Assembly (NCBI RefSeq): GCF_900177345.1
Contig: NZ_FWZT01000010.1
Coordinates: forward strand, 62,001 to 126,000
Direction: 5' to 3'
DNA from: Pseudobacteriovorax antillogorgiicola
GTDB taxonomy: Bacteria > Bdellovibrionota_B > Oligoflexia > Oligoflexales > Oligoflexaceae
DNA: 64,000 nucleotides
Position numbers and translations under genes: made by a program. The notes under the pieces are model-generated. The model did no database searches and had not been told where the DNA came from. It saw nothing but the letters and a program-made list of their open reading frames with translations. Of the stretch, positions 1 through 64,000 are shown in pieces. Positions within the stretch are counted from its first letter, which is position 1, and every line of letters starts with the position of its first letter.

Positions 1-330
1 ATCGGAGAGGCCGAAGACGGTACCCGAGTCAATGGCAAGGAGATCGCTCAGAACAGTATCATGAAACTCGATGATGCGATCATCAAAGTATCTGAACATC
101 GCGCCTACCTAGGTTCGATCCAGAACAGACTCGGTTCTACCATTAACAACTTGGGAGTCCAGGTCGAGAACTTAACAGCCGCTCGAAGCCGAATCGAGGA
201 TACAGATTTCGCGCACGAAACCGCAAGGTTTACATCCGAGAAGATTCTCCAGCAGGCCGGTACAGCTGTTCTCAGCCAAGCCAACACATTCCCACAAACT
301 GCACTGAACTTAGTCCAAGCCCTAGGCTAA
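1..330 (+). CDS. Flagellin, C-terminal fragment
   Basis: The reading frame is open from the first base, so the gene begins upstream of the window. The visible 109 residues are the conserved flagellin C-terminal D1/D0 helices: an N-NLG-VENL-AARSRIEDTDFA segment, then the helix ending LQQAGTAVLSQANTFPQTAL that packs in the filament core. Family role: polymerised subunit of the flagellar filament, exported through the flagellar type III apparatus. A strong terminator follows immediately, so this is the last gene of its transcript. Which flagellin paralogue it is cannot be told from the fragment. The family call is very secure. Confidence 0.95.
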   Translation: MGEAEDGTRVNGKEIAQNSIMKLDDAIIKVSEHRAYLGSIQNRLGSTINNLGVQVENLTAARSRIEDTDFAHETARFTSEKILQQAGTAVLSQANTFPQTALNLVQALG

Positions 331-340
331 TACACCTACA

Positions 341-368
341 AAGCATAGAGCCTTCTGGCTCTATGCTT
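341..368. terminator. Bidirectional rho-independent terminator between flagellin and gltD
   Basis: A perfect 12-bp inverted repeat, AAGCATAGAGCC at 341-352 and GGCTCTATGCTT at 357-368, flanks a 4-nt loop. It lies 10 nt after the flagellin stop and 5 nt after the gltD stop on the other strand. A T-rich run follows on the plus strand, so it can terminate both convergent genes, more clearly the flagellin. Confidence 0.85.
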
Positions 369-373
369 TCTTC

Positions 374-1819
374 TTACGGTGATAGATAGCGATGAATCGA
401 CTCCGCCGCTTGACGCCCTTCTTGAATAGCCCAAACAACAAGCGACTGGCCTCGCCTCATATCACCAGCAGTAAAAACTCCAGGTACTGAAGTCAGGTAA
501 TCTAAATCGTTCGCCTCAATATTACCGCTCTTGCCTAGCTTGAGATGAGCATCCTGCACAAGGCCCTCAGTTTCTGGGCCAGTAAAGCCAATGGCGAGAA
601 GTGCTAAATCACAAGGCCATTCTTTTTCCGACCCTGGCACCAACTCCAGTCGCCTATCTGCCCCTTGCCCCATCCATCGCACCTGTTCGGTGACCAAGCC
701 AGTAACCTGACCCTGGTCATTCCCCACAAAGCGCTTGGTTTGCAGACACCAGTGACGATCCACCCCCTCCTCGTGAGACGTGGATGTTCGCAGCATATAA
801 GGCCAGTTAGGCCAAGGAGATCGCGGGTCTCTCTCCAATGCTCTTGGGTACTTTCCAAGGCTCGGAGGCATCTCCATAATTTCAAATTGGGTGATAGACT
901 TGGCCCCTTGACGGTTGGAAGTCCCGACACAGTCAGATCCCGTATCACCTCCTCCAATAACAACAACGTGCTTACCTTTAGCCGTCACTTCGTTTTCATG
1001 GATCACATCACCTAGCACGCGGCGCGTTGATTGCCGCAATATAGTATCAGCAAAATAGATGCCTTGTAACTCTCGACCATCAATTGGCAAATCTCGCTTT
1101 TTAGTCGCACCACAGCTTAAGAGAACTGCATCGAAATCCTTTTTAAGCTGCTCAAGACTCATATCGCGACCAATGTGAACCCCGCAGCGGATGCTAACAC
1201 CTTCGTCTTGGATCTGCTTCACACGACGGAAGACCTTAGCCTTCTCGAGCTTGAAGTCCGGAATACCATAGGTCAGCAAGCCCCCAGGCCGATCGTCTCG
1301 CTCGAAAACCGTTACATGATGACCTTTTCTGTTGAGTTGTTGAGCTGCCGCCAGGCCCGCAGGGCCACTTCCCACCACAGCTACAGACTTTCCTGTACGA
1401 ATTGCAGGAGGCTGTGGCTGAACCCAACCTTCAGCGAAGCCACGATCAGCCAGCGCCATCTCTATCGCCTCGATCGATACTGGATCTTCATTGATGCCAA
1501 GAACGCAAGATGTCTCGCAGGGAGCTGGGCAAACCCGCCCTGTAAACTCAGGAAAGTTGTTTGTACTATGCAAAACTTCTAGAGCTTCTTGCCAGTGACC
1601 AGCAGAGCTTAGATCATTCCACTCTGGGATAAGATTACCTAAAGGACAGCCTTGATGACAAAAGGGAACCCCACAATCCATACATCGCGCCCCTTGCTCG
1701 CGAAGGGACTCATCACTCAACGGCTCGACAAATTCTTTAAAGTGTTGAACTCTATTTTCAACAGGTTGTTTTCTGGGAACTTCTCGTGAGTAGCTTCGAA
1801 ATCCATTTAATTCACCCAT
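374..1819 (-). CDS. gltD: Glutamate synthase (NADPH) small subunit
   Basis: 481 residues, the usual length. GltD oxidises NAD(P)H on FAD and passes electrons through Fe-S clusters to GltB, which makes two glutamates from glutamine and 2-oxoglutarate in the cytosol. Near the N-terminus C46, C49, C54 and C58 lie in CMDCGVPFCHQGCP, followed by a second Cys group (CPAPCETSC). A dinucleotide-binding VVGSGPAGLAAA motif and a second Rossmann motif VVIGGGDTGSDC follow. The C-terminus has the FAD-binding GVFTAGDMRRGQSLV. The ATG has a strong AAGGAGG site lying inside the end of gltB, which it overlaps by 8 nt, indicating coupled translation. Confidence 0.96.
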   Translation of the reverse strand: MGELNGFRSYSREVPRKQPVENRVQHFKEFVEPLSDESLREQGARCMDCGVPFCHQGCPLGNLIPEWNDLSSAGHWQEALEVLHSTNNFPEFTGRVCPAPCETSCVLGINEDPVSIEAIEMALADRGFAEGWVQPQPPAIRTGKSVAVVGSGPAGLAAAQQLNRKGHHVTVFERDDRPGGLLTYGIPDFKLEKAKVFRRVKQIQDEGVSIRCGVHIGRDMSLEQLKKDFDAVLLSCGATKKRDLPIDGRELQGIYFADTILRQSTRRVLGDVIHENEVTAKGKHVVVIGGGDTGSDCVGTSNRQGAKSITQFEIMEMPPSLGKYPRALERDPRSPWPNWPYMLRTSTSHEEGVDRHWCLQTKRFVGNDQGQVTGLVTEQVRWMGQGADRRLELVPGSEKEWPCDLALLAIGFTGPETEGLVQDAHLKLGKSGNIEANDLDYLTSVPGVFTAGDMRRGQSLVVWAIQEGRQAAESIHRYLSP

Positions 1820-4800
1820 GAAAACCTCCTTGCTCCAATTTGTTTGTTCCTAAATGATCATCGTAGCCTGAGGCTGAAATATCTAGTTCGACTGTTTCCG
1901 GCAGAAAGCTGGTTTTGCCACCGGTGGCTCCTGGGATAACTCTAACAAACTTACTTAATTCATTATCCCAGTCATCAAGAATGCGGCGCGCCTTACGACT
2001 GCCGGTTGCATCTAAATGACTTTTGATCAAATGATATAACTCCGTACGATCCTCTTTGCTACTAACTTGCTCCAATGAAACCATCTCAGGATTGACCCTT
2101 GCGGAGAACTCTCCTGTTTGATCGTAGACGTAGGCGATTCCACCGCTCATACCTGCACCAAAATTACGGCCTGTGGAACCAAGCACCACAACCCGACCAC
2201 CAGTCATATATTCACAGCAGTGATCGCCCGCCCCTTCTACCACAGCAATGGCACCACTATTTCGAACTGCAAAGCGCTCTCCTGCTCGCCCCAACACGTT
2301 CATGCGACCACTCGTAGCTCCGTATAGTGTTGTGTTACCACAAATAATCTGAGACTCTATCTCGGGGCTGGATTGGCTGGGAGGCACAACAACAATATCG
2401 GCTCCACTAAGTCCTTTACCACAGTAGTCATTGACCTCGCCCTCAACCTTAGCAAAGACCCCCTTGGCTCCAAAAGCCATAAAGCTTTGTCCGGCTGAGC
2501 CTTTGAAGTGAAGGCGGATCAAGTGCCGAGGCAAGCCCTTCGCACCGTGACGCCGCGAGATTTCACTAGAGACAATGGTACCAACTGTTCGATTGGTATT
2601 TCGAATCGGAACGTGAAGTTTTGCTGGCTCCTTGGACTCGATCGCCCTTTTTAGAGCAGGTAAAAGTATCTTTCGATCCAAACTTTGTTCAAGCTCATGG
2701 TCTTGGAGGGTTGCTTGATATGGTTTGCCAACTGGTTTTTCTGGTGCGCCTAAAATCTGATCAAGACTGATGCGACTTAAGAGGGGATGCTCGATCTCGT
2801 CGTTTAAACTTAAGAGATCACTTCGCCCGACAAGGTCTGTAACCTTTCGGATACCTAGTGAAGCCATGATCTCACGAAGCCCCTCGGCAAGGAGTACAAA
2901 GTAATTAATCAGATGTTCTGGTTTACCATGAAACTTCTTTCTCAACTCGGGGTCCTGAGTAGCAATACCAACTGGGCAAGTATTGAGATGACACTTACGC
3001 ATCATAATGCAGCCAAGAGCCACTAACGCCCCCGATCCGATACTCCACTCTTCAGCCCCCAACATCGTAGCTATCGCGAGATCCCGTGGCGTTCGCAACT
3101 GACCATCGGTTTGCAAGACAATGCGATCTCTTAGACCATTTTCAAGAAGGGTTCGATGGGTATCCGCCAAGCCCAACTCCCATGGAAGGCCGGTATGTTT
3201 TATCGATGTAATGGGACTAGCCCCAGTACCTCCTTCATAACCAGAAATTAGGATCACATCAGACTTCGCTTTTGCAACTCCAGCTGCAATGGTCCCAACC
3301 CCGACAGCGGATACAAGCTTTACAGATACTCGAGCTTGATCGTTGGCATTCTTGAGATCGTGGATCAGTTGAGCCAAATCTTCAATGGAGTAGATATCAT
3401 GATGCGGGGGTGGAGAAATCAATGTAACCCCCGGAGTACTATGCCGCACCTTAGCAATAGATTGATCTACCTTATGTCCAGGAAGTTGCCCTCCTTCGCC
3501 GGGCTTCGCCCCTTGAGCAATTTTTATCTGTAACTCATCTGCATTCACAAGATAATGGCTGGTCACTCCAAAGCGACCACTTGCCACCTGCTTGATCGCA
3601 CTTCGCCTCAAGTCACCATTAGGATCCGGAGTAAATCGTTCTGCGTCTTCTCCACCTTCCCCAGAGTTCGATCGACCGCCCATTCGATTCATGGCAACAG
3701 CGATCGTTTCATGAGCCTCTTTGGATATCGATCCAAAAGACATCGCTCCCGTGGAAAAACGCCTTAGGATATCTGGAACTGATTCAACCTCTTCGAGAGC
3801 AATGGGTTTGCTAGCAGGTTTATATCGCATCAAGCCTCGAAGCGTGAGCTGAACCTTGGATTGATCATCCACCGTCTCGCAGAACTTAGCGAACTCTTCG
3901 CGGCCGTTAATTTGTGTGGCATGCTGGAGGCTAGCTATCATGTCGGGAGAGTGAAGATGTTTTTCACCATTTCGGCGCCAGTGATAGTCGCCACCAACAT
4001 CGAGATGAGGTTTCTTACCGGCGAGAGCCCGCACTTCACGATAACGACTCAGCAAGTCTCGCTCGATATCTTCAAGGACCAAGCCTTCTATTCGGGTCGG
4101 AGTCCAGGTAAAATAGTCATCCACAAGTTGCTGGGAGAGACCCACGGCTTCAAATATCTGTGCCCCCCGATAGGACTGCAATGTGGAGATCCCAATTTTT
4201 GACATAACCTTGAGGATACCCTTGCCAATGGCACGAATATAGTTAGATTGCAGGGTAGCAACATTGAGATCTGCACCATAGCCATCGATAGGATTCCGCT
4301 TTCGAATGATATCAAGAGCGAGGTATGGGTTGATCGCTGCCACACCATAACCAAGTAGGGTACAGAAGTGATGAACTTCCCGTGGTTCTGCACTCTCAAG
4401 AATAAGGCTACAGCGAGTTCTTAAGCCTTGGTTGATGAGTTCGTGGTGAACCGCCGAAACTGCCAAGAGGCTCGGTATCGCCACTTGAGTTAGCGTCGCT
4501 TCACGATCACTCAAGATGACGATGGTATGACCTTCCTCAATAGCACGTTCGACTTCCCTACGTAGAACTTGAAGAGCTTGACGCAAGTTCGCTTGAAGAG
4601 GATCGTAACATATAGATAGAGTCGTTGTTTTTAGGGGCCCGGCTCGAAGAACTTTTATCCGCTTTAAATCTAAATTGGAAAGAATCGGCTGCTTCATCCG
4701 AATCATCTTACATTGCAAGTGACTTTCATCGAGTAGGTTGCCTTCAGGCCCTAGGCTCGTTGCCAAGGAGGTAACCAATTCTTCACGAATGGCATCGATA

Positions 4801-6392
4801 GCAGGATTCGTGACCTGTGCAAATAGCTGCTTGAAGTAGTTAAACAGCAACGGTCTCTTGCGCGATAGAATTGCCAGAGGCGCATCGTTGCCCATAGACC
4901 CTGTAGGTTCCTTGCCTTCCATCGCCATAGGGGCAAGAATGACCCTCAAATCTTCTCGTGTATAGGAAAACAGATGCTGCTTCCGATGCATCTCCTCGTC
5001 GTTGGGGAGCAACTCTGGCTCTTCAACGGGTATTGGCAGCTCAGAAAGTTTCACACGATGGTTACTCAGCCAATGGCCATAGGGGTTGTCTGAAGCAAGG
5101 CTCGATTTCAATGCTTCATTTGACTTCACCTCTCCGTTTTCCATATCGACCATAAACATCTTGCCTGGGCTAAGCCTCCCCTTGCTCACGATCTCCTCAG
5201 GTGCAACATCAAGCAATCCAGCCTCTGAACCCATGATCACGTGATCATCACGGGTAATCCAGTACCGCCCAGGCCGCAGGCCATTACGGTCGAGTACGGC
5301 CCCTACCCGGTGCCCATCGGCAAAGCCAATGAAAGCTGGTCCATCCCATGGCTCCATCAAACAGGATTGGTACTCGTAATAATCCTTCAATTCCTGTGGC
5401 ATATCCATACGGTTTTCCCATGGCTCCGGCACAACCATAGATAGGACCTTCTCCATAGACCGACCTGAATGGAGCAAGAACTCGATTGTGTTATCCAGAA
5501 TAGCGGAATCGCTGGCTCCCGGGGTACATACGCTACCGATCTTTTCAAGATCTGCACCCTTAATCTCACACTTCAATTGGCTTTGTCGTGCACGCATCCA
5601 ATTGATGTTGCCGCGAAGAGTATTGATCTCTCCGTTATGACCAATAAACCTGAACGGCTGGGCCAAGGGCCATGAGGGCATCGTATTGGTACTGAATCTT
5701 TGGTGCACCAAGGAAAAAGGAGTTTTGAAGTCCTCGTTTTTCAAGTCAAGGTAGTACTCAGAAATTAGATGAGAGAGTAGCAAACCTTTGTAAATCATAG
5801 TGCTGGTAGACAGGCTACAGATGTAGACATCCTTTTGAGTGATGCCGAGCTTGGATCGTGCTCGTTCTTCGATGACCTTCCGCATCACATATAGCTTCCA
5901 GGGGAAGCTTTTAGCTTCACAAACACCCTTTCTAATAAAGAAATGTCTGATTCGTGGCTCACTTTCTTTCGCAATGGGTCCGAGAACTGCCGAGTTTACA
6001 GGCACATCACGCCAACCTACAAGCTCTTGCCCCTCTTCCCTTACCACCGACTCCACTAAATTAGTCGTCCACTCATCGAGCTCTTGATCCTTAGGCGAGA
6101 ATAGGACCCCAACCGCATATTTACCAGGCTCTAGGGCTGACCAAGACTGCTCCAAAGCCAACTTTGAGATGAAGCTATGTGGAATTCCAACCATAATTCC
6201 AGCTCCATCGCCCGTGAGATTATCACTAGCACGGCCACCCCGATGGTCTAAACGATTTAAAATGGTCAAACCATCTTTGACGATCTTGTGGCTTGGAATT
6301 CCTTTCATGTTGGCGACAAAACCAACACCACAGGCATCTCTTTGGACCTCCCTGGGGTCACGGAAGAAATGCATACGCTCCTGCTTGTTCAT
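1812..6392 (-). CDS. gltB: Glutamate synthase (NADPH) large subunit
   Basis: 1526 residues, full length. It catalyses glutamine hydrolysis and ammonia transfer onto 2-oxoglutarate. The N-terminal glutaminase (Ntn) domain starts at C21 in DACGVGF after a 20-residue propeptide that should be removed to free the catalytic Cys. Next come the central domain, then the FMN-binding synthase domain with GGRSNSGEGGED, and the Fe-S motif CIMMRKCHLNTCPVG. A glycine-rich GXGXG beta-helix domain closes the protein (GAGDHCCEYMTGG). A GAGGTG site sits 5 nt before the ATG. It is co-transcribed with gltD. I see no riboswitch in the short leader. Confidence 0.97.
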   Translation of the reverse strand: MNKQERMHFFRDPREVQRDACGVGFVANMKGIPSHKIVKDGLTILNRLDHRGGRASDNLTGDGAGIMVGIPHSFISKLALEQSWSALEPGKYAVGVLFSPKDQELDEWTTNLVESVVREEGQELVGWRDVPVNSAVLGPIAKESEPRIRHFFIRKGVCEAKSFPWKLYVMRKVIEERARSKLGITQKDVYICSLSTSTMIYKGLLLSHLISEYYLDLKNEDFKTPFSLVHQRFSTNTMPSWPLAQPFRFIGHNGEINTLRGNINWMRARQSQLKCEIKGADLEKIGSVCTPGASDSAILDNTIEFLLHSGRSMEKVLSMVVPEPWENRMDMPQELKDYYEYQSCLMEPWDGPAFIGFADGHRVGAVLDRNGLRPGRYWITRDDHVIMGSEAGLLDVAPEEIVSKGRLSPGKMFMVDMENGEVKSNEALKSSLASDNPYGHWLSNHRVKLSELPIPVEEPELLPNDEEMHRKQHLFSYTREDLRVILAPMAMEGKEPTGSMGNDAPLAILSRKRPLLFNYFKQLFAQVTNPAIDAIREELVTSLATSLGPEGNLLDESHLQCKMIRMKQPILSNLDLKRIKVLRAGPLKTTTLSICYDPLQANLRQALQVLRREVERAIEEGHTIVILSDREATLTQVAIPSLLAVSAVHHELINQGLRTRCSLILESAEPREVHHFCTLLGYGVAAINPYLALDIIRKRNPIDGYGADLNVATLQSNYIRAIGKGILKVMSKIGISTLQSYRGAQIFEAVGLSQQLVDDYFTWTPTRIEGLVLEDIERDLLSRYREVRALAGKKPHLDVGGDYHWRRNGEKHLHSPDMIASLQHATQINGREEFAKFCETVDDQSKVQLTLRGLMRYKPASKPIALEEVESVPDILRRFSTGAMSFGSISKEAHETIAVAMNRMGGRSNSGEGGEDAERFTPDPNGDLRRSAIKQVASGRFGVTSHYLVNADELQIKIAQGAKPGEGGQLPGHKVDQSIAKVRHSTPGVTLISPPPHHDIYSIEDLAQLIHDLKNANDQARVSVKLVSAVGVGTIAAGVAKAKSDVILISGYEGGTGASPITSIKHTGLPWELGLADTHRTLLENGLRDRIVLQTDGQLRTPRDLAIATMLGAEEWSIGSGALVALGCIMMRKCHLNTCPVGIATQDPELRKKFHGKPEHLINYFVLLAEGLREIMASLGIRKVTDLVGRSDLLSLNDEIEHPLLSRISLDQILGAPEKPVGKPYQATLQDHELEQSLDRKILLPALKRAIESKEPAKLHVPIRNTNRTVGTIVSSEISRRHGAKGLPRHLIRLHFKGSAGQSFMAFGAKGVFAKVEGEVNDYCGKGLSGADIVVVPPSQSSPEIESQIICGNTTLYGATSGRMNVLGRAGERFAVRNSGAIAVVEGAGDHCCEYMTGGRVVVLGSTGRNFGAGMSGGIAYVYDQTGEFSARVNPEMVSLEQVSSKEDRTELYHLIKSHLDATGSRKARRILDDWDNELSKFVRVIPGATGGKTSFLPETVELDISASGYDDHLGTNKLEQGGFHG

Positions 6393-6493
6393 AGTTCACC
6401 TCGATCTTAAGTGGACGATCAGATGCAGCAATCGTTTTCGCGACTAGACGATAACTCGATTGAGACTAGTTGGGATTCCAACCAGAAAAATCA

Positions 6494-7051
6494 CTAGAAA
6501 TGTTTATTCAAAGTCTTTCTAAAGCCGTAACTTGAATGCCTGCGCAATTGCATATATGCGCGCCGTTCAAGAATAGTACGGGGTTTGACATCTCTTGTTC
6601 GTAGGAGCTTCAGACCTTTTTGAGGGGTGTCTTTAAAAGGGCTAAAGTCATTTGTTGTTCCCATGAGACTTCGGGAAAGGAGCTTAAGATAGGAGACAGA
6701 GTACCACTCGACAGTTCGAGAAGATCGCGGTTGAATTGGATTTGACTCCAGCACGTCTTCTACATCACATGGTTTTGCCGTCCCTGGTGGACTCTCATCG
6801 TGCAAGCTGACAAGCCAAGGGCCCAACCGGTTGGTTGGATTTGGGCTGAGCTTTTTCCACTCCTGAATTGTCACGAGGCCTCCCCGGTCACTCAATTCTA
6901 GTCGCCAAAAAATTGTTACATTACAACTGAGGCCTGGAGTATACCAACGTGAATATAGGTCTTTCAAGTCCCATTTTGACCTAGCATCATTGTAAAACTC
7001 ACAAAATCCCTTCAAATCGCGGGTATCCAGCCATTTTATGCAGGCACGCAT
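6494..7051 (-). CDS. Hypothetical protein, 185 residues
   Basis: I do not recognise this protein. It has no signal peptide or membrane segment. It is rich in Trp, Arg and Lys and ends with a basic segment (residues about 150-185: PRTILERRAY, then Arg/His-rich). The start lacks a clear Shine-Dalgarno site, so the true start could be internal. It lies upstream of gltB in the same direction, separated by about 100 nt with a short GTTGG/CCAAC hairpin (6469-6482). Codon content looks less regular than in neighbouring core genes, suggesting a lineage-specific or transferred gene. Existence as a gene is likely but not certain. Confidence 0.5.
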   Translation of the reverse strand: MRACIKWLDTRDLKGFCEFYNDARSKWDLKDLYSRWYTPGLSCNVTIFWRLELSDRGGLVTIQEWKKLSPNPTNRLGPWLVSLHDESPPGTAKPCDVEDVLESNPIQPRSSRTVEWYSVSYLKLLSRSLMGTTNDFSPFKDTPQKGLKLLRTRDVKPRTILERRAYMQLRRHSSYGFRKTLNKHF

Positions 7052-7432
7052 TAGAACTCAGATTCGAGGAATATATCTTTTAAATAACTGTAAATTTTAT
7101 TGAAATTACTGTTTCCCAGCAAAAACTCAAGGGCTTCCGATACCATTTGGTAGCATTCATTTAACATGGGTATTTTGATTATTTATGCCTATTTTCCTGC
7201 AAAATATGAATCGACATGAATATGCCAGTTTTTCTGTAAACGACCCCATATATAGTAATATTACTAGATTTAGATCATACGACCTCAGAATGAAGTACGA
7301 AACTGTAGGTTTCAATAGTCTAACTTTATAAATTCTAAACTCTAGACCAGATCTTGTAGGCAAATAACAAGCCAGAAAGGAAGCCACTTGAAGGTATGGG
7401 TTCTGTTTGCCTCCTACACGAATGAAGGCAAG
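7052..7432. other. AT-rich intergenic region upstream of the 185-residue gene
   Basis: About 380 nt with no convincing gene. One 76-codon frame on the minus strand has no ribosome site and no protein-like composition. The region is distinctly richer in A and T than its surroundings and should hold the promoter of the 185-residue gene. I could not single out a promoter. Confidence 0.5.
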
Positions 7433-7457
7433 TTAGGGGAGCTAGAAACTCCCCTAA
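7433..7457 (-). terminator. Hairpin downstream of glnS
   Basis: A perfect 9-bp inverted repeat (TTAGGGGAG / CTCCCCTAA) with a 7-nt loop sits 5 nt after the glnS stop. It is strong, but no T-tract follows on the minus strand, so it may be a processing or stabilising hairpin rather than a classic terminator. Confidence 0.6.
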
Positions 7458-7461
7458 ACAA

Positions 7462-9138
7462 TTAATTCTTAGACTGCCAGGTATCTTTGAGCGTTACGGT
7501 TCGATTGAATACAGGCTTCTCGGCGCTAAACTCGATCTGGTCTGCACAGAAGTAACCAAGGCGCTCGAATTGAAAGGTGTCGCCAGGTGCTACCTGAGTA
7601 AGACTATTTTCAATCCGGCTATCAACCATCGTCAATAGCGACTCAGGATTGAGAGCGTCTTCTACTGACTCTACCACTCCTGGGTTTTCCACATTGAACA
7701 GACGATCGTAGATCCGAACGAGAGCAGGCTTCGAACCAGACTCTGAAAGCCAGTGAATGATTCCTTTAACTTTGCGCCCATCAGCAGGCTTCTTGCCGCC
7801 TAAGGTATCCGGATCGTAAGTACAAACCAGCTCCCGAACGACACCTGCATCATCTTTTATCACTTCATCACATCGAATCACATAACCATAGCGGAGCCTA
7901 ACTTCCTTGCCAGGACTCAGACGGAAGAATTTTGGTGGTGCATCTTCCAAGAAATCGGAGCGATCAATATAGAGTGTTTTCTCGAATAGAATCTCTCTCG
8001 TTCCCCAGTCTGGCTTTTGCGGATGATTAGGGATTTCAATCACCTCTTCTTTGCCTTCTGGATAATTACTGATTGTAACCTTAATTGGGTCTAGAACCGC
8101 AAAGGCTCGCTTAGCAGTTTCGTTGAGATCATTTCTGACTTCTTCTTCTAAAATACCCACATCGATAATGGTTTCTTTCTTAGAGATCCCTGTTCGCTCA
8201 CTGAATTTGCGAAGTGAAGCTGGAGTTAATCCGCGACGCCTCATACCTGAAATGGTTGGCATTCTGGGGTCGTCCCAGCCACTGACCAGACCTTGATCAA
8301 CCAAGTACTTCAGCTTCCGCTTGGAGGTTATCGTGTAGTTCACATTCAATCGAGAAAACTCGTACTGGTGAGGCACGAATTCAGTTTCACACTGCTCGAT
8401 GATCCAATCATAAAGCGGCCTATGGTCTTGGAACTCGAGGGTACAGATCGAATGAGTCACTGCCTCAAAAGCATCGGAAAGCGGGTGAGTGTAGTCATAC
8501 ATGGGATAAATATTCCACTTATCACCGGTGCGATGATGATGAACTTTACGTATGCGATACAAAACCGGATCGCGCATATTGATGTTACCCGAACTCATAT
8601 CAATCTTGGCACGAAGGGTATAGGTGCCATCTGCAAACTCTCCAGCCTTCATTCTCCTAAAAAGATCCAAGCTCTCTTCCACGGGTCGATTGCGATCAGG
8701 GCTGTCCTTACCTGGCTCTTTTAAGGTACCTCGGTACTCACGAGCCTGCTCAGCATTCAAGCTACAAACATAGGCCTTATCACGTTGAATCAAGCCCTCG
8801 GCAAGCTCGTACAGCCTATCAAAATAGTCTGATGCATGAGTCAGGCGATCTTCCCAATCAAAGCCAAGCCAAGCCACATCCCGTTTGATAGACTCCATGA
8901 ACTCGACACTTTCTTTTTCTGGATTCGTGTCGTCAAAGCGTAGATAGCATTTTCCACCGGGATATTCTTGAGCGAGGCTAAAGTTAAAACAAATGGACTT
9001 CGCATGCCCAATGTGAAGATAGCCGTTGGGCTCTGGGGGGAATCGTGTCACCACCCGACCGCCATTTTTACCATTTTTCAAATCTTCGTTGATGATGTTG
9101 CGGATGAAGTTTACCGCAGGCTTTTTGTCATCAGTCAT
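7462..9138 (-). CDS. glnS: Glutaminyl-tRNA synthetase
   Basis: 558 residues, typical bacterial GlnRS length. It charges tRNA-Gln with glutamine. The class I HIGH motif is H42-I-G-H45 in PPEPNGYLHIGHAK. The KMSKS-like loop is SKRKL within TITSKRKLK, the GlnRS form. The C-terminal anticodon-binding beta-barrels include the DSRIEN and FQFERLGYF segments. Direct charging implies the cell need not rely on the GatCAB route for Gln-tRNA. The gene lies about 125 nt downstream of the vWA gene in the same direction and could be the last member of a long transcript or have its own promoter. The call is firm. Confidence 0.96.
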   Translation of the reverse strand: MTDDKKPAVNFIRNIINEDLKNGKNGGRVVTRFPPEPNGYLHIGHAKSICFNFSLAQEYPGGKCYLRFDDTNPEKESVEFMESIKRDVAWLGFDWEDRLTHASDYFDRLYELAEGLIQRDKAYVCSLNAEQAREYRGTLKEPGKDSPDRNRPVEESLDLFRRMKAGEFADGTYTLRAKIDMSSGNINMRDPVLYRIRKVHHHRTGDKWNIYPMYDYTHPLSDAFEAVTHSICTLEFQDHRPLYDWIIEQCETEFVPHQYEFSRLNVNYTITSKRKLKYLVDQGLVSGWDDPRMPTISGMRRRGLTPASLRKFSERTGISKKETIIDVGILEEEVRNDLNETAKRAFAVLDPIKVTISNYPEGKEEVIEIPNHPQKPDWGTREILFEKTLYIDRSDFLEDAPPKFFRLSPGKEVRLRYGYVIRCDEVIKDDAGVVRELVCTYDPDTLGGKKPADGRKVKGIIHWLSESGSKPALVRIYDRLFNVENPGVVESVEDALNPESLLTMVDSRIENSLTQVAPGDTFQFERLGYFCADQIEFSAEKPVFNRTVTLKDTWQSKN

Positions 9139-9264
9139 CCTTAGCGCCTCTTCAAGTCGTCAATTGTCCACATCACGCCATTTGGCCGCAATTAGCACCA
9201 TACTCTATCACAGACCGCTGCTAGGGAATATGTTATTTCGTGGGAGACGACAGAACTCGAGCGC

Positions 9265-10044
9265 CTACTTGACTGTTTTCTTACGAACCGACCAATCGAC
9301 ATTTTGGCGAAGCCAGTTAAAAAACCGGTCTTGCTTAGCGAAGGGTTTGCCTTTCAGAAAGATATCTGGTGCTTCCCACATCTTCATCACATTCGCATCT
9401 TGGGTCCAAACCCTCACACGATTGCGAGGGACACTGCTTTGCCACTGAGATCCAGTGACGGCTGACGTGTATAAGACCCGCACGGTGATCTTGCGAGATA
9501 GATTCTCTAAGGGCTTAAGCTTCAGACTACGATAGTCGGCCTTACCCTTGACCTTCGGTGCATCGGGTATCCCATCGCTGAGCAGAATAATATCTGTGGG
9601 CTTCATCACAAGCTTTTTATTCTTCATAAAAGTAGCGACCTGAGCAAAGAAAGCGTTGTAGTCTGTGTACTGGTTGCTAGTTTTACTAAATATCTTCCGC
9701 AGTTCTTTCTCAATCCCATCGATACTCTTGTACTTGAAGGACTCAATAGGATAAAAAGTCTTCGGCTCATTCGGTTTAGCACCACCAATAGAACCAACAA
9801 ATAAGGATCGAATCTTTTTTATGTCTCCACACCCATGGAGATGAGCGTACATATATCGAGAGATGAATCGGAGGGCATTGTCTTTCAGACGTTTAAAGGA
9901 GCCACTGATATCGACCCCAATAAACATCACCAATTTCCCAGTATTTTTACTACTTGCCTTGGTGTGATCACATAACTCATCGTCCCCGAATGCGTGGGAG
10001 CTTAGCGAGATAGATAGTATCACCGTCAGAATTAACTTAAGCAT
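9265..10044 (-). CDS. Secreted von Willebrand factor A domain protein
   Basis: 259 residues. Residues 1-20 form a signal peptide (hydrophobic LKLILTVILSISLSS, then HAFG). From about residue 37 a vWA fold begins: MFIGVDISGSF carries the metal-binding DxSxS motif, and IILLSDGIPD matches the later MIDAS Asp strand. Such domains bind protein partners through a divalent metal. Predicted to be periplasmic or exported. It follows a polytopic membrane protein with only 14 nt between them, suggesting the two work together. A GGAAAGG site precedes the ATG. Substrate or process unknown. Confidence 0.8.
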   Translation of the reverse strand: MLKLILTVILSISLSSHAFGDDELCDHTKASSKNTGKLVMFIGVDISGSFKRLKDNALRFISRYMYAHLHGCGDIKKIRSLFVGSIGGAKPNEPKTFYPIESFKYKSIDGIEKELRKIFSKTSNQYTDYNAFFAQVATFMKNKKLVMKPTDIILLSDGIPDAPKVKGKADYRSLKLKPLENLSRKITVRVLYTSAVTGSQWQSSVPRNRVRVWTQDANVMKMWEAPDIFLKGKPFAKQDRFFNWLRQNVDWSVRKKTVK

Positions 10045-10058
10045 CGATTCAGCCTTTC

Positions 10059-11285
10059 CTACTTTTTCACACTCTGTCTTGCAGACGATATCAGTTCCTT
10101 GGCGTCCAATATATCGGTATAAGAGCGAAATGGGAGTTCGAATAAATGTGAGCTTGATATTAAAAGGGTACAGAAGTTTACAGTACCTGCGATGATCTGC
10201 AATGGAGGGATGATAAAGGAACTAAAAATGTAGTTACCTTTGTGTTCAACCCAATCCATATCGGTTTTAAATTTCTCTATCACTTCGTTAACATAAGCAA
10301 AGATTTCCTTAGCATCTGCCTTGGCAGCTCCTCGCATTGTCTTAGTTCCTTCATACCCTTCAACACCCGTTCGTTGAATCACAGCTAGTAGGGTAGGAAT
10401 CGCTGTTGAACCGAATAAGAACCAAGTCATACAACGGAAGCCAAGCCAGATGAAGAATGCTATTGAAAGTGTTCCTATCAAGCCTAGATCAAAGTCATCT
10501 CCAGCATACTGTGCAAACCAAGGGATCAAAGCATCCACAAACTCACGATAAAACAGAACTGTTTCAACCACTGCGACGATAACTTCAACAATCACATACA
10601 TGACTACTTTTGGAATATCTCGGCGTTCAACCGCCTGTCCGAGAGTATGAATCACGGCGTAGGAGCCCAAAACAAACAATGAGAACATGGTGTAGAGAAC
10701 AATCTGTAGACCGATACCGCCCTCGAAATCCCCTTCTGTAAAGCCATCGAGAATATCGACTACGAGAGGTGTCATGACGAAGGTAAAAATCAGGGCTTCA
10801 ATCACTGTCCAGACCAGCATTAAAAAGATTGCCGGCCACGGAATCCCTGCTTTAAACGATCCTTGCGACACTTCCGCAAAAACTCGAATGGGAAGAAACA
10901 GTAGATCCTTAAGGATCATGATCAGCCCGATAATCACAAGCTTAAGGAAACCGTAGAGCCACCCAAAGAAGTTGAGGAAAAATTTTACAATACCGCCCCA
11001 GTAAGAGAATATCGAGCGTCCTAGATCCCACCATGTAATGAAAAGAGCTTGGGCGAATTCTCTTCGTTCGGAACGGAAGACTAGGGTCAAAGCACAGGCT
11101 ATGGTAAGCCAGCAGCTTGCAACAATCGCTAGCACAGGCAATAGGATCAGACCTCGCTTGATTGACAGAAGCCAGAGAGGATCTTGCGCCCCCCATGCAA
11201 AGCTTAGGAACGGCTCTTGAAAGAGCAGGGGAAAGCTCACGGCTAGGCCTACATATTTCCACGGTCCTTCGAGTTTATCTAGCAT
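10059..11285 (-). CDS. Polytopic inner-membrane protein, unknown function
   Basis: 408 residues from the ATG at 11285, preferred because GGAG lies 5 nt upstream; an earlier ATG at 11327 has no ribosome site. I count about seven or eight hydrophobic segments, for example near residues 14-35, 45-65, 95-125, 145-170, 185-210, 220-250 and 265-290. A more polar stretch (TKTMRGAAKADAKEIFAYVN) comes before a last hydrophobic segment. No known transporter motif is evident. It is adjacent to the vWA gene downstream and TauE upstream. I do not recognise the family; a membrane anchor or platform for the vWA protein is a guess from context. Confidence 0.75.
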   Translation of the reverse strand: MLDKLEGPWKYVGLAVSFPLLFQEPFLSFAWGAQDPLWLLSIKRGLILLPVLAIVASCWLTIACALTLVFRSERREFAQALFITWWDLGRSIFSYWGGIVKFFLNFFGWLYGFLKLVIIGLIMILKDLLFLPIRVFAEVSQGSFKAGIPWPAIFLMLVWTVIEALIFTFVMTPLVVDILDGFTEGDFEGGIGLQIVLYTMFSLFVLGSYAVIHTLGQAVERRDIPKVVMYVIVEVIVAVVETVLFYREFVDALIPWFAQYAGDDFDLGLIGTLSIAFFIWLGFRCMTWFLFGSTAIPTLLAVIQRTGVEGYEGTKTMRGAAKADAKEIFAYVNEVIEKFKTDMDWVEHKGNYIFSSFIIPPLQIIAGTVNFCTLLISSSHLFELPFRSYTDILDAKELISSARQSVKK

Positions 11286-11368
11286 GTCCTCTCCATCGAT
11301 CGACCAGTCGTCTTTATCATGACACATTCAGTGTATCGTGAATTTAAAGGCCTTGGAGTAGGCAGAAA

Positions 11369-12313
11369 CTACTTGTTTGCCATGGAGAGGTAGTTTTGGA
11401 TTGCTGTTGTCATAGCAACAAGAACCAGACTGAATCCCGAAATAAATAGAATCCCCAGAGATAGGTTCATATGCCCATAGGATTTAAATACCATAGAAAT
11501 TGCTGCCATCAAGACTAGAGTCGCGAACATGAGCTTGAGTCGCCGCCCCTGAACAAATTGGGTTGCGGTAGCACCCAGAACACTTCCCACAATAGAACCT
11601 ACTGCTATCATTGCGGCCATGTTCAAATCGGACATTCCGGCGAAGCCATAGCTAGTTGCGCCAACGATACTTGAAATCACGACGATCCCAAGGCTTGAGC
11701 CTACGGAAACCTTTAGAGGCATATCCATCAGCTGTGACATAATTGGCATGTAGAAGAATCCACCGCCCAACCCTGTTAACCCTGACACCACACCGATCAG
11801 AACACCAAAAAAGATACAAGGTAGATAATAGATCTCGTAGAGACCCTGTCCTTGGCTCCAGCGAGGCCCAACTTTCCAAATTGAGCGTCGCCCACTCGAC
11901 CCCTTGGGAGCTAGTTCTCTCTTAGCCATCAATCCAGCCATCAGAACCAGAAATCCAGCATAGATAAGCCCAAGCTTTGCCATGAGCTGTGGTTTATGCG
12001 CCACAAACACCATGAGTTCTTTGCCCCCCAGAACTCCAAGAACCCCTGGAAGCCCAAAGGCAAGCACGAGTGGCCATGAGACATTTGCTTGGGAATGATG
12101 CTTGATAGTTCCAGAAATACTTGATGCGACCATCTGGGTAAGAGTGGTGCCCACAGCAAGCGGCATGGGCAAACCAAGAATGTGCAGGGCGGGCGTCATC
12201 AGCACTCCGCCACCAACACCTAAGAGCCCGCTAAGGGCTCCGACAAAGCCCCCAAGGGACAATAAAATCCAGGGGGCAATTTGAATTGGCTCTTGCAGTA
12301 ATTGATCGATCAC
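11369..12313 (-). CDS. TauE/SafE family sulfite/anion exporter
   Basis: 314 residues, GTG start with GAAGG 6 nt upstream. The protein is highly hydrophobic with two repeated halves, as in TauE/SafE permeases. Each half carries a glycine-rich signature: residues about 20-45 (GALSGLLGVGGGVLMTPAL) and about 180-200 (VVSGLTGLGGGFFYMPIM). Family members move sulfite, sulfoacetate or other small organosulfur anions across the inner membrane; the substrate here is not evident because no sulfur-metabolism gene is nearby. The start overlaps the stop of the preceding small gene by 4 nt (GTGA), so translation is coupled. Confidence 0.88.
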   Translation of the reverse strand: MIDQLLQEPIQIAPWILLSLGGFVGALSGLLGVGGGVLMTPALHILGLPMPLAVGTTLTQMVASSISGTIKHHSQANVSWPLVLAFGLPGVLGVLGGKELMVFVAHKPQLMAKLGLIYAGFLVLMAGLMAKRELAPKGSSGRRSIWKVGPRWSQGQGLYEIYYLPCIFFGVLIGVVSGLTGLGGGFFYMPIMSQLMDMPLKVSVGSSLGIVVISSIVGATSYGFAGMSDLNMAAMIAVGSIVGSVLGATATQFVQGRRLKLMFATLVLMAAISMVFKSYGHMNLSLGILFISGFSLVLVAMTTAIQNYLSMANK

Positions 12314-12663
12314 TCTTGGCCTTCAAGCAATGACACCAGCTTTTCCCTCATTTCGGGATTATCTAAGGCCGCTTGGACCTTCCACTCTAGGGGGGTTAGC
12401 TCCTCCAGCTTCTCATCCCACCACTCTTTTGGAATTGTAGCAAGAGCTTCGCTGACTGTCTCCGACAGATCGTAGTTTTTGAGACCTCGATCTTTAAGCT
12501 TGTTTTGCAAGGTATTCAAAGGTCCGTCATCTGGCTCTTGAAGGTTGAGCCTAATCTTCTTCATTGTAGGCTTGTTGGACGCTCCCTTACGACCCTTAGC
12601 GGAAGCTTTCTCCTCAGCACCATTGTCTTCATTAGTTTCCAACTCGATATCCACTTCCGACAT
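12310..12663 (-). CDS. Small acidic cytosolic protein, unknown function
   Basis: 117 residues from the ATG at 12663, which has AAGGAG 7 nt upstream. The N-terminal 35 residues are charged and low-complexity (Glu, Asp, Lys, Ala). The rest looks helical, with LNTLQNKLKDRGLKNYDL and a Trp-containing IPKEWWDEKLEELTPLEWK segment. No signal peptide or membrane segment. It is translationally coupled to the TauE-type exporter, so it may adjust or accompany that transporter, but nothing in the sequence proves this. I do not recognise the family. Confidence 0.7.
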   Translation of the reverse strand: MSEVDIELETNEDNGAEEKASAKGRKGASNKPTMKKIRLNLQEPDDGPLNTLQNKLKDRGLKNYDLSETVSEALATIPKEWWDEKLEELTPLEWKVQAALDNPEMREKLVSLLEGQE

Positions 12664-12730
12664 ATCCAATCTCCTTTTGACTACACATTCAATCTAGGAT
12701 AACCCAAAAAAGGGCTGCGTATTATAGCCT

Positions 12731-12766
12731 TTCAAAAGAATTTGAAAACCATACATTATTATGGTT
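12731..12766 (-). terminator. Tandem hairpins downstream of the metalloprotease gene
   Basis: Two adjacent inverted repeats: AACCATA/TATGGTT (12747-12753 and 12760-12766) and TTCAAA/TTTGAA (12731-12736 and 12741-12746). They lie about 35 nt after the protease stop on the minus strand in AT-rich sequence. They probably end that transcript, although no long T-tract is present. Confidence 0.4.
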
Positions 12767-12799
12767 CCCATGTTTTTCAGTCTAAGGCAAGTATATTTA

Positions 12800-14788
12800 T
12801 TACTTTGTGAATATTTTGACTAGCCTACTTCCTGTCACTTGACCGTTCATATCCTTGCTAATCAAAGTGACAACGTCAACACCCTGAAGTGGCAACGCCC
12901 CTTTGTAGGCAAAGAAAGTTCTTTCGTCATTACGTGACAGCAAAGGTAATTTCAAATGAATTCTGTCATCTTGCAAGCAGGTCTTTTGAGAACCCATACA
13001 AAGGTAGAACTCGTCAATTCCATGGCCTGAGCCAACGGCGCCGACTTGCTCTGGGCCGATGTCGTAGAGCGCCAGTGTTAGGCTGGTATCTGCTTCAAAG
13101 GTTTGCGGTGCATCGTCTTCACAGTTTACAGATGTTGCGAGGCCATGAGCTGCGAATACTTCTGTGATCAAGCAAAAGTTAGGGCTCCTCGTTGCAGGAT
13201 TGTTGTCATCATCATCTAGGATCAAAAGAGAATCATACGACTCTAGGTAACTATCAGTGAAGAGCAGGTGCTTAAAGAAATAGCTGGCTGCTAGGTCTTG
13301 ACCTTTGTCCTTGCCATAACGCTCTTGCAAGCTTTCGTTCAGCCTCCAGAATGCGCCTGCGATGATACCTCCTTCGCGATGCACTTCGCCGGTGTCACGA
13401 GGGTAAACTTTCACCTTATCAATTCTGCGAATACCGTAGTTCTCGTCTTGTACGAAGCCCACACCAATCGTTGGGTCTTGATTGAAGAAAGCTGAAACAA
13501 TGTCGCCGATTCCCTCTGAAAAAGCACCGTCAGTAACGCCCTGAACTCGCCCTGTATGATCATCAAGAGCGTGACCCCACTCATGGTAGATCACGTCGTT
13601 AACTGTAGCCACGTTCGCACATCCACCACCGGCGCGAAACAAAGATATCACAGCCCGGCCAGTCGTGTAGAAAGCATTGCACTCACCCGACTGATTCACG
13701 CGCACATCGATTGCTTTATCAAGAAACGGAACGTCCTGCGGCGAAAGGTATTGCCTTGCAAACTTGTTGATGCGATGGATGGATGCAAAGCTGTTTAACC
13801 CCGCATGATTGCTATCTGGATCTGAAACGGCCACACCATAGTCGCCATGATCCACGTGATCAACAACCATCGGTTGCGCTTCATCTGCTCCGTAAACAAC
13901 GACCCGCTCACTCTCTAGCTTTACCCCTTGGACTGAGCCTGAGCTTTGGAAGAAACCATCCTTAGAACTTACAACCGTTCCTTGACTCGTTAGGATCGGC
14001 GTAAGAGGCAAAGACTGCTGAAAGTGATTTTCCTCTAGGTAGGAGCGGTGATAAACGGAGCCCGTTAGAGTTTGTCGAAATGCTAGGTTTTTGGTGGAGC
14101 CTTCAAGAATCTCCCCAGTAGCATTAGCAATTGTCAGTTTGAACATCTCACGACCTTTTTGATACTCAAACTCGCTAGTTTGGTATACAGCTTCAGGTCG
14201 TGCTAACCAAGACTTCTTGATTTCGCCGAGTAGGCCACCACCTTCACCAAGGATGAATCGAATATCGGTAGCATCGAGAGATTCTCCTGTTTCTAGGGGT
14301 GCGTGAAAAAAACTATTGTTTGTAATTTTTTGTAATTTGAGGCCGTCTTCCGAGCGACTGAACAAACACTCTACAAAAGCGTTACGAACCTTTTCCTGGT
14401 TCTCAAGACGCTGAAGGCTAACTTGAACTAGATCCTTACCGATCTGCTGGGTTTTAGCAAGCTCTAGGTTGGCAAGAGTGAATGGAGTAAGCAACTCTTG
14501 GTGCTGTCGAATTTGTTCCTGACAAACTAGCTCTGGGTTGCCAGTTTCCACCTCAACCATGCTGGTATCAAATAGTATCTTATGAACCACATCGCTATCT
14601 GCGAATCGATACATTTGGTAAATTTTAGTGTTAGCACTTGCCAGTTGAAGGCTTGTTTCGAGCTGACTTGCTTCTCGGCTAGCTACAGGGCCTCGGGCAA
14701 CAATGGTGTGAAGCTCATCTGAATTCACTTGCTTCAACGGGCGGCCACAGCCAAACATAAATAAAGAAACTGCTATAATCTTGTTCAT
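12800..14788 (-). CDS. Putative zinc metalloprotease, thermolysin/fungalysin-like
   Basis: 662 residues. A signal peptide ends near C14 (LFMFGCG), suggesting a lipoprotein with an unusual lipobox, though simple export is possible. The zincin motif is H402-E403-W404-G405-H406, with E425 in SEGIGD as the likely third zinc ligand; this HExxH plus downstream E(G/A)xxD layout belongs to M4/M36-type gluzincins. A following GGIIAGAFWRLNESL and an Asp-rich DDDDNNPATRSPN, perhaps calcium binding, support a secreted peptidase. The 300-residue N-terminal part may be a propeptide. It is the second gene after a small lipoprotein, 15 nt away. Substrate unknown. Confidence 0.8.
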   Translation of the reverse strand: MNKIIAVSLFMFGCGRPLKQVNSDELHTIVARGPVASREASQLETSLQLASANTKIYQMYRFADSDVVHKILFDTSMVEVETGNPELVCQEQIRQHQELLTPFTLANLELAKTQQIGKDLVQVSLQRLENQEKVRNAFVECLFSRSEDGLKLQKITNNSFFHAPLETGESLDATDIRFILGEGGGLLGEIKKSWLARPEAVYQTSEFEYQKGREMFKLTIANATGEILEGSTKNLAFRQTLTGSVYHRSYLEENHFQQSLPLTPILTSQGTVVSSKDGFFQSSGSVQGVKLESERVVVYGADEAQPMVVDHVDHGDYGVAVSDPDSNHAGLNSFASIHRINKFARQYLSPQDVPFLDKAIDVRVNQSGECNAFYTTGRAVISLFRAGGGCANVATVNDVIYHEWGHALDDHTGRVQGVTDGAFSEGIGDIVSAFFNQDPTIGVGFVQDENYGIRRIDKVKVYPRDTGEVHREGGIIAGAFWRLNESLQERYGKDKGQDLAASYFFKHLLFTDSYLESYDSLLILDDDDNNPATRSPNFCLITEVFAAHGLATSVNCEDDAPQTFEADTSLTLALYDIGPEQVGAVGSGHGIDEFYLCMGSQKTCLQDDRIHLKLPLLSRNDERTFFAYKGALPLQGVDVVTLISKDMNGQVTGSRLVKIFTK

Positions 14789-14803
14789 TTTGGTCCCCCT
14801 AAT

Positions 14804-15049
14804 CTAATCTTGAGCGATCACTTGATACCGACTGTTTCCGAGAAGTGCAGCACCATTCCATGAGCTACTCAGACTGTTGGGAATGATCAGTTGACCGTCT
14901 TCATCAAACTCACCTGTTACTTGAGCAACAAGAGCCTCTGCGTTCTGCTGTGCTGGTCTGCTAAAGCTGGTTTCCTGAACCGGCGCCTGACCACAAGCCG
15001 TCACGTAAGATAGGAGTACAAATAATATAGGTGTGGGTAGAAGTTTCAT
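14804..15049 (-). CDS. Small lipoprotein
   Basis: 81 residues with a clear lipoprotein signal: basic start, hydrophobic TPILFVLLSYV and lipobox VTAC (Cys19). The mature protein is only about 62 residues and has no recognisable fold (SLSSSWNGAALLGNSRYQV near the end). GAGGAA sits 6 nt before the ATG. It is the first gene of a two-gene unit with the metalloprotease, so an inhibitor, chaperone or anchor role for the protease is possible but unproven. Confidence 0.75.
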   Translation of the reverse strand: MKLLPTPILFVLLSYVTACGQAPVQETSFSRPAQQNAEALVAQVTGEFDEDGQLIIPNSLSSSWNGAALLGNSRYQVIAQD

Positions 15050-15310
15050 GATGAGTTCCTCTAAATTTCATCAATTGATCATTCTCACTAACCAAGGCTT
15101 CGATTCCTAGCCCTGCGAATATTAACGAAATTTTCAGAGAGGTAATTTATGACGTTTTTACTGATGCTTACAGGTTCGACTTAATTCTAGAATTCCCTCC
15201 TGGTAAGACTTCAGCAATTTGGGTTTTGTCTATTTTTACCAAATAGTCCATATATTATTGGAATATTAGCGAACGGTAAGATTTAGAGTAAGAAATGACT
15301 TGTGGAACCA
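15050..15310. other. Intergenic region holding the lipoprotein/protease promoter
   Basis: About 260 AT-rich nt between two minus-strand genes. A short GTGG/CCAC palindrome follows the stop of the membrane protein gene (near 15302). No gene or clear promoter motif is evident. Confidence 0.4.
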
Positions 15311-16993
15311 CTAAAGGGCTTTCGGATCGTTCTTTAGTACCCTACCTTGCACAAACCAACAAAAAAGGCTGTAATTTTCATGAAAAAACTTACTCCGGGT
15401 AGAGCTTCGATCTTGGCTTTGCCATGGAACCAGTCGAAGACTCTGATTCGATAGGAAGTCAAGCCGATAAACCTCCCAGTAGTTCGCATGGTAAACCTCA
15501 CAAGTGGCACTATTAAGCAAGGCTAGCTCATCATGGGGGAAAGCAACCCCTTTCAATCTGCCAATACTCTCTTGAACCTGATAGGAAAGAGTTGTGCCTA
15601 CCAAAATTAAGGTTGCAATCGTAGCAAAAACTTTCGTTTTGTTGGCTTTGAATACGATCTGAGGCCACACGGCGAGGTGAGCGAGAATTCCAATAAATAG
15701 TACTAAACCGTATCGATTGTGAAATTGGCCTAGAATGAATATCATTAGAAAATTCAACCCCATTGCTAAATAGATGGCGGAAAATACCTTTAGCCTTGAG
15801 GGCTGTATCGCGATTTTCGAAATTACCAAAAAGTGTGAGATTAAGAAAAGCGCTGCTATCAGGACCAGCTGCCAAGTTTCACTGTCATTGACACTCAGAA
15901 GATCAAACAGGTAACTCCAACTCATAGTCAGATGGTCTAGCCAAGCCGATACAGGAGCTAGCTTTGGAGAAAACGTATAGGCGCTAGGATACCAAGAAAA
16001 TATTTTACCTAACAGAACCGGGCTATAGGCGAATAGAAAGCCAGCTCCTAAGAAACCTATCGGCTTTTTATGATCGCTCAGAAAACTCCTAAGGCTTCCG
16101 TGACCGATCAGAAAAATCACAGCATAGAACAGCACCAGAATCTTGGCCGTTTCAACAGCTAGTTTGAGACCATGGTGAACGCGCAATTTGTAGCCGAAGA
16201 TGTAAGTGTCAAATGGTCCGATCCATAGATCAATTGCGAGACCAAGGAGCAATCGAGCAATGAGCAGCACGGCAATCGCCAACAAGGTCCACCGCAAGGT
16301 CCTGGACCTAATATCGGGGAGTAGCAAAAGCCTTGGTAATCGGGGCAACACTTTGTTGATTTGATAGTGGCGATTCCAAATGAGTAGAGCCAGCGGCGCT
16401 GCTAATAGCATCCCTCCATGATGAATCCACGCCACCCATCCAAGGGCCATACCAAAGAAGAACTGCAAATGAGCACTAGGGTCGCGATAGCAATGAGACG
16501 CTGTTAATATTAATAACCCAGTAAGAGGAACCAAACCTTCATGGCCCAGAGGTCGGAGACTCATAGGCCAAAGCATCGCCCCGCCTAGGGAGAGCAGAGA
16601 TGCCATAGTCAAGCTCGTCAGAGGTCCCCAAAGTCGATGTATAGCTAGCTCCCAAATGACTACACCCAAATAGACCGTGATCGCAGCGCCAATGGAAAGA
16701 GCAAGAGGAGACAAAGAATAAGCGTCGGATGATCCTGGAACCATTTGTACGACTTCAAGCTGATTCATCCACCATTGAACGATAGCGGCCCACCAAGAAC
16801 TCATTGGCCCTAAGTATTCTTGCCCCCAATAGAAAATAGGAAATACACCATCCTCCAACCAGCGATCCGCCATCAAACCCATGACACCATGGTCGGAGTC
16901 CCAACCTAGCAAGGAGAACTCTTGGGTAAAATAAGAAACTCGCAGCCCCCAAAACACCGCCGTTACTAAGATCCATCGAACAAAATAACTCAT
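15311..16993 (-). CDS. Polytopic membrane protein resembling GT-C glycosyltransferases
   Basis: 560 residues with about ten to twelve hydrophobic segments. The first periplasmic loop after TM1 has acidic residues in WDSDHGVMGLMADRWLEDG followed by FYWGQEYLGPMSSWW. Such an acidic first loop is typical of lipid-linked-sugar (GT-C, GT39/ArnT-like) transferases. If so, it would move a sugar from a polyprenyl carrier to a periplasmic acceptor. GAAGGG sits 5 nt before the ATG. No polysaccharide genes are nearby, so the substrate is unknown. The fold assignment is moderate. Confidence 0.65.
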   Translation of the reverse strand: MSYFVRWILVTAVFWGLRVSYFTQEFSLLGWDSDHGVMGLMADRWLEDGVFPIFYWGQEYLGPMSSWWAAIVQWWMNQLEVVQMVPGSSDAYSLSPLALSIGAAITVYLGVVIWELAIHRLWGPLTSLTMASLLSLGGAMLWPMSLRPLGHEGLVPLTGLLILTASHCYRDPSAHLQFFFGMALGWVAWIHHGGMLLAAPLALLIWNRHYQINKVLPRLPRLLLLPDIRSRTLRWTLLAIAVLLIARLLLGLAIDLWIGPFDTYIFGYKLRVHHGLKLAVETAKILVLFYAVIFLIGHGSLRSFLSDHKKPIGFLGAGFLFAYSPVLLGKIFSWYPSAYTFSPKLAPVSAWLDHLTMSWSYLFDLLSVNDSETWQLVLIAALFLISHFLVISKIAIQPSRLKVFSAIYLAMGLNFLMIFILGQFHNRYGLVLFIGILAHLAVWPQIVFKANKTKVFATIATLILVGTTLSYQVQESIGRLKGVAFPHDELALLNSATCEVYHANYWEVYRLDFLSNQSLRLVPWQSQDRSSTRSKFFHENYSLFCWFVQGRVLKNDPKAL

Positions 16994-17021
16994 AATGACC
17001 CTTCAAGATTTAGGTCATCAT

Positions 17022-17048
17022 AAAAAAAAAGGATGGCCAATGCCATCC
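17022..17048 (-). terminator. Rho-independent terminator after the M24 peptidase gene
   Basis: A GGATGGC / GCCATCC stem (17031-17037 and 17042-17048) with a 4-nt loop is followed on the minus strand by a run of nine T residues. It is a textbook terminator 30 nt after the peptidase stop. Confidence 0.92.
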
Positions 17049-17078
17049 ATAGTTGCCGAAACTGGAGTTCGACTCAGC

Positions 17079-18389
17079 CTAAATTGCTAAGAACTCGCGA
17101 GTAATATTGCGCGGACCTTTCTTCGTGATCAAGATGTTGTCCTCGATTCGAATCCCACCGAAAGGTTTGAGTTCCTCTATCAGATCCCAGTTGAAGTGCT
17201 CTTCGAAGTCAGTTCCTTTGCGCTTCTTGAGAAGCATATCAATGAAATATAGCCCTGGCTCGATTGTAAAGTAGTGGCCTACCTCGAAGCGTCTCAGAGA
17301 CCGTAACTTCGGAAAACGAGGATCGGGTTCTCCCTCCTCACCCTCTGGATTGACTTGACGACCCGCCACGTCGTGAACTAGCAAGCCAAGCATATGTCCA
17401 ATCCCATGGGGGTAAAAGTCCCCTGTCAAGCCTTGGGTCACAGCCTCTTCGGCTTCGATGTCCAATAGGATTTCATGATCGATCAATATCTTAGCCAGCC
17501 CTATGTGGGACTCCCAATGGAGGTCAGCCATAGTCATTCCCACCTTCGGCATTTTGGTGAGAGACACCTGCATGGCTTCCATATCTTTGAGAAGTTCTTT
17601 GAATACTGGATGCGCATTCTCTGAAACGTGGGTCCTTGTTATGTCCGAAGCATAGCCATTGAATTGACAGCCAGCATCGATCAGCAATACATCCCCATCG
17701 CGAATATCATCACGTTTGTCGTGGTAGTGCAAAAATGCTGATTTTTCGTTCAAGCATACAATCGCTTCGTAAGGCAAATCATGATCTCTGGTTCGGCTTG
17801 AGACTTGGTATGCGTGGTGAATGCCAAGCTCACTTTCACCAATGTCAAAGGCGCTTTTTGCTGCAAGATGACCTTTGACTGCCAGCTTCGTCGCTTCCTC
17901 TAAACAAAAAACTTCATAGTCAGTTTTGAAGGAACGATTCCAATCAAGCCTTGGCAGTAAGCCTTCAACGTTTACTTGAAGGTCAGCGTTCGCTGCTTTT
18001 TCCGCCTGGGGGCCGTGATACGCGAATCCGCTGTAAGATTCCGACAGAGTTTGCCAGATCTCCTGAACATCACCGAATTCGGAAATTTCAAATTGATCAG
18101 ACCAGAAAAAACCACTAACTGGTTTATGCTCATGCCAGAAGTCTTCTGGGATATAGGCAAGGAGTGCAGGCTTTTGTCCTGGCCGAATCACAATAACATT
18201 ATGTTCTGAATCCAAAGGACACCAGTGAGCAAAGTGATGATTCGGCCTAAAAGGAGCGAATTGATCATCCTCAAAATAAGCGTGAGCATTGCCAGAATCA
18301 ATTACCAGCCCCGGTAGGTTTAGCTCGTCTAGGATGTCCTCGGTCTTACCTTGCAAGATGCTGAGGTGCTTGTTGTAGAGTTTCTGCAT
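17079..18389 (-). CDS. M24 family Xaa-Pro dipeptidase/aminopeptidase
   Basis: 436 residues from the ATG at 18389, chosen because AGGAG lies at the right distance upstream; a longer frame reaching 18461 overlaps the end of miaE. The C-terminal pita-bread domain has all expected metal ligands: two Asp in LLIDAGCQFNGYASDITRT, a His in HGIGHMLGLLVHD, and Glu in FTIEPGLYF and GGIRIEDN. Length and layout resemble the PepQ/PepP branch that removes or splits residues next to proline with Mn or Co. Cytosolic. Likely co-transcribed with miaE, 11 nt upstream, and ended by a strong terminator. Confidence 0.9.
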   Translation of the reverse strand: MQKLYNKHLSILQGKTEDILDELNLPGLVIDSGNAHAYFEDDQFAPFRPNHHFAHWCPLDSEHNVIVIRPGQKPALLAYIPEDFWHEHKPVSGFFWSDQFEISEFGDVQEIWQTLSESYSGFAYHGPQAEKAANADLQVNVEGLLPRLDWNRSFKTDYEVFCLEEATKLAVKGHLAAKSAFDIGESELGIHHAYQVSSRTRDHDLPYEAIVCLNEKSAFLHYHDKRDDIRDGDVLLIDAGCQFNGYASDITRTHVSENAHPVFKELLKDMEAMQVSLTKMPKVGMTMADLHWESHIGLAKILIDHEILLDIEAEEAVTQGLTGDFYPHGIGHMLGLLVHDVAGRQVNPEGEEGEPDPRFPKLRSLRRFEVGHYFTIEPGLYFIDMLLKKRKGTDFEEHFNWDLIEELKPFGGIRIEDNILITKKGPRNITREFLAI

Positions 18390-18400
18390 AAACGTCTCCT

Positions 18401-18991
18401 TTAGTGTACGGCGGCTCGAAAAGGCACAGACAACATCGCTTCGGCTTCCAGATCCCACCATTGATCAAGCCTTGTTTCAACAATATCGTCATCGAAGTAT
18501 TGTTTTGCGATCTTCACAAAGATCGTATAATGGCCCGCTTCCTCACGAGCTAGGCGGCGATAGAACTCGGCCATCTCAGGATCAGGAACGTGCTCACCCA
18601 TGAGATAAAAGCGCTCACAGCCACGAGCCTCGATCACGCCTGATACCAAAAGCCTATCTAAAAAATGCTCGTCTCTCCCGTTGCGGATGGACTTCATCAG
18701 TTTTTGTACGTAAGGGTCCTTCTCATCAGCCCCTAATTTCCCACCACGCTTGTGGATAATACGGTAAACTTCATGAAAGTGAGCTAATTCTTCTTTGGCA
18801 AGGCAAATCATTGGCTCCACCAAAGCCGGCTTATCAGCATACTTTACGACGAAGGACATCGCCAAAGCGGAAGCCTTGCGCTCACAAGCAGCATGATCAA
18901 TCAGGAAGCTATCAAAGTCGGCAAGTGATGCGTCAATCCAGCCTATAGATGTTTCTTTTCGTAGTGGTAATTTTTGTTGGATAAGATTCAT
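18401..18991 (-). CDS. miaE: tRNA-(ms2io6A37) hydroxylase
   Basis: 196 residues, the usual MiaE size. This diiron monooxygenase hydroxylates the isopentenyl group of ms2i6A at position 37 of tRNAs, using oxygen. The four-helix ferritin-like fold is visible with metal-ligand patterns: DHAACERKASALAM (first E..H-type helix), AKEELAHFHEVY (ExxH), and EARGCERFY with REEAGHYTIFVK in the second half. It requires oxygen, in line with an aerobic respiratory chain. CGAGG sits 5 nt before the ATG. It is first in a two-gene unit with the M24 peptidase and divergent from the HDOD gene. Confidence 0.92.
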   Translation of the reverse strand: MNLIQQKLPLRKETSIGWIDASLADFDSFLIDHAACERKASALAMSFVVKYADKPALVEPMICLAKEELAHFHEVYRIIHKRGGKLGADEKDPYVQKLMKSIRNGRDEHFLDRLLVSGVIEARGCERFYLMGEHVPDPEMAEFYRRLAREEAGHYTIFVKIAKQYFDDDIVETRLDQWWDLEAEAMLSVPFRAAVH

Positions 18992-19183
18992 GAAAGCCTC
19001 GAATTCCCAATGTTTGACCTGTCATCTATACCCCGAGTCCCAGTATTCATCAATCACTGTCCCCAGTCTCAAATATTTATTTATTATTTTTAGTAAGTTA
19101 TAAGGAATTTTGAGCCAAGCATTCCAGCCCTAGGGTCTTCTTCCGATGCCACTATAGTCAGCAGACAATAGAGGGCAATCATC

Positions 19184-20206
19184 GTGTCAGAGCCGCTAAA
19201 AGTTTGTAATACATGTGGACGGAAGTTCAACACCCCCGAGGACTTTCTCAAGGAAACTTCTCGGTGGAGAATCTGCGATCGTGGCAATCTGTGGTTTAAT
19301 TGCGGTTGCCAATCGACGAATATGATTATTAAGGGAAAGTACGACTGGTATTCCCCTGAAAATGCCTTGAGTGGCGAGGCCCGATCTGTCTTCAATCAGC
19401 TGCCATCGATAAAAGAGCTTCCCCATATTCCCCACTATGTGATGCAGCTCCAAGAGCTTATTCAAAAGGAATCGACGACCTCTCGCCAGCTAGCTGACGT
19501 TGCCAAGAAAGCCCCAATTCTTGCTTCGAATATCCTTCGAATTGCAAATAATCAATGTGGTGTTAGTGGATCACAGATCGAGTCCCTTGAGCACGCTATC
19601 AGCTATGTCGGGCTTAATGCCCTGAAAGATATGGTCCTAGTCGCGGCACTCAATACCTTTGAATTCAAGAGTGAACACTTCAAATCTGAAGATTTCTGGG
19701 AAGCCTCATTCTTATGTGGTCGTATTGCCGAATTCCTAGCGAAGCGCTTCTCTCCAGACACCCTTCCAGATGAGGCATATATCGCTGGGACACTCGCCAA
19801 TGTGGGGAAGGTCGTCCAAGCCATCACCAACCCAGACTTAGCTGATCAAATCAGCCAAGATATCAGCAACGTCAAAATATTAGGCTCTTGGTCCCAGGCA
19901 GAAGAGAGGCATAACGCCTTTGATCACTGTATTTTGGGGGAAATTGGCGCGATGTTCTGGGGCTTGCCTGAATATGTGATCGATTCAATTGCTGCTCACC
20001 ACAAAAAGCCGCAAAGCATGATCGCATCGCACTTCACGGTTAACGACTTGGTGACTTTCGCTAACCAGTTAAGCCACTGGGTTTTGTTGCAGCCCACGCA
20101 AATGAATGAAGCCCTTCTTGAAGCATCATACGAAAAATTCGGTCTGTCTCCTGCTCAAGCAGAAGTTCTGATTAACGAGATCATGCCTTTGAAGTCGGTT
20201 GCCTAG
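19184..20206 (+). CDS. HDOD-domain signalling protein with N-terminal Cys cluster
   Basis: 340 residues, GTG start. Residues 7-45 form a Cys-rich module (CNTC near 8-11, a Cys near 29, then CGC near 38-40) that may bind zinc. From about residue 70 to 275 runs an HDOD domain: LPSIKELPHIPHYVMQLQEL, then ISYVGLNALKDMVLVAALN and a FDHCILGEIGAMFW segment. HDOD proteins are non-catalytic relatives of HD phosphohydrolases used in bacterial signalling and cell-cycle or motility control. It stands alone as a transcript; its stop codon overlaps the stop of the convergent gene within a CTAG. Confidence 0.87.
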   Translation: MSEPLKVCNTCGRKFNTPEDFLKETSRWRICDRGNLWFNCGCQSTNMIIKGKYDWYSPENALSGEARSVFNQLPSIKELPHIPHYVMQLQELIQKESTTSRQLADVAKKAPILASNILRIANNQCGVSGSQIESLEHAISYVGLNALKDMVLVAALNTFEFKSEHFKSEDFWEASFLCGRIAEFLAKRFSPDTLPDEAYIAGTLANVGKVVQAITNPDLADQISQDISNVKILGSWSQAEERHNAFDHCILGEIGAMFWGLPEYVIDSIAAHHKKPQSMIASHFTVNDLVTFANQLSHWVLLQPTQMNEALLEASYEKFGLSPAQAEVLINEIMPLKSVA

Positions 20207-20433
20207 CTTTGCAACGTCTCCTTTTTCGAACCACCAAATAAAGCACCGCTGCTTATGAAGCGGTCTCCAGCTGCTTTAAGGTTGCGACTGGTCAATAATA
20301 GATTGAATAGGTCATCGCAAATTTCGTGAAGATCATCATGGGTCATGACAAAGCCAAACTTGGACTCGTTTGCCTTACCAGTGATGATTTCTTTAATTGC
20401 TACACGTGTAACATTTTCAAATGGACTAGCCAT
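20203..20433 (-). CDS. Small conserved-looking hypothetical protein
   Basis: 76 residues from the ATG at 20433, which has AAGGAG 6 nt upstream; the frame continues to 20466 but without a ribosome site. No signal peptide or membrane segment; likely all-helical (DDLHEICDDLFNLLLTSRNLKAAG). I do not recognise it. It converges on the HDOD gene, overlapping it by 4 nt. The strong ribosome site supports it being real. Confidence 0.68.
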   Translation of the reverse strand: MASPFENVTRVAIKEIITGKANESKFGFVMTHDDLHEICDDLFNLLLTSRNLKAAGDRFISSGALFGGSKKETLQS

Positions 20434-20733
20434 AGAGGACTCCTTGTTCCGTCGTTCTAATTCCATTATGACTCTCTTCCCTTAGGCAAGGGTTTCCCAC
20501 TGTAACCACATGAATAGCTCGCTTTTTCAGAAAGCTAAGCTCTTACAATCCCTCAGGCCAACACCAGAAAAATGCTCAGGCTCAATCCACTGGCGATTAA
20601 CACTAGGAATTTTCTGCCGATAGGAAAGTTATGCTTTGTCGGAGGTGTGATAGATGAGGTGGATCTGCAATACCCTAGTGGTCATATGCATTTATTGGTG
20701 GCTACAAAGCCCTTACTTCTAAAGGCCACGCAC
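20434..20733. other. Intergenic region between the 76-residue gene and the act operon terminator
   Basis: About 300 nt. It should hold the promoter of the 76-residue gene. Short plus-strand frames exist here, but one runs straight through the act terminator and none has a ribosome site. I see no RNA gene. Confidence 0.45.
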
Positions 20734-20757
20734 AAAAAAAGGCCCCTGAGGGGCCTT
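20734..20757 (-). terminator. Rho-independent terminator of the act operon
   Basis: An AAGGCCCCT / AGGGGCCTT stem is followed on the minus strand by seven T residues, 13 nt beyond the actF stop. It is strong and marks the operon end, so no oxidase genes follow. Confidence 0.92.
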
Positions 20758-20769
20758 GAATCGCATCAA

Positions 20770-22017
20770 TTAGTGATGACCAGAGTCCAGAGCATTCTTG
20801 AGCAATGGGTCGGCGATGGGAACCATGGGGTTTCTCTTGGCGAACATTGTGAATGTCAATGCAAATAGGCCGAACATCCCAAAAAATACGCCAATCTCAA
20901 GACCAGGTACCCAAGTGCTATTGTCCTTCACTATCTCTGGCTGAATCATAAGTAGATATGAGAACCATTGAGCTAGAAGAATCAAGCAAGCAATTGGTCC
21001 AGTGACCCAAGCGGTCCACTTAGCTGCCTTAAAGATCAAGGTGTAAAGAGGCACAAGGAAACCAAGAATGGGAACAGCAATCACAAGCCCAAACCACGGT
21101 TGGTGAAGACGATGAATGAAGTACTCTGTTTCCTCAGGAACGTTGCCGTACCAATAGGTAAGAACGTGAGCGTAGGTTAGGTAAGCAAAAAAGATCGTGA
21201 ATCCGTGCATCAACTTACCAACGTCGTGAAACTGTTGCCGCTGGATCACCTTACCAACATTTGTGCCCTTGATCATGAACATAACAAGAAGCAAGGATGC
21301 CATGAGAGTTTGCATCATGATCGCAAACTGCCAACCACCCCACAATGTTGAGAACCATAGTGGAGACAAGGACATGACAAGATCCATACCCATAAAAGTG
21401 AATCCTGTTCCATATACTACCAAGATGGGAGCACTCCAGAACTTTAGCTTCTCCTTAACTTCCTGGCCATAAGCCTCAGCCTCAGCCTTTTGCCCTGCCA
21501 TCGCAAGCTGGTCACGCTTTAGACTTAGCCTTAGTTGCCAGAGACTAAGTACGAGGATCGAAGCTAGGACAACTCCAACCCTGAGGAAAAACCAGCCAGG
21601 AACGAGGTACTTATCCTTGCCGTGGAAGTGGCTCAAAATCGAGGGGTCTTCAATCCAGCGATAGACTTTATCAGCCCCACCAATACCAGTAGCGACAGCG
21701 ATGAGGTAGATAACGAAGAGTGCAATCGCAACAGGAACAAACGCGCCAAAGCCCTCTTGGATTCTTCGGATCGGACGGCCCCAATGAGCGCCAATCACGT
21801 CCTGCATTGCAGCGAAGGCCATACCGCCCAAGCCCAGGCAGAAGAAGAAGAAAAGGTTGAATAAGAAAGCACCCCAAGTCCGTGAGCCATCTGCGTAGAA
21901 GCCATAGCCTAATGTTAATAGACCAATGCCAATGGCTGCGTAAATACCGCCCTTCAGAGCGGCGGGGGCTTCTAGAAAAAATGAATTCCGCTGTTCATAA
22001 ACATCATTGACGTTCAT
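20770..22017 (-). CDS. actF: Alternative complex III, ActF subunit (NrfD-like quinol site)
   Basis: 415 residues with about ten membrane segments, the shorter NrfD-like partner of ActC in alternative complex III. ActF and ActC are the integral subunits; ActF lies in the same membrane core as the quinol-binding ActC. Examples of its helices: GIYAAIGIGLLTLGYGFYA and LTYAHVLTYWYGNVPEETEY. A conserved-looking IHRLHQPWFGLVIAVPILGF loop precedes the last helices. GGGGAC sits 4 nt before the ATG. It is the last gene of the six-gene operon before a strong terminator. Confidence 0.9.
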   Translation of the reverse strand: MNVNDVYEQRNSFFLEAPAALKGGIYAAIGIGLLTLGYGFYADGSRTWGAFLFNLFFFFCLGLGGMAFAAMQDVIGAHWGRPIRRIQEGFGAFVPVAIALFVIYLIAVATGIGGADKVYRWIEDPSILSHFHGKDKYLVPGWFFLRVGVVLASILVLSLWQLRLSLKRDQLAMAGQKAEAEAYGQEVKEKLKFWSAPILVVYGTGFTFMGMDLVMSLSPLWFSTLWGGWQFAIMMQTLMASLLLVMFMIKGTNVGKVIQRQQFHDVGKLMHGFTIFFAYLTYAHVLTYWYGNVPEETEYFIHRLHQPWFGLVIAVPILGFLVPLYTLIFKAAKWTAWVTGPIACLILLAQWFSYLLMIQPEIVKDNSTWVPGLEIGVFFGMFGLFALTFTMFAKRNPMVPIADPLLKNALDSGHH

Positions 22018-22026
22018 CGAAGTCCC

Positions 22027-22551
22027 CTATTTTCCTTGAAGTGTTCTAAGATAAGAAATGATCTGCCAGCGCTCATGAGGCGATGTTGCATGTCCGTAGG
22101 AAGGCATCATCGCGCCACCCTTCGAAATCTTCACGAAAAAGAAACCATCTTTTCGCGCTGCAAGGTCGCTACGAGAGATATCAGGCACCCCGATCGGATA
22201 AGAAGCACCCAGAGTGCCTTTACCCCTACCATCAGCACCATGACAAACAGTGCAGTAAGTATTGTAAAGCTTCTTGCCCTGAGCCAAATTCATTTCAAGC
22301 TTTGCTGGATGAGCCAAGGCTGGAGGCATCTCCAACTCAGCTTCAGCAGTCTCCATCGTAGCCGGATAGAGAATGGCACTGGTAGCTACCGAATGCTCGG
22401 GAGGATTCAAATAGCTTTCCTGAGTTTTGACCGTAGGATTATCAGCCATATCTGGCATGTATTGCAACTTGGTGACGTTGCGACCTTCTTTGCATCCAGA
22501 CAGCACCAGACTGCCTAGGATCACGAAAGCACTAAAAATCTTTAATTTCAT
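22027..22551 (-). CDS. actE: Alternative complex III, ActE monoheme cytochrome c
   Basis: 174 residues. A lipoprotein signal ends at LVLSGC (Cys20), so it should be anchored on the periplasmic face. One heme c site CTVCHGADG lies near residue 97, and a Met ligand is likely in GGAMMPSYGHA. In alternative complex III, ActE is the monoheme subunit that can hand electrons from the ActA/ActB side to a soluble carrier or to an oxidase. It lies 9 nt upstream of actF and 14 nt downstream of actD. Confidence 0.92.
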   Translation of the reverse strand: MKLKIFSAFVILGSLVLSGCKEGRNVTKLQYMPDMADNPTVKTQESYLNPPEHSVATSAILYPATMETAEAELEMPPALAHPAKLEMNLAQGKKLYNTYCTVCHGADGRGKGTLGASYPIGVPDISRSDLAARKDGFFFVKISKGGAMMPSYGHATSPHERWQIISYLRTLQGK

Positions 22552-22565
22552 GGACCCGTCCTTCC

Positions 22566-23087
22566 TTAGCCTTCTGCGATTTCGCGAATTTCTTCAGCAC
22601 CACAAGCTTTTAGGAGCTTGGCCTGCTCACCATCAAGGGATGCATTGGGAACGAAGATCCCAAAGCGATCATCTGTAAAGCGAGGATCTAAGATCCTTTG
22701 CTTCGGGTTAGGAATGCGCCCCATGACAAGCATTCCGATGATCGTGGCGATACCACCAAGTAGAATCGTCATTTCGAAGCCGATCACCACATAGGCAGGC
22801 AAGGAGTGAATACCCGGTGTTTTACCACCGACCACTAGAGGCCAGTCCCAGGCAAAGCCTAAGCAGAGACTGAATCCTAGAATCGTACCGGTCATAGCCC
22901 CTGTAAGTGTGAACCATTTAACAGGGCTGGAGCCGAAGCCTCCGGCCTCTTCGATTTCGTGATATGACGTTGGGCTGAATACCTCGTGTCCGTCGAAATC
23001 CCCTCGTTTGCGGGCTTTTTCCATCGCCTCACAAACGCAGTCTAGATATTGAAATACGGCGAGAATGCCACCTGGTCTACTTTTCAT
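22566..23087 (-). CDS. actD: Alternative complex III, ActD membrane subunit
   Basis: 173 residues, DUF3341-type ActD. Two hydrophobic segments lie near residues 57-80 (WFTLTGAMTGTILGFSLCL) and 95-120 (YVVIGFEMTILLGGIATII), followed by a soluble tail with FTDDRFGIFVP. TAGGAG lies upstream of the ATG. ActD has no cofactor and is a structural part of the membrane arm. The N-terminal ILAVFQYLDCVCEAMEKARKRG region is typical of the family. Confidence 0.9.
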   Translation of the reverse strand: MKSRPGGILAVFQYLDCVCEAMEKARKRGDFDGHEVFSPTSYHEIEEAGGFGSSPVKWFTLTGAMTGTILGFSLCLGFAWDWPLVVGGKTPGIHSLPAYVVIGFEMTILLGGIATIIGMLVMGRIPNPKQRILDPRFTDDRFGIFVPNASLDGEQAKLLKACGAEEIREIAEG

Positions 23088-23098
23088 TCTCTATGCTC

Positions 23099-24439
23099 CT
23101 ATGGGTTTTTCTTGGGACTAAGTGGTTTAGGCATAATCAACTTAAGCTCAGACATCGAAACGATGGGAAAGAACTTGCAGAAAATCAGGAACCAGAAAAA
23201 GAACCAGCCAAAACTCCCGAAGGTAATACCGATCTCGATCCAGGATGGTTCGTAGTGACCCCAGGAGCCTGGAATGAAATCTTCTACAAGGGAGGAAACG
23301 ATAATGTTGTATCGCTCGAACCACATACCAACGTTGACAAGTATCGCTACAAACATAGACACAGCGATATTGTTTCGCATTTTCTTCGACCACCAGATCA
23401 GTGGGAAGATGCAGTTACAGAAAACCATGACCCAGAAGTAGAACGCATATGGACCGACAGCACGTTTCACGAATATCGCCCATTCGTATGGGTTACCCGA
23501 GTACCAAGCAACCAAGAATTCGATTGCGTAAGCGTAGAATACAAGAGTCGAGGTCAAGAGAGTTAGTTTGATACAAGACTCAAGGTGCTCTTCCTTGATG
23601 AAGCCCTCAAAGCGGAACATCTTTCGAATCGGCACGAGCAAGGTGTAAACCATGGCACAGCCAGAGAGAATCGCACCAGCGACGAAGTAAGGTGGGAAGA
23701 TCGTTGTATGCCAGCCGGGCTGAATTGACATTGCAAAGTCCCAGGATACGATACTGTGTACGGAAAGCACTAGTGGTGTCGCAAGGGCCGCTAGGAAACC
23801 GTAACCAGCTTCATAGTGGTGCCACTGTCTTGCAGTTCCTCGCCAGCCGAAAGACATGATACCGTAAACCAGTCGTTTGAAACCTTTAACCCGATCACGA
23901 ATCGACGCCAAGTCAGGAACAAGGCCCATGTACCAGAAAAGAAGTGAAACTGTAAGGTAGGTGGAGATCGCGAAAACGTCCCACATCAAAGGCGACCTAA
24001 AGTTTACCCAAAGGTTGTTGGTATTTGGTAGCGGCGCCATCCAGTAGGCGGCAAACCAAAGGCGGCCAACGTGAATCAATGGAAATAAACCCGCGGTGAT
24101 AACCGCGAACACCGTCATCGCTTCCGCTCCTCGGGCAACGGTATTTCGCCACTTCGCACGGAACAGGAAGAGAATCGCCGAAATAAGAGTACCGGCGTGA
24201 CCGATACCAACCCAGAAAACAAAGTCTGTAATATAAACACCCCAGTAGACTGGGCTATTGAGGCCCGCTGCACCCATACCATAAGTTACCTGGTATGCCC
24301 AGCAAGCAACGCCGATCCCGACGAAAAGGATCGCCATGAACCATGCTACGTAATACGTAGGATGCGGCTTTTCTAAGTTAGCCAGAATCCCATCATTTAC
24401 ATCTGAGATTGTTTTAGTCCATTTAACTTCATCACTCAT
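23099..24439 (-). CDS. actC: Alternative complex III, ActC quinol-binding subunit (NrfD-like)
   Basis: 446 residues with about ten transmembrane helices, the NrfD/PsrC family. ActC carries the quinol oxidation site near the periplasmic face close to the ActB Fe-S clusters. Visible helices include YVAWFMAILFVGIGVACWAYQV, VFWVGIGHAGTLISAILFLF and AGAILSGCAMVYTLLVPI. The motif FWVGIGHAGTLISA is characteristic. It lies between actB and actD in the canonical order. About 70 nt separate it from the actB stop. Confidence 0.93.
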   Translation of the reverse strand: MSDEVKWTKTISDVNDGILANLEKPHPTYYVAWFMAILFVGIGVACWAYQVTYGMGAAGLNSPVYWGVYITDFVFWVGIGHAGTLISAILFLFRAKWRNTVARGAEAMTVFAVITAGLFPLIHVGRLWFAAYWMAPLPNTNNLWVNFRSPLMWDVFAISTYLTVSLLFWYMGLVPDLASIRDRVKGFKRLVYGIMSFGWRGTARQWHHYEAGYGFLAALATPLVLSVHSIVSWDFAMSIQPGWHTTIFPPYFVAGAILSGCAMVYTLLVPIRKMFRFEGFIKEEHLESCIKLTLLTSTLVFYAYAIEFLVAWYSGNPYEWAIFVKRAVGPYAFYFWVMVFCNCIFPLIWWSKKMRNNIAVSMFVAILVNVGMWFERYNIIVSSLVEDFIPGSWGHYEPSWIEIGITFGSFGWFFFWFLIFCKFFPIVSMSELKLIMPKPLSPKKNP

Positions 24440-24512
24440 TCAGAATGCTCCGCTAATTGATTGTAGTCGAACCGGAGTTCGACCGTTCCCTTTTTACCCA
24501 GCCAACCCTCTG

Positions 24513-27500
24513 TTAACCGTGGTCACCTTCACTATGTTCTGTCTTAGCATGTGCTGAAGACGGATCCCGTACAACCTTCGCTAAGTAACTTGTGTTTGGC
24601 AACGTTTTGATACCATAGTGGCCGTGCATCGGATCACCGCCCAGCATTAGGAAGGCGCGGTAGTTCCGGCGGAGCCTCGCGACCCGGCTGTTGTTGTCCT
24701 TCAAGTTACCAAATACGATGGCATTGCTAGCACATGCCACTTCACAAGCAGTTCGGATTTCGCCATCAACGACTTTTCGCTTCTGCTCAGAAGCATAGTG
24801 CTTCGCATCGCGGATTCTTTGAACACAGTATGTACATTTTTCCATCACACCACGAGTCCGAACAGTCACATCAGGGTTCAGAGCACGAGGGTTACGATCT
24901 ACTGGTCGATCACCCATTACATTCCACTTATGGGTAAACCAGTTGAATCGACGGACTTTGTAGGGACAAGCGTTCGCACAGTAGCGAGTTCCCACGCAGC
25001 GGTTATAGGTTTGGTTGTTCATCCCCTCTTCATCGTGGACTGTTGCATATACTGGGCAAACAGCTTCACAAGGAGCATGGTTACAGTGTTGACAAGCAAC
25101 TGGTTGGAACGAGACCTCTGGATTTTCGACAGCTCCCTTAAAGTAGCGGTCAATGCGCATCCAGTGCATTTCACGACCAAGAAGAATCTGCTCACGACCT
25201 ACTTGAGGAATGTTGTTCTCAAGGTCACAAGCGACTGTACAAGCACCACAGCCGTTACACTTATCAAGGTCGATCGACATTCCCCATCGATAATCGGGGT
25301 GAGCTTTCAACTCAGGGAAAAGATCAGGTACATCATCCAGCTTTTGGAAGACCTTGTCTTTCTCCTTGGTCGTCAACTCGTCGAGGCCTACTTCCTTTAG
25401 AATATCGGTACGGTTGGCGATGTCGTTGTGCTTCTGCATGGCAGCCAAGCGATACTTGCGACCTGTGGCAACTAGCTCCACCGCCTGACCAGACGTCACC
25501 GGCTCACCTGTTACAACATCAAATTCTGCGGCCAAAGCTTGTAAAGGATCGACTCCGATTCCTGTAGAAACCCGACTCACACCATCCGCATGGCCATTAC
25601 CACGAGGTACAGCGACCACATCGTTGTGGAGACCAGGCATCGGGTACACAGCTGCTTCAAAGCTACCAGCGGGACCCTTAACCGTTACAAGATCATTGTA
25701 CTTAAAGCCAAGCTCTCGTGCTTTGTCAGGACTAATAGCAACCCAGGTGTCCCAAGTCACAGTTGTCAAGGCGTCACCAGCTTCTTGGAGAACGGGACGA
25801 TCCGCTCCCACGCCATCGATCAATCTATGATCAAGGTGAGCGACCAGTTTTAGCCCTGAAGACGCTGGGACCGCATTAGCAAAAGCAGATGAAACATCGT
25901 TGAGCGAAGGTATGGTTCGGCTAATTTTCTTGCCGTATAGACCTTTTCTCAAGACTGCATTGAAGAAGGTATCAAAATCATGAGTGACATTATGCTCTTT
26001 ATGGATTCTCATCCACTTCTTGCGGAGATAATTGCGGTAGTCCGCAACACCCATTGGCTTGTCGAGATGAGCCGCAACCCATAGCAATATATCCTCAGCT
26101 TGCTGGCTGTTGGTAAACGGACTTACTGTTGGCTGAACCATCGACCAGAAGCCATGAACCAAGTGCTCATCGCCCCAAGTTTCTAGAATATTGTGGCCGT
26201 TGAGAATAAACTCAGCGTAGGCGTCCGTCTCACAAGGCATGGACTGAATGGAAACCACAGTGCCAATGTTCTTGAGAGTTTCGCGAATACCCGTGCTTTC
26301 AGGGAGAGTGAAGGCTGGGTTCACATTGATCACAAACAAGGCGTCGAATGATTTCGCATCATCAAGGAAGCGCTTGGTGTCATCGCCACCCTTGGCAGTC
26401 ATCCAGTATTCGTTATAAACCAAGGTCTTGTTCTCGTACGAGCCGATCAAGACGTTGGCAAAGATTCCTGCCAGCTGGACTAGAGTTCCGTTCTTAGTAC
26501 TTGCAGATGACTCCCCTACAAGAACTACGGACTTGCTTGTAAGGAGGTCCTTCGCTAAGTCTGTGAATACGCCTGCTGAGACGCTTGATTCAGCGCCTTG
26601 AATAAGGTCGCTATGAGCATCGAGAACCGTTTGGATATTCGCCTTGTCAGCTGCACTACCTTTTGATGCACTATTATTGAGGAGAGCCTTGACCAAGGCA
26701 AGTGTCACCCCTAGTTCATTACCCGGAGCGATTGGATAACGCTCTTCGGCAGCTCCGCCAGTCATTGTAAGGCGAGACTCAAACTGGACAAAACGCCCCT
26801 TCTGACCGAAACGATACGAGTGGCCGTCAGACCAGCTCTTGGTTTCATAGATCGAGGAAGCCCCGAGATCCATGAAGTCGGAACCCACACCAACGATTAA
26901 CTCTGATCGCTTGAGGTCGGTTCGAGGATAGCCTTCTTCGCCAAACGCCAGCTTATATGCAGCCGCCATGTTGTTTCGGAGTGAGTTTGAATCGTAGAGA
27001 TAAAGATTATCTTCAGACTGACCAATCGCCTTCAAGAAGTCTTTGTAGAAATCTAGAGAGTGCCCAGTGGTCGACTTAAGAAGAATACCCACCTTCTGAG
27101 CATCTTTAAGCTTAGCAGCGAGACGAGAGTAAACATCATCCCAGCTAGATTCACTTTCCCGATTGGTTCCGTAACGAATCACAGGAGCCTTGCGCCGATC
27201 TGGGTGATAGAGCGCTTGAAGCTCAGACATTGCAAGAGATGATGCAGCACCTTGGCTGAGAGGGTGGCTGCGATTACCTTCAATAAAGACTGGTCGTCCT
27301 TCTCTGGTTTTAACAACAACTCCAGCACCATCGACTGTCGTCGCATAGTATGTTGGTACGCCTAAGATCTGGTCGATAGGCTGATCAACGTGAGGAATGG
27401 ACTTCTCAACAGGGCGGCGCACACAGGCAGCCGTCGACGCCATCACAGCGCCTGCACTAAAGAGCCGCATGAAGTCCCTACGGTCTACCGCAAGTTTCTT

Positions 27501-27677
27501 CTGGTCGGCTTCCTGACCGTCGCTTCCTTCCCCAAGCTCCGGCACAACTTCTTCTATATTAGAGTAGTAAGGCCCAGGCACGAGTTCCTTGGCGGGAGCC
27601 TCAAAGGGCTGGTCACCATGCAAGAAGGCTTCTTTTTGCTCTTCCAGATGGCGGAGATCGCGATCGTTACTCCTCAT
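24513..27677 (-). CDS. actB: Alternative complex III, ActB iron-sulfur subunit
   Basis: 1054 residues, the expected size of the ActB1-ActB2 fusion. Residues about 65-90 hold a twin-arginine signal (RRDFMRLFSAGAVMAS) with a possible lipobox TAAC. Then comes a molybdopterin-oxidoreductase-like domain, which in this family has lost the Mo cofactor (about residues 95-740). The C-terminal ferredoxin-like domain has Cys clusters CNGCGACTVAC, CQHCNHAPCEAVCP, CVGTRYCANACPYK and CTYC...CEVAC. It takes electrons from quinol at ActC and relays them to ActA/ActE hemes on the periplasmic side. AAGGGAG lies 11 nt before the ATG. Confidence 0.95.
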   Translation of the reverse strand: MRSNDRDLRHLEEQKEAFLHGDQPFEAPAKELVPGPYYSNIEEVVPELGEGSDGQEADQKKLAVDRRDFMRLFSAGAVMASTAACVRRPVEKSIPHVDQPIDQILGVPTYYATTVDGAGVVVKTREGRPVFIEGNRSHPLSQGAASSLAMSELQALYHPDRRKAPVIRYGTNRESESSWDDVYSRLAAKLKDAQKVGILLKSTTGHSLDFYKDFLKAIGQSEDNLYLYDSNSLRNNMAAAYKLAFGEEGYPRTDLKRSELIVGVGSDFMDLGASSIYETKSWSDGHSYRFGQKGRFVQFESRLTMTGGAAEERYPIAPGNELGVTLALVKALLNNSASKGSAADKANIQTVLDAHSDLIQGAESSVSAGVFTDLAKDLLTSKSVVLVGESSASTKNGTLVQLAGIFANVLIGSYENKTLVYNEYWMTAKGGDDTKRFLDDAKSFDALFVINVNPAFTLPESTGIRETLKNIGTVVSIQSMPCETDAYAEFILNGHNILETWGDEHLVHGFWSMVQPTVSPFTNSQQAEDILLWVAAHLDKPMGVADYRNYLRKKWMRIHKEHNVTHDFDTFFNAVLRKGLYGKKISRTIPSLNDVSSAFANAVPASSGLKLVAHLDHRLIDGVGADRPVLQEAGDALTTVTWDTWVAISPDKARELGFKYNDLVTVKGPAGSFEAAVYPMPGLHNDVVAVPRGNGHADGVSRVSTGIGVDPLQALAAEFDVVTGEPVTSGQAVELVATGRKYRLAAMQKHNDIANRTDILKEVGLDELTTKEKDKVFQKLDDVPDLFPELKAHPDYRWGMSIDLDKCNGCGACTVACDLENNIPQVGREQILLGREMHWMRIDRYFKGAVENPEVSFQPVACQHCNHAPCEAVCPVYATVHDEEGMNNQTYNRCVGTRYCANACPYKVRRFNWFTHKWNVMGDRPVDRNPRALNPDVTVRTRGVMEKCTYCVQRIRDAKHYASEQKRKVVDGEIRTACEVACASNAIVFGNLKDNNSRVARLRRNYRAFLMLGGDPMHGHYGIKTLPNTSYLAKVVRDPSSAHAKTEHSEGDHG

Positions 27678-27737
27678 ATCGGTAAATACTCCCTTGTAAT
27701 CGATCAGAGCTTTGTTGCTCGGTCTTTATTAACGTTA

Positions 27738-28343
27738 TTAGTAGTGACAAGTCTCGCAGCTAACAGGGGCTTCATTCGTAACGTGACAATCGATGCACCA
27801 GCCCATCTGCAACGACTTTGCTTGAGAAACGGTTCCCATTTCCTTGACGTTTCCGTGGCAGAGGAAGCAGGCTTCACCATCGTTTTCAGCAAACTCTTTC
27901 TCGTAGTTTTTGGCTAGCTTATCACTAAGAACGTGAGGTTTATGAGCGAAGCGAACAAAGTCTGGCATATCGTGAACCTTGGTCCAAACGATAGGCTCTT
28001 TCTTCTGGTATTTATCGGTGAGATATTTGATTGGCTCTTTGTCTGTAGCAACGTAGTTATGACACCCCATACAGACATTCATGGATGGAATCCCTGCCCA
28101 TGACGAACGCCTTGCCGCGGAGTGGCAGTACTGACAAGGAATTTGCTTCTCGCCAGCGTGTAGATCGTGAGGGAAGTCGATCGGTTGTTCGGGGTGGTAA
28201 CCGACATTATCTACAGTATCACCTGGCGTCCACCAATTCGTCCAGAAGTGATAACCAGGTTGGCAACCCATCTGGAATAATAGAATTGCCAAAACGGAAA
28301 GGCGTTTCGCCGCATGCGAAACACGGGTGCTAAAACAAGCCAA
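27738..28343 (-). CDS. actA: Alternative complex III, ActA pentaheme cytochrome c
   Basis: 201 residues. Five heme c sites are visible: CQYCH (70-74), CMGCH (91-95), CFLCH (159-163), CIDCH (183-187) and CETCH (196-200). The N-terminus (LSVLAILLFQMGC) is a membrane anchor or an atypical lipoprotein signal ending at Cys27. ActA forms the periplasmic heme wire over ActB. The start codon is TTG with AAGGAGG 6 nt upstream. First gene of the act operon. Confidence 0.94.
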   Translation of the reverse strand: MACFSTRVSHAAKRLSVLAILLFQMGCQPGYHFWTNWWTPGDTVDNVGYHPEQPIDFPHDLHAGEKQIPCQYCHSAARRSSWAGIPSMNVCMGCHNYVATDKEPIKYLTDKYQKKEPIVWTKVHDMPDFVRFAHKPHVLSDKLAKNYEKEFAENDGEACFLCHGNVKEMGTVSQAKSLQMGWCIDCHVTNEAPVSCETCHY

Positions 28344-28670
28344 TGACAGCCTCCTTCAAAAGGAAAATTTGTTGAGAACTATTCCATTACGCCGGCGAAC
28401 GAAAGGATGGCGAATATCTCAGTGGCCCTCTTGTTATCATAAATAAAAAAAGGCGCCAACCTTTTATAGGTGATAAACCAAAGTCTTAGCTAGGTGAAAC
28501 TACCCCACATTTACCTGCTAATTTCGACACCATCCCTTGGTTTGTTTGGCGTCGTCATTGTAAAATAATTTCTGGCGAACCGTCCACATTATAAAGAAAA
28601 GCGCCGTAGCTAGATTCGTTGGAATATGCAACAAATGAGGCCAGGATAACCTGTTGAAGGGGGACGGTTT
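28344..28670. promoter_or_regulatory. Divergent regulatory region between actA and uvrB
   Basis: 327 nt with no gene. It must contain the act promoter (minus) and the uvrB promoter (plus). A TATAAA at 28463-28468 (read on the minus strand) and an ATTATAAAG near 28588-28596 (plus strand) are -10 candidates, but neither has a good -35. I looked for LexA-type palindromes (CTGT-N8-ACAG, TTAC-N3-GTAA) and saw none. Confidence 0.45.
28448..28465 (-). promoter_or_regulatory. Hairpin with T-tract in the actA leader
   Basis: On the minus strand, AAAAGG TTGGCG CCTTTT is followed by further T-rich sequence about 100 nt before the actA start. No gene lies upstream on this strand, so if transcribed it would act as a leader terminator or attenuator. 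It is also possible that the adjoining TATAAA is the -10 box and the hairpin is the 5' end of the message. Confidence 0.35.
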
Positions 28671-30698
28671 ATGAACGGGGAAACATTTCAGCTCAAAGCA
28701 GACTTCCAACCGATGGGCGATCAGCCAGTCGCCATCGATACGCTGACCGCTGGTGTCCAAGAAGGCAAGAAACATCAGGTTCTGATGGGCGTCACAGGTT
28801 CTGGTAAAACCTTTACCATGGCCAACATCATCGCTCGCACTAAATTGCCCACACTCGTGATTGCACCTAATAAAACCTTAGCAGCTCAGCTTTTTACTGA
28901 ACTCAAGGAGCTATTTCCAGAAAATGCCGTTGGCTTCTTTATTAGTTACTATGATTACTATCAGCCCGAGGCCTATATTCCGGGCTCGGATACTTATATA
29001 GCTAAGGACGCTTCGATCAATGATGACATCGATAAGATGCGTCACTCCGCTACACAAGCCCTGTTTGAACGACCCGACTCCATCATTGTCGCTAGTGTGT
29101 CGTGCATCTATGGTATGGGCTCTCCCGCGTCCTATGCCAAACTATGTATCAAAGTTGCCGTTGGTGATGAGATCCCTCGCAACGACTTTTTAAAGCGCTT
29201 GATTGAGATCCAATACTCACGAAACGATATGGCTCTTCAGCGGGGTACATTTAGAGTCCGTGGCGATGTTGTGGACATCCTGCCATCCCATCAGAAAGAT
29301 CACGCTATTCGCGTAGAGTTTTTTGGCGATGACGTGGAGTCCATTACCATTGTCGATGTCCTTACCTCTAAATTAGTGAAGAAGGTCGACGCCCTTTCTA
29401 TCTATCCTAATAGCCACTATGTCACCGAACGAAGTGACATGCAGTCGATGGTAAAGGAGATCCTCCACGATCTAGGGGTTCGACTCCGAGAGCTGCGAGC
29501 CCAAGACAAACTGGTCGAGTACCAAAGGCTAGAACAGCGCACCATGAATGACGTAGAGCTTTTAGAAGAACTTGGCTATTGCCCCGGTATCGAAAACTAC
29601 TCGCGCTACCTCACCGGCTCCCCTCCTGGGCACCCCCCTCCAACCTTACTTGACTACTTCCCTGAGAAGTTTCTAACGATCATCGATGAAAGTCATGTTA
29701 CAGTCCCACAGATTGGAGCCATGTACCGCGGTGATCGAGCCCGCAAGGAGAATCTTGTAGACTTCGGGTTCCGCCTCCCAGCAGCACTCGATAACCGTCC
29801 TCTGAAGTTTGATGAGTTTTTGGAACGAGCCCCACTCATCATTCATGTTTCGGCGACTCCGGGGAACTACGAACTTGAGCAAACTCAGAACAAGTTTGTG
29901 GAACAGATTATTCGTCCAACTGGCTTGATCGATCCTGAAATCACAATCAAACCAGCTAAAAATCAAGTCGACGACTTGCATAGCGAGATCCGTCGCACCA
30001 TTGAATCCGACGGCCGGATTCTCATCACGACTTTGACCAAACGCATGGCCGAAGACCTAAGCTCTTACTACTTAGATTTGGGGGTGAAGGTCAAGTACCT
30101 TCACAGCGATATCGATAGCCTCGAACGCTCAGAGATCTTGCAGGACCTAAGGCGCGGTACCATCGACGTGTTGATTGGAATTAACCTCTTGCGGGAGGGT
30201 CTCGATCTACCCGAGGTCAAGCTAGTTGCAATCATGGACGCTGATAAGGAAGGCTTCTTGCGATCTCGCTCATCCCTGATCCAAACTGTCGGACGTGCCG
30301 CCCGAAATGCGGAAGGCCGGGTTATCTTCTATGCAGATAATATAACAAAGTCCATGCAGCAATGTATCGATGAAACCCAGCGGCGCCGTGAAATTCAAAT
30401 GAGCTACAATACTGAGCATGGAATCGTGCCCGAAACCATTCAAAAAGCCATGCGTCCAGGGCTCAGGGAGATTTACGGCCTTTCCAGCGACGAAGGAGAC
30501 AAACCGAAGGCCAGTGCTGATACCCTGGTCAAAGAGCATAATATCCACAGCGTCAAGGCCTTGGAAACTCTGATCAACAAGAAGACCAAGGAAATGAAGA
30601 AAGCTGCTGCCGACCTGGAGTTTGAAAAGGCTGCTGAGCTACGTGATACCATTGCCGCCCTCAAGGATCGACTGCTGGTGCACGGAGACCTGAACTAG
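28671..30698 (+). CDS. uvrB: UvrABC system protein B (excinuclease)
   Basis: 675 residues, full length. UvrB is the helicase-like damage-verification subunit of nucleotide excision repair, loaded by UvrA and cut by UvrC. Walker A is GVTGSGKTFT near residues 41-50. The beta-hairpin region contains YYDYYQPEAYIP. The helicase motifs include IDESHVT, and TVGRAARNAEGRV near the C-terminal helicase domain. The C-terminal UVR coiled coil (DLEFEKAAELRDTIAALKD) binds UvrC. A GGGGG site lies 7 nt before the ATG. uvrC follows with no gap. Confidence 0.97.
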   Translation: MNGETFQLKADFQPMGDQPVAIDTLTAGVQEGKKHQVLMGVTGSGKTFTMANIIARTKLPTLVIAPNKTLAAQLFTELKELFPENAVGFFISYYDYYQPEAYIPGSDTYIAKDASINDDIDKMRHSATQALFERPDSIIVASVSCIYGMGSPASYAKLCIKVAVGDEIPRNDFLKRLIEIQYSRNDMALQRGTFRVRGDVVDILPSHQKDHAIRVEFFGDDVESITIVDVLTSKLVKKVDALSIYPNSHYVTERSDMQSMVKEILHDLGVRLRELRAQDKLVEYQRLEQRTMNDVELLEELGYCPGIENYSRYLTGSPPGHPPPTLLDYFPEKFLTIIDESHVTVPQIGAMYRGDRARKENLVDFGFRLPAALDNRPLKFDEFLERAPLIIHVSATPGNYELEQTQNKFVEQIIRPTGLIDPEITIKPAKNQVDDLHSEIRRTIESDGRILITTLTKRMAEDLSSYYLDLGVKVKYLHSDIDSLERSEILQDLRRGTIDVLIGINLLREGLDLPEVKLVAIMDADKEGFLRSRSSLIQTVGRAARNAEGRVIFYADNITKSMQQCIDETQRRREIQMSYNTEHGIVPETIQKAMRPGLREIYGLSSDEGDKPKASADTLVKEHNIHSVKALETLINKKTKEMKKAAADLEFEKAAELRDTIAALKDRLLVHGDLN

Positions 30699-32552
30699 AT
30701 GAGCTTAAGAGAGAAGATCGAGCACTTACCTAAGTCTCCCGGCGTCTATTTCATGAAGAACTGCAAGGGAAAGATCATCTACGTCGGCAAGGCAAAGAAC
30801 CTCAAAAGCCGGGTTAGCTCATACTTTCAAAGTCGCGACCAACATATCAAAACCAGAGCATTGGTTGACGAGATCAAAGACTTCGACCTCATGATCACAA
30901 AAACCGAAGTCGAAGCCCTGCTCCTCGAACGCAGCATGATCCGTCACCATCAACCCTACTACAACATCCTTTTGCGAGACGATAAGGAATACCCCTTTGT
31001 TCGGGTTGATTTCAACGACCCCTGGCCGAGAATTCAGAAGGTTCGAAAGCGAAAGGATGATGGTGCTAAGTATGTTGGCCCATTCGGGAACGCTGGCGTT
31101 TTGAACGGCATGTTGAAAACTGTTTTCCGGGTTTTCCCCCTGATTCGCTGTAGCCCCTACGAGTTCAAGAATGCTAAGCGCCCTTGTAACTATTATCACA
31201 TGAAAATGTGCTTGGGGCCGTGCGTTCTGGATGTCAGTCGCGACGAGTACGTGGCTATGGTGAGGCAGGCCCTCGATCTTCTTGACGGCAAGAACCGGGA
31301 CGTCAAGGCAGAGATTCGCAAAAAGATGTTTACCGCTGCTCAAGATGAAAAGTTTGAACAGGCAGCAAGGTATCGAGATCAGATCACACTTTTGGAGAGT
31401 ATAGGCCAGCACCAAGCTGTTGTGGTGAAAGACTATGAAGACGCAGACGCAATCGGTAGCTACGAGAGCGCCGGCACTATGACCTTCAATGTGACGATGG
31501 TGAGGAACTTTGTGGTGATCGCAAGCGATAGCTATTCAGTAGGAGCTTCTATTGATGGCCCCGAAGAGACATTGGAATCATTTCTCCTTCAGTACTATCA
31601 CAATCGAACGGTACCCGATCACCTGATTCTGCCTTTGAAGCTAGAAAATCCCATCGACCTTGTCGAGGCCCTGTGCGTCGATCAGGAGACGACTGCCAAG
31701 TTTGTTAGCCACGGCCGTGGTGATGCCAAGGACTTGCTAGAGCTTGCTAGCCGCAATGCCAGATTTTACTTTGATCAAAACCAAAACCTCCAGCTAAAGC
31801 AAAAAGCTGAACTAGAGATCTTGCAGTCAACTCTTCAACTGGATCGCATGCCCCGGCGCATGGAGTGTATCGACATCTCCAATATGCAAGGCTCAGCTAT
31901 TGTCGCTTCGGATGTTTGCTTTGTTGATGGTAAGCCAGCCAAAGACCTCTATCGACGCTACAACATCAAGACAGTGAGTAACAAGAACGATGACTTTGCC
32001 AGTATCCGCGAAGTCGTGGAACGCCGTCTCGAACGAGGTGTACGCGAAGACGATCTACCCGACCTGCTCGTCATCGATGGTGGCAAAGGTCAGCTCAATG
32101 CCGCCTTGGAAGCTGCTCAATCATTTGCAGGCCTCTCCCTTCCCATCGTGGCACTGGCCAAGAGTCGCACAGATCGCTACGGAATCAGCGACAAGGACTA
32201 CAAACCCAGTGCCAGCAAAGAGCGGATCTTTATAGCCGGACAAGAGTATCCCATCGAGCTTCAAGAGGGCAGCCCCGCCCACCGCCTGATGACCAGGATT
32301 CGTGATGAAGCCCATCGCTTTGCTATTACCTTTCATCGACAGAAGCGACAGAAGTCGAGTCATGCAAGCATTCTCGATGAAGTGCCAGGTGTTGGCCCCG
32401 TCTTGCGCAAGCGTCTGATACAACAGTTTGGAGATGTAGATGGTATCCGTCGCGCTAGCCTGGAACAACTCCAAGAAGTTAAAGGCCTCCAGGAGAAAAC
32501 CGCAGTAGCACTTTATACCCTGCTTAAGAGCGACTCAGACAAACCCTCATAA
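30699..32552 (+). CDS. uvrC: UvrABC system protein C (excinuclease)
   Basis: 617 residues. UvrC makes both incisions around a DNA lesion. The N-terminal GIY-YIG nuclease reads SPGVYFMKNCKGKIIYVGKAKNL. A UVR domain near residue 210-245 (DEKFEQAARYRDQI) binds UvrB. The RNase H-like 5' nuclease domain contains CIDISNMQGS and VIDGGKGQL, and tandem helix-hairpin-helix motifs end the protein (DEVPGVGPVLRKRLIQQFG). The ATG directly follows the uvrB TAG, so the two are translated as a unit. uvrB-uvrC adjacency is not the rule in Proteobacteria. Confidence 0.97.
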   Translation: MSLREKIEHLPKSPGVYFMKNCKGKIIYVGKAKNLKSRVSSYFQSRDQHIKTRALVDEIKDFDLMITKTEVEALLLERSMIRHHQPYYNILLRDDKEYPFVRVDFNDPWPRIQKVRKRKDDGAKYVGPFGNAGVLNGMLKTVFRVFPLIRCSPYEFKNAKRPCNYYHMKMCLGPCVLDVSRDEYVAMVRQALDLLDGKNRDVKAEIRKKMFTAAQDEKFEQAARYRDQITLLESIGQHQAVVVKDYEDADAIGSYESAGTMTFNVTMVRNFVVIASDSYSVGASIDGPEETLESFLLQYYHNRTVPDHLILPLKLENPIDLVEALCVDQETTAKFVSHGRGDAKDLLELASRNARFYFDQNQNLQLKQKAELEILQSTLQLDRMPRRMECIDISNMQGSAIVASDVCFVDGKPAKDLYRRYNIKTVSNKNDDFASIREVVERRLERGVREDDLPDLLVIDGGKGQLNAALEAAQSFAGLSLPIVALAKSRTDRYGISDKDYKPSASKERIFIAGQEYPIELQEGSPAHRLMTRIRDEAHRFAITFHRQKRQKSSHASILDEVPGVGPVLRKRLIQQFGDVDGIRRASLEQLQEVKGLQEKTAVALYTLLKSDSDKPS

Positions 32553-32558
32553 AGTAGC

Positions 32559-33500
32559 TTAGGTATCGATGAGCCCATTCCGTGGCTCAGCACATCGAAA
32601 TGCTTCTATATTCAGTAGCGTCTCTCGAATCACCTGGCGTTGTGCCTCTCGACTCGCCCAGGCGATATGAGGGGTGATGATAAGGTTGTCATAGGCCTTC
32701 TGTAAAAGGAGAGAGTCGCTAGGCGGGGGTTCAATAGGCAAAACATCCAAAGCAGCACCTGCGATCCACCCGTTGTCTAAGGCCTCAATCAGATCATCAG
32801 GCACCACCAAGTCTCCCCGAGCCGTGTTGATGAGATAGGCATCGGTATTCATGCGCGTTAAAAAATCTCGGTTCACCATGTGTCTTGTTTGATCATTGGA
32901 TGGGCAGTGCAAGCTTACCCAATGAGCGCTAGCGAGTTTAGACTGCCATTCGGCTTGGGGTGTTTTGCTGTTCACATAGTAGACATTCATCCCAAATGCC
33001 TCTGCAATACGACCCGTTGCTAAGCCTAGCACTCCCTGACCAAAAATTAGCAGACTCTGACCATCAAGCTGGCTAATGGGGTAATCCGAATAAGAGAAAA
33101 AGCGGCATTTTTGCCAATCTCCATTTTGAACGCTGCTATGATAGCGATGTAGACTTCGCGAGAAATTGAGAATCAGGGCAAAGGTATGCTGAGCCACCGA
33201 AGAGGTGCAATAGTCTCGGGCATTGCAAACCGTGATGCCATACTCCTGCGCAGCCGCAAGATCGATATTGTTCGCTCCAGTGGCAAGAAGGCAAATGAGT
33301 TTGAGTCGCGGCAATTGAGACAATGTTTTTCGGTTCAATACCACCTTATTGGTGATGATCACCGCACAGTCTTTGCACACCTCAACAATATCTTCAGGCG
33401 CCACCAACTCATAGACACTCAGTTCTAGCTCTGCATCACGTAGCTCATCGAGCTCAATATTCTGACTTAAGGTACCACGATCCAATAGTGCAGCTTTCAT
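32559..33500 (-). CDS. D-2-hydroxyacid dehydrogenase (NAD-dependent)
   Basis: 313 residues from the ATG at 33500, chosen for AAGGAG 7 nt upstream. The NAD domain has GQGVLGLATGRIAEAFGMNVYYVN. Catalytic residues of the family are visible: Arg in INTARGDLV, Glu in LPIEPPPSD and His in ITPHIAWAS. Related enzymes reduce hydroxypyruvate, glyoxylate or 2-oxo acids; the GADLATGANNIDL-type segment (LLATGANNIDLAAAQEYGI) resembles glycerate dehydrogenases (HprA). Substrate not decided. Just upstream lies the terminator of the aminotransferase gene; transamination followed by reduction of an oxo acid would link the two. Confidence 0.88.
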   Translation of the reverse strand: MKAALLDRGTLSQNIELDELRDAELELSVYELVAPEDIVEVCKDCAVIITNKVVLNRKTLSQLPRLKLICLLATGANNIDLAAAQEYGITVCNARDYCTSSVAQHTFALILNFSRSLHRYHSSVQNGDWQKCRFFSYSDYPISQLDGQSLLIFGQGVLGLATGRIAEAFGMNVYYVNSKTPQAEWQSKLASAHWVSLHCPSNDQTRHMVNRDFLTRMNTDAYLINTARGDLVVPDDLIEALDNGWIAGAALDVLPIEPPPSDSLLLQKAYDNLIITPHIAWASREAQRQVIRETLLNIEAFRCAEPRNGLIDT

Positions 33501-33522
33501 GCTCGACTCCTTGTGTACCATG

Positions 33523-33554
33523 AAAAAAAGCCAGCCCCAATTGGGTGCTGGCTA
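33523..33554 (-). terminator. Rho-independent terminator after the class III aminotransferase gene
   Basis: Read on the minus strand, AGCCAGC pairs with GCTGGCT across an ACCCAATTGGG-type inner part, and a run of seven T residues follows. It ends just 22 nt before the dehydrogenase start codon, so the dehydrogenase would need read-through or a promoter inside the upstream gene. Confidence 0.85.
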
Positions 33555-33576
33555 AAGAAATCTAATTGAGTTGGGT

Positions 33577-35061
33577 TTACTTGTAAACTGGCCCACGTTT
33601 CAAAGTTTCGCGAATCTTATCGATAATGAGATCAACTTCAGCACTGGTGATGTTGAAGTGAGGAGTAAAGCGCAGGGCGTTTTCGCCACCGTGGATCACC
33701 CCAATTCCGATCTTACGCATATAAGCCTCAACGCAGTCGTCACCAACAACAACGAAACCGTCTTTCTTCAGATGCAAGGCACAGAGCAGCCCAGTACCAG
33801 AAACTCCCGTGACAATATCAGGGAATTCCTTTTGTAGCCCTTTGAACTTATCAATAAATTCTTTACCCCGTTCAACTATGTTTTTTCTGAGTTCAGGAGT
33901 AATCGAATCGAGCACCGCGCAGGCAACGTCAAGGGCACGAGGGTTCGTGGTCATCGTGTTTCCATAGATCCCTCGCTGGAAGATCCCTGCAGCCGTATCA
34001 TTTAAGGCTAGGATGGACAAAGGATACTGGCCCGCATTCACAGCCTTGGAATAAGTTTCCAGATCAGGCGCTTCGCAGTCCTGAAAGCCTGGGTAATCGG
34101 TGATGCTGAGGCAGCCATGAGCCCGAAGACCAGCCTGAATCGAATCCACCAGCATCATACAGCCGTGCTCTTTCGTGAGTTTGCGAACTTCGTCATAAAA
34201 CTCTCGGGTCACGCCTACTCCAGGATTGCCTTCCCCCATCACTGGCTCAAGGAGAACCATCTCGATGAAGACGTTATCCTTCTCCGCTTGTGCAAAAGCC
34301 TGTCGCAATTCGTCAACGTTGTTCGGTTCCACAGTGATCAAGTTCTTGCGATCGCGAAAGGACGCCAGCTTCTGGTAAGATTTCAAACTAGAATCCGATG
34401 CTTGGGCTGGCCGATCAGTTCGGCCGTGAAAGCCACCTTTCATCGCCAGCATGTTGATCGTCCGGCCTTCATAGCGACCACCTGGGTCGGTCACCACGCG
34501 AGCATTGAGATCTGAGATTCGAGCCGCAACGGTTACCGATTCGCTGCCGCTGTTTAGACAAACAAACTTTTTAAAAGGCATACCGCTGCTACGGGTGTGA
34601 CCAACTTCTTTCTTCAAGCGATCCACGAGAAACTTTTGGCTAAAATGCGCGGTCATTACGTTAGCCATGACCTGGCGACCGTTCATTGCATCGAGAACTT
34701 TATCGGGACTGTGCCCAAAGCCCAGCATGCCATAGCCGCCAGAGTCATGAAGCACGGCTCCATGACTCGTTACCAGCCACGGTCCCTTGGCACTGAGAGA
34801 CACATAAGGGTTCACCGCGTTTGCTGCATAGAAATTAAGATAGCCAGCCTGAAGCTCTTCAACAAGCTTGGTTTCATCCATGGTTAGCATGTCTTTGTGT
34901 TCACGCGCCAGCTCTTGGAAGGCTTGGTAAGCCTCATCAATGGCGATGCCAAGACTCGGGTCCTTGTCCAAAAAGGCAGCAAGGATTTCGTCCTCCAAGC
35001 CAGTCGTGACGGCAGCGCCAGTCTGCTTTCTGATCTCATGTAATTTTTCGATTTTTTCCAT
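33577..35061 (-). CDS. Class III PLP-dependent aminotransferase
   Basis: 494 residues, ATG at 35061 with AAGGAG 5 nt upstream (a GTG two codons earlier is too close). Fold-type I class III signatures: VCLNSGSESVTVAAR for phosphate binding, MLAMKGGFHGRTDRPA, the PLP-ring Asp in MMLVDSIQAGLRAHG, and the Schiff-base Lys in TYSKAVNAGQYPLS. The Asp motif differs from the common DEVQTGFGR form (DSIQAG here). About 90 extra N-terminal residues precede the core. Members use ornithine, lysine, GABA, or diaminobutyrate; the sequence does not decide the amine donor. Followed by its own terminator. Confidence 0.85.
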   Translation of the reverse strand: MEKIEKLHEIRKQTGAAVTTGLEDEILAAFLDKDPSLGIAIDEAYQAFQELAREHKDMLTMDETKLVEELQAGYLNFYAANAVNPYVSLSAKGPWLVTSHGAVLHDSGGYGMLGFGHSPDKVLDAMNGRQVMANVMTAHFSQKFLVDRLKKEVGHTRSSGMPFKKFVCLNSGSESVTVAARISDLNARVVTDPGGRYEGRTINMLAMKGGFHGRTDRPAQASDSSLKSYQKLASFRDRKNLITVEPNNVDELRQAFAQAEKDNVFIEMVLLEPVMGEGNPGVGVTREFYDEVRKLTKEHGCMMLVDSIQAGLRAHGCLSITDYPGFQDCEAPDLETYSKAVNAGQYPLSILALNDTAAGIFQRGIYGNTMTTNPRALDVACAVLDSITPELRKNIVERGKEFIDKFKGLQKEFPDIVTGVSGTGLLCALHLKKDGFVVVGDDCVEAYMRKIGIGVIHGGENALRFTPHFNITSAEVDLIIDKIRETLKRGPVYK

Positions 35062-35127
35062 AATCACTCCTTATCCGCAAGCTGTAACGATTCTATCGGC
35101 AAGTCTAGAGGACTTATGTAGGGAGTC

Positions 35128-36342
35128 TTACGACTCAAACGCCATAACAAGCTCAGTTGCCCAGCTAGTCTCACGAAACCATTCCGAGGGTTCTAGATAT
35201 AGCTGCCCCTTTTCGAGCTTTACTAGGCCCATGTCTATCCCAGTTTGCAGTATTTTTCCAGGCTCAAACTTACATTTTAGTAGTTTCTCGATTTCATTGA
35301 CGGGAACCCCCTTCCGGCTTCGCAGGCTGCAACCTATGAGTTCCAGCAACCAATCTGACAGAGTACGCCCCTCGTCAATCGACGCTCCATGACTTATGAG
35401 AAATTCTTCTAGGCTTGTGATATCCGCATCAACGAATCCTTCTCCTGCTCGAAGGTAAGTTCGTAGCTGCTTAGGGAACGCGTAACGGAGGCCGACCTCT
35501 CCGACTGGAAGGTAACCATGGGCGCCACAGCCTAGGCCTAGATAGTGAGAATCTTGCCAGTAGAGCCAATTGTGTTTGCAGGAAAATCCGGGAAGACTCC
35601 AGTTCGAGACTTCATCGTGAATCCAGGGTCCTGACAATGTCATCATAGCGGTTTGATACAAACTCTCCAAGTGCTCATCCGCAACATCCTGTAACATTCC
35701 TCGATCTTTTTTGCGGTTCAGAGGGGTTCCTGCCTCATAGGTAAGGTTATACAGGGAGAGATGGGGAACTCCCAGAACAGCAGCCTGCTCCAAGTCCTGA
35801 CGCCATTGCTGGACGCTCTGATCCGGCCAGCCATAGATTAAATCGATGTTTAAGTTCGAAAATACCTTGAGAACCTCTTCGATCGCCCGTTGAGCCTTAA
35901 TGCTCCCATGGTTCCGAGTTAAGACCTCAAGTCCTCGCTCTTGAAATGTTTGCACCCCCATGCTGATTCGATTAATTCCCAAATCGTGCCACTGGGCTAA
36001 GATATCGGGCTGAATATCTTCGGGATTCGTTTCAATGGAAATCTCGCAATCCGGGGCAATGTGATTTTTAAGCTTACGAAAAATACCTTCGTACTCGCGG
36101 CTAAGCATTCCAGGGGTTCCACCACCTAAAAATATGGAGGTGAACTTCTGTCTCGCTCCCTGCTCAGAGTTTAGAAACCAGTCCAGTTGTCGTTCTAGAA
36201 GATCCATGTAAGCTGTTACATGGTCCTGTGTAAAGTTCGCAGTTTTGGCAAAGTCGCAGTAATGACAAATGGATCGGCAAAACGGAATATGAAGATAGAG
36301 GCCAAACCGCTGTTGCACCTGGCTTACAAGATCCGCACTCAC
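35128..36342 (-). CDS. hemW: Radical SAM heme chaperone HemW
   Basis: 404 residues. The radical SAM cluster motif is C-x3-C-x2-C in GLYLHIPFCRSICHYCDF, followed by GGGTPGML and ISIETNPEDI, all typical of HemW rather than HemN, which has a longer N-terminus. HemW inserts heme into respiratory proteins and is not coproporphyrinogen oxidase. That matches an organism with multi-heme ActA. The start is GTG overlapping the maf stop by 4 nt (GTGA) with a weak ribosome site, so translation is coupled to maf. The C-terminal winged-helix part is present. Confidence 0.9.
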   Translation of the reverse strand: MSADLVSQVQQRFGLYLHIPFCRSICHYCDFAKTANFTQDHVTAYMDLLERQLDWFLNSEQGARQKFTSIFLGGGTPGMLSREYEGIFRKLKNHIAPDCEISIETNPEDIQPDILAQWHDLGINRISMGVQTFQERGLEVLTRNHGSIKAQRAIEEVLKVFSNLNIDLIYGWPDQSVQQWRQDLEQAAVLGVPHLSLYNLTYEAGTPLNRKKDRGMLQDVADEHLESLYQTAMMTLSGPWIHDEVSNWSLPGFSCKHNWLYWQDSHYLGLGCGAHGYLPVGEVGLRYAFPKQLRTYLRAGEGFVDADITSLEEFLISHGASIDEGRTLSDWLLELIGCSLRSRKGVPVNEIEKLLKCKFEPGKILQTGIDMGLVKLEKGQLYLEPSEWFRETSWATELVMAFES

Positions 36343-36944
36343 GCTGACACCAAGGAGCGTAGACTGACTAGGAATTCAGCCAAGGGTAGCCCGACAACAT
36401 TGGAATAGGAACCTTCGATACTCTTCACCATAAAGCCACCAATTCCCTGAATTCCATAGGAGCCGGCCTTATCCATAGGTTCTCCTGTGCTGATATAATA
36501 GCGACAGTCTTCGGCACTCAAATCCACAAATTTTACGAAAGTGGTTTCAGCATGAGTCGTTTGCTTCACACCGCCTTTGTCACTTTTGATCATACAAAAG
36601 CTTGAAATCACCTCATGGCGGCTGCCTGAAAGCTTCATGAGCATCGCTTCTGCATCTGATTCAGATTTCGGTTTTTCCATCACCTGACCGTTAGAAACAA
36701 CTATAGTATCGGCACTGATGACGAGAATATCACCGTCAGACTGTTTTTTTTCGAACACCCATTCAGCCTTCTCACGGGCATTTCTTAGAACATAATCTCT
36801 GGGTAACTCACCTGACTTTATTCGCTCTTCCGTCTCTGGCTTCACAACCGTGAAAGAGACTCCTAAATCGGCAAGCATTTGCTGACGACGAGGTGACGAA
36901 CTTCCCAGGATGATTTGACCATCATACTTAACGAGTTGAGCCAT
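36339..36944 (-). CDS. maf: Maf-like nucleotide pyrophosphatase
   Basis: 201 residues from the ATG at 36944, chosen because GAGGAG lies 7 nt upstream; the frame remains open for 76 codons further but there overlaps the TsaC-like gene. Maf motifs: IILGSSSPRRQQML near residue 8, VISADTIVV, EKPKSESDAEAMLMKLSG, and DKAGSYGIQGIGGFMV. These enzymes hydrolyse dTTP/UTP or modified nucleotides to the monophosphate. It overlaps the TsaC-like gene by 17 nt and hemW by 4 nt, in a tightly coupled block. Confidence 0.92.
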   Translation of the reverse strand: MAQLVKYDGQIILGSSSPRRQQMLADLGVSFTVVKPETEERIKSGELPRDYVLRNAREKAEWVFEKKQSDGDILVISADTIVVSNGQVMEKPKSESDAEAMLMKLSGSRHEVISSFCMIKSDKGGVKQTTHAETTFVKFVDLSAEDCRYYISTGEPMDKAGSYGIQGIGGFMVKSIEGSYSNVVGLPLAEFLVSLRSLVSA

Positions 36945-37554
36945 GAAGGGCCTCCTCAATATGCTGCTGCTCACATGGGCCTGGGCGAAGAATATCAAAG
37001 TCGCCATCGCCCTTGATTCGGATGACGGTGCTCGCCTGCCCACCCGGGACGGCAAAAGACGAAGGTATATAGACCCCAGCGCCCCCCTCCAGAAACATGC
37101 GCGCATCTTGCCAATCATTGGCCGAAGCTTTGCCAGACTGGTTGACGCTGGTTGTGGGGAATGGTTTATCAACTTGGGCCATCACTTCGTACATCCAACG
37201 ATTGCTCTCATCAAGCAAGGGCACCCGAAACGCGACGCTACCATCATCCCTAACAAGACTTACGGGGCAATTGTCTGCCGCTTGCCAAATGACACTCAGA
37301 GACGCTGGCCAAAGCTTTTCCAGCGCTCGATCCCAAACACTGGGTAAAGGTTTCCAAAACTGCTTCGCTGCTGCTAGTGATGGCAATAGGCAGATACAGG
37401 TTTTACGTTCATCGCGACCTTTCAGGGAGGCCAAGCGCTCCCAGGCCTCGGCATTATCTGGATCAAAACTCAAACCCGGCAGAGTGTCTGTTGGGTGCAG
37501 ACAAATATCGCCAGCCTTCCAATGACTTAACATATGCTCAACTTGATGTGGCAT
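36928..37554 (-). CDS. YrdC/Sua5-domain protein (TsaC-like)
   Basis: 208 residues. The YrdC fold is recognised by ICLHPTDTLPGLSFDPDN near the N-terminus, the KGRDERKTCICLLPS segment, and a PFPTTSVNQSGKASA motif near residue 130. TsaC/Sua5 make threonylcarbamoyl-AMP from Thr, bicarbonate and ATP for t6A37 of tRNA. It lacks the Sua5 C-terminal domain. The usual signature KxR...(S/T)xN is present as KGRDERKT and SVNQSG. Ribosome site AAGGG is rather distant. It could be the sole TsaC or a YciO-like paralogue. Confidence 0.8.
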   Translation of the reverse strand: MPHQVEHMLSHWKAGDICLHPTDTLPGLSFDPDNAEAWERLASLKGRDERKTCICLLPSLAAAKQFWKPLPSVWDRALEKLWPASLSVIWQAADNCPVSLVRDDGSVAFRVPLLDESNRWMYEVMAQVDKPFPTTSVNQSGKASANDWQDARMFLEGGAGVYIPSSFAVPGGQASTVIRIKGDGDFDILRPGPCEQQHIEEALHGSTR

Positions 37555-37560
37555 TCTTAT

Positions 37561-38040
37561 TCAACCCTTAAAATCGATTCGGTGCAGATCGTCTGATTCC
37601 TCGATACGAGCCTCTTGGCTTTGACGATATTGCTTTATTTTCACCAGTAGTTCTGGATCACGAAGCCCAACAACTTGAGCAGTAAATAGGGCGGCTTGGC
37701 AAAAACCGTTTTGTCCGGAACAGCCTGTGGTTACGACAGGCGACCCAAGCCCCAGGACGACCTGACTTTGGTCACTCAAATTCGAAACGGCAATCACAGG
37801 CAAGTTTGTGTGAGCAGAAGCAACAGTTCCTAGCGAGGCGACATTTTCTGAAACACAGATAATAGCACTTCCACCCTTTTGCTCGTGGTTTTCTGCAATA
37901 TCCTTAAGCCGCTCGAATTGACCTTGGGCCGAGGCTATCCGCACACTGAAGGCCACACCAAGATCTTTAAATATTTCAAGGCCGTCTTCTAACGTCTCTA
38001 AATGACTCTTACTGCCAACGAGCACAAGTACACTTGTCAT
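37561..38040 (-). CDS. PurE-like protein lacking the catalytic histidine
   Basis: 159 residues from the ATG at 38040 (GAGGTG 4 nt upstream). It aligns end to end with PurE, the N5-CAIR mutase of purine synthesis: VLVLVGSKSH at the start, a central LPVIAVSNLSDQSQVVLGLGSPV, and a C-terminal ELLVKIKQYRQSQEA. Residues that bind or act on CAIR are changed. The usual SDW after GSK is SHL; the SAHRTP motif with the catalytic His is SAQGQF (37-42); and the GAGGAAHLPG loop is VSENVASLGT (63-72). It is probably catalytically inactive or has another substrate. Lies 8 nt after purD. Confidence 0.75.
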   Translation of the reverse strand: MTSVLVLVGSKSHLETLEDGLEIFKDLGVAFSVRIASAQGQFERLKDIAENHEQKGGSAIICVSENVASLGTVASAHTNLPVIAVSNLSDQSQVVLGLGSPVVTTGCSGQNGFCQAALFTAQVVGLRDPELLVKIKQYRQSQEARIEESDDLHRIDFKG

Positions 38041-38048
38041 CAATCACC

Positions 38049-39341
38049 TCATGAATCGTCTGCAACTCGCAACGCGATGTCGTTACGGAATTGAGCATAT
38101 GGCCATTGTTCAGCTAAAGTTCGCACCTCATGATAGGCTTGAGACCGAGCTTTTTTAAAAGTCGATCCAGCTTGTACCACGGTTAGCACCCGGCCTGCAC
38201 CAGGTTTCAAGACTTCACCATCAGCCTGCACCGAGGCTCCGAAAACAGCTTGGTCTATGCCTTTGTGGGAAAACAAGTCCGACGGTAAGGCTTGCACTTC
38301 CTGTTTCGGCTTCTCGTAGGGATATCCTTCACTGGCCATGACGATCGCGACTGTTTGCCTCGCCACCTGCTCCATTTGCGGCTCATAGCGTTCTAAGAGC
38401 CCCAGTTGAGAGGCAATCATCTGCCCCCAATCTCGGCTATCATGAATGGCAAGAGCCTGAGCCTCCGGGTCTCCCAGCCTAACGTTGAACTCAACCACAG
38501 AAGGGCCTGCTTCGCCCCACATCAGCCCTACATAAAGACAACCTGAGTATTCAACATCTTGCTGCTTAAGCTCCGCAATAAGGGGTTGTACAACCTTGCT
38601 CATCACTTGCTCGCTAGCATCTTCCGGTAGCCATGGAACAGGTGTATAACACCCCATCCCACCTGTGTTGGGGCCCTCGTCACCATCTTTCAAACGCTTG
38701 AAATCTACAGCAAAGCCTAAAGGGTTGGCTCCTTGCTCACCAACAAAACAGAAGAATGAGCATTCGCGACCTTTGAGAACTTCTTCAACTACAATGCGTT
38801 CTGCCGCCTGAGCCATCGAGGTTTTTAAGCGATGAATTCCATTTCGCACATCGTCCTCGCTCTGGCAGACAAAGACTCCCTTACCAGCCGCCAAGCCACT
38901 GGCTTTGATAACGGCTCCTCCGGTTCTCGCTAGCATGTTGAGAGCCACTGCCTCACATTCATCGAAATCCCCTACGACCTGATAACCAGCTGTTGGAATC
39001 CCTGCCGCCTTCATGGTTTCTTTCGCAAACTCTTTCGAAGATTCAAGAGCTGCAGCCCGCTGCTGAGGACCAAATACTGGAATTTTTTCTTGGCGGCATA
39101 GGTCGGCAAATCCCTCCGCCAGGGGTTGTTCGGGACCTACCACCACAAAATCAATCTTCTCGCTAGCGGCTGCTTTGGCCAAGCCTTGCCAAGTTTCATC
39201 CTCCGCTTGAAACGCCTTACCGAGGCGGTTGATCGCTGCCGATCCAGGCCAGAACAGAAGCTCTGTAACAACCTTTGACTGGCTTAGTTTCCATGCCAGA
39301 GCATGCTCGCGCGCCCCAGACCCAACTAGCAGAACTTTCAT
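38049..39341 (-). CDS. purD: Phosphoribosylamine-glycine ligase
   Basis: 430 residues, the usual length. GAR synthetase joins glycine to phosphoribosylamine with ATP, the second step of purine synthesis. The N-domain begins KVLLVGSGAREHALAWKL. The ATP-grasp domain includes VVVGPEQPLAEGFADL, AAGKGVFVCQSEDDV and a NVRLGDPEAQAL loop that binds metal. GAGGG lies 7 nt before the ATG. First gene of a minus-strand unit that continues into the PurE-like gene. A strong promoter is visible upstream. Confidence 0.95.
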   Translation of the reverse strand: MKVLLVGSGAREHALAWKLSQSKVVTELLFWPGSAAINRLGKAFQAEDETWQGLAKAAASEKIDFVVVGPEQPLAEGFADLCRQEKIPVFGPQQRAAALESSKEFAKETMKAAGIPTAGYQVVGDFDECEAVALNMLARTGGAVIKASGLAAGKGVFVCQSEDDVRNGIHRLKTSMAQAAERIVVEEVLKGRECSFFCFVGEQGANPLGFAVDFKRLKDGDEGPNTGGMGCYTPVPWLPEDASEQVMSKVVQPLIAELKQQDVEYSGCLYVGLMWGEAGPSVVEFNVRLGDPEAQALAIHDSRDWGQMIASQLGLLERYEPQMEQVARQTVAIVMASEGYPYEKPKQEVQALPSDLFSHKGIDQAVFGASVQADGEVLKPGAGRVLTVVQAGSTFKKARSQAYHEVRTLAEQWPYAQFRNDIALRVADDS

Positions 39342-39384
39342 GATTTTTCCCTCAAAGTTTAGGCTGATTCCAACGTTGCCCCCT

Positions 39385-39411
39385 TTTATAGGGAGCTTCT
39401 TTCGGTGTCAA
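39385..39411 (-). promoter_or_regulatory. Putative sigma-70 promoter of purD
   Basis: On the minus strand a perfect -35 TTGACA (39411-39406) is followed after 15 nt by TATAAA (39390-39385). Shifting the -10 by two bases gives 17 nt. A CAACGTTG palindrome (39371-39378) lies about at the start point and resembles the core of PurR-type operators. Confidence 0.5.
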
Positions 39412-39502
39412 CCATGTCCTGAGGCACCCCTCTCGTGCTACAATGGAATTAGGTATACCCTATCGACCACCTTTTGGCCTTCTTCGCACGAGGAATCACC
39501 CT

Positions 39503-40462
39503 ATGTCTTCTAAACGGGGTATTTTTGGGGCTTGGGAAATCCCCAATTTGGTTCTTATTTCGGCTCAGAAAGATTCTGTGACCGGCGAGATCGTCGATCG
39601 CCTTTTGCGCCGTGGGTGGAAGTTTAGCCACATGACAGATAACATTCGGGAAGGTTTTAGCGCCTTGGAAGACGGCGAGGCTTCGGTTTTACTCATCGAA
39701 GACAGCCACGATCTGCCGGCGAGCCTAGTTCTCCGCGGTCAACTTTCCAACCCAACCGCCTTACTGACACCCACAATGGTTGCTGCCTCTGACGACCAGC
39801 CCGATAAGGCTCTCTTTAAAGAAATTGGCATGCCAGAAGTGATAGATGCTCCGATTCATCCAGCCCGATTTATTGAGTCCTTGGAGTTCATGCTACGGCG
39901 CTGGTCCACAGGTAACCTCGCTCGCATCTGGGATGTTCGAAAGCTGCTGGTCAAAAAGCAGAGTACGGAAGCGATGAAAGCCCTGACAACTATGGTCGGA
40001 ACCAGCGAACTAATGCCTTTGCTCGCCCCTGCTATCGCCCATGGTATTCGGCGTTTGAATGATGCAAAGGTCGTAGAAAAGGTTTTGCTTAACGCCATCC
40101 GCGAGTTCCCCAGAAACTTAGGAATCATCCTTTCAACCATCGATTTTTATCTCCATATGGCGATGCCAGACACCGCCCTGAAGGTGATCGAGGCTGCCAA
40201 GAAAAACCACGGAAATCCCAATCTTGTAATCCCAGAGCAAATCCAAGCTAAGCTGATGCTCAATGAAGTGGACCAATGCATTCCGCTTCTCAAAGAGCTT
40301 ATGAAAGCCAACTATATGCCTAAAACTGCTAAGGTTTTTCTCAGCCGTTGCCTCTATGCTGAAGGTCATGTGGAAGACTTTATGAATAGCATCGATCATC
40401 AAATTATTCTGCTCGATCAATTCAAGCAAGCCTGGACCCGTAAAACAGGAGAAAGCGCCTAG
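39503..40462 (+). CDS. Receiver-like domain protein with helical repeats
   Basis: 319 residues from the ATG at 39503, which has GAGG upstream (an earlier ATG at 39443 lacks one). Residues about 15-135 look like a response-regulator receiver: NLVLISAQKD, SVLLIEDSHDLP at the phosphorylation strand, and VIDAPIHPARFIESL where a true receiver has a KP motif. The missing Lys suggests it cannot be phosphorylated normally. The rest (about 150-319) is helical with TPR-like repeats, e.g. TALKVIEAAKKNHGNPNLV. It is followed directly by the ATPase gene. Likely a scaffold or sensor. Confidence 0.7.
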   Translation: MSSKRGIFGAWEIPNLVLISAQKDSVTGEIVDRLLRRGWKFSHMTDNIREGFSALEDGEASVLLIEDSHDLPASLVLRGQLSNPTALLTPTMVAASDDQPDKALFKEIGMPEVIDAPIHPARFIESLEFMLRRWSTGNLARIWDVRKLLVKKQSTEAMKALTTMVGTSELMPLLAPAIAHGIRRLNDAKVVEKVLLNAIREFPRNLGIILSTIDFYLHMAMPDTALKVIEAAKKNHGNPNLVIPEQIQAKLMLNEVDQCIPLLKELMKANYMPKTAKVFLSRCLYAEGHVEDFMNSIDHQIILLDQFKQAWTRKTGESA

Positions 40463-41452
40463 GTGGGCATCAAGAATAAAATGCAAGCTTATCTGGAGTA
40501 TTGGGGTCTCGACTCTCCAGCATTCCAAACCAGCCTTGCGTACGATCGTTTGTTTATGCCCGATTCTTGGATGAGCAAAATGGATCGCATGCTTCTTTTC
40601 TCTGAGCAAGCACCGAGCCTCATGACCCTAACTACATCACCAGGCCACTGCAAATCAACGATGGCTCGATGGCTCTATAAGAGCCTTAGCCCAGATACTC
40701 ACGAAGTCCTGCTCGTCTCTCTCTATCAGGAGGAGTTCGACGCTGGCTGGCTACTTCCTAAACTTTGTCGCTTCCTTGGGATTCAGGGTACAGATCGCTT
40801 GCAAAGCCTTGAACACCTTGCCCAAGCCATCGAAGAGTCGAACCTGGATAGCCGAGTTTTGACAGTGATTATCGACGAGGCTCACAAGCTCAAATCTCCT
40901 TCTTCCATGCAAGAAATTCATAGCCTCATCTCTATGCAAAGCCTCGTCCCTTTCGGAATCAACTTTGTTTTGTTAGGCAATCCACAAATGATGGATGTGG
41001 TGGGCCAAACTCAGGAATTTCACAATCGGCTCTCATTGTCCGTTCATCTCGAAAACCTTAGTCTTGAAGAACTGGTTGGCTATATCAGCTACCGGCTGCA
41101 AATGAATCGTATTCCAGCCAATACGATTCTGCCTGATACTATTGAAATGATTCATCAAATCAGCCAAGGTGTTTACTCGCGCATCAATGCTCTATTAGAA
41201 AATTCCTTGATTGAGGCTTTCTTAAAATCAGAAAAAACTATAAATTCCAGAATCGTAGATCAGGCATCGCAGTTCTTGCCAAGCCATCAAGAAAGCCAGT
41301 ATAGGCCAGCAAGACAGAGTCCTAGTCGGTCCGAGCCACCTAAGAGACCGCCGGAGGCCCCTAACAAGGCCAGTCGACGGGTCAAAAAGGAGAGCAAACC
41401 TAGCAAATCGGTAGAGATTAGCAGCCTGTTCTACAAGGCCGATAAAAAATAG
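40463..41452 (+). CDS. ExeA/GspA-like AAA ATPase with altered Walker A
   Basis: 329 residues, GTG start directly after the previous TAG. N-terminal WGLDSPAFQTSLAYDRLFMP matches the ExeA/GspA and TniB-like start. The Walker A region is TTSPGHCKST (57-66): Lys64 and Ser65 are kept, but both conserved glycines (at K-6 and K-1) are replaced by Thr58 and Cys63. Walker B is intact, IIDEAH (D138, E139). Sensor-1-like VLLGNPQMM follows. The C-terminal tail is Pro/Arg/Lys-rich and disordered. ATP binding may be weak. Context: next to the receiver-like gene and tamB. Confidence 0.78.
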   Translation: MGIKNKMQAYLEYWGLDSPAFQTSLAYDRLFMPDSWMSKMDRMLLFSEQAPSLMTLTTSPGHCKSTMARWLYKSLSPDTHEVLLVSLYQEEFDAGWLLPKLCRFLGIQGTDRLQSLEHLAQAIEESNLDSRVLTVIIDEAHKLKSPSSMQEIHSLISMQSLVPFGINFVLLGNPQMMDVVGQTQEFHNRLSLSVHLENLSLEELVGYISYRLQMNRIPANTILPDTIEMIHQISQGVYSRINALLENSLIEAFLKSEKTINSRIVDQASQFLPSHQESQYRPARQSPSRSEPPKRPPEAPNKASRRVKKESKPSKSVEISSLFYKADKK

Positions 41453-41465
41453 CAAAGATTTCACT

Positions 41466-44400
41466 GTGCACCATAGTATTCGCGCCATATTAATCGCTAT
41501 CCTGGTACTTGGGATCTCTGCGGTCTTACTCAACACCGCGGTTGACAACCCATACTTTCACCGCGTGCTCGGCACATTTATCAACGAGAAAGTCGAAGCT
41601 CATACCACTGCCAAACTTGAGTTCAAAGCCATCAGCTTGCAATTTGTACCTCCAGGTTTTGATCTTTATGGTGTGAGCGTCAAAGATCAGGAAGGCCGGG
41701 AGGTGCTTTCCACATCCCGAACCCAGGTGAGGGTATCGATTCTATCGCTACTCCTGGGGAAACCTCGGCTGGGCCTTGTGCAGCTGAGTGAGCTACGGGC
41801 AAGCTACCCCTTGCCGGAAGGTATTTTCAAGACTGCCGAGGTAGAAGACACAGGCACAACCCAAGGTGACCCCAACAATGGTCGCTCCCTACCGATCCCA
41901 GTTCCAAAGAAAGACACTGGTCTTTCATCTCCAGCCGAGAAACCCAAAGGAATCGATTGGCCTCCAGATTTCGAATTGCCTATCGATCGCTTTTCCTTAA
42001 CCGATGCCATACTTGAGTTTCAGCTCCCAGGTGACAAACCAGGATCGGCGCCAAAGATCGCCGCTCGACTGGATGGCTTCACCTTTCACCTAGATTTTAA
42101 TGATTGGGACGATTGGGACACAGAAGTCGCCGTCAATAGGCTTAACTTCTATTCGGACGGGCTCCACGTTCTTAAGGATACTCGGATTGAACTTGCCATC
42201 AGCAATCGAAAAAATAAAATCCGATCCCAAGCCTTCAACGTGAAATCAAAACGATTGGATATCGAGGGCCAGGTTCAGGCAAACCTTGACCTGACCCGGC
42301 GAAAAGTCGATCTATTTCGTGGTCGGCGCCTCTTCAACTTCGACTTAAATGGTGTCAGTATCGACTCCACCCTTGATCTCAAGCGAGGCGATATCAGTAT
42401 CCTTGGGGACTACCTGGAAACCGAACGCACCGAGGGTAAATTAAGCGGTGCCATCCGATTTACCGCAGATGTTCCTTTTAGTGAAGATGAAACAAACTGG
42501 ACTTTAGGTGCCGTTGTACGCTCCCACGATGCCCAACTGCAAGGATTTAAGCTGCTACAATCAGACGCTCGGATTTCGATTGATGAAGATGCTATTTACT
42601 TTGACGATCTTGAAGTGCGGAAAGACCGCGGTATCCGCAAAGCTCTTGCCACAGGCAAGGGGCGACTATCCTTCGCCAAAGGCACGGCTTTCAACTTTCA
42701 TATAGTCCCCAATGAGATGTCTTTCACCACTCTGATGAAAATGCTACAAGTGGAGGACTACCAAGCTTTGGAAGCTAAGGTCAGCAGCGATGACCTCCAC
42801 ATTACCGGCACTGGCGAACCTTTCCAAATGAGGGTCGCGGGCGATGCTCGGTTTGCAGACCTGACCTTGCCAACGATTCCATCACAGACACCGTTCGCCA
42901 AGCCTTCATGTGACCTTAAAGTCGTGTTTCAGATCAACTCCCAAAGGGTTCGAATCCCTCGAACACCAGGCGTTTGCCAATTACCATCAACGGATGACAC
43001 TTCCAAAGCTTCTGAGCGCGCTGAGGTATCAGGCGATGACAGTAAAACTAGTGACGTCGACGAGGAGAAAAGCGAAGACGAAGCTCTTGGGATCGCCCTC
43101 ACTCCCGTCGAACCGAAAGCTCAAGCGGAGCCCGCTGAGCCTGGACCGAACCTATTCATTGGTGGCGACGTTTTCTTTGAAACTGAACAAGGCATGGATC
43201 TCAAGGTAGATTCCCCCAGTATCGAAGGAGACTTGCTACAGCATTTCATCCAGAATCCAATCGCTGGTTCCTATGTGCTCGATAGCCGCATTCATGGTTC
43301 CTATGACAAGTTGCAAATCACTCTTAATATAAACGGCGAGAATGGAGCCGTTTTTGGGTTCCCCGGCAAGAGGATCGAGCTTTCCTCTCGCTACCTCGTG
43401 CCTAGCAACCGACTCATGATCGATCGCTTCCGCATTGAGGAACTCACAAGAGGCGAATTCATGATGACGAAGGGCCAGTTGGCGATGGAAGAATTCGTCA
43501 TTAGCGGTGATGTCAGCGCGAAAAACATTTCGCCTAAGTTCATCGAGGCTGGCATCAAAACCATGTTTCCCGACCAACGAGTGTCCTTTGGTATTAAGAA
43601 GCTCGAAGGGCGCATTGAGATCCCCATCGACCGCCCTATTCTTTGGAAAGGTGATATTGATGCCTCGCTAAGCCATGGGATCAAAGATGGTTCGAAATTT
43701 TTTTCTTTGCTACAAGGTCGCGTGACCGCTACATCGAAATCTGTGCGTGCTAAAGATATTTACGCTCGGCTCGATTTGCTTGAGTTGGCTATCGACTATG
43801 AGGAAAAAAGACTAGGGCCTCCAAAAACAGATTCTGATGACTGGTCGTCATTAGGCCTCAATCACGATAATCGCATCCAATTATCTGCCCGGTCACAGAA
43901 TACGGGAAGTGAAACCTTTGCCCCACACACAGAATATGACAAGCTTAACCACCTTGGATCGCTCCCCATAATTGGTGATATGCTTCGGCCAGCAAAAGTT
44001 GGTGCTGACCTGCGTTTCGACACCAAGTTAGAAGGCACCTTTCGCCACCTAGAAGGTAGCTTTAGTGGAACTCTCGATCGGCTTGTCGCTTTCGGCAGCC
44101 CCATTGCACCCATTCAATTTTCTGGCTTTGCCAATGGCTCCAAAATCGAGATACCGATTCTCAAGCATGCTGGAAACTCGTTTGTGGGGCGACTGTCTTT
44201 TGACTTCCTGAAACCAGGTATGCCCTATCAATGGTATGTATTTCTCGATCAGTTCGATGCAAGAGCCGCTTTGAGCCCGTTCTTTTCCAAGGACCCTCGG
44301 AACTATGCCTACGTCTCCGCAGAATGGACCATGGCTGGCGAACTAGAAAATTGGTGGAATTCCACTGGCAGCCTAAACATTAATAAAATTGAGTCTCAGT

Positions 44401-45971
44401 TCGTTCAGAAGGCCAACAATGAGCTACAGAAGATTGAATTAAAATCTGAGCAGCCTATAGAACTCGAACTTAGGGAGAAGCACTGGCAGTTCCGTAACAA
44501 GAAGACTCTATCTCTTGCTGGTAGTGAATTTAACATCGAGCTAGGACTTAATAACAACAACCCTCCAGAAAAGCTCAATATCACCACTCAAGGCTCCATA
44601 GACCTCGGCATCATTCGCAAGCTAGCACCATTCATTGAAACTGCTGAAGGTCGCGTGCTTTTCGAAGGCTATATTCGCGGTTCATTAGATCAACCTGACA
44701 TCAATATCAATTTTCGCGATCAAAAGCTCGATCCATTTAAACGAAAAGTTTGGAAACCGATTAGCATAGGGATGATCGACTTCGCTCCTTCATTTACCAA
44801 CATCACTATAGATGCGACCCTCACTAGCGATGCCATCATCATCAAGCAAATCGAGGGAAGTAAGGGAAATCGCGGCTCTATTAAGGTAAAGGGGCGATGG
44901 GACCTTGCATCTGATCGGCCCGAAGACTCCCAAATGTTTATCAATTTCAGCAACGCTGAGCTTCATCGCTTCTATATTCCAGTGTTTAAATCAGCAGATG
45001 CGACTCTCAGCGGCGACCTTACGATGACTGGCAAAGAGAAACCTTTTCGCGTCACAGGCAATGTCACCATCGAAGAGGCCTCTTCCCAAACTGATTTTGA
45101 TCTTAGAAAGCAAATCGTCTCCAGTATCCAGCAAAGCCGCTTCACAGCACCTAGCGCCCAAGATGAACCCTTGTTCGACTTCGATCTCGCGATCAATAGC
45201 TCCGATAAGATTGCCATTAAAAATAAAAATATGGATGTTAGGCTTTCTACAGACCTCACTGTTCGCGGCAATGAATTGAAACCGATTATCCTAGGTCAAA
45301 TTGAAACCACAAAAGGGGCGTTCAAGTATCGTCGCGATTTTTCCATTCGGCGGGGTATCGTTTCCTTTGAAGTCCCCACATATCCACCCGATCCGCGGCT
45401 AGACATTATCGGGGAGGCAGAAATTCTGGCTGAAGGTACCAATTACATTGTTCAGGTTGTCGTAAGTGGTAAGGTATCTGAACCGAAAGTTTCCCTCACC
45501 GTCGATCCCCCCACTAAACCCGATGGTACAGCATTTAGCAAGATCGACATCATTTTGCTTATGACCACTGGTCGGTTACCCTCAACAGACAGCAATACGC
45601 CATCGAACTTCCTAGAGAACGAAGCGCTTTCCTTGTTTGTTGGCTATGCCGAAGGACCTCTTGAAAAGATCTTTGACTTAACCGGCCAACAGTATATCCG
45701 CCAGATCTACATCGACACCTATCTCCCTGATATCGATCAGCCCCAGCCCGTTGCTCGGTTAAACCTTCCTATTCGGATCACGGATGAATTGAGTTTGATC
45801 CTACAGCTTGATTATGCTGAGAATATGAAGGCTTCGTTTCAATATGCTTTGCATCAACGAATTACGGTATCGGGAAGTGTGGATTCTCGCAACGAAGATA
45901 CCGGCAGTACCACTAGTAATCTTCCAGCAGATACTGCGGTGGATTTAAAATTTAAGTTTAACTTTGAGTGA
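41466..45971 (+). CDS. tamB: TamB-family translocation/assembly protein
   Basis: 1501 residues. A single N-terminal signal anchor (RAILIAILVLGISAVLLNTAV) places it in the inner membrane with a long periplasmic beta-taco. AsmA-like repeats run throughout, and the C-terminal TamB/DUF490 domain is clear (GAFKYRRDFSIRRGIVSFE, then PRLDIIGEAEI and ILLMTTGRLPST). TamB spans the periplasm and works with TamA on outer-membrane biogenesis; family members also move phospholipids. Low-complexity linkers lie near residues 130-170 and 510-560. The GTG start lacks a strong ribosome site. It overlaps tamA by 4 nt or so. Confidence 0.9.
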   Translation: MHHSIRAILIAILVLGISAVLLNTAVDNPYFHRVLGTFINEKVEAHTTAKLEFKAISLQFVPPGFDLYGVSVKDQEGREVLSTSRTQVRVSILSLLLGKPRLGLVQLSELRASYPLPEGIFKTAEVEDTGTTQGDPNNGRSLPIPVPKKDTGLSSPAEKPKGIDWPPDFELPIDRFSLTDAILEFQLPGDKPGSAPKIAARLDGFTFHLDFNDWDDWDTEVAVNRLNFYSDGLHVLKDTRIELAISNRKNKIRSQAFNVKSKRLDIEGQVQANLDLTRRKVDLFRGRRLFNFDLNGVSIDSTLDLKRGDISILGDYLETERTEGKLSGAIRFTADVPFSEDETNWTLGAVVRSHDAQLQGFKLLQSDARISIDEDAIYFDDLEVRKDRGIRKALATGKGRLSFAKGTAFNFHIVPNEMSFTTLMKMLQVEDYQALEAKVSSDDLHITGTGEPFQMRVAGDARFADLTLPTIPSQTPFAKPSCDLKVVFQINSQRVRIPRTPGVCQLPSTDDTSKASERAEVSGDDSKTSDVDEEKSEDEALGIALTPVEPKAQAEPAEPGPNLFIGGDVFFETEQGMDLKVDSPSIEGDLLQHFIQNPIAGSYVLDSRIHGSYDKLQITLNINGENGAVFGFPGKRIELSSRYLVPSNRLMIDRFRIEELTRGEFMMTKGQLAMEEFVISGDVSAKNISPKFIEAGIKTMFPDQRVSFGIKKLEGRIEIPIDRPILWKGDIDASLSHGIKDGSKFFSLLQGRVTATSKSVRAKDIYARLDLLELAIDYEEKRLGPPKTDSDDWSSLGLNHDNRIQLSARSQNTGSETFAPHTEYDKLNHLGSLPIIGDMLRPAKVGADLRFDTKLEGTFRHLEGSFSGTLDRLVAFGSPIAPIQFSGFANGSKIEIPILKHAGNSFVGRLSFDFLKPGMPYQWYVFLDQFDARAALSPFFSKDPRNYAYVSAEWTMAGELENWWNSTGSLNINKIESQFVQKANNELQKIELKSEQPIELELREKHWQFRNKKTLSLAGSEFNIELGLNNNNPPEKLNITTQGSIDLGIIRKLAPFIETAEGRVLFEGYIRGSLDQPDININFRDQKLDPFKRKVWKPISIGMIDFAPSFTNITIDATLTSDAIIIKQIEGSKGNRGSIKVKGRWDLASDRPEDSQMFINFSNAELHRFYIPVFKSADATLSGDLTMTGKEKPFRVTGNVTIEEASSQTDFDLRKQIVSSIQQSRFTAPSAQDEPLFDFDLAINSSDKIAIKNKNMDVRLSTDLTVRGNELKPIILGQIETTKGAFKYRRDFSIRRGIVSFEVPTYPPDPRLDIIGEAEILAEGTNYIVQVVVSGKVSEPKVSLTVDPPTKPDGTAFSKIDIILLMTTGRLPSTDSNTPSNFLENEALSLFVGYAEGPLEKIFDLTGQQYIRQIYIDTYLPDIDQPQPVARLNLPIRITDELSLILQLDYAENMKASFQYALHQRITVSGSVDSRNEDTGSTTSNLPADTAVDLKFKFNFE

Positions 45972-45973
45972 TT

Positions 45974-48889
45974 ATGCGTTTTCTCCTGGGCCTGGCTATT
46001 TTTTTCAACTTTATAGTACCTCTTGCGGGTGCTGCAAGTTCGTGGCGTATCGAGCCGCAAGGAGATCTACCTAGCGATAAACTCCAGGAACTGCAGCACT
46101 TATGGCCAAAGATCGAGAATAATATCGACCTCAACAACCTCATGAACGAAATCAGTCGCCAAGGTTCCTTTGAACTCGTCGAGGCTTATCAAAGCGGCTC
46201 TCAAATAACGATTCGTGTCAAACGCGCTTATGAGATCCATCGCTTATCGATTCATACGACGACAAGAGAATTTAAGAAAAAAATTCAGTCGCTGATGCAT
46301 GTCTACAAGAATCAGGTGGACTCCGTCGAGGTTCGAAAGCGTATTGAGCGGGATATTCTCGCTTACCTCCATGGCCTTGGCTTTTTAAAGGCCAAGGTGA
46401 ACATCACTTCGTTTCCAGCGAATGACCAAGAAACCAAGCTGATCGTCAGTGTCGACGAAGATTTTCCTTGCCTCATTCGTGATATTCAACTTGGCTTTAA
46501 AATTCCAGGAGGTGTCGACTTTCCACTTGAGATTGGTGATATATGCGATAGCAGTAAAATAGATGGCGCAATTCGTGATTTTAAAGAATCACTCACCTTA
46601 GAAGGCTACAATCAATACAAAATTCTACCCCCTGAGATCAGATTTGATCCGCCGAGCAATTCTGCTTTAATCTATATAGCCGGTACGATTGGCAAAAAGA
46701 TTAAGGGCAAGGTTCGCAGCCCTCTCGCCAATCCACCACTTATACGGTTGATCCTCGGTGATAACTTGCATACTTTAGACGAAACGATCACAGATCCCAA
46801 CACCATGCGCACTGAGATCTACCGCAAGTTCCAAGACTCTGGATATCAAGATGTTAAAGTCAAAGAACCAGAAACCAGTCGACCAAAAGCGGATGAGGTA
46901 CTTTACACCTTCAATGTGGAGCCGGGACCAGAATACAAAATCACCGAGGTGCAAATCGAAGGGCTGACAGCATTGCAAAAAAATGAGGCTCTTGAAGCCA
47001 TGGGACTGTTCCCAAGCTTTGGCAACCCCCCGCTGCTGACTGAACCGAATATTCGCCAGGCGATCGACTCCCTTAGCAACACCTATTCAGAGAGAGGTTT
47101 TTGGAATGTAAAGGTCTACTATCCGAAGATCAAAAAGAATCCAAGCACGGCTGATGCTAAGTTATCTTTCGTTATCACCGAAGGCAAGCGTCGGGTTTTC
47201 GAAAGCTTAAGTATTCGCGGCAATCGCGCTTTTACGGAAGAGAAAATAAAGGAATATTTTGATGTAAAGCCTCAACAGCCTTTAACTTGGCGATCGATTG
47301 TAACGCTACAACAGGACTTACAAAAACTATATCGCGACGTAGGATACCTGTATGCCAAGATCAAGATCGACTTAATTCAAAATCGACGCTTCAGGGACAT
47401 ACAAACTAAAGTGTCGCTAAGTATTGAAGAAGGGCCTCGGGTCAAAATTGGTGAGATTACCATCAAAGGCCTTATCAAGACAAAGGATTATGTCGTAACC
47501 CGAGAACTATTGTTCCAAGAGGGCGATTGGTATTCTCCTCAAGACATTGATGATTCACGACAAGCTCTAATTGATTTAGGCCTTTTTAGCTCTATTAGCA
47601 TTTCAGCCACGGACTCATCTGATTTTTCAGAAGAGCGACTGATTATTCCTTACACCGTAACGGTGCGCGAGGCTAAACCAGGGCAGGTAAGCTTTGGTCC
47701 TGGATGGAGCTACGAAGATGGCGGAAGATTCTCCATGGACTCCTCTTACAACAACATTGAAGGCACTGCACGCCAAGTCTTTTTTAACGGATCTTATAGC
47801 CAAGAGATAAGCCAGAGTTCAATAGGCAACCGCAATCTACTCGGCTATAATCTTGGTTTGGGGTATATTGAGCCTTACCTACTAGACCTTCCCGTAAATG
47901 GAATCTTAACGTTTAGCCAAGGTGCTGAAGCTACTGATCAGCAGTGGGAATTAACGAAATCTATCCAAGCAACCTTGGCCCATAAATATTGGATTAGTTC
48001 AGACAAGCTTCGCTCAGAGCTTTTTACCCTTTATAAAACGACCCAGGAGAAGGCTGAGGAATCCGTCAGTGTCGCTTTTAAAACCGATGAGATTCAAATT
48101 CGTGAAGCTGGGGTAAGAACTATCTGGGACACCCGCAACGATCTTGGCTGGCCCACCCGAGGAGGGGTGATTAATGCTGAAACAAGCTGGGCTGACTTTA
48201 TTTTGGGTGGCGACACCAAGTATTTTCATTGGGCCCTAAGCACCAGCAAGTATCTTCAATTAGCGAAAAGCTTGGTCTTTGCAAGTCGAGTGAGCTTTGA
48301 GTCTTTCACTAATGTCATTCGATCTGAAACTAGCTTTGATATTTTGCCAACATCAGAACGTATCAAGTCTGGAGGCGCTGAAAGCAATCGCGGATTCAAG
48401 CTTGGCGACCTAGGGCCAGTGGTGGAGTACACGACGATCGATGGTGACGATGTAACCACGGAACAGCTTCGTGCCGGGGGTACCCAGGCATTTGCTATGG
48501 CTCTTGAACTGCGACTCCAGCTTTCAAACTCCTTTGGTATGACTGCATTTGTCGACAGCTCCAATACCTTTCTCACCAAAAAAGAAGAAGCCTTATTTAA
48601 AAATGAGTTGAGCGGTGACACCAGTTTGGTCGAGCCAAACCTATATGACAACAATCGCTACGAATTCTACAACTTGCTAAAAGACCCTAGTTTGATTTGG
48701 AAGCGCAACTACATCTCCTACGGCCTGGCTGCGAACTACTTGACCCCTTTGGGTTCCATTAATGTATCCTACGGCTTTCCTGTTGATCGATGTCCAATGG
48801 AGGGCGAGTGCCAGGTAAAGCGTGGTAACAGTTCCTACAAGTCGATTCGTGGCGGACAATTACAAATCAATGTGGGTACTAATTTTTGA
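45974..48889 (+). CDS. tamA: TamA/BamA-family outer-membrane protein
   Basis: 971 residues from the ATG at 45974 (GAG 5 nt upstream; a GTG at 45968 is also possible). Signal peptide LGLAIFFNFIVPLAGAA. Several POTRA repeats fill about residues 20-590, for example YKITEVQIEGLTAL, VFESLSIRGNRAF and VKIGEITIKGLIKT. A C-terminal Omp85 barrel of about 370 residues has RTIWDTRNDLGWPTRGG and ends in an aromatic residue (TNF). It is longer than E. coli TamA (577) and BamA (810). It follows tamB, so TamA is the likely role rather than BamA. Confidence 0.9.
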   Translation: MRFLLGLAIFFNFIVPLAGAASSWRIEPQGDLPSDKLQELQHLWPKIENNIDLNNLMNEISRQGSFELVEAYQSGSQITIRVKRAYEIHRLSIHTTTREFKKKIQSLMHVYKNQVDSVEVRKRIERDILAYLHGLGFLKAKVNITSFPANDQETKLIVSVDEDFPCLIRDIQLGFKIPGGVDFPLEIGDICDSSKIDGAIRDFKESLTLEGYNQYKILPPEIRFDPPSNSALIYIAGTIGKKIKGKVRSPLANPPLIRLILGDNLHTLDETITDPNTMRTEIYRKFQDSGYQDVKVKEPETSRPKADEVLYTFNVEPGPEYKITEVQIEGLTALQKNEALEAMGLFPSFGNPPLLTEPNIRQAIDSLSNTYSERGFWNVKVYYPKIKKNPSTADAKLSFVITEGKRRVFESLSIRGNRAFTEEKIKEYFDVKPQQPLTWRSIVTLQQDLQKLYRDVGYLYAKIKIDLIQNRRFRDIQTKVSLSIEEGPRVKIGEITIKGLIKTKDYVVTRELLFQEGDWYSPQDIDDSRQALIDLGLFSSISISATDSSDFSEERLIIPYTVTVREAKPGQVSFGPGWSYEDGGRFSMDSSYNNIEGTARQVFFNGSYSQEISQSSIGNRNLLGYNLGLGYIEPYLLDLPVNGILTFSQGAEATDQQWELTKSIQATLAHKYWISSDKLRSELFTLYKTTQEKAEESVSVAFKTDEIQIREAGVRTIWDTRNDLGWPTRGGVINAETSWADFILGGDTKYFHWALSTSKYLQLAKSLVFASRVSFESFTNVIRSETSFDILPTSERIKSGGAESNRGFKLGDLGPVVEYTTIDGDDVTTEQLRAGGTQAFAMALELRLQLSNSFGMTAFVDSSNTFLTKKEEALFKNELSGDTSLVEPNLYDNNRYEFYNLLKDPSLIWKRNYISYGLAANYLTPLGSINVSYGFPVDRCPMEGECQVKRGNSSYKSIRGGQLQINVGTNF

Positions 48890-49865
48890 TGCTCCAATCT
48901 TCGGCTTTCCACTTGTAGACAGAGGCGTTGCGATAGTTGTCAGGCCCTTGTGTTGAAAGCCAGAGATGATCCGATTCATCGATATGAATCCCTCTTACAA
49001 GTTGAAGTTTTTGCGGAACTTTCATCTCTCCCTGCAAAGGGATATGATGGCAGTTATCCCATCGAAACCCTAGAATGCGATGATTTTTTCGATCAGCCAT
49101 GAGCAAGAGCTTGCGATGTTGACTAATCGCTAGCCCAGATAGTTGTTTTTTCAATTCAGTTTTAAGACCTTCCACAAAGCAATTCCGCGTGATCATGCAA
49201 ACCAAGCCATCCTTGCGATTACAGTCCATTTTCAGAAGAGAGAAACCTGGTAGTCTAGTCGCTATAAGATATGAATCGTACCCTTGCCTTCGATGCCAAG
49301 ACGCAGGTAGGGGAGCCAAACCGGAGATCATAGGCTCGTCACCTCCCCAATCGACCAGCCTTTTTAAGAATTCTTTTCTGGCTGCTGCTGTCTCCTGACC
49401 AGTAGGTTCACCACGGCTATCAGAGGCTGGTTTAAAGAGGTCGAGAATGATATCAGAATACTCAGTAACCCGGCCATCCTTCACTGAGACCATGGCGACC
49501 CTCTTCTTTCGTGCTTCAATCATGATAAAGCGATCACGAAACGGTGCCAACCAATGCCAGTAGCCGCGAACGACAGACTTTGGAAAGAGTATTCGTTCAG
49601 CACCAGCGGTGTCACTGTCTCGATTACCAAAGGCGTACCCTTGCGGCCCAGGGTTTGGATTATACTGAGACTTGATCATAAAGTTGTCGAAATAAGGAGT
49701 CGCAAGGATTTCACCTTTTGACCGCCAAAGACCGACAACGTCTTTGGTCACAGTGACCTGAGAGTGTTGAATCTTTGTAAAGGATAAGGGTTTAGCCCTG
49801 GCAGTTGAATAGCTTACAACACCTGCTAACAAAAGAATCACAGTATGAAAGCCTAAGATCTGCAT
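48879..49865 (-). CDS. Exported hypothetical protein, beta-propeller-like
   Basis: 328 residues from the ATG at 49865, which has AAAGGA just upstream and begins a signal peptide (ILGFHTVILLLAGVVSY, cut near TARAKP). The mature part shows repeated short beta-hairpin blocks, e.g. RDRFIMIEARKKRVAMVSV, HRKLLLMADRKNHRILGFRW and SDHLWLSTQGPDNY, suggesting an NHL/propeller-like fold. Function unknown. Its 3' end overlaps the tamA stop by 11 nt on the opposite strand and its 5' end is 56 nt from the divergent gene, so the two share a promoter region. Confidence 0.72.
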   Translation of the reverse strand: MQILGFHTVILLLAGVVSYSTARAKPLSFTKIQHSQVTVTKDVVGLWRSKGEILATPYFDNFMIKSQYNPNPGPQGYAFGNRDSDTAGAERILFPKSVVRGYWHWLAPFRDRFIMIEARKKRVAMVSVKDGRVTEYSDIILDLFKPASDSRGEPTGQETAAARKEFLKRLVDWGGDEPMISGLAPLPASWHRRQGYDSYLIATRLPGFSLLKMDCNRKDGLVCMITRNCFVEGLKTELKKQLSGLAISQHRKLLLMADRKNHRILGFRWDNCHHIPLQGEMKVPQKLQLVRGIHIDESDHLWLSTQGPDNYRNASVYKWKAEDWSIKN

Positions 49866-49921
49866 GAGTCCTTTCCAGATATGATAAACTATATCGTGTA
49901 TGATCGACCCTCTTCTTCCCA

Positions 49922-52438
49922 ATGGAACTCGAAATGACAAATAAAATGTTACAAGAGTACATAAATCAACCTAGTAGCCGCGCCAGAATCAAAAAATTAG
50001 AGATGATGCGGGAAGAGGACCTATGGTTACCCATATCGCTAGCTAACGATCTCATGTGCCTCAGACTAGGTGACGCCGAGAAGACAGCTATCATTCGCAG
50101 CACGTCCAGCAAGAATAACCTTGCATTTGAAGATTTTCTCACTCGCAACGTCAGCAACTGGAACCAAAATATTGCGAGCTGCGGCCTGTGGGAATGGGCC
50201 ATCCGCTCCGACGGTATTCTCTGGCACCGTTCGATTCCTCTCAGTCACGACCCCCATCTTTCCCAACGGGTGAGCTACACCCTCTTAGACCTAGCTTGGT
50301 ACGGCGCAGGGGCTAAGGTGGTGGAGAACTTTATCGGTTGGGAGGGGCTTGAAGAGATGTCTCCCGCCTTTCTTTCACTCATGTTTTATCGGTCTTTACA
50401 ATGGAACGTTGAGTCGGAGCGATTTAAAAAGATTGCCTTGAATTCATTGAAAAAAGTCTATGGTGTGAACGCTCCCCCAGAGCGAACTATCCCTTACTAT
50501 CTTGCTTATCTTTACCGCTATGACTTCAATGCGACCAAAAAGCTACAACACGAGCATAGTATTTCAGGAATTTGGACTCAATTTCATGGCTCCGTTTGTG
50601 ATGAAATTGAAAGTGGTAAGCGCTTGAACTGCCTTCATGAGATCAGCCAAAAAAAGTCTACTAAAGCCAGTGAAGCTCAGCTTTTGAAGTACTGGCCTAT
50701 GATCTGGGAGCGTCACCAGATTGAGGTCGACGCCCTATGTTGGATCTTTGCTGAACTTGCTGGTGGTCGCCTAAAAACCTTGGGTGAGCAGTCTTGGGAG
50801 ATATTTTCCGGGATCCCGAGCGATAATCTCCTAAAGTCATTAAAAGCCTGCAAGACCAGCGACCAATTTCTTGCAGCCATTCGAATTATTGGCAACCTCA
50901 TTCACGTCAGCCAAAGGGACGAGCTGCTTGATTGTATTCGGGAGTTTGTGACCAAAGCGGAGAACCCTGCAGATTTCATTGGAAGTCTGCCCCAGCGATT
51001 TTCAACAGGCCTTAACACATCTTCAAAAGGCACCAGTACCTTTGACCGTATCTTAGATGAGCAAGCACAGACGCTTAAAAATGCTCACAATGTGCTGTTT
51101 ACAGAGGTATACGACGCTTATACAGAAAAAACGGAAGATGATCGCGATGCTGTGCCCCGCCAAGCATTCTTTAATCTTGCTTACCGAAACCTTAAGCCAA
51201 AGAAAATCCCCAAGGAAAATGAATACTGGGCAGAACTGATTGCAGCTTGGCAGGACCCGAAAGTTGATAAACTTGATCATTTATCCCAGCTAGCCCGACA
51301 GTCACCGTCCTTGTATCAAATCTGCTTCATCGACACTTTAAGCCGTTTCAAAGGCATCGACAATGCGGCTCTTAAGCTTCTCGATTACATTCGCAGTCAG
51401 GAAGAGGATGTACTTCGGGCGATTATTCATGCCCTTTCTGGAATCAATACCAATCGCTCGATTCAAGAGTTGGTCGCCTTTCTCACCAGGCCCAATGTTA
51501 GCTTTCACCTTCAGATGGAGATCACACAAGTTCTGCAGGAGGCTGACCTAGCGTTGCTACAATCAGAGCTACGAAGTGCTATCAACGATCTGAAATACGA
51601 CGGAACCGGTGACAACCCAGTGTGGGAGCTACGGGAAGCAATCTCCTCACTCCTACTTATTGAGGAGCCTGAGGAACCAAAAACCGACGAAAGCAGCACA
51701 AGTTCAGCTGACTTGCCAACTACAGAGAAACTTGATCATCATCTGCAAACTAAGCTTAAGGACTATGGCCTTCTTTCTGGAGAAGCTAAACGAGCCCTGC
51801 GAACCGCCCAGTTCTTCCATCTACAAGTGGAGACTTCGGGTAACTTGAAAACCATCGATCTGAGTCCGGCCATCGATATGCAGTACAAAGCGCTTGAGCT
51901 GAGTTTCCGTGAAAAATTCGAGGACTCTACAGGCAACCTTATCCGTCAGGGGATACTGCAAAGAAAATTGGATGTTATAGGCTACGCGCGCCCTATCCCT
52001 AGAGCCATGGATGAGTTTGAACATTACATCGAGAGCTTGCCGATCATTAACACGATTCCATTCTTTAGTCGTTTCAAGCTCAGAAAGATGCTTCGTGCCA
52101 TATGCCAATTCAGACCAGGGCGTCGCTTCACCTTAGATGGATTGAAAGCCTTCGCCCTATTCTTCATCTGCTTTTCTAGAAAAGAATGCCGATACGGTTT
52201 GAACAACCTCTTTCCCTTGCCTAGCATGACCGACGAGGAGCTTTTCGATTTTTGTAAGTCCCTCCATGTTTTCCAGGACTTTCGGAACCGCGCCGCCCAT
52301 GAAGGATTCCACCCAGATGCCAGCAACGACCTCGCTGGGATCTGGGAAGACACTGCAAAGATTGTCGAGAATATGATTCGCGTTCAAAAAATTATTGCTG
52401 GGAGCACCGAGCTTGCCAGCTACCAGACCGGCGCTTAG
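49922..52438 (+). CDS. Large helical-repeat protein with HEPN-like C-terminus
   Basis: 838 residues (the start is uncertain; an ATG at 49934 with GGAA upstream is equally likely). No signal or membrane segment. Most of the protein is helical with HEAT-like repeats between about 300 and 580, e.g. NAALKLLDYIRSQEEDVLRAI. The last 120 residues form a separate compact helical domain with R788-N-R-A-A-H793, an Rx4H motif in FRNRAAHEGFHPD as in HEPN-type domains (some are RNases, some not). An acidic linker lies near residue 585. Context: tamA and fabG nearby. No toxin/antitoxin partner seen. Confidence 0.6.
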   Translation: MELEMTNKMLQEYINQPSSRARIKKLEMMREEDLWLPISLANDLMCLRLGDAEKTAIIRSTSSKNNLAFEDFLTRNVSNWNQNIASCGLWEWAIRSDGILWHRSIPLSHDPHLSQRVSYTLLDLAWYGAGAKVVENFIGWEGLEEMSPAFLSLMFYRSLQWNVESERFKKIALNSLKKVYGVNAPPERTIPYYLAYLYRYDFNATKKLQHEHSISGIWTQFHGSVCDEIESGKRLNCLHEISQKKSTKASEAQLLKYWPMIWERHQIEVDALCWIFAELAGGRLKTLGEQSWEIFSGIPSDNLLKSLKACKTSDQFLAAIRIIGNLIHVSQRDELLDCIREFVTKAENPADFIGSLPQRFSTGLNTSSKGTSTFDRILDEQAQTLKNAHNVLFTEVYDAYTEKTEDDRDAVPRQAFFNLAYRNLKPKKIPKENEYWAELIAAWQDPKVDKLDHLSQLARQSPSLYQICFIDTLSRFKGIDNAALKLLDYIRSQEEDVLRAIIHALSGINTNRSIQELVAFLTRPNVSFHLQMEITQVLQEADLALLQSELRSAINDLKYDGTGDNPVWELREAISSLLLIEEPEEPKTDESSTSSADLPTTEKLDHHLQTKLKDYGLLSGEAKRALRTAQFFHLQVETSGNLKTIDLSPAIDMQYKALELSFREKFEDSTGNLIRQGILQRKLDVIGYARPIPRAMDEFEHYIESLPIINTIPFFSRFKLRKMLRAICQFRPGRRFTLDGLKAFALFFICFSRKECRYGLNNLFPLPSMTDEELFDFCKSLHVFQDFRNRAAHEGFHPDASNDLAGIWEDTAKIVENMIRVQKIIAGSTELASYQTGA

Positions 52439-52535
52439 ACGCCAGTGATACCATGTAAAGCCCATGTAAAAGAACGCTGGAGGATAGGCCTTCAGCTTGC
52501 TCCCCCCCAGAAAATCGTGATATCCCATCGATAGA

Positions 52536-52611
52536 CCAATTCTCAGCTTGGTGCTTTATACGTCCAAAAGAATTGGGCTTTTCGAAGTATTGCCAGGGAG
52601 TATTGCCCTGG
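52536..52611 (+). promoter_or_regulatory. Repeats upstream of the fabG-KAS III pair
   Basis: Three repeat features lie within 100 nt of the fabG start: the inverted pair CCAATTC (52536-52542) and GAATTGG (52570-52576), the inverted pair CCAGGG / CCCTGG (52593-52598, 52606-52611), and a direct repeat AGTATTGCC (52587-52595, 52600-52608). They could be operators for a fatty-acid or other regulator. Confidence 0.35.
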
Positions 52612-52637
52612 TGGGATTGACTAAAGGGAGGTGAGGT

Positions 52638-53366
52638 ATGACAGATCTAGTGGCTTTAGTCACAGGGGCATCACGAGGAATTGGTCGGGCTTGTGCCGAG
52701 GAACTGGGCCGCCAGGGCTACAAAGTGGCGATCCACTACCGAGGTAACGAAGACTTGGCTCGACAAGTAGCTGAATCTATTCCAGGGTCAAAGATATTTC
52801 AGGCCGATGTTGCAGAGGAAGAGCAGTGCAAAGCTCTCATTAAATCTGTAAAAGAAGAATTTGGTCGGATTGATGTACTAGTCAACAACGCAGGAATGAG
52901 CATCGATCAGGTTCTGACCTTTGCTAAGCCTGCTGATTTTGAACGTCTATTGGACGTTAACGTCAAGTCTGTGTTCAACCTCTCTAAGCTCGTATCTAAA
53001 GTGATGATCAAGCAGAAAAAGGGTTCGATTATCAATCTCACCTCCGTAGTTGGCCACACTGGCAATGGAGGACAGAGCATGTACGCAGCAACTAAGGGAG
53101 CAATCACCTCCTTCACCAAAAGCATTGCGAGCGATTTAGCAGGCTTTGGAATCCGTGCAAACTGTGTTGCTCCAGGTTTCATTGAAACCGATATGACCAA
53201 TGCCTTACCTGAAGAAGTCAAAGAAGCCATCCTTAAGAAAGTGCCTCTCAAGCGCCTAGGGACAGGGAATGAAGTGGCAAAGACTGTTCATTTCTTAGCC
53301 TCTGATGCCTCGTCTTATGTCACTGGCAGTACCATTCACGTTAACGGTGGCATGTTCACAAACTGA
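52638..53366 (+). CDS. fabG: 3-oxoacyl-ACP reductase-like short-chain dehydrogenase
   Basis: 242 residues, the FabG size. SDR hallmarks: TGASRGIG near residue 9, VLVNNAG near 80, a catalytic Ser in INLTSVVGHTGNGGQ, and YAATKGA with the Tyr-x3-Lys pair. The C-terminal GSTIHVNGGMFTN is typical of FabG. It reduces 3-oxoacyl-ACP with NADPH. A GGGAGG site sits 6 nt before the ATG. It is followed by a KAS III gene at 12 nt, which suggests a dedicated chain-building pair rather than the housekeeping fab cluster, as acpP, fabD and fabF are not adjacent. Substrate uncertain. Confidence 0.88.
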   Translation: MTDLVALVTGASRGIGRACAEELGRQGYKVAIHYRGNEDLARQVAESIPGSKIFQADVAEEEQCKALIKSVKEEFGRIDVLVNNAGMSIDQVLTFAKPADFERLLDVNVKSVFNLSKLVSKVMIKQKKGSIINLTSVVGHTGNGGQSMYAATKGAITSFTKSIASDLAGFGIRANCVAPGFIETDMTNALPEEVKEAILKKVPLKRLGTGNEVAKTVHFLASDASSYVTGSTIHVNGGMFTN

Positions 53367-53378
53367 GGAGTTAACCTT

Positions 53379-54389
53379 ATGAGTCGTCCTCAGGCCTTTA
53401 TTCATGGGATGGGTCACTACCATCCCAATACTGTTTTAAACAATGATTTCTTTGATGAACTCGATATCGGTTCAGATGCTCAGTGGGTGGAAGACCGAAC
53501 AGGAATCCGATCCCGCAGAAGTGTTCTTACGGTTTCAGATCTCATTGCGATGAAAGAGCAGCGAACCACCTTAACGGAGCTTCGTGCGCAAGGGCGCGTT
53601 CAGTCCATCGCTGATATTGCCGAACTCGCTTGGAAAAACCTTCAGGAAAATACCAAGCACAGCTTTGCAGACCCTGATCTAGTAATCTGTGGAACTTCGG
53701 TTCCTGACTATGCTATCCCTGCCAACGCCTGCACTATCTCCCAACGTTTGGGCTTTCCGTCAGCAAGTTTCGATGCAAACTCAGCGTGCAGCTCATTTGT
53801 CGTTAATATGCACCTGGCCCGAGGCCTTGTTCACAGTGGGTTGAATCAAAAAATCGCAATTTTTAACCCCGAGCGATACTCTCTGAGAATCGACTTTCGG
53901 GATAAAAATTCTTGTGTTCTTTTTGGCGATGGCTCTGCGTGCTCGTATCTATCCCATGAACCGAAACCTGGCAGCCTCAAGGTCGTAGACACCTTCATCG
54001 CTAGCGACCCTGAAGGCTATGAACTTGTGCAAATTCCTGATGATGGCTATTTCTCCCAGAACGGCCGCGCTGTTCAAAAGTTTGCTATCACCCGCACAAT
54101 CGAAGCGACACGAGCAATCATGGATCGCAATCAGCTAGGGCCTGATGATATCCATTACTTCGCTGGACATCAGGCAAACTTACGCATGATTACGTCCGCA
54201 ACGGAAAGGCTTGGCTTCGATCCAGATAAGCACATTTTTAATGTCGATGAGTATGGAAACCAAGGTGCAGCAGGAGCACCGGCTGTACTATCCATGAACT
54301 GGAATCGCTTTAAAACCGGTGATCGTATTATCGTAACTGTCGTTGGTAGCGGCTTGACTTGGGGTGCTGCGCTACTAGAAAAAACCTAG
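53379..54389 (+). CDS. 3-oxoacyl-ACP synthase III family protein
   Basis: 336 residues. Thiolase-fold KAS III catalytic triad is present: C137 in NSACSSF, H264 in GHQANLR, and N294 in EYGNQGAAGAP. KAS III condenses an acyl-CoA starter with malonyl-ACP; related enzymes make secondary metabolites or beta-lactones. An insertion near residues 52-75 (SDLIAMKEQRTTL) differs from E. coli FabH. GGAG lies 8 nt before the ATG. The stop is 2 nt from the convergent tolB stop. Whether it is the housekeeping FabH or a specialised paralogue cannot be told. Confidence 0.85.
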   Translation: MSRPQAFIHGMGHYHPNTVLNNDFFDELDIGSDAQWVEDRTGIRSRRSVLTVSDLIAMKEQRTTLTELRAQGRVQSIADIAELAWKNLQENTKHSFADPDLVICGTSVPDYAIPANACTISQRLGFPSASFDANSACSSFVVNMHLARGLVHSGLNQKIAIFNPERYSLRIDFRDKNSCVLFGDGSACSYLSHEPKPGSLKVVDTFIASDPEGYELVQIPDDGYFSQNGRAVQKFAITRTIEATRAIMDRNQLGPDDIHYFAGHQANLRMITSATERLGFDPDKHIFNVDEYGNQGAAGAPAVLSMNWNRFKTGDRIIVTVVGSGLTWGAALLEKT

Positions 54390-54391
54390 CA

Positions 54392-55804
54392 TCACTGGAC
54401 TAAATCCTGCCTTGGGCCTGACCAATGAGGCGTTTGGACTTCAAAAAGAGGAATCTCCAAGCGCTTCTGCCCGCTGCCATCACGATTCATAATAAACAAC
54501 CCCGGCTCTCCCTTAGAATTGCTTTGCCCAATACGATTGCTCTGAAAGGCAATCATCTGACCATTGGGCGACCAACTAGGACTCTCATTATCACCGGTCT
54601 TCAGTGTTAGACGCTCCAGCTGGGAACCGTCGGGATTCATGATGAAGATATCATATCGGTCGATATCCTTATCGTAGCCACCAAAGATGATTTTATCAGA
54701 TTCTGGAGACCATGCGGGGGTTGAATTATACCAGCCAGCATAGGTTAGTCTCTTATCGCGAACCACTCGCGATTCACTGCCATTAGCAAGAGTTCCCACG
54801 AAAATATGAGGATTACCATAGCGACCCGAAACAAAGGCAATGTACTTGCCATCAGGGGAGTACTTTGGATCGACATCTAGCCCAGAGCCTTTGATAAGCA
54901 GCTTGCGTTTGCCACCCTTGCTGGGCAAGACATAAATATCTGTATCTCCACCATTGGAAGCGGTGTAGGCAATGTATGTGCCATCTGGCGACCAATTAGC
55001 GCCGCTGTTAAGGCCACGGGTTTGAGTCAAGCGCCGCTTGCTGCCATCCTGAGTATCGTAAATGTAGATATGAGGATTTCCACCTTCAAATGAAGTGTAG
55101 GCAATATAGCGACCATCCGGGCTCCAAGCAGGAGACAGGTGTGGTTCTTCCCCAGTTGTAATCTGTTTAAGGTTACTGCCGTCATAGTCAGAGATAAAGA
55201 TCTGCTTAGCACTACCTTTTTCGCGGCGCCCCACAAAGGTAAGCTTGCTGGAGAAGATGCCTGGCTTGCCTGTGTAAGCCTCCAAAACGAAGTCTGCGTA
55301 GCGTCTAACAGTTGTTGTGAAGTCTTTCACGTCGGTAAACTCTTTAGCAACAAGCTGCTTGTTCCGTGTGACATCGAAAGTTTTCAAAGTAACGGTTAGC
55401 TTTCCTTCTTTAGACTCCATGGAGCCCAAGGTCAAAGACTCGACCCCTAGGGTTCGCCACTGCACTGTTTCAGGACCAGATAACTTGATCATGTCGGTGA
55501 GCCAAGCCTTTCCGTCTTTCGATTGGCGTTCACCAATCATCTTACCCATGTAATCTTCGTAGGCTTGAGACGCCACCACATTGAAGAACCCAGAGAAGGT
55601 AAGTAGCTCCGCAAGCTTGGTATGAGTCTTTGATTGAAAGGTTTCTGCCAGTGCACCAGTAGCCTGATTGTTGGTGATGGCAGGTGTTGCTACAAGCACC
55701 TTGCGAAACGAGGGATTGTCGATATTGACAATCAATGGTTGTGAGCCGTGAGCCACGGAGCCTGCGATCATGATTAGCATCGAAAACATTAGTCTGAGCA
55801 TCAT
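54392..55804 (-). CDS. tolB: Tol-Pal system beta-propeller protein TolB
   Basis: 470 residues. A signal peptide (MLRLMFSMLIMIAGSVAHGS) exports it to the periplasm. After an N-terminal alpha/beta domain, six blades contain the repeated SPDGRYIAYTS / SPDGTYIAYTA / SPDGKYIAFVS pattern. TolB links TolA to Pal and pulls the outer membrane in at division. GAGG lies 7 nt before the ATG. Its stop faces the KAS III stop 2 nt away. No pal gene follows, unlike the usual tol operon. Confidence 0.94.
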   Translation of the reverse strand: MMLRLMFSMLIMIAGSVAHGSQPLIVNIDNPSFRKVLVATPAITNNQATGALAETFQSKTHTKLAELLTFSGFFNVVASQAYEDYMGKMIGERQSKDGKAWLTDMIKLSGPETVQWRTLGVESLTLGSMESKEGKLTVTLKTFDVTRNKQLVAKEFTDVKDFTTTVRRYADFVLEAYTGKPGIFSSKLTFVGRREKGSAKQIFISDYDGSNLKQITTGEEPHLSPAWSPDGRYIAYTSFEGGNPHIYIYDTQDGSKRRLTQTRGLNSGANWSPDGTYIAYTASNGGDTDIYVLPSKGGKRKLLIKGSGLDVDPKYSPDGKYIAFVSGRYGNPHIFVGTLANGSESRVVRDKRLTYAGWYNSTPAWSPESDKIIFGGYDKDIDRYDIFIMNPDGSQLERLTLKTGDNESPSWSPNGQMIAFQSNRIGQSNSKGEPGLFIMNRDGSGQKRLEIPLFEVQTPHWSGPRQDLVQ

Positions 55805-55813
55805 AGCCCTACC

Positions 55814-56698
55814 TCAAGGATTGCAATTGAACTGAAAGGTATTTCCCGCTAACTTTTGGGGCGGAGCCTTGAACGGGGCTGATTTCTGAATCGCCTCCGT
55901 GCAGTATTGGTCAAATACATCATCGCCCGAGCTTTCGGCTACTTTAGCAGTCACCAACTCGCCGCGAGCGTTGATCACAATGTGGAGCGCCGCCTTTACA
56001 TTTGAGCTACTAAGTTCATAGGTTTTTGGCAAGGCCCAGTTTCTACGCACCGCCCTGGTTAGATAGCCAAGATATCGTTGGGCTTCCGCTCCTTCTAGAA
56101 GACCAGTACCCATAGTGCTATTGAGCCCCACATCGTTACTCAGATTTTGCTTCAGTTTAGGCATCAGATCCGCCTCGTGAGCTTTAAACTCTTTCGATTT
56201 TTCTTTCTGCTGCTGCCTAAGACGCTCCATGGCAATCCGTTTCAGCGCCTCCGCTTTGCGAAGTCGGGTTGCCGCCTGCCGATCAGGTTCTTCTAGCTCT
56301 GGACTATTTTTATCCGTGTCCTCACTGGCATTTTTACCAAGATCAACCGTCTCATCGACTGGGCCCTCGGCAAGCCCCTCCTCACGCTTGGTTTTTTCTT
56401 TAACCGTGAAGTTTTTCGTAATCTGAGGGAGCAAGTTGGATGGAACAGCAACCTTCTCTGACTTTTTCGCATTTGGGAGAACTGTTTTATTGGATGCTCC
56501 AAGATCAAAGTCTGCCACAAGCTCTGTTTCAATGGCCCATTCTGGGATTGGTCGCTCTGGCGACAAAACATTAAAATGCCCCAAAAGAAACACCAAAACA
56601 TGTGCGGCCACCGATAAGCCTAAAAATAACTTGAGCATCTGATCTTGGTTGCCCAGGATCTTGCTAGGCCGAATCATATCCTGTGTGGACATAAGCAA
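55814..56698 (-). CDS. tolA: TolA/TonB-like periplasm-spanning protein
   Basis: 294 residues, probably from the TTG at 56698 with AAGGGG 6 nt upstream; an ATG two codons on is also possible. One membrane helix near residues 24-45 (LKLFLGLSVAAHVLVFLLG) anchors it. A charged linker follows, with an Arg/Glu/Gln-rich helix (ALKRIAMERLRQQQKEKSK). The C-terminal 95 residues form a TonB/TolA-type domain: YLGYLTRAVRRNWALPKTY and ALHIVINARGELVTAKV. It transmits the TolQR force to TolB and Pal. Shorter than E. coli TolA (421). Confidence 0.85.
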   Translation of the reverse strand: MLMSTQDMIRPSKILGNQDQMLKLFLGLSVAAHVLVFLLGHFNVLSPERPIPEWAIETELVADFDLGASNKTVLPNAKKSEKVAVPSNLLPQITKNFTVKEKTKREEGLAEGPVDETVDLGKNASEDTDKNSPELEEPDRQAATRLRKAEALKRIAMERLRQQQKEKSKEFKAHEADLMPKLKQNLSNDVGLNSTMGTGLLEGAEAQRYLGYLTRAVRRNWALPKTYELSSSNVKAALHIVINARGELVTAKVAESSGDDVFDQYCTEAIQKSAPFKAPPQKLAGNTFQFNCNP

Positions 56699-57124
56699 CT
56701 AGCGCCCCTTGGGTGGTTCCGTTAACATACTGATCTTTCCAACGCCTGCAACTTTTGCAGAGCTCATCGCATCGACGACTTTGCCATAAACGACCCTCTT
56801 ATCGGCACGAATATAGAGTTCCTTCTTCTGCCGGTGCTCGTATATGGCAGCCAAGCGAGATGATAATGCATCGGCTGTGACTTCCATCTTTTCGATGTAA
56901 TACTGCCCTTTCTGATTGATGGACAGCACCACACGATCCTCGGAAATCGACGAACTGCGGGCCTTACTAGTGGGTAGACTGACCTTGATTCCACCAATAG
57001 ACAAAGGTGCCGTTACCATAAAAATAATCAATAGCACAAGCATCACATCCACGAGGGGCACGATGTTGATATCTGCCATGGCCTCATCAACTTCATCACC
57101 ACCGCTATCCATTTTAAAATCCAT
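56699..57124 (-). CDS. tolR: TolR/ExbD family proton-channel subunit
   Basis: 141 residues. One N-terminal membrane helix carries the key Asp: DINIVPLVDVMLVLLIIFMV, where the Asp in LVDVML is the proton-handling residue. The periplasmic domain follows (YIEKMEVTADALSSRL, KELYIRADKRVVYG). With TolQ it harvests the proton gradient. Start has GGAGG 4 nt upstream within the end of tolQ. The stop touches the tolA start. Confidence 0.92.
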   Translation of the reverse strand: MDFKMDSGGDEVDEAMADINIVPLVDVMLVLLIIFMVTAPLSIGGIKVSLPTSKARSSSISEDRVVLSINQKGQYYIEKMEVTADALSSRLAAIYEHRQKKELYIRADKRVVYGKVVDAMSSAKVAGVGKISMLTEPPKGR

Positions 57125-57133
57125 GTGGCCTCC

Positions 57134-58012
57134 TTAGAGATTGGGAGAAGCGTTCGTCTTCTTCTCTGCCACCAAGTAGCGTTCGACTATATTCAAGAAG
57201 TCCATCGAAAAGCCATCAAGGCTCGATGAGACGCTACGGATTTTGGCATTGGCTGTGTTGTAACCAATCACCGCAGGAATCGCAGCAGCCAATCCGAACG
57301 CCGTCGCAATCAAGGCCTCCGAAATTCCTGGCGCCACCGCGGCGAGGCTGGCATTACCAGATTTAGCTATGCCTTCAAAGGCACCCATGATTCCCCAGAC
57401 CGTTCCAAATAGCCCGATAAATGGGCTGGAGGAAGCGATGATCGCGAGGAAGGGTAAGTAGGCTTCTAACTTCTTTCGCTCCATACGCTTGGCCTTGGTC
57501 AAAGACCGCCCCATATTTTCCACCGCAGCATGCACCGCTAATTGTAAAGAGGAGGTTTGCTCCCGAAGCTGGCTCCCTCGCACAAGTTCCGCATACCCTG
57601 TTTTGAAGACTTCCTTCGCAGGGCTGTTGGGGTAGTCAGTTAAACGGCTATTGAGTTCGTTCAAAGAGCGGCTATCCCAAAAACTTTTGATGAAGGCCTC
57701 GCTGGTACTCTGAATCCGCCTCAGAGATATCCACTTAGTTAAGAAAATAGCCCAGCTGAACATTGAGAATACGATCAGAATCATCAGGACCGAGAAAACG
57801 ACAATTCCACCGCGCCAAGCCTGCTCGAAAATCGAGGTTCCCCCTAGATCTATGGCCTCGCTTGCCTCCACCACGGGAGTGGTCTCTTGGGCTTCGCTTG
57901 TCATAGTTTTGTCATCGGCCTGGGCCAAGGTGTGAGTTGCACCAGAAAAAACCAGGCTGAACACCATCAAAACTCGCAGCATAATTTTAGTAGGATTATG
58001 AAACCATTGCAT
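57134..58012 (-). CDS. tolQ: TolQ/ExbB family proton-channel protein with N-terminal extension
   Basis: 292 residues from the ATG at 58012, chosen for GGAGAG 6 nt upstream. The core from about residue 60 is TolQ/ExbB: GIVVFSVLMILIVFSMFSWAIFL as TM1, AIIASSSPFIGLFGTVWGIMGAF as TM2, then GISEALIATAFGLAAAIPAVIGYN as TM3. The first 55 residues are extra compared with E. coli TolQ: a signal-peptide-like helix (KIMLRVLMVFSLVFSGATHTLA) and an acidic, Glu/Thr-rich periplasmic stretch. The assignment to Tol rather than Exb rests on the tolRAB neighbours. Confidence 0.88.
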   Translation of the reverse strand: MQWFHNPTKIMLRVLMVFSLVFSGATHTLAQADDKTMTSEAQETTPVVEASEAIDLGGTSIFEQAWRGGIVVFSVLMILIVFSMFSWAIFLTKWISLRRIQSTSEAFIKSFWDSRSLNELNSRLTDYPNSPAKEVFKTGYAELVRGSQLREQTSSLQLAVHAAVENMGRSLTKAKRMERKKLEAYLPFLAIIASSSPFIGLFGTVWGIMGAFEGIAKSGNASLAAVAPGISEALIATAFGLAAAIPAVIGYNTANAKIRSVSSSLDGFSMDFLNIVERYLVAEKKTNASPNL

Positions 58013-58045
58013 TAATTGCTCTCCGTCAACTTTCGGTTTATCTCT

Positions 58046-58051
58046 ATTATA
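58046..58051 (-). promoter_or_regulatory. Likely -10 box of the tolQRAB operon
   Basis: A perfect TATAAT is read on the minus strand here, 33 nt before the tolQ ATG. The -35 at 17 nt is poor (ATATGA), so a regulator may help. Confidence 0.4.
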
Positions 58052-58126
58052 GTACATTTTCGAACACATCATATTGACCGCGAAAATTCCAGTCTTGCTG
58101 ACTCCCCATTTAGGCTCGCCAAGTCA

Positions 58127-58137
58127 TACAATTTGTA
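58127..58137. promoter_or_regulatory. Short palindrome upstream of bioB
   Basis: TACAATTTGTA reads the same on both strands except for the central base. It lies about 55 nt before bioB, upstream of a CATAAT -10 candidate at 58161-58166. It could be an operator for a biotin regulator or for the divergent tol promoter. It does not match the E. coli BirA arrangement. Confidence 0.3.
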
Positions 58138-58191
58138 CTATGAAATGGGCCTAAGTTTAGCATAATACCAAATCGATCAAGAGGAGCCATT

Positions 58192-59226
58192 ATGCTTGAT
58201 ACTCAAGAACTATCCAAAGGACTTCCCCGCTATGACTTTAGCCGTGAGGAGATCCGTGCCATATACCAGCTGCCATTTCCTCAGCTCATCCACCTCGCGC
58301 AAACAGTGCACCAGAAGCACTTCAGGCCAGACGAGGTGCAGATTAGCACTCTTCTCTCGATTAAGACAGGGGGATGCAAGGAAAACTGTGCCTATTGTCC
58401 CCAGAGCGCCCACTACCAAACCGGTGTCGATGCTCATGGGCTGCTTGATGTGGAGCAAATTCGAGGGGCAGCTCAACGAGCGAAAGACAGCGGCTCCAGC
58501 CGCTTCTGTATGGGCGCTGCTTGGCGCAGCCCACCTAAGAAAGGCCCCCAATTTGAAAGGGTTTTAGAAGCTGTAAAAGAAGTTCGCTCCATGGGTCTCG
58601 AAGTTTGTACAACCCTAGGAATGCTCGACGAAGAGCAGGCTGATCAACTCGCCGAGGCTGGGGTGTATGCATACAACCACAACCTGGATACCTCTCCTGA
58701 GTTTTACGGTGATATCATATCAACCCGCACCTACCAGGATCGTCTCAACACCCTTGACAATGTCCGCAAGGCAGGAATGACAGTTTGCTGCGGAGGAATC
58801 GTCGGAATGGGAGAAACTGTCGATGATCGGATCGGTCTTCTTCATCAGCTTTCGTCGCTAAACCCTCATCCAGAATCGGTGCCAGTGAACCTCCTTGTAA
58901 AAGTCGAGGGCACACCACTTGCAGAAGAGGGCGATATCGATACCTTTGAGATGGTTCGAACCATCGCCACCGCATGCATCATCATGCCTGAGAGCCGGGT
59001 CCGCCTCTCCGCTGGCCGCACTCAGATGAGCGACGAAGCTCAGGCACTATGCTTTGTCGCTGGAGCGAGCTCGATTTTCTCTGGTGATAAATTACTGACA
59101 ACTCCAAACCCAGGCGATGATCGCGATCAAAGTCTTCTCCAGCGCTTGGGCATGCGACCAAAGCCGACAGCTGTCGCTGAAGAGGAATCAAACTATGACT
59201 GTGACAACGGAGTTGCCCTCCACTAA
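58192..59226 (+). CDS. bioB: Biotin synthase
   Basis: 344 residues. BioB is a radical SAM enzyme that adds sulfur to dethiobiotin. The [4Fe-4S] Cys motif is C-x3-C-x2-C in [13 protein letters not shown]. Other family blocks are [24 protein letters not shown] and [17 protein letters not shown] lies 5 nt before the ATG. First gene of a plus-strand biotin operon that continues bioF and bioD-bioA; bioC and bioH are not in the window. The last 32 nt overlap bioF. Confidence 0.96.
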
Positions 59227-60394
59227 AACCCGCTCGCGACAGCCCGGTTGGGCTGCGCTCCAGCAGATCGTTGCTAAGCAGATGGCACGGATTGATCGCC
59301 AAGGGCGTCGTCGCGAACTGCCGAAGACTCCACCTCAAAACAGTATTGACCTCACACATAATGATTATCTAGGCCTAAGGCAACGGAACGATTTGCAGGC
59401 AAAGACCAGAGAGGCAATAGCGTCGCTTCCTATGGGAAGCGGTGGGAGTCGCTTGCTTGGTGGCAATCACCCCGTTTTCAATGCACTTGAAGCAGACTTT
59501 TCAAAACTGAAAGGGGTTGCTGCAAGCTTGTATTTCCCGTCGGGCTATACGGCAAATGAGGCGATCTGTCGGGCACTTATCAATCCAGCAGTCGCGGTTT
59601 TTTGCGACGAACTGAACCACGCTAGCATCATGGATGGCATAAGGCTCGCCCGGGTCAGCCCAGAGCGAAAGACTCTATTTCCCCATAACGATATGGACGC
59701 TTTGGAGGTTGGTCTTGCCAAATCTCAAGCCAAGTTGAATTTGGTGATGACGGAATCGGTTTTCAGTATGGATGGGGATTTTGCTCCCTTAGAAAAACTC
59801 AAGCAACTCTGCGATCGATACCAAGGCATCCTGATTGTCGACGAGGCTCACGGGCTTGGGGTTTATGGCCCTCAGGGAGAAGGTTGCCTGGGAGACGCTG
59901 ACGTTGACCCAAACGAAGTGATCAGCATAAACCCATGTGGCAAGGGGCTGGGCGCCTCGGGAGCTTTCGTATCAGGCCCTGAATGGCTCATCGAATACTT
60001 AATCAATACAGCCCGAGGATTCATCTACACCACAGCACCATCGCCGTGGCTGGCTGCTGGACTCTTACAGACGCTCGATATGGTTGCTACCATGGCCGCT
60101 GAAAGAGCTTGGCTCAAACACATCACAACTGATGTCAGAACTCGGCTCCACAAAATTGGTTATAAGGTCTCTACCAGTGGCTCTCACATTCTCCCCTTGG
60201 TCATTGGAGATGAAAGCCAAGCTCTGGCATTCGAATCTAAGCTCAAAGAGCAAGGCATCTTCTGCAAGGCTGTGAGACCACCCACCGTTCCTGCTGGTAC
60301 ATCTAGATTGAGGTTATCGCTCCATGCAGGGCTGTCTCAGAGTGAAATTGATCAACTGATCTATAGTTTAGAAAGGCTTTACCATGAGCTATAA
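59195..60394 (+). CDS. bioF: 8-amino-7-oxononanoate synthase
   Basis: 399 residues from the ATG at 59195, which has GAGGAA 7 nt upstream; a longer frame starting at 59117 lies within bioB. PLP enzyme of the alpha-oxoamine synthase family that joins alanine with pimeloyl-ACP or -CoA. Motifs: [44 protein letters not shown], and a PLP Lys expected in [13 protein letters not shown]. It overlaps bioB by 32 nt and the next gene by 11 nt, indicating translational coupling. Confidence 0.94.
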
Positions 60395-62366
60395 ATTGTT
60401 CGTTACAGGCACAGATACTGATGTAGGCAAGACTTTTGTATCGCAATCCTTGCTCATTGGTGCTCTTAGGCAAGAGTTTGATTTGTCCTACTGGAAGCCA
60501 GTACAAACAGGGCACCCCGACAGCGACCTCGCGAGCATCAAAAAGCAAATTCCCGACCTCAAAGCTCGCCCTACATCATTCGTATACAAGGAACCTGCTT
60601 CTCCAGACCAAGCGGCAAGTTTAGAGCTAAGGCCAGCACCCCGCCTGGAGCAACTGCTTGAGGAGCTACAGCAGATTCAAGAAAACACTCTCATTGAAGG
60701 GGCGGGCGGGCTTCTGGTCCCCTTAAATGAGGATAACGAGACCTGGCTATCGTTTCTTAAGAAGGCGGGGATACCCTGCATTGTCGTCGCGAGAACTGGC
60801 CTAGGAACCTTAAACCACACGGCACTCACTCTAAGAACTCTCGATCTTCATAACGTTCCTGTTGCTGCTGTGATCCTTAGCGGTAAAAAACACGAGGCCA
60901 ATGAGCGAAGCCTTAGCCGCATGTTTCCAGAACACCGTTTCCTACACCTAGATTCCATTGAAGATACCCACAGCAGCAGCTATACCGAAGCATGCCAAAG
61001 GCTTTGGTGCGACCTAACAGCAAGCGCAGTAAGCTCACCCAGCTCTCTTCTCGCACTAGACCAGAAACACTGCTGGCATCCCTATACTCAGCACAAGGGT
61101 GCTGCCACACCGCTGGAAATCAAGCGAGCCGAGGGTCCCTGGCTGCATGTCAGCACGGGAGAAAAGCTTATCGATGGCACTTCATCTTGGTGGTCGAATA
61201 CCATAGGCCATGGCCGTCCCGAAATTGCAGAAGCCATTTTTAAACAACAACAAACCATCGATCACATTATCTTTGCTGGCGCGACACATGAGGGTGCTGT
61301 CAAGCTATCGCAAAGGCTATCGCAGCTCACTGAGCATCAGTTTCCTAGGGTATTTTTTACGGATAACGGCTCGTGTGCTGTAGAGGTTGGGCTAAAAATA
61401 GCAGCTCAAATGGCATTCAATCGCGGCGACAAAGGACGAACCAAGTTCCTTTCCCTAGAGGGGGCTTACCACGGTGATACCTTCGGTGCAATGTCAGTTG
61501 GTGGCACTGAAGGTTTCCACGGCCCGTTTTCTCCCTTTCAATTTGAAAGCCTCAAAATCAAACCCGTAACAGCCCATCCCTCCGCTATTTGCCCTGAGGG
61601 AGCCGCTGCCCGAGAGACAGAAATCCAGAAGCTAAAGGCCTTGTTTTCAAGCTGTGGTCATGAATTAGCTGCCGTTGTATTGGAACCAATGGTTCAAGGT
61701 GCCTCTGGAATGAACATGCATGATCTAACCTGGCTGAGATCATTGGTTGCCATTGCTAAAGACCATCAGGTTCCTGTAATTTTCGATGAAGTTTTCACCG
61801 GCCTAGGCCGCTGCGGCGCCTGGTTTGCCTATCAAAAGGCAGGGGTAGAACCTGATATCATTTGCCTAGCAAAAGGCCTCACCGGCGGCAACCTACCCCT
61901 TGCCGTTACCATGACCACAGATCGTATCTTTGAGCAGTTCTATAGCGATGACAAACGCAAGGCACTCTATCACGGACACACCTATACCGCTAACGCCATC
62001 TGCTGTGCCGCAGCCAATGCGACTCTCGATATTTACGAACGAGAGGACTTAATCAAGCGCTCTGCGGAAATAGAAAGCCGATTCAAAAGCTGGATTAAAC
62101 AGCACGAAGCAGAACTTGGCCTTGCTCAAGCCCGAGCTATGGGCTCTATCCTTGCATGGGAAATCCCTGGCTCTGGCTTGGGGGACTACTTTAATCCTAT
62201 CGCGGCTCGGGTACCAGAAGAAGCCCGAAAGTTTGGCCTCTTTTTGCGTCCATTAGGAAATACGATGTACTTCCTTCCCGCGCTGACAATTACGGACGAG
62301 GAACTTTCATTTTGCCTTAATGCACTTGAAAAAACCGTGCGTGCCATCAGTTCTTACAATGCTTGA
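60384..62366 (+). CDS. bioDA: Fused dethiobiotin synthetase / DAPA aminotransferase
   Basis: 660 residues, two complete enzymes in one frame. Residues 1 to about 215 are BioD: P-loop GTDTDVGKT (9-17), YWKPVQTG and LIEGAGGLLVPL. From about 225 BioA begins with DQKHCWHPYTQHKG, then DGTSSWWSNTIGHG, SVGGTEGFHG and LAKGLTGGNLPLAV with PLP Lys497. BioA transaminates 7-keto-8-aminopelargonate; BioD closes the ureido ring. Plant BIO3-BIO1 has the same domain order. No stop or frameshift at the join, so the fusion looks genuine. Confidence 0.94.
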   Translation: MSYKLFVTGTDTDVGKTFVSQSLLIGALRQEFDLSYWKPVQTGHPDSDLASIKKQIPDLKARPTSFVYKEPASPDQAASLELRPAPRLEQLLEELQQIQENTLIEGAGGLLVPLNEDNETWLSFLKKAGIPCIVVARTGLGTLNHTALTLRTLDLHNVPVAAVILSGKKHEANERSLSRMFPEHRFLHLDSIEDTHSSSYTEACQRLWCDLTASAVSSPSSLLALDQKHCWHPYTQHKGAATPLEIKRAEGPWLHVSTGEKLIDGTSSWWSNTIGHGRPEIAEAIFKQQQTIDHIIFAGATHEGAVKLSQRLSQLTEHQFPRVFFTDNGSCAVEVGLKIAAQMAFNRGDKGRTKFLSLEGAYHGDTFGAMSVGGTEGFHGPFSPFQFESLKIKPVTAHPSAICPEGAAARETEIQKLKALFSSCGHELAAVVLEPMVQGASGMNMHDLTWLRSLVAIAKDHQVPVIFDEVFTGLGRCGAWFAYQKAGVEPDIICLAKGLTGGNLPLAVTMTTDRIFEQFYSDDKRKALYHGHTYTANAICCAAANATLDIYEREDLIKRSAEIESRFKSWIKQHEAELGLAQARAMGSILAWEIPGSGLGDYFNPIAARVPEEARKFGLFLRPLGNTMYFLPALTITDEELSFCLNALEKTVRAISSYNA

Positions 62367-62390
62367 GGCTGAAGTGCTCTCGGACAATAA

Positions 62391-62576
62391 CGGCGAAATA
62401 GCCCACCACCGAAAACATTTACAAAAGAGACAGTTGAAGAACTGGCCGCTGAGTTTCGATCACTACAAGAAAAGATAGACTCTTTTATGCGAGACGAGTC
62501 CAGAAAAGGCAATTACAATTTGTTTGGTGGACTTTTCTCAAACACGTTGGATTGGGAGCGATGTGATGATGTGTAA
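62391..62576 (+). pseudogene. Possible gene remnant between bioDA and the small exported protein
   Basis: A 61-codon frame without an initiator after a TAA has protein-like content (TVEELAAEFRSLQEKIDSF, then MRDESRKGNYNLFGG). It runs into the next gene. It may be the tail of a lost coiled-coil protein. Family not recognised; low confidence. Confidence 0.25.
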
Positions 62577-62835
62577 GGTGATGATTTTTTCCCTATTAAT
62601 AACTTCAGCGCAGCTAGTTGCCGGTGTTCAAGGCAGTGGTGGGAATGCCAGGTCGAACATTTTCGTAGAAAAATCGATGCTAAGGCAACTGATCCGAGAT
62701 GAGTTAACCGGTGATTCACCTGTCATCACTATCAAGAACAACAAACATACAATCGAAAAGGTTGATATTCCTAGTCTTGAGATACACACAAAGTGCAATG
62801 ATCGAAAGTATCTAATCAGAAGTGTTGAGGAGTAA
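62566..62835 (+). CDS. Small exported hypothetical protein
   Basis: 89 residues from the ATG at 62566, with GGGAG 7 nt upstream (a frame from 62524 has no ribosome site). Signal peptide MMCKVMIFSLLITSAQLVAG. The mature part is charged (VEKSMLRQLIRDELTGD, IEKVDIPSLEIHTKCND) with one Cys. I do not recognise it. Convergent with a lipoprotein gene downstream. Confidence 0.55.
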   Translation: MMCKVMIFSLLITSAQLVAGVQGSGGNARSNIFVEKSMLRQLIRDELTGDSPVITIKNNKHTIEKVDIPSLEIHTKCNDRKYLIRSVEE

Positions 62836-62865
62836 TGTTTTTGTGGCTCGGCAAAGATCATAGAC

Positions 62866-62890
62866 GGGGCTTGCAAAATGCAACAACCCC
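62866..62890. terminator. Hairpin between convergent small genes
   Basis: GGGG-C-TTGCA-AAA-TGCAA-CAA-CCCC forms an imperfect stem between the two convergent stops. No T-tract of note on either strand, so terminator function is uncertain. Confidence 0.4.
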
Positions 62891-62899
62891 GGCATGGTT

Positions 62900-63604
62900 C
62901 TATTTCTTCTCAGGGATAGTGATTGTAAGCATCTTCAACGCCTCAATCTTACCGTCCCTTGAAATGCGGCTATGAGTCCATCTCTGTTTGCTTTCAGGCA
63001 GACTCTTCCCATAGTATGCAATGAAATCATCACCATTTTTTGCTACGTAGATACCCCACGACCCATCTACGTTTATGGGGCTATAGCCTTCGCCCATTAG
63101 GAAAAACCTTACCTGATCAACCGTACTCAAAGGACCGAGCCAAGCACCACCGTTTAACTCCCTAACAGTCTCATCTAGGAGCTGTAGAGAGTCGCCCGAT
63201 TTGTCAACAAGCGCTATGACATAGGCGCAATTTTCTTCCTGGCATCCAGCCCCTAATATCTTCTTCTTAGCAAAGACATCGTCAGCAAGAGCGTCAACCA
63301 AAGAGCGGTAGCTTTCGCTATCCGTATTTGCCTCAGTGCTCCACAAAACATCAATTTGTCGACTCTTAAGGTCTTTAGCATCGAGAATCGAAACTTTTAT
63401 GGCTGCCTTGTGATCTGAGATAGCTCCTTTGGGAGTGAATCCAACGAGTGATGTATTGCCATTAGACGAACTGGCTTGTATCTCAGTCTCCCACTTATTC
63501 TGGAATTCCCCTACAGAGGGATTTAACTCAGGGTCTCCATTTGTACCTACGTCACCACAAGCTGACAGAATCAATACGGCACTCAAACTAACGACAAGCT
63601 TCAT
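62900..63604 (-). CDS. Lipoprotein, unknown function
   Basis: 234 residues. Clear lipoprotein signal: KLVVSLSAVLILSAC with lipobox LSAC (Cys16). The mature protein looks mostly beta with some helices; segments include LVGFTPKGAISDHKAAIKVSIL, GWGAYIVAKNG-like (WGIYVAKNGDDFIAYYGKSL) and a final REGKIEALKMLTI-like end. A CGAGCQEENCAYV segment carries two Cys that could form a disulfide. Function unknown. The gene stands alone, convergent with the small exported protein. Confidence 0.7.
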   Translation of the reverse strand: MKLVVSLSAVLILSACGDVGTNGDPELNPSVGEFQNKWETEIQASSSNGNTSLVGFTPKGAISDHKAAIKVSILDAKDLKSRQIDVLWSTEANTDSESYRSLVDALADDVFAKKKILGAGCQEENCAYVIALVDKSGDSLQLLDETVRELNGGAWLGPLSTVDQVRFFLMGEGYSPINVDGSWGIYVAKNGDDFIAYYGKSLPESKQRWTHSRISRDGKIEALKMLTITIPEKK

Positions 63605-63765
63605 TTCTAATTCCTACGAATAAATTGACACGTTCTAAAAGGCTTCTCAAAAAACAGTAGTAAGAAGGATCTCGGTTTATAAACCAGTTCCTCAAGAATA
63701 TTGCAAAGGGAATCTTTGAATCTTGGCGGACGAGAAGTTATCCTCAATGGTACTTCTTCCTATTG
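63605..63765. other. Promoter region of the lipoprotein gene
   Basis: AT-rich sequence without a gene. It should contain the minus-strand promoter of the lipoprotein gene; no clear boxes could be chosen. Confidence 0.35.
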
Positions 63766-63890
63766 TATTAAGGGGAGCATAACCTTCCGGACAAGGCTTG
63801 GTTAAAAAATACGAGGAGATAGTACAATCAGTACAGCGACGAGTATTTTTTGAGCGTAACGCAGTACGGAAGGTTATGCTCTCCTTAATA
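63766..63890. repeat. Large compound palindrome
   Basis: Outer arms of 24 nt (63766-63789 and 63867-63890) match as an inverted repeat at 23 of 24 positions. A second inverted pair AAAAAATAC (63804-63812) and GTATTTTTT (63843-63851) lies inside, and GTAC/GTAC (63822-63825, 63831-63834) around AATCA forms the tip. All three share one centre near 63828. Partial symmetry continues outward to about 63754-63902. It could be a structured RNA, a small mobile inverted repeat or a recombination site. Confidence 0.75.
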
Positions 63891-64000
63891 ATAATGGATG
63901 AAAGCTCAGGTAGGCGCAAAGGACGCAGAACTCTATTCCACCGGTCTAGATAAACAGAAGAGCGAAGAACTACTATACTCAATTAACTCAACGAACGGAG
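63891..64000. other. Right window edge, no gene assigned
   Basis: No frame with a ribosome site or family resemblance is seen in the last 110 nt. A 96-codon minus-strand frame (63692-63982) crosses the palindrome and is probably chance. Confidence 0.35.

Follow-up and report, generated by a model that had tools for sequence, protein, structure and literature searches.

Two described forms of PurE bear most closely on the locus analysed here: class I PurE, the N5-CAIR mutase (TIGR01162; e.g. E. coli PurE, 1qcz), which serves the AIR-to-CAIR step together with PurK, and class II PurE, the AIR carboxylase (e.g. human PAICS and Treponema denticola 3rg8), whose route is independent of PurK. LarB (NF033503) has the AIRC domain in common with PurE. 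Non-orthologous replacement of enzymes and pseudoenzymes are both known phenomena. PurK-less PurEs are already known in archaea, and purK is absent from methanogens (PMC3261824).

The window, a 64,000-nucleotide stretch of Pseudobacteriovorax antillogorgiicola DNA, contains a PurE homologue that is like class I PurE in fold, length and purine-operon context, and whose Foldseek and phmmer matches to class I PurE extend over nearly the whole chain. Unlike class I PurE, it lacks the catalytic His, the Asp and the glycine loop, and no purK adjoins it. Judged by sequence, it belongs, in degraded form, to a second PurE lineage linked to purD, here termed PurE2, and is not an N5-CAIR mutase variant. 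The explanation that is favoured, at a probability of about 0.72, is that it is a dead but still open relic of a PurE2 displaced by purKE, redundant and with its active site lost, and perhaps kept for the translation of sua5 and maf.

The degenerate PurE2 frame and the working PurE of the cell

The open reading frame and the segments in which its active-site motifs are replaced are the following:

37561..38040, minus strand: degenerate PurE2 frame of 159 aa, with its ATG at 38040 and its stop at 37561; motifs lost, PurE fold predicted
38002..38016, minus strand: GSKSH replacing the GSxSD loop, residues 9-13, by sequence comparison
37915..37932, minus strand: SAQGQF replacing the SAHR(S/T)P catalytic motif, residues 37-42, by sequence comparison
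37825..37854, minus strand: VSENVASLGT replacing VAGxSAHLAG, residues 63-72, by sequence comparison

The Pfam AIRC profile (PF00731) covers residues 5-144 with a score of 78.9 bits (E 3.7e-22; gathering cut-off 30), and phmmer aligns the protein with solved PurEs over near-complete length at E 3.7e-13, so that the whole-length PurE homology claimed by the first-pass annotation is borne out and is not due to chance. The PurE equivalog profile TIGR01162 gives 81.4 bits, below its cut-off of 149.6. The same annotation had read SAHRTP changed to SAQGQF, with loss of the catalytic His, and the GSKSD start changed to GSKSH, and both are seen in the alignment; it was also right that a loop is replaced by VSENVASLGT, but this loop reads VAGMSAHLAG in the true relatives and not GAGGAAHLPG as it had supposed. 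SAHRxP has lost its His, Arg and Pro, GSxSD has lost its Asp, and the AGxSAHLAG loop is gone as well; in addition, an 8-residue deletion takes out most of TAGLDALL (the TAGxDALLS segment), and the QMPxG of PurE2 has become VLGLG. Of the non-hydrophobic positions that are invariant in nine intact PurE2 proteins, 31 can be aligned in the window copy, which is changed at 15 of them, and 5 more are deleted. These losses suggest a protein that would have no catalytic activity. Sequencing error or a frameshift was rejected as their cause because the substitutions are many and separate, the frame is open throughout, and similar losses occur in two sister genomes.

A PF00731 search of the whole genome (7.28 Mb, 96.9% complete) gave two matches only, the window frame and a canonical PurE. 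The latter (208 bits) has SAHRTP and GAGGAAHLPG intact and lies directly downstream of purK on another contig (C20, locus L001). The canonical purE/purK pair that the first-pass annotation had envisaged elsewhere in the genome is thus present, and consequently the window frame is not the cell's working PurE. The genome also has purM, purC and purH, the purC match of 168.6 bits being below the curated cut-off of 189.9.

Membership in three other groups was considered and rejected. Descent by mutation from the cell's own class I PurE does not fit the window copy, which is 27% identical to that protein, as against 35-38% to the PurE2 of the sister genus; the VAGRSNGLG-type loop of class II PurE is absent from the window copy and from intact PurE2 as well; and the LarB profile NF033503 gave no match to it at E up to 0.001.

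That the protein still works as a PurE through an atypical active site is extremely improbable. It has the PurE fold, and its homologues perform the AIR-to-CAIR step, but the residues just listed are gone and a canonical PurE and PurK are present. E. coli PurE H45Q, which carries the same His-to-Gln change, is severely impaired. This mutant has been crystallised with ligands bound (2nsh, 2nsj); a partial literature search found no papers on PurE H45Q. For the purD-linked PurE homologues of this group, annotation as N5-CAIR mutase is to be avoided.

The operon and the purD-linked PurE2 lineage

The frame lies in a run of genes on the same strand:

38049..39341, minus strand: purD, which opens the operon (TIGR00877 match of 366.6 bits, exceeding the cut-off)
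38044..38050, minus strand: Shine-Dalgarno GAGGTGA 5' of the PurE2 ATG, overlapping the purD stop codon, read from the sequence
36928..37554, minus strand: Sua5/YrdC-type L-threonylcarbamoyladenylate synthase, the next gene, by profile matches
36339..37172, minus strand: maf, listed with a TTG start far upstream inside sua5; Maf domain from near residue 86
35128..36342, minus strand: hemW-like radical SAM protein; operon order the same within the family

The adjacency to purD noted earlier holds, with purD (38049-39341) directly upstream and only a few bases between the two genes. An in-frame TTG (38043) stands one codon 5' of the PurE2 ATG at 38040; the degenerate frame stops 6 bases 5' of the start codon of sua5, whose SD-like AAGGG sits within the final codons of the frame. 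As the Maf domain begins only near residue 86, the true maf start is probably later than the listed one. From this spacing of signals, the degenerate PurE2 frame looks like a still translated gene within a tightly packed operon.

Adjoining the operon, the minus strand of the window encodes at 33577-35067 a 496-aa class III aminotransferase that is below all NCBIfam cut-offs shown; it is strongly conserved in Oligoflexaceae and has 54-68% identical relatives in Lysobacterales/Wenzhouxiangella and in scattered MAGs. On the other side, a divergent 339-aa protein with no Pfam match is encoded on the plus strand (39443-40462); together with the next frame, AAA-type ATPase-like, and a TamB-like frame it is conserved across the order.

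The gene order purD-purE2-sua5-maf is common to families across the order Oligoflexales, and the window frame occupies the slot between purD and sua5/maf that PurE2 occupies in relatives. It is also PurE2 to which the window protein has its highest identity (35-38%), and both have a C-terminal D...R.IF-like tail. Unlike the window copy, intact PurE2 proteins retain the motifs GSxSD, SAHR(S/T)P, CVAGxSAHLAG, TAGxDALxS and QMPxG. The best solved relative of the PurE2 profile, at 182 bits, is 2ywx, a PurE catalytic subunit that we take to be that of Methanocaldococcus jannaschii. In four genomes (G008, G009, G010 and G035) PurE2 is the sole PurE found and purK is absent, the best TIGR01161 matches being generic ATP-grasp proteins (E ~1e-10 to 1e-7); the fragmented assembly G006 likewise has PurE2 as the only PurE found and no purK. 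On the basis of genomes with PurE2 and without purK, intact PurE2 would be an AIR carboxylase that works without PurK. Such gene content, together with 2ywx as the best match, makes it probable that the ancestor of the window frame was a PurK-independent CAIR-forming enzyme, following in this respect the same kind of route as class II PurE.

Stages of the proposed replacement and the fate of the dead copies

Four stages, from intact PurE2 to its deletion, were found across Oligoflexales genomes (G numbers; G000 is the window genome):

Stage i: PurE2 alone, without purK (G008, G009, G010, G035)
Stage ii: PurE2 and purKE both intact (G002, G004, G005, G027, G030)
Stage iii: purKE with a dead PurE2 (G000, G001, G003)
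Stage iv: purKE present and PurE2 gone, sua5 or maf coming straight after purD (e.g. G007, G011, G014, G016, G018, G038, G012, G020, G024, G036)

The two other dead copies are these:

G001 (Pseudobacteriovorax sp. DT_89): dead PurE2 of 157 aa, NARHDR replacing SAHRxP
G003 (Oligoflexaceae Jr-28jun17-220, locus L052): dead PurE2 of 141-149 aa, central part missing, SPEGAP replacing SAHRxP

The operon of G003 (L052 6990 / L214 4623) has no sua5, and its dead purE2 frame overlaps directly with the start of maf. A tree of seven neighbouring genes places G003 as sister to G002 with 100% support. Since the PurE2 of G002 is intact, the loss in G003 is independent, and a single loss common to all three dead copies was rejected on the same ground. 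The class I purE of G003 groups apart from that of G002, and the gene order is opposite, with purE before purK. PurE2 has thus degenerated at least two independent times, with purKE present each time. In the PurE tree itself the positions of the three dead copies are unreliable, their branches being long.

In the sequence of events proposed, an ancestral purD-linked PurE2 would have made CAIR without PurK until the AIR-to-CAIR step was taken over by PurK and a class I PurE encoded elsewhere. PurE2, redundant once purKE had been acquired, would then have lost its active-site loops. The frame would stay open, and apparently translated, owing to its place between purD and sua5 in a tight operon, where translation through it perhaps feeds sua5 and maf. 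We infer that such translational coupling, and not a function of the protein, keeps the window frame open; other genomes have lost purE2 cleanly with the operon intact, so that coupling by itself would not make retention of the gene necessary.

The chief alternative is a selected pseudoenzyme, i.e. a PurE fold without catalysis that serves as scaffold, regulator or hetero-oligomer partner (of PurE, PurD or Sua5), and it is considered unlikely, though by no means negligible. None of the three dead copies contains a stop codon, and all three keep the core fold and lie in the same operon slot, at 23-37% identity to intact PurE2; the window copy has a good Shine-Dalgarno. Constraint was assessed by letting an intact PurE2 diverge neutrally in simulation as far as each copy has diverged, a second version of the simulation purging stops. 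Neutral decay ended with no stop in about 3-11% of the window-copy runs, in 0.3-0.7% of the G001 runs and in 1% of those for G003; with such runs so rare, three open frames together are unlikely without some constraint. Retention of the hydrophobic core also favours a pseudoenzyme, clearly in G001, where 30/33 positions are kept, above the expectation of stop-purged drift (P at most 0.005), and weakly in G003 (22/28, P 0.085). Plain decay is therefore not the whole story in G001. In the window copy, however, the 27/33 positions kept match the stop-purged expectation (P 0.51-0.84), and recent decay fits this copy alone equally well. Selection on the window-copy core, suggested by a first simulation (P 0.028), was discarded since the effect vanished with a more conservative start (P 0.51-0.84). 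The genomes examined include no close relative of the window genome.

Structure prediction gives the pseudoenzyme a further argument. The AlphaFold monomer of the window protein (pLDDT 90.8) is predicted to have the PurE fold, with TM up to 0.88 to PurE crystal structures, and the shortened G003 copy is likewise predicted to be PurE-like (pLDDT 91.0), with four strands remaining; but the alignments behind the window and G003 models contained intact PurEs, which biases both towards the PurE fold. Against a common selected function stand the low pairwise identity of the three dead copies, only 23-28% with no new conserved motif among them, the loss of about a fifth to a quarter of the fold in G003, and the absence of the gene from the majority of purKE relatives. 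The wider proposal that Oligoflexaceae repeatedly, at least twice, made a displaced PurE into a selected non-catalytic PurE-fold protein, for instance one with a regulatory or structural role as a partner within the purine or threonylcarbamoyl-adenosine operon, is doubtful.

A new enzymatic activity on a related substrate, to which the open frame and the predicted fold would lend themselves, is very improbable: the residues at the catalytic motif differ among the dead copies (SAQGQF, NARHDR, SPEGAP), the loops are lost with no other conserved set in their place, and the neighbourhood showed no metabolic gene confined to the genomes with a dead copy. Of the first-pass annotation, the loss of the catalytic residues stands, while the stages from intact to deleted favour a displaced enzyme over the regulator or new activity that it had suggested.

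Solutions to the AIR-to-CAIR step in Oligoflexales

Other arrangements occur within the order. G029, which has no purK, encodes directly upstream of purD (contig C12, L166 92-1504) a 470-aa PurC-PurE fusion of SAICAR synthetase and an AIRC domain with the class II loop VAGRSNGLGG, a PAICS-like arrangement in a bacterium, and frames similar to it by length and PurE score are present in G040 and G054. Order-wide searches of G017, G019, G028, G031, G032 and G034 found neither a PurE nor a convincing purK or purD, and these six may be purine auxotrophs.

In Oligoflexales the essential AIR-to-CAIR step has thus passed among at least three solutions: a PurK-less PurE, PurK with class I PurE, and a fusion of PurC with class II PurE. 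A limited literature search found no description of a PurE pseudoenzyme or of a dead PurE homologue in a purine operon; the term PurE pseudoenzyme would apply to the dead copies if a function were shown for them. For the first of these replacements all the intermediate states survive, among them dead enzymes that persist as open frames in the operon, and the order consequently offers a compact natural series for the replacement of an enzyme.
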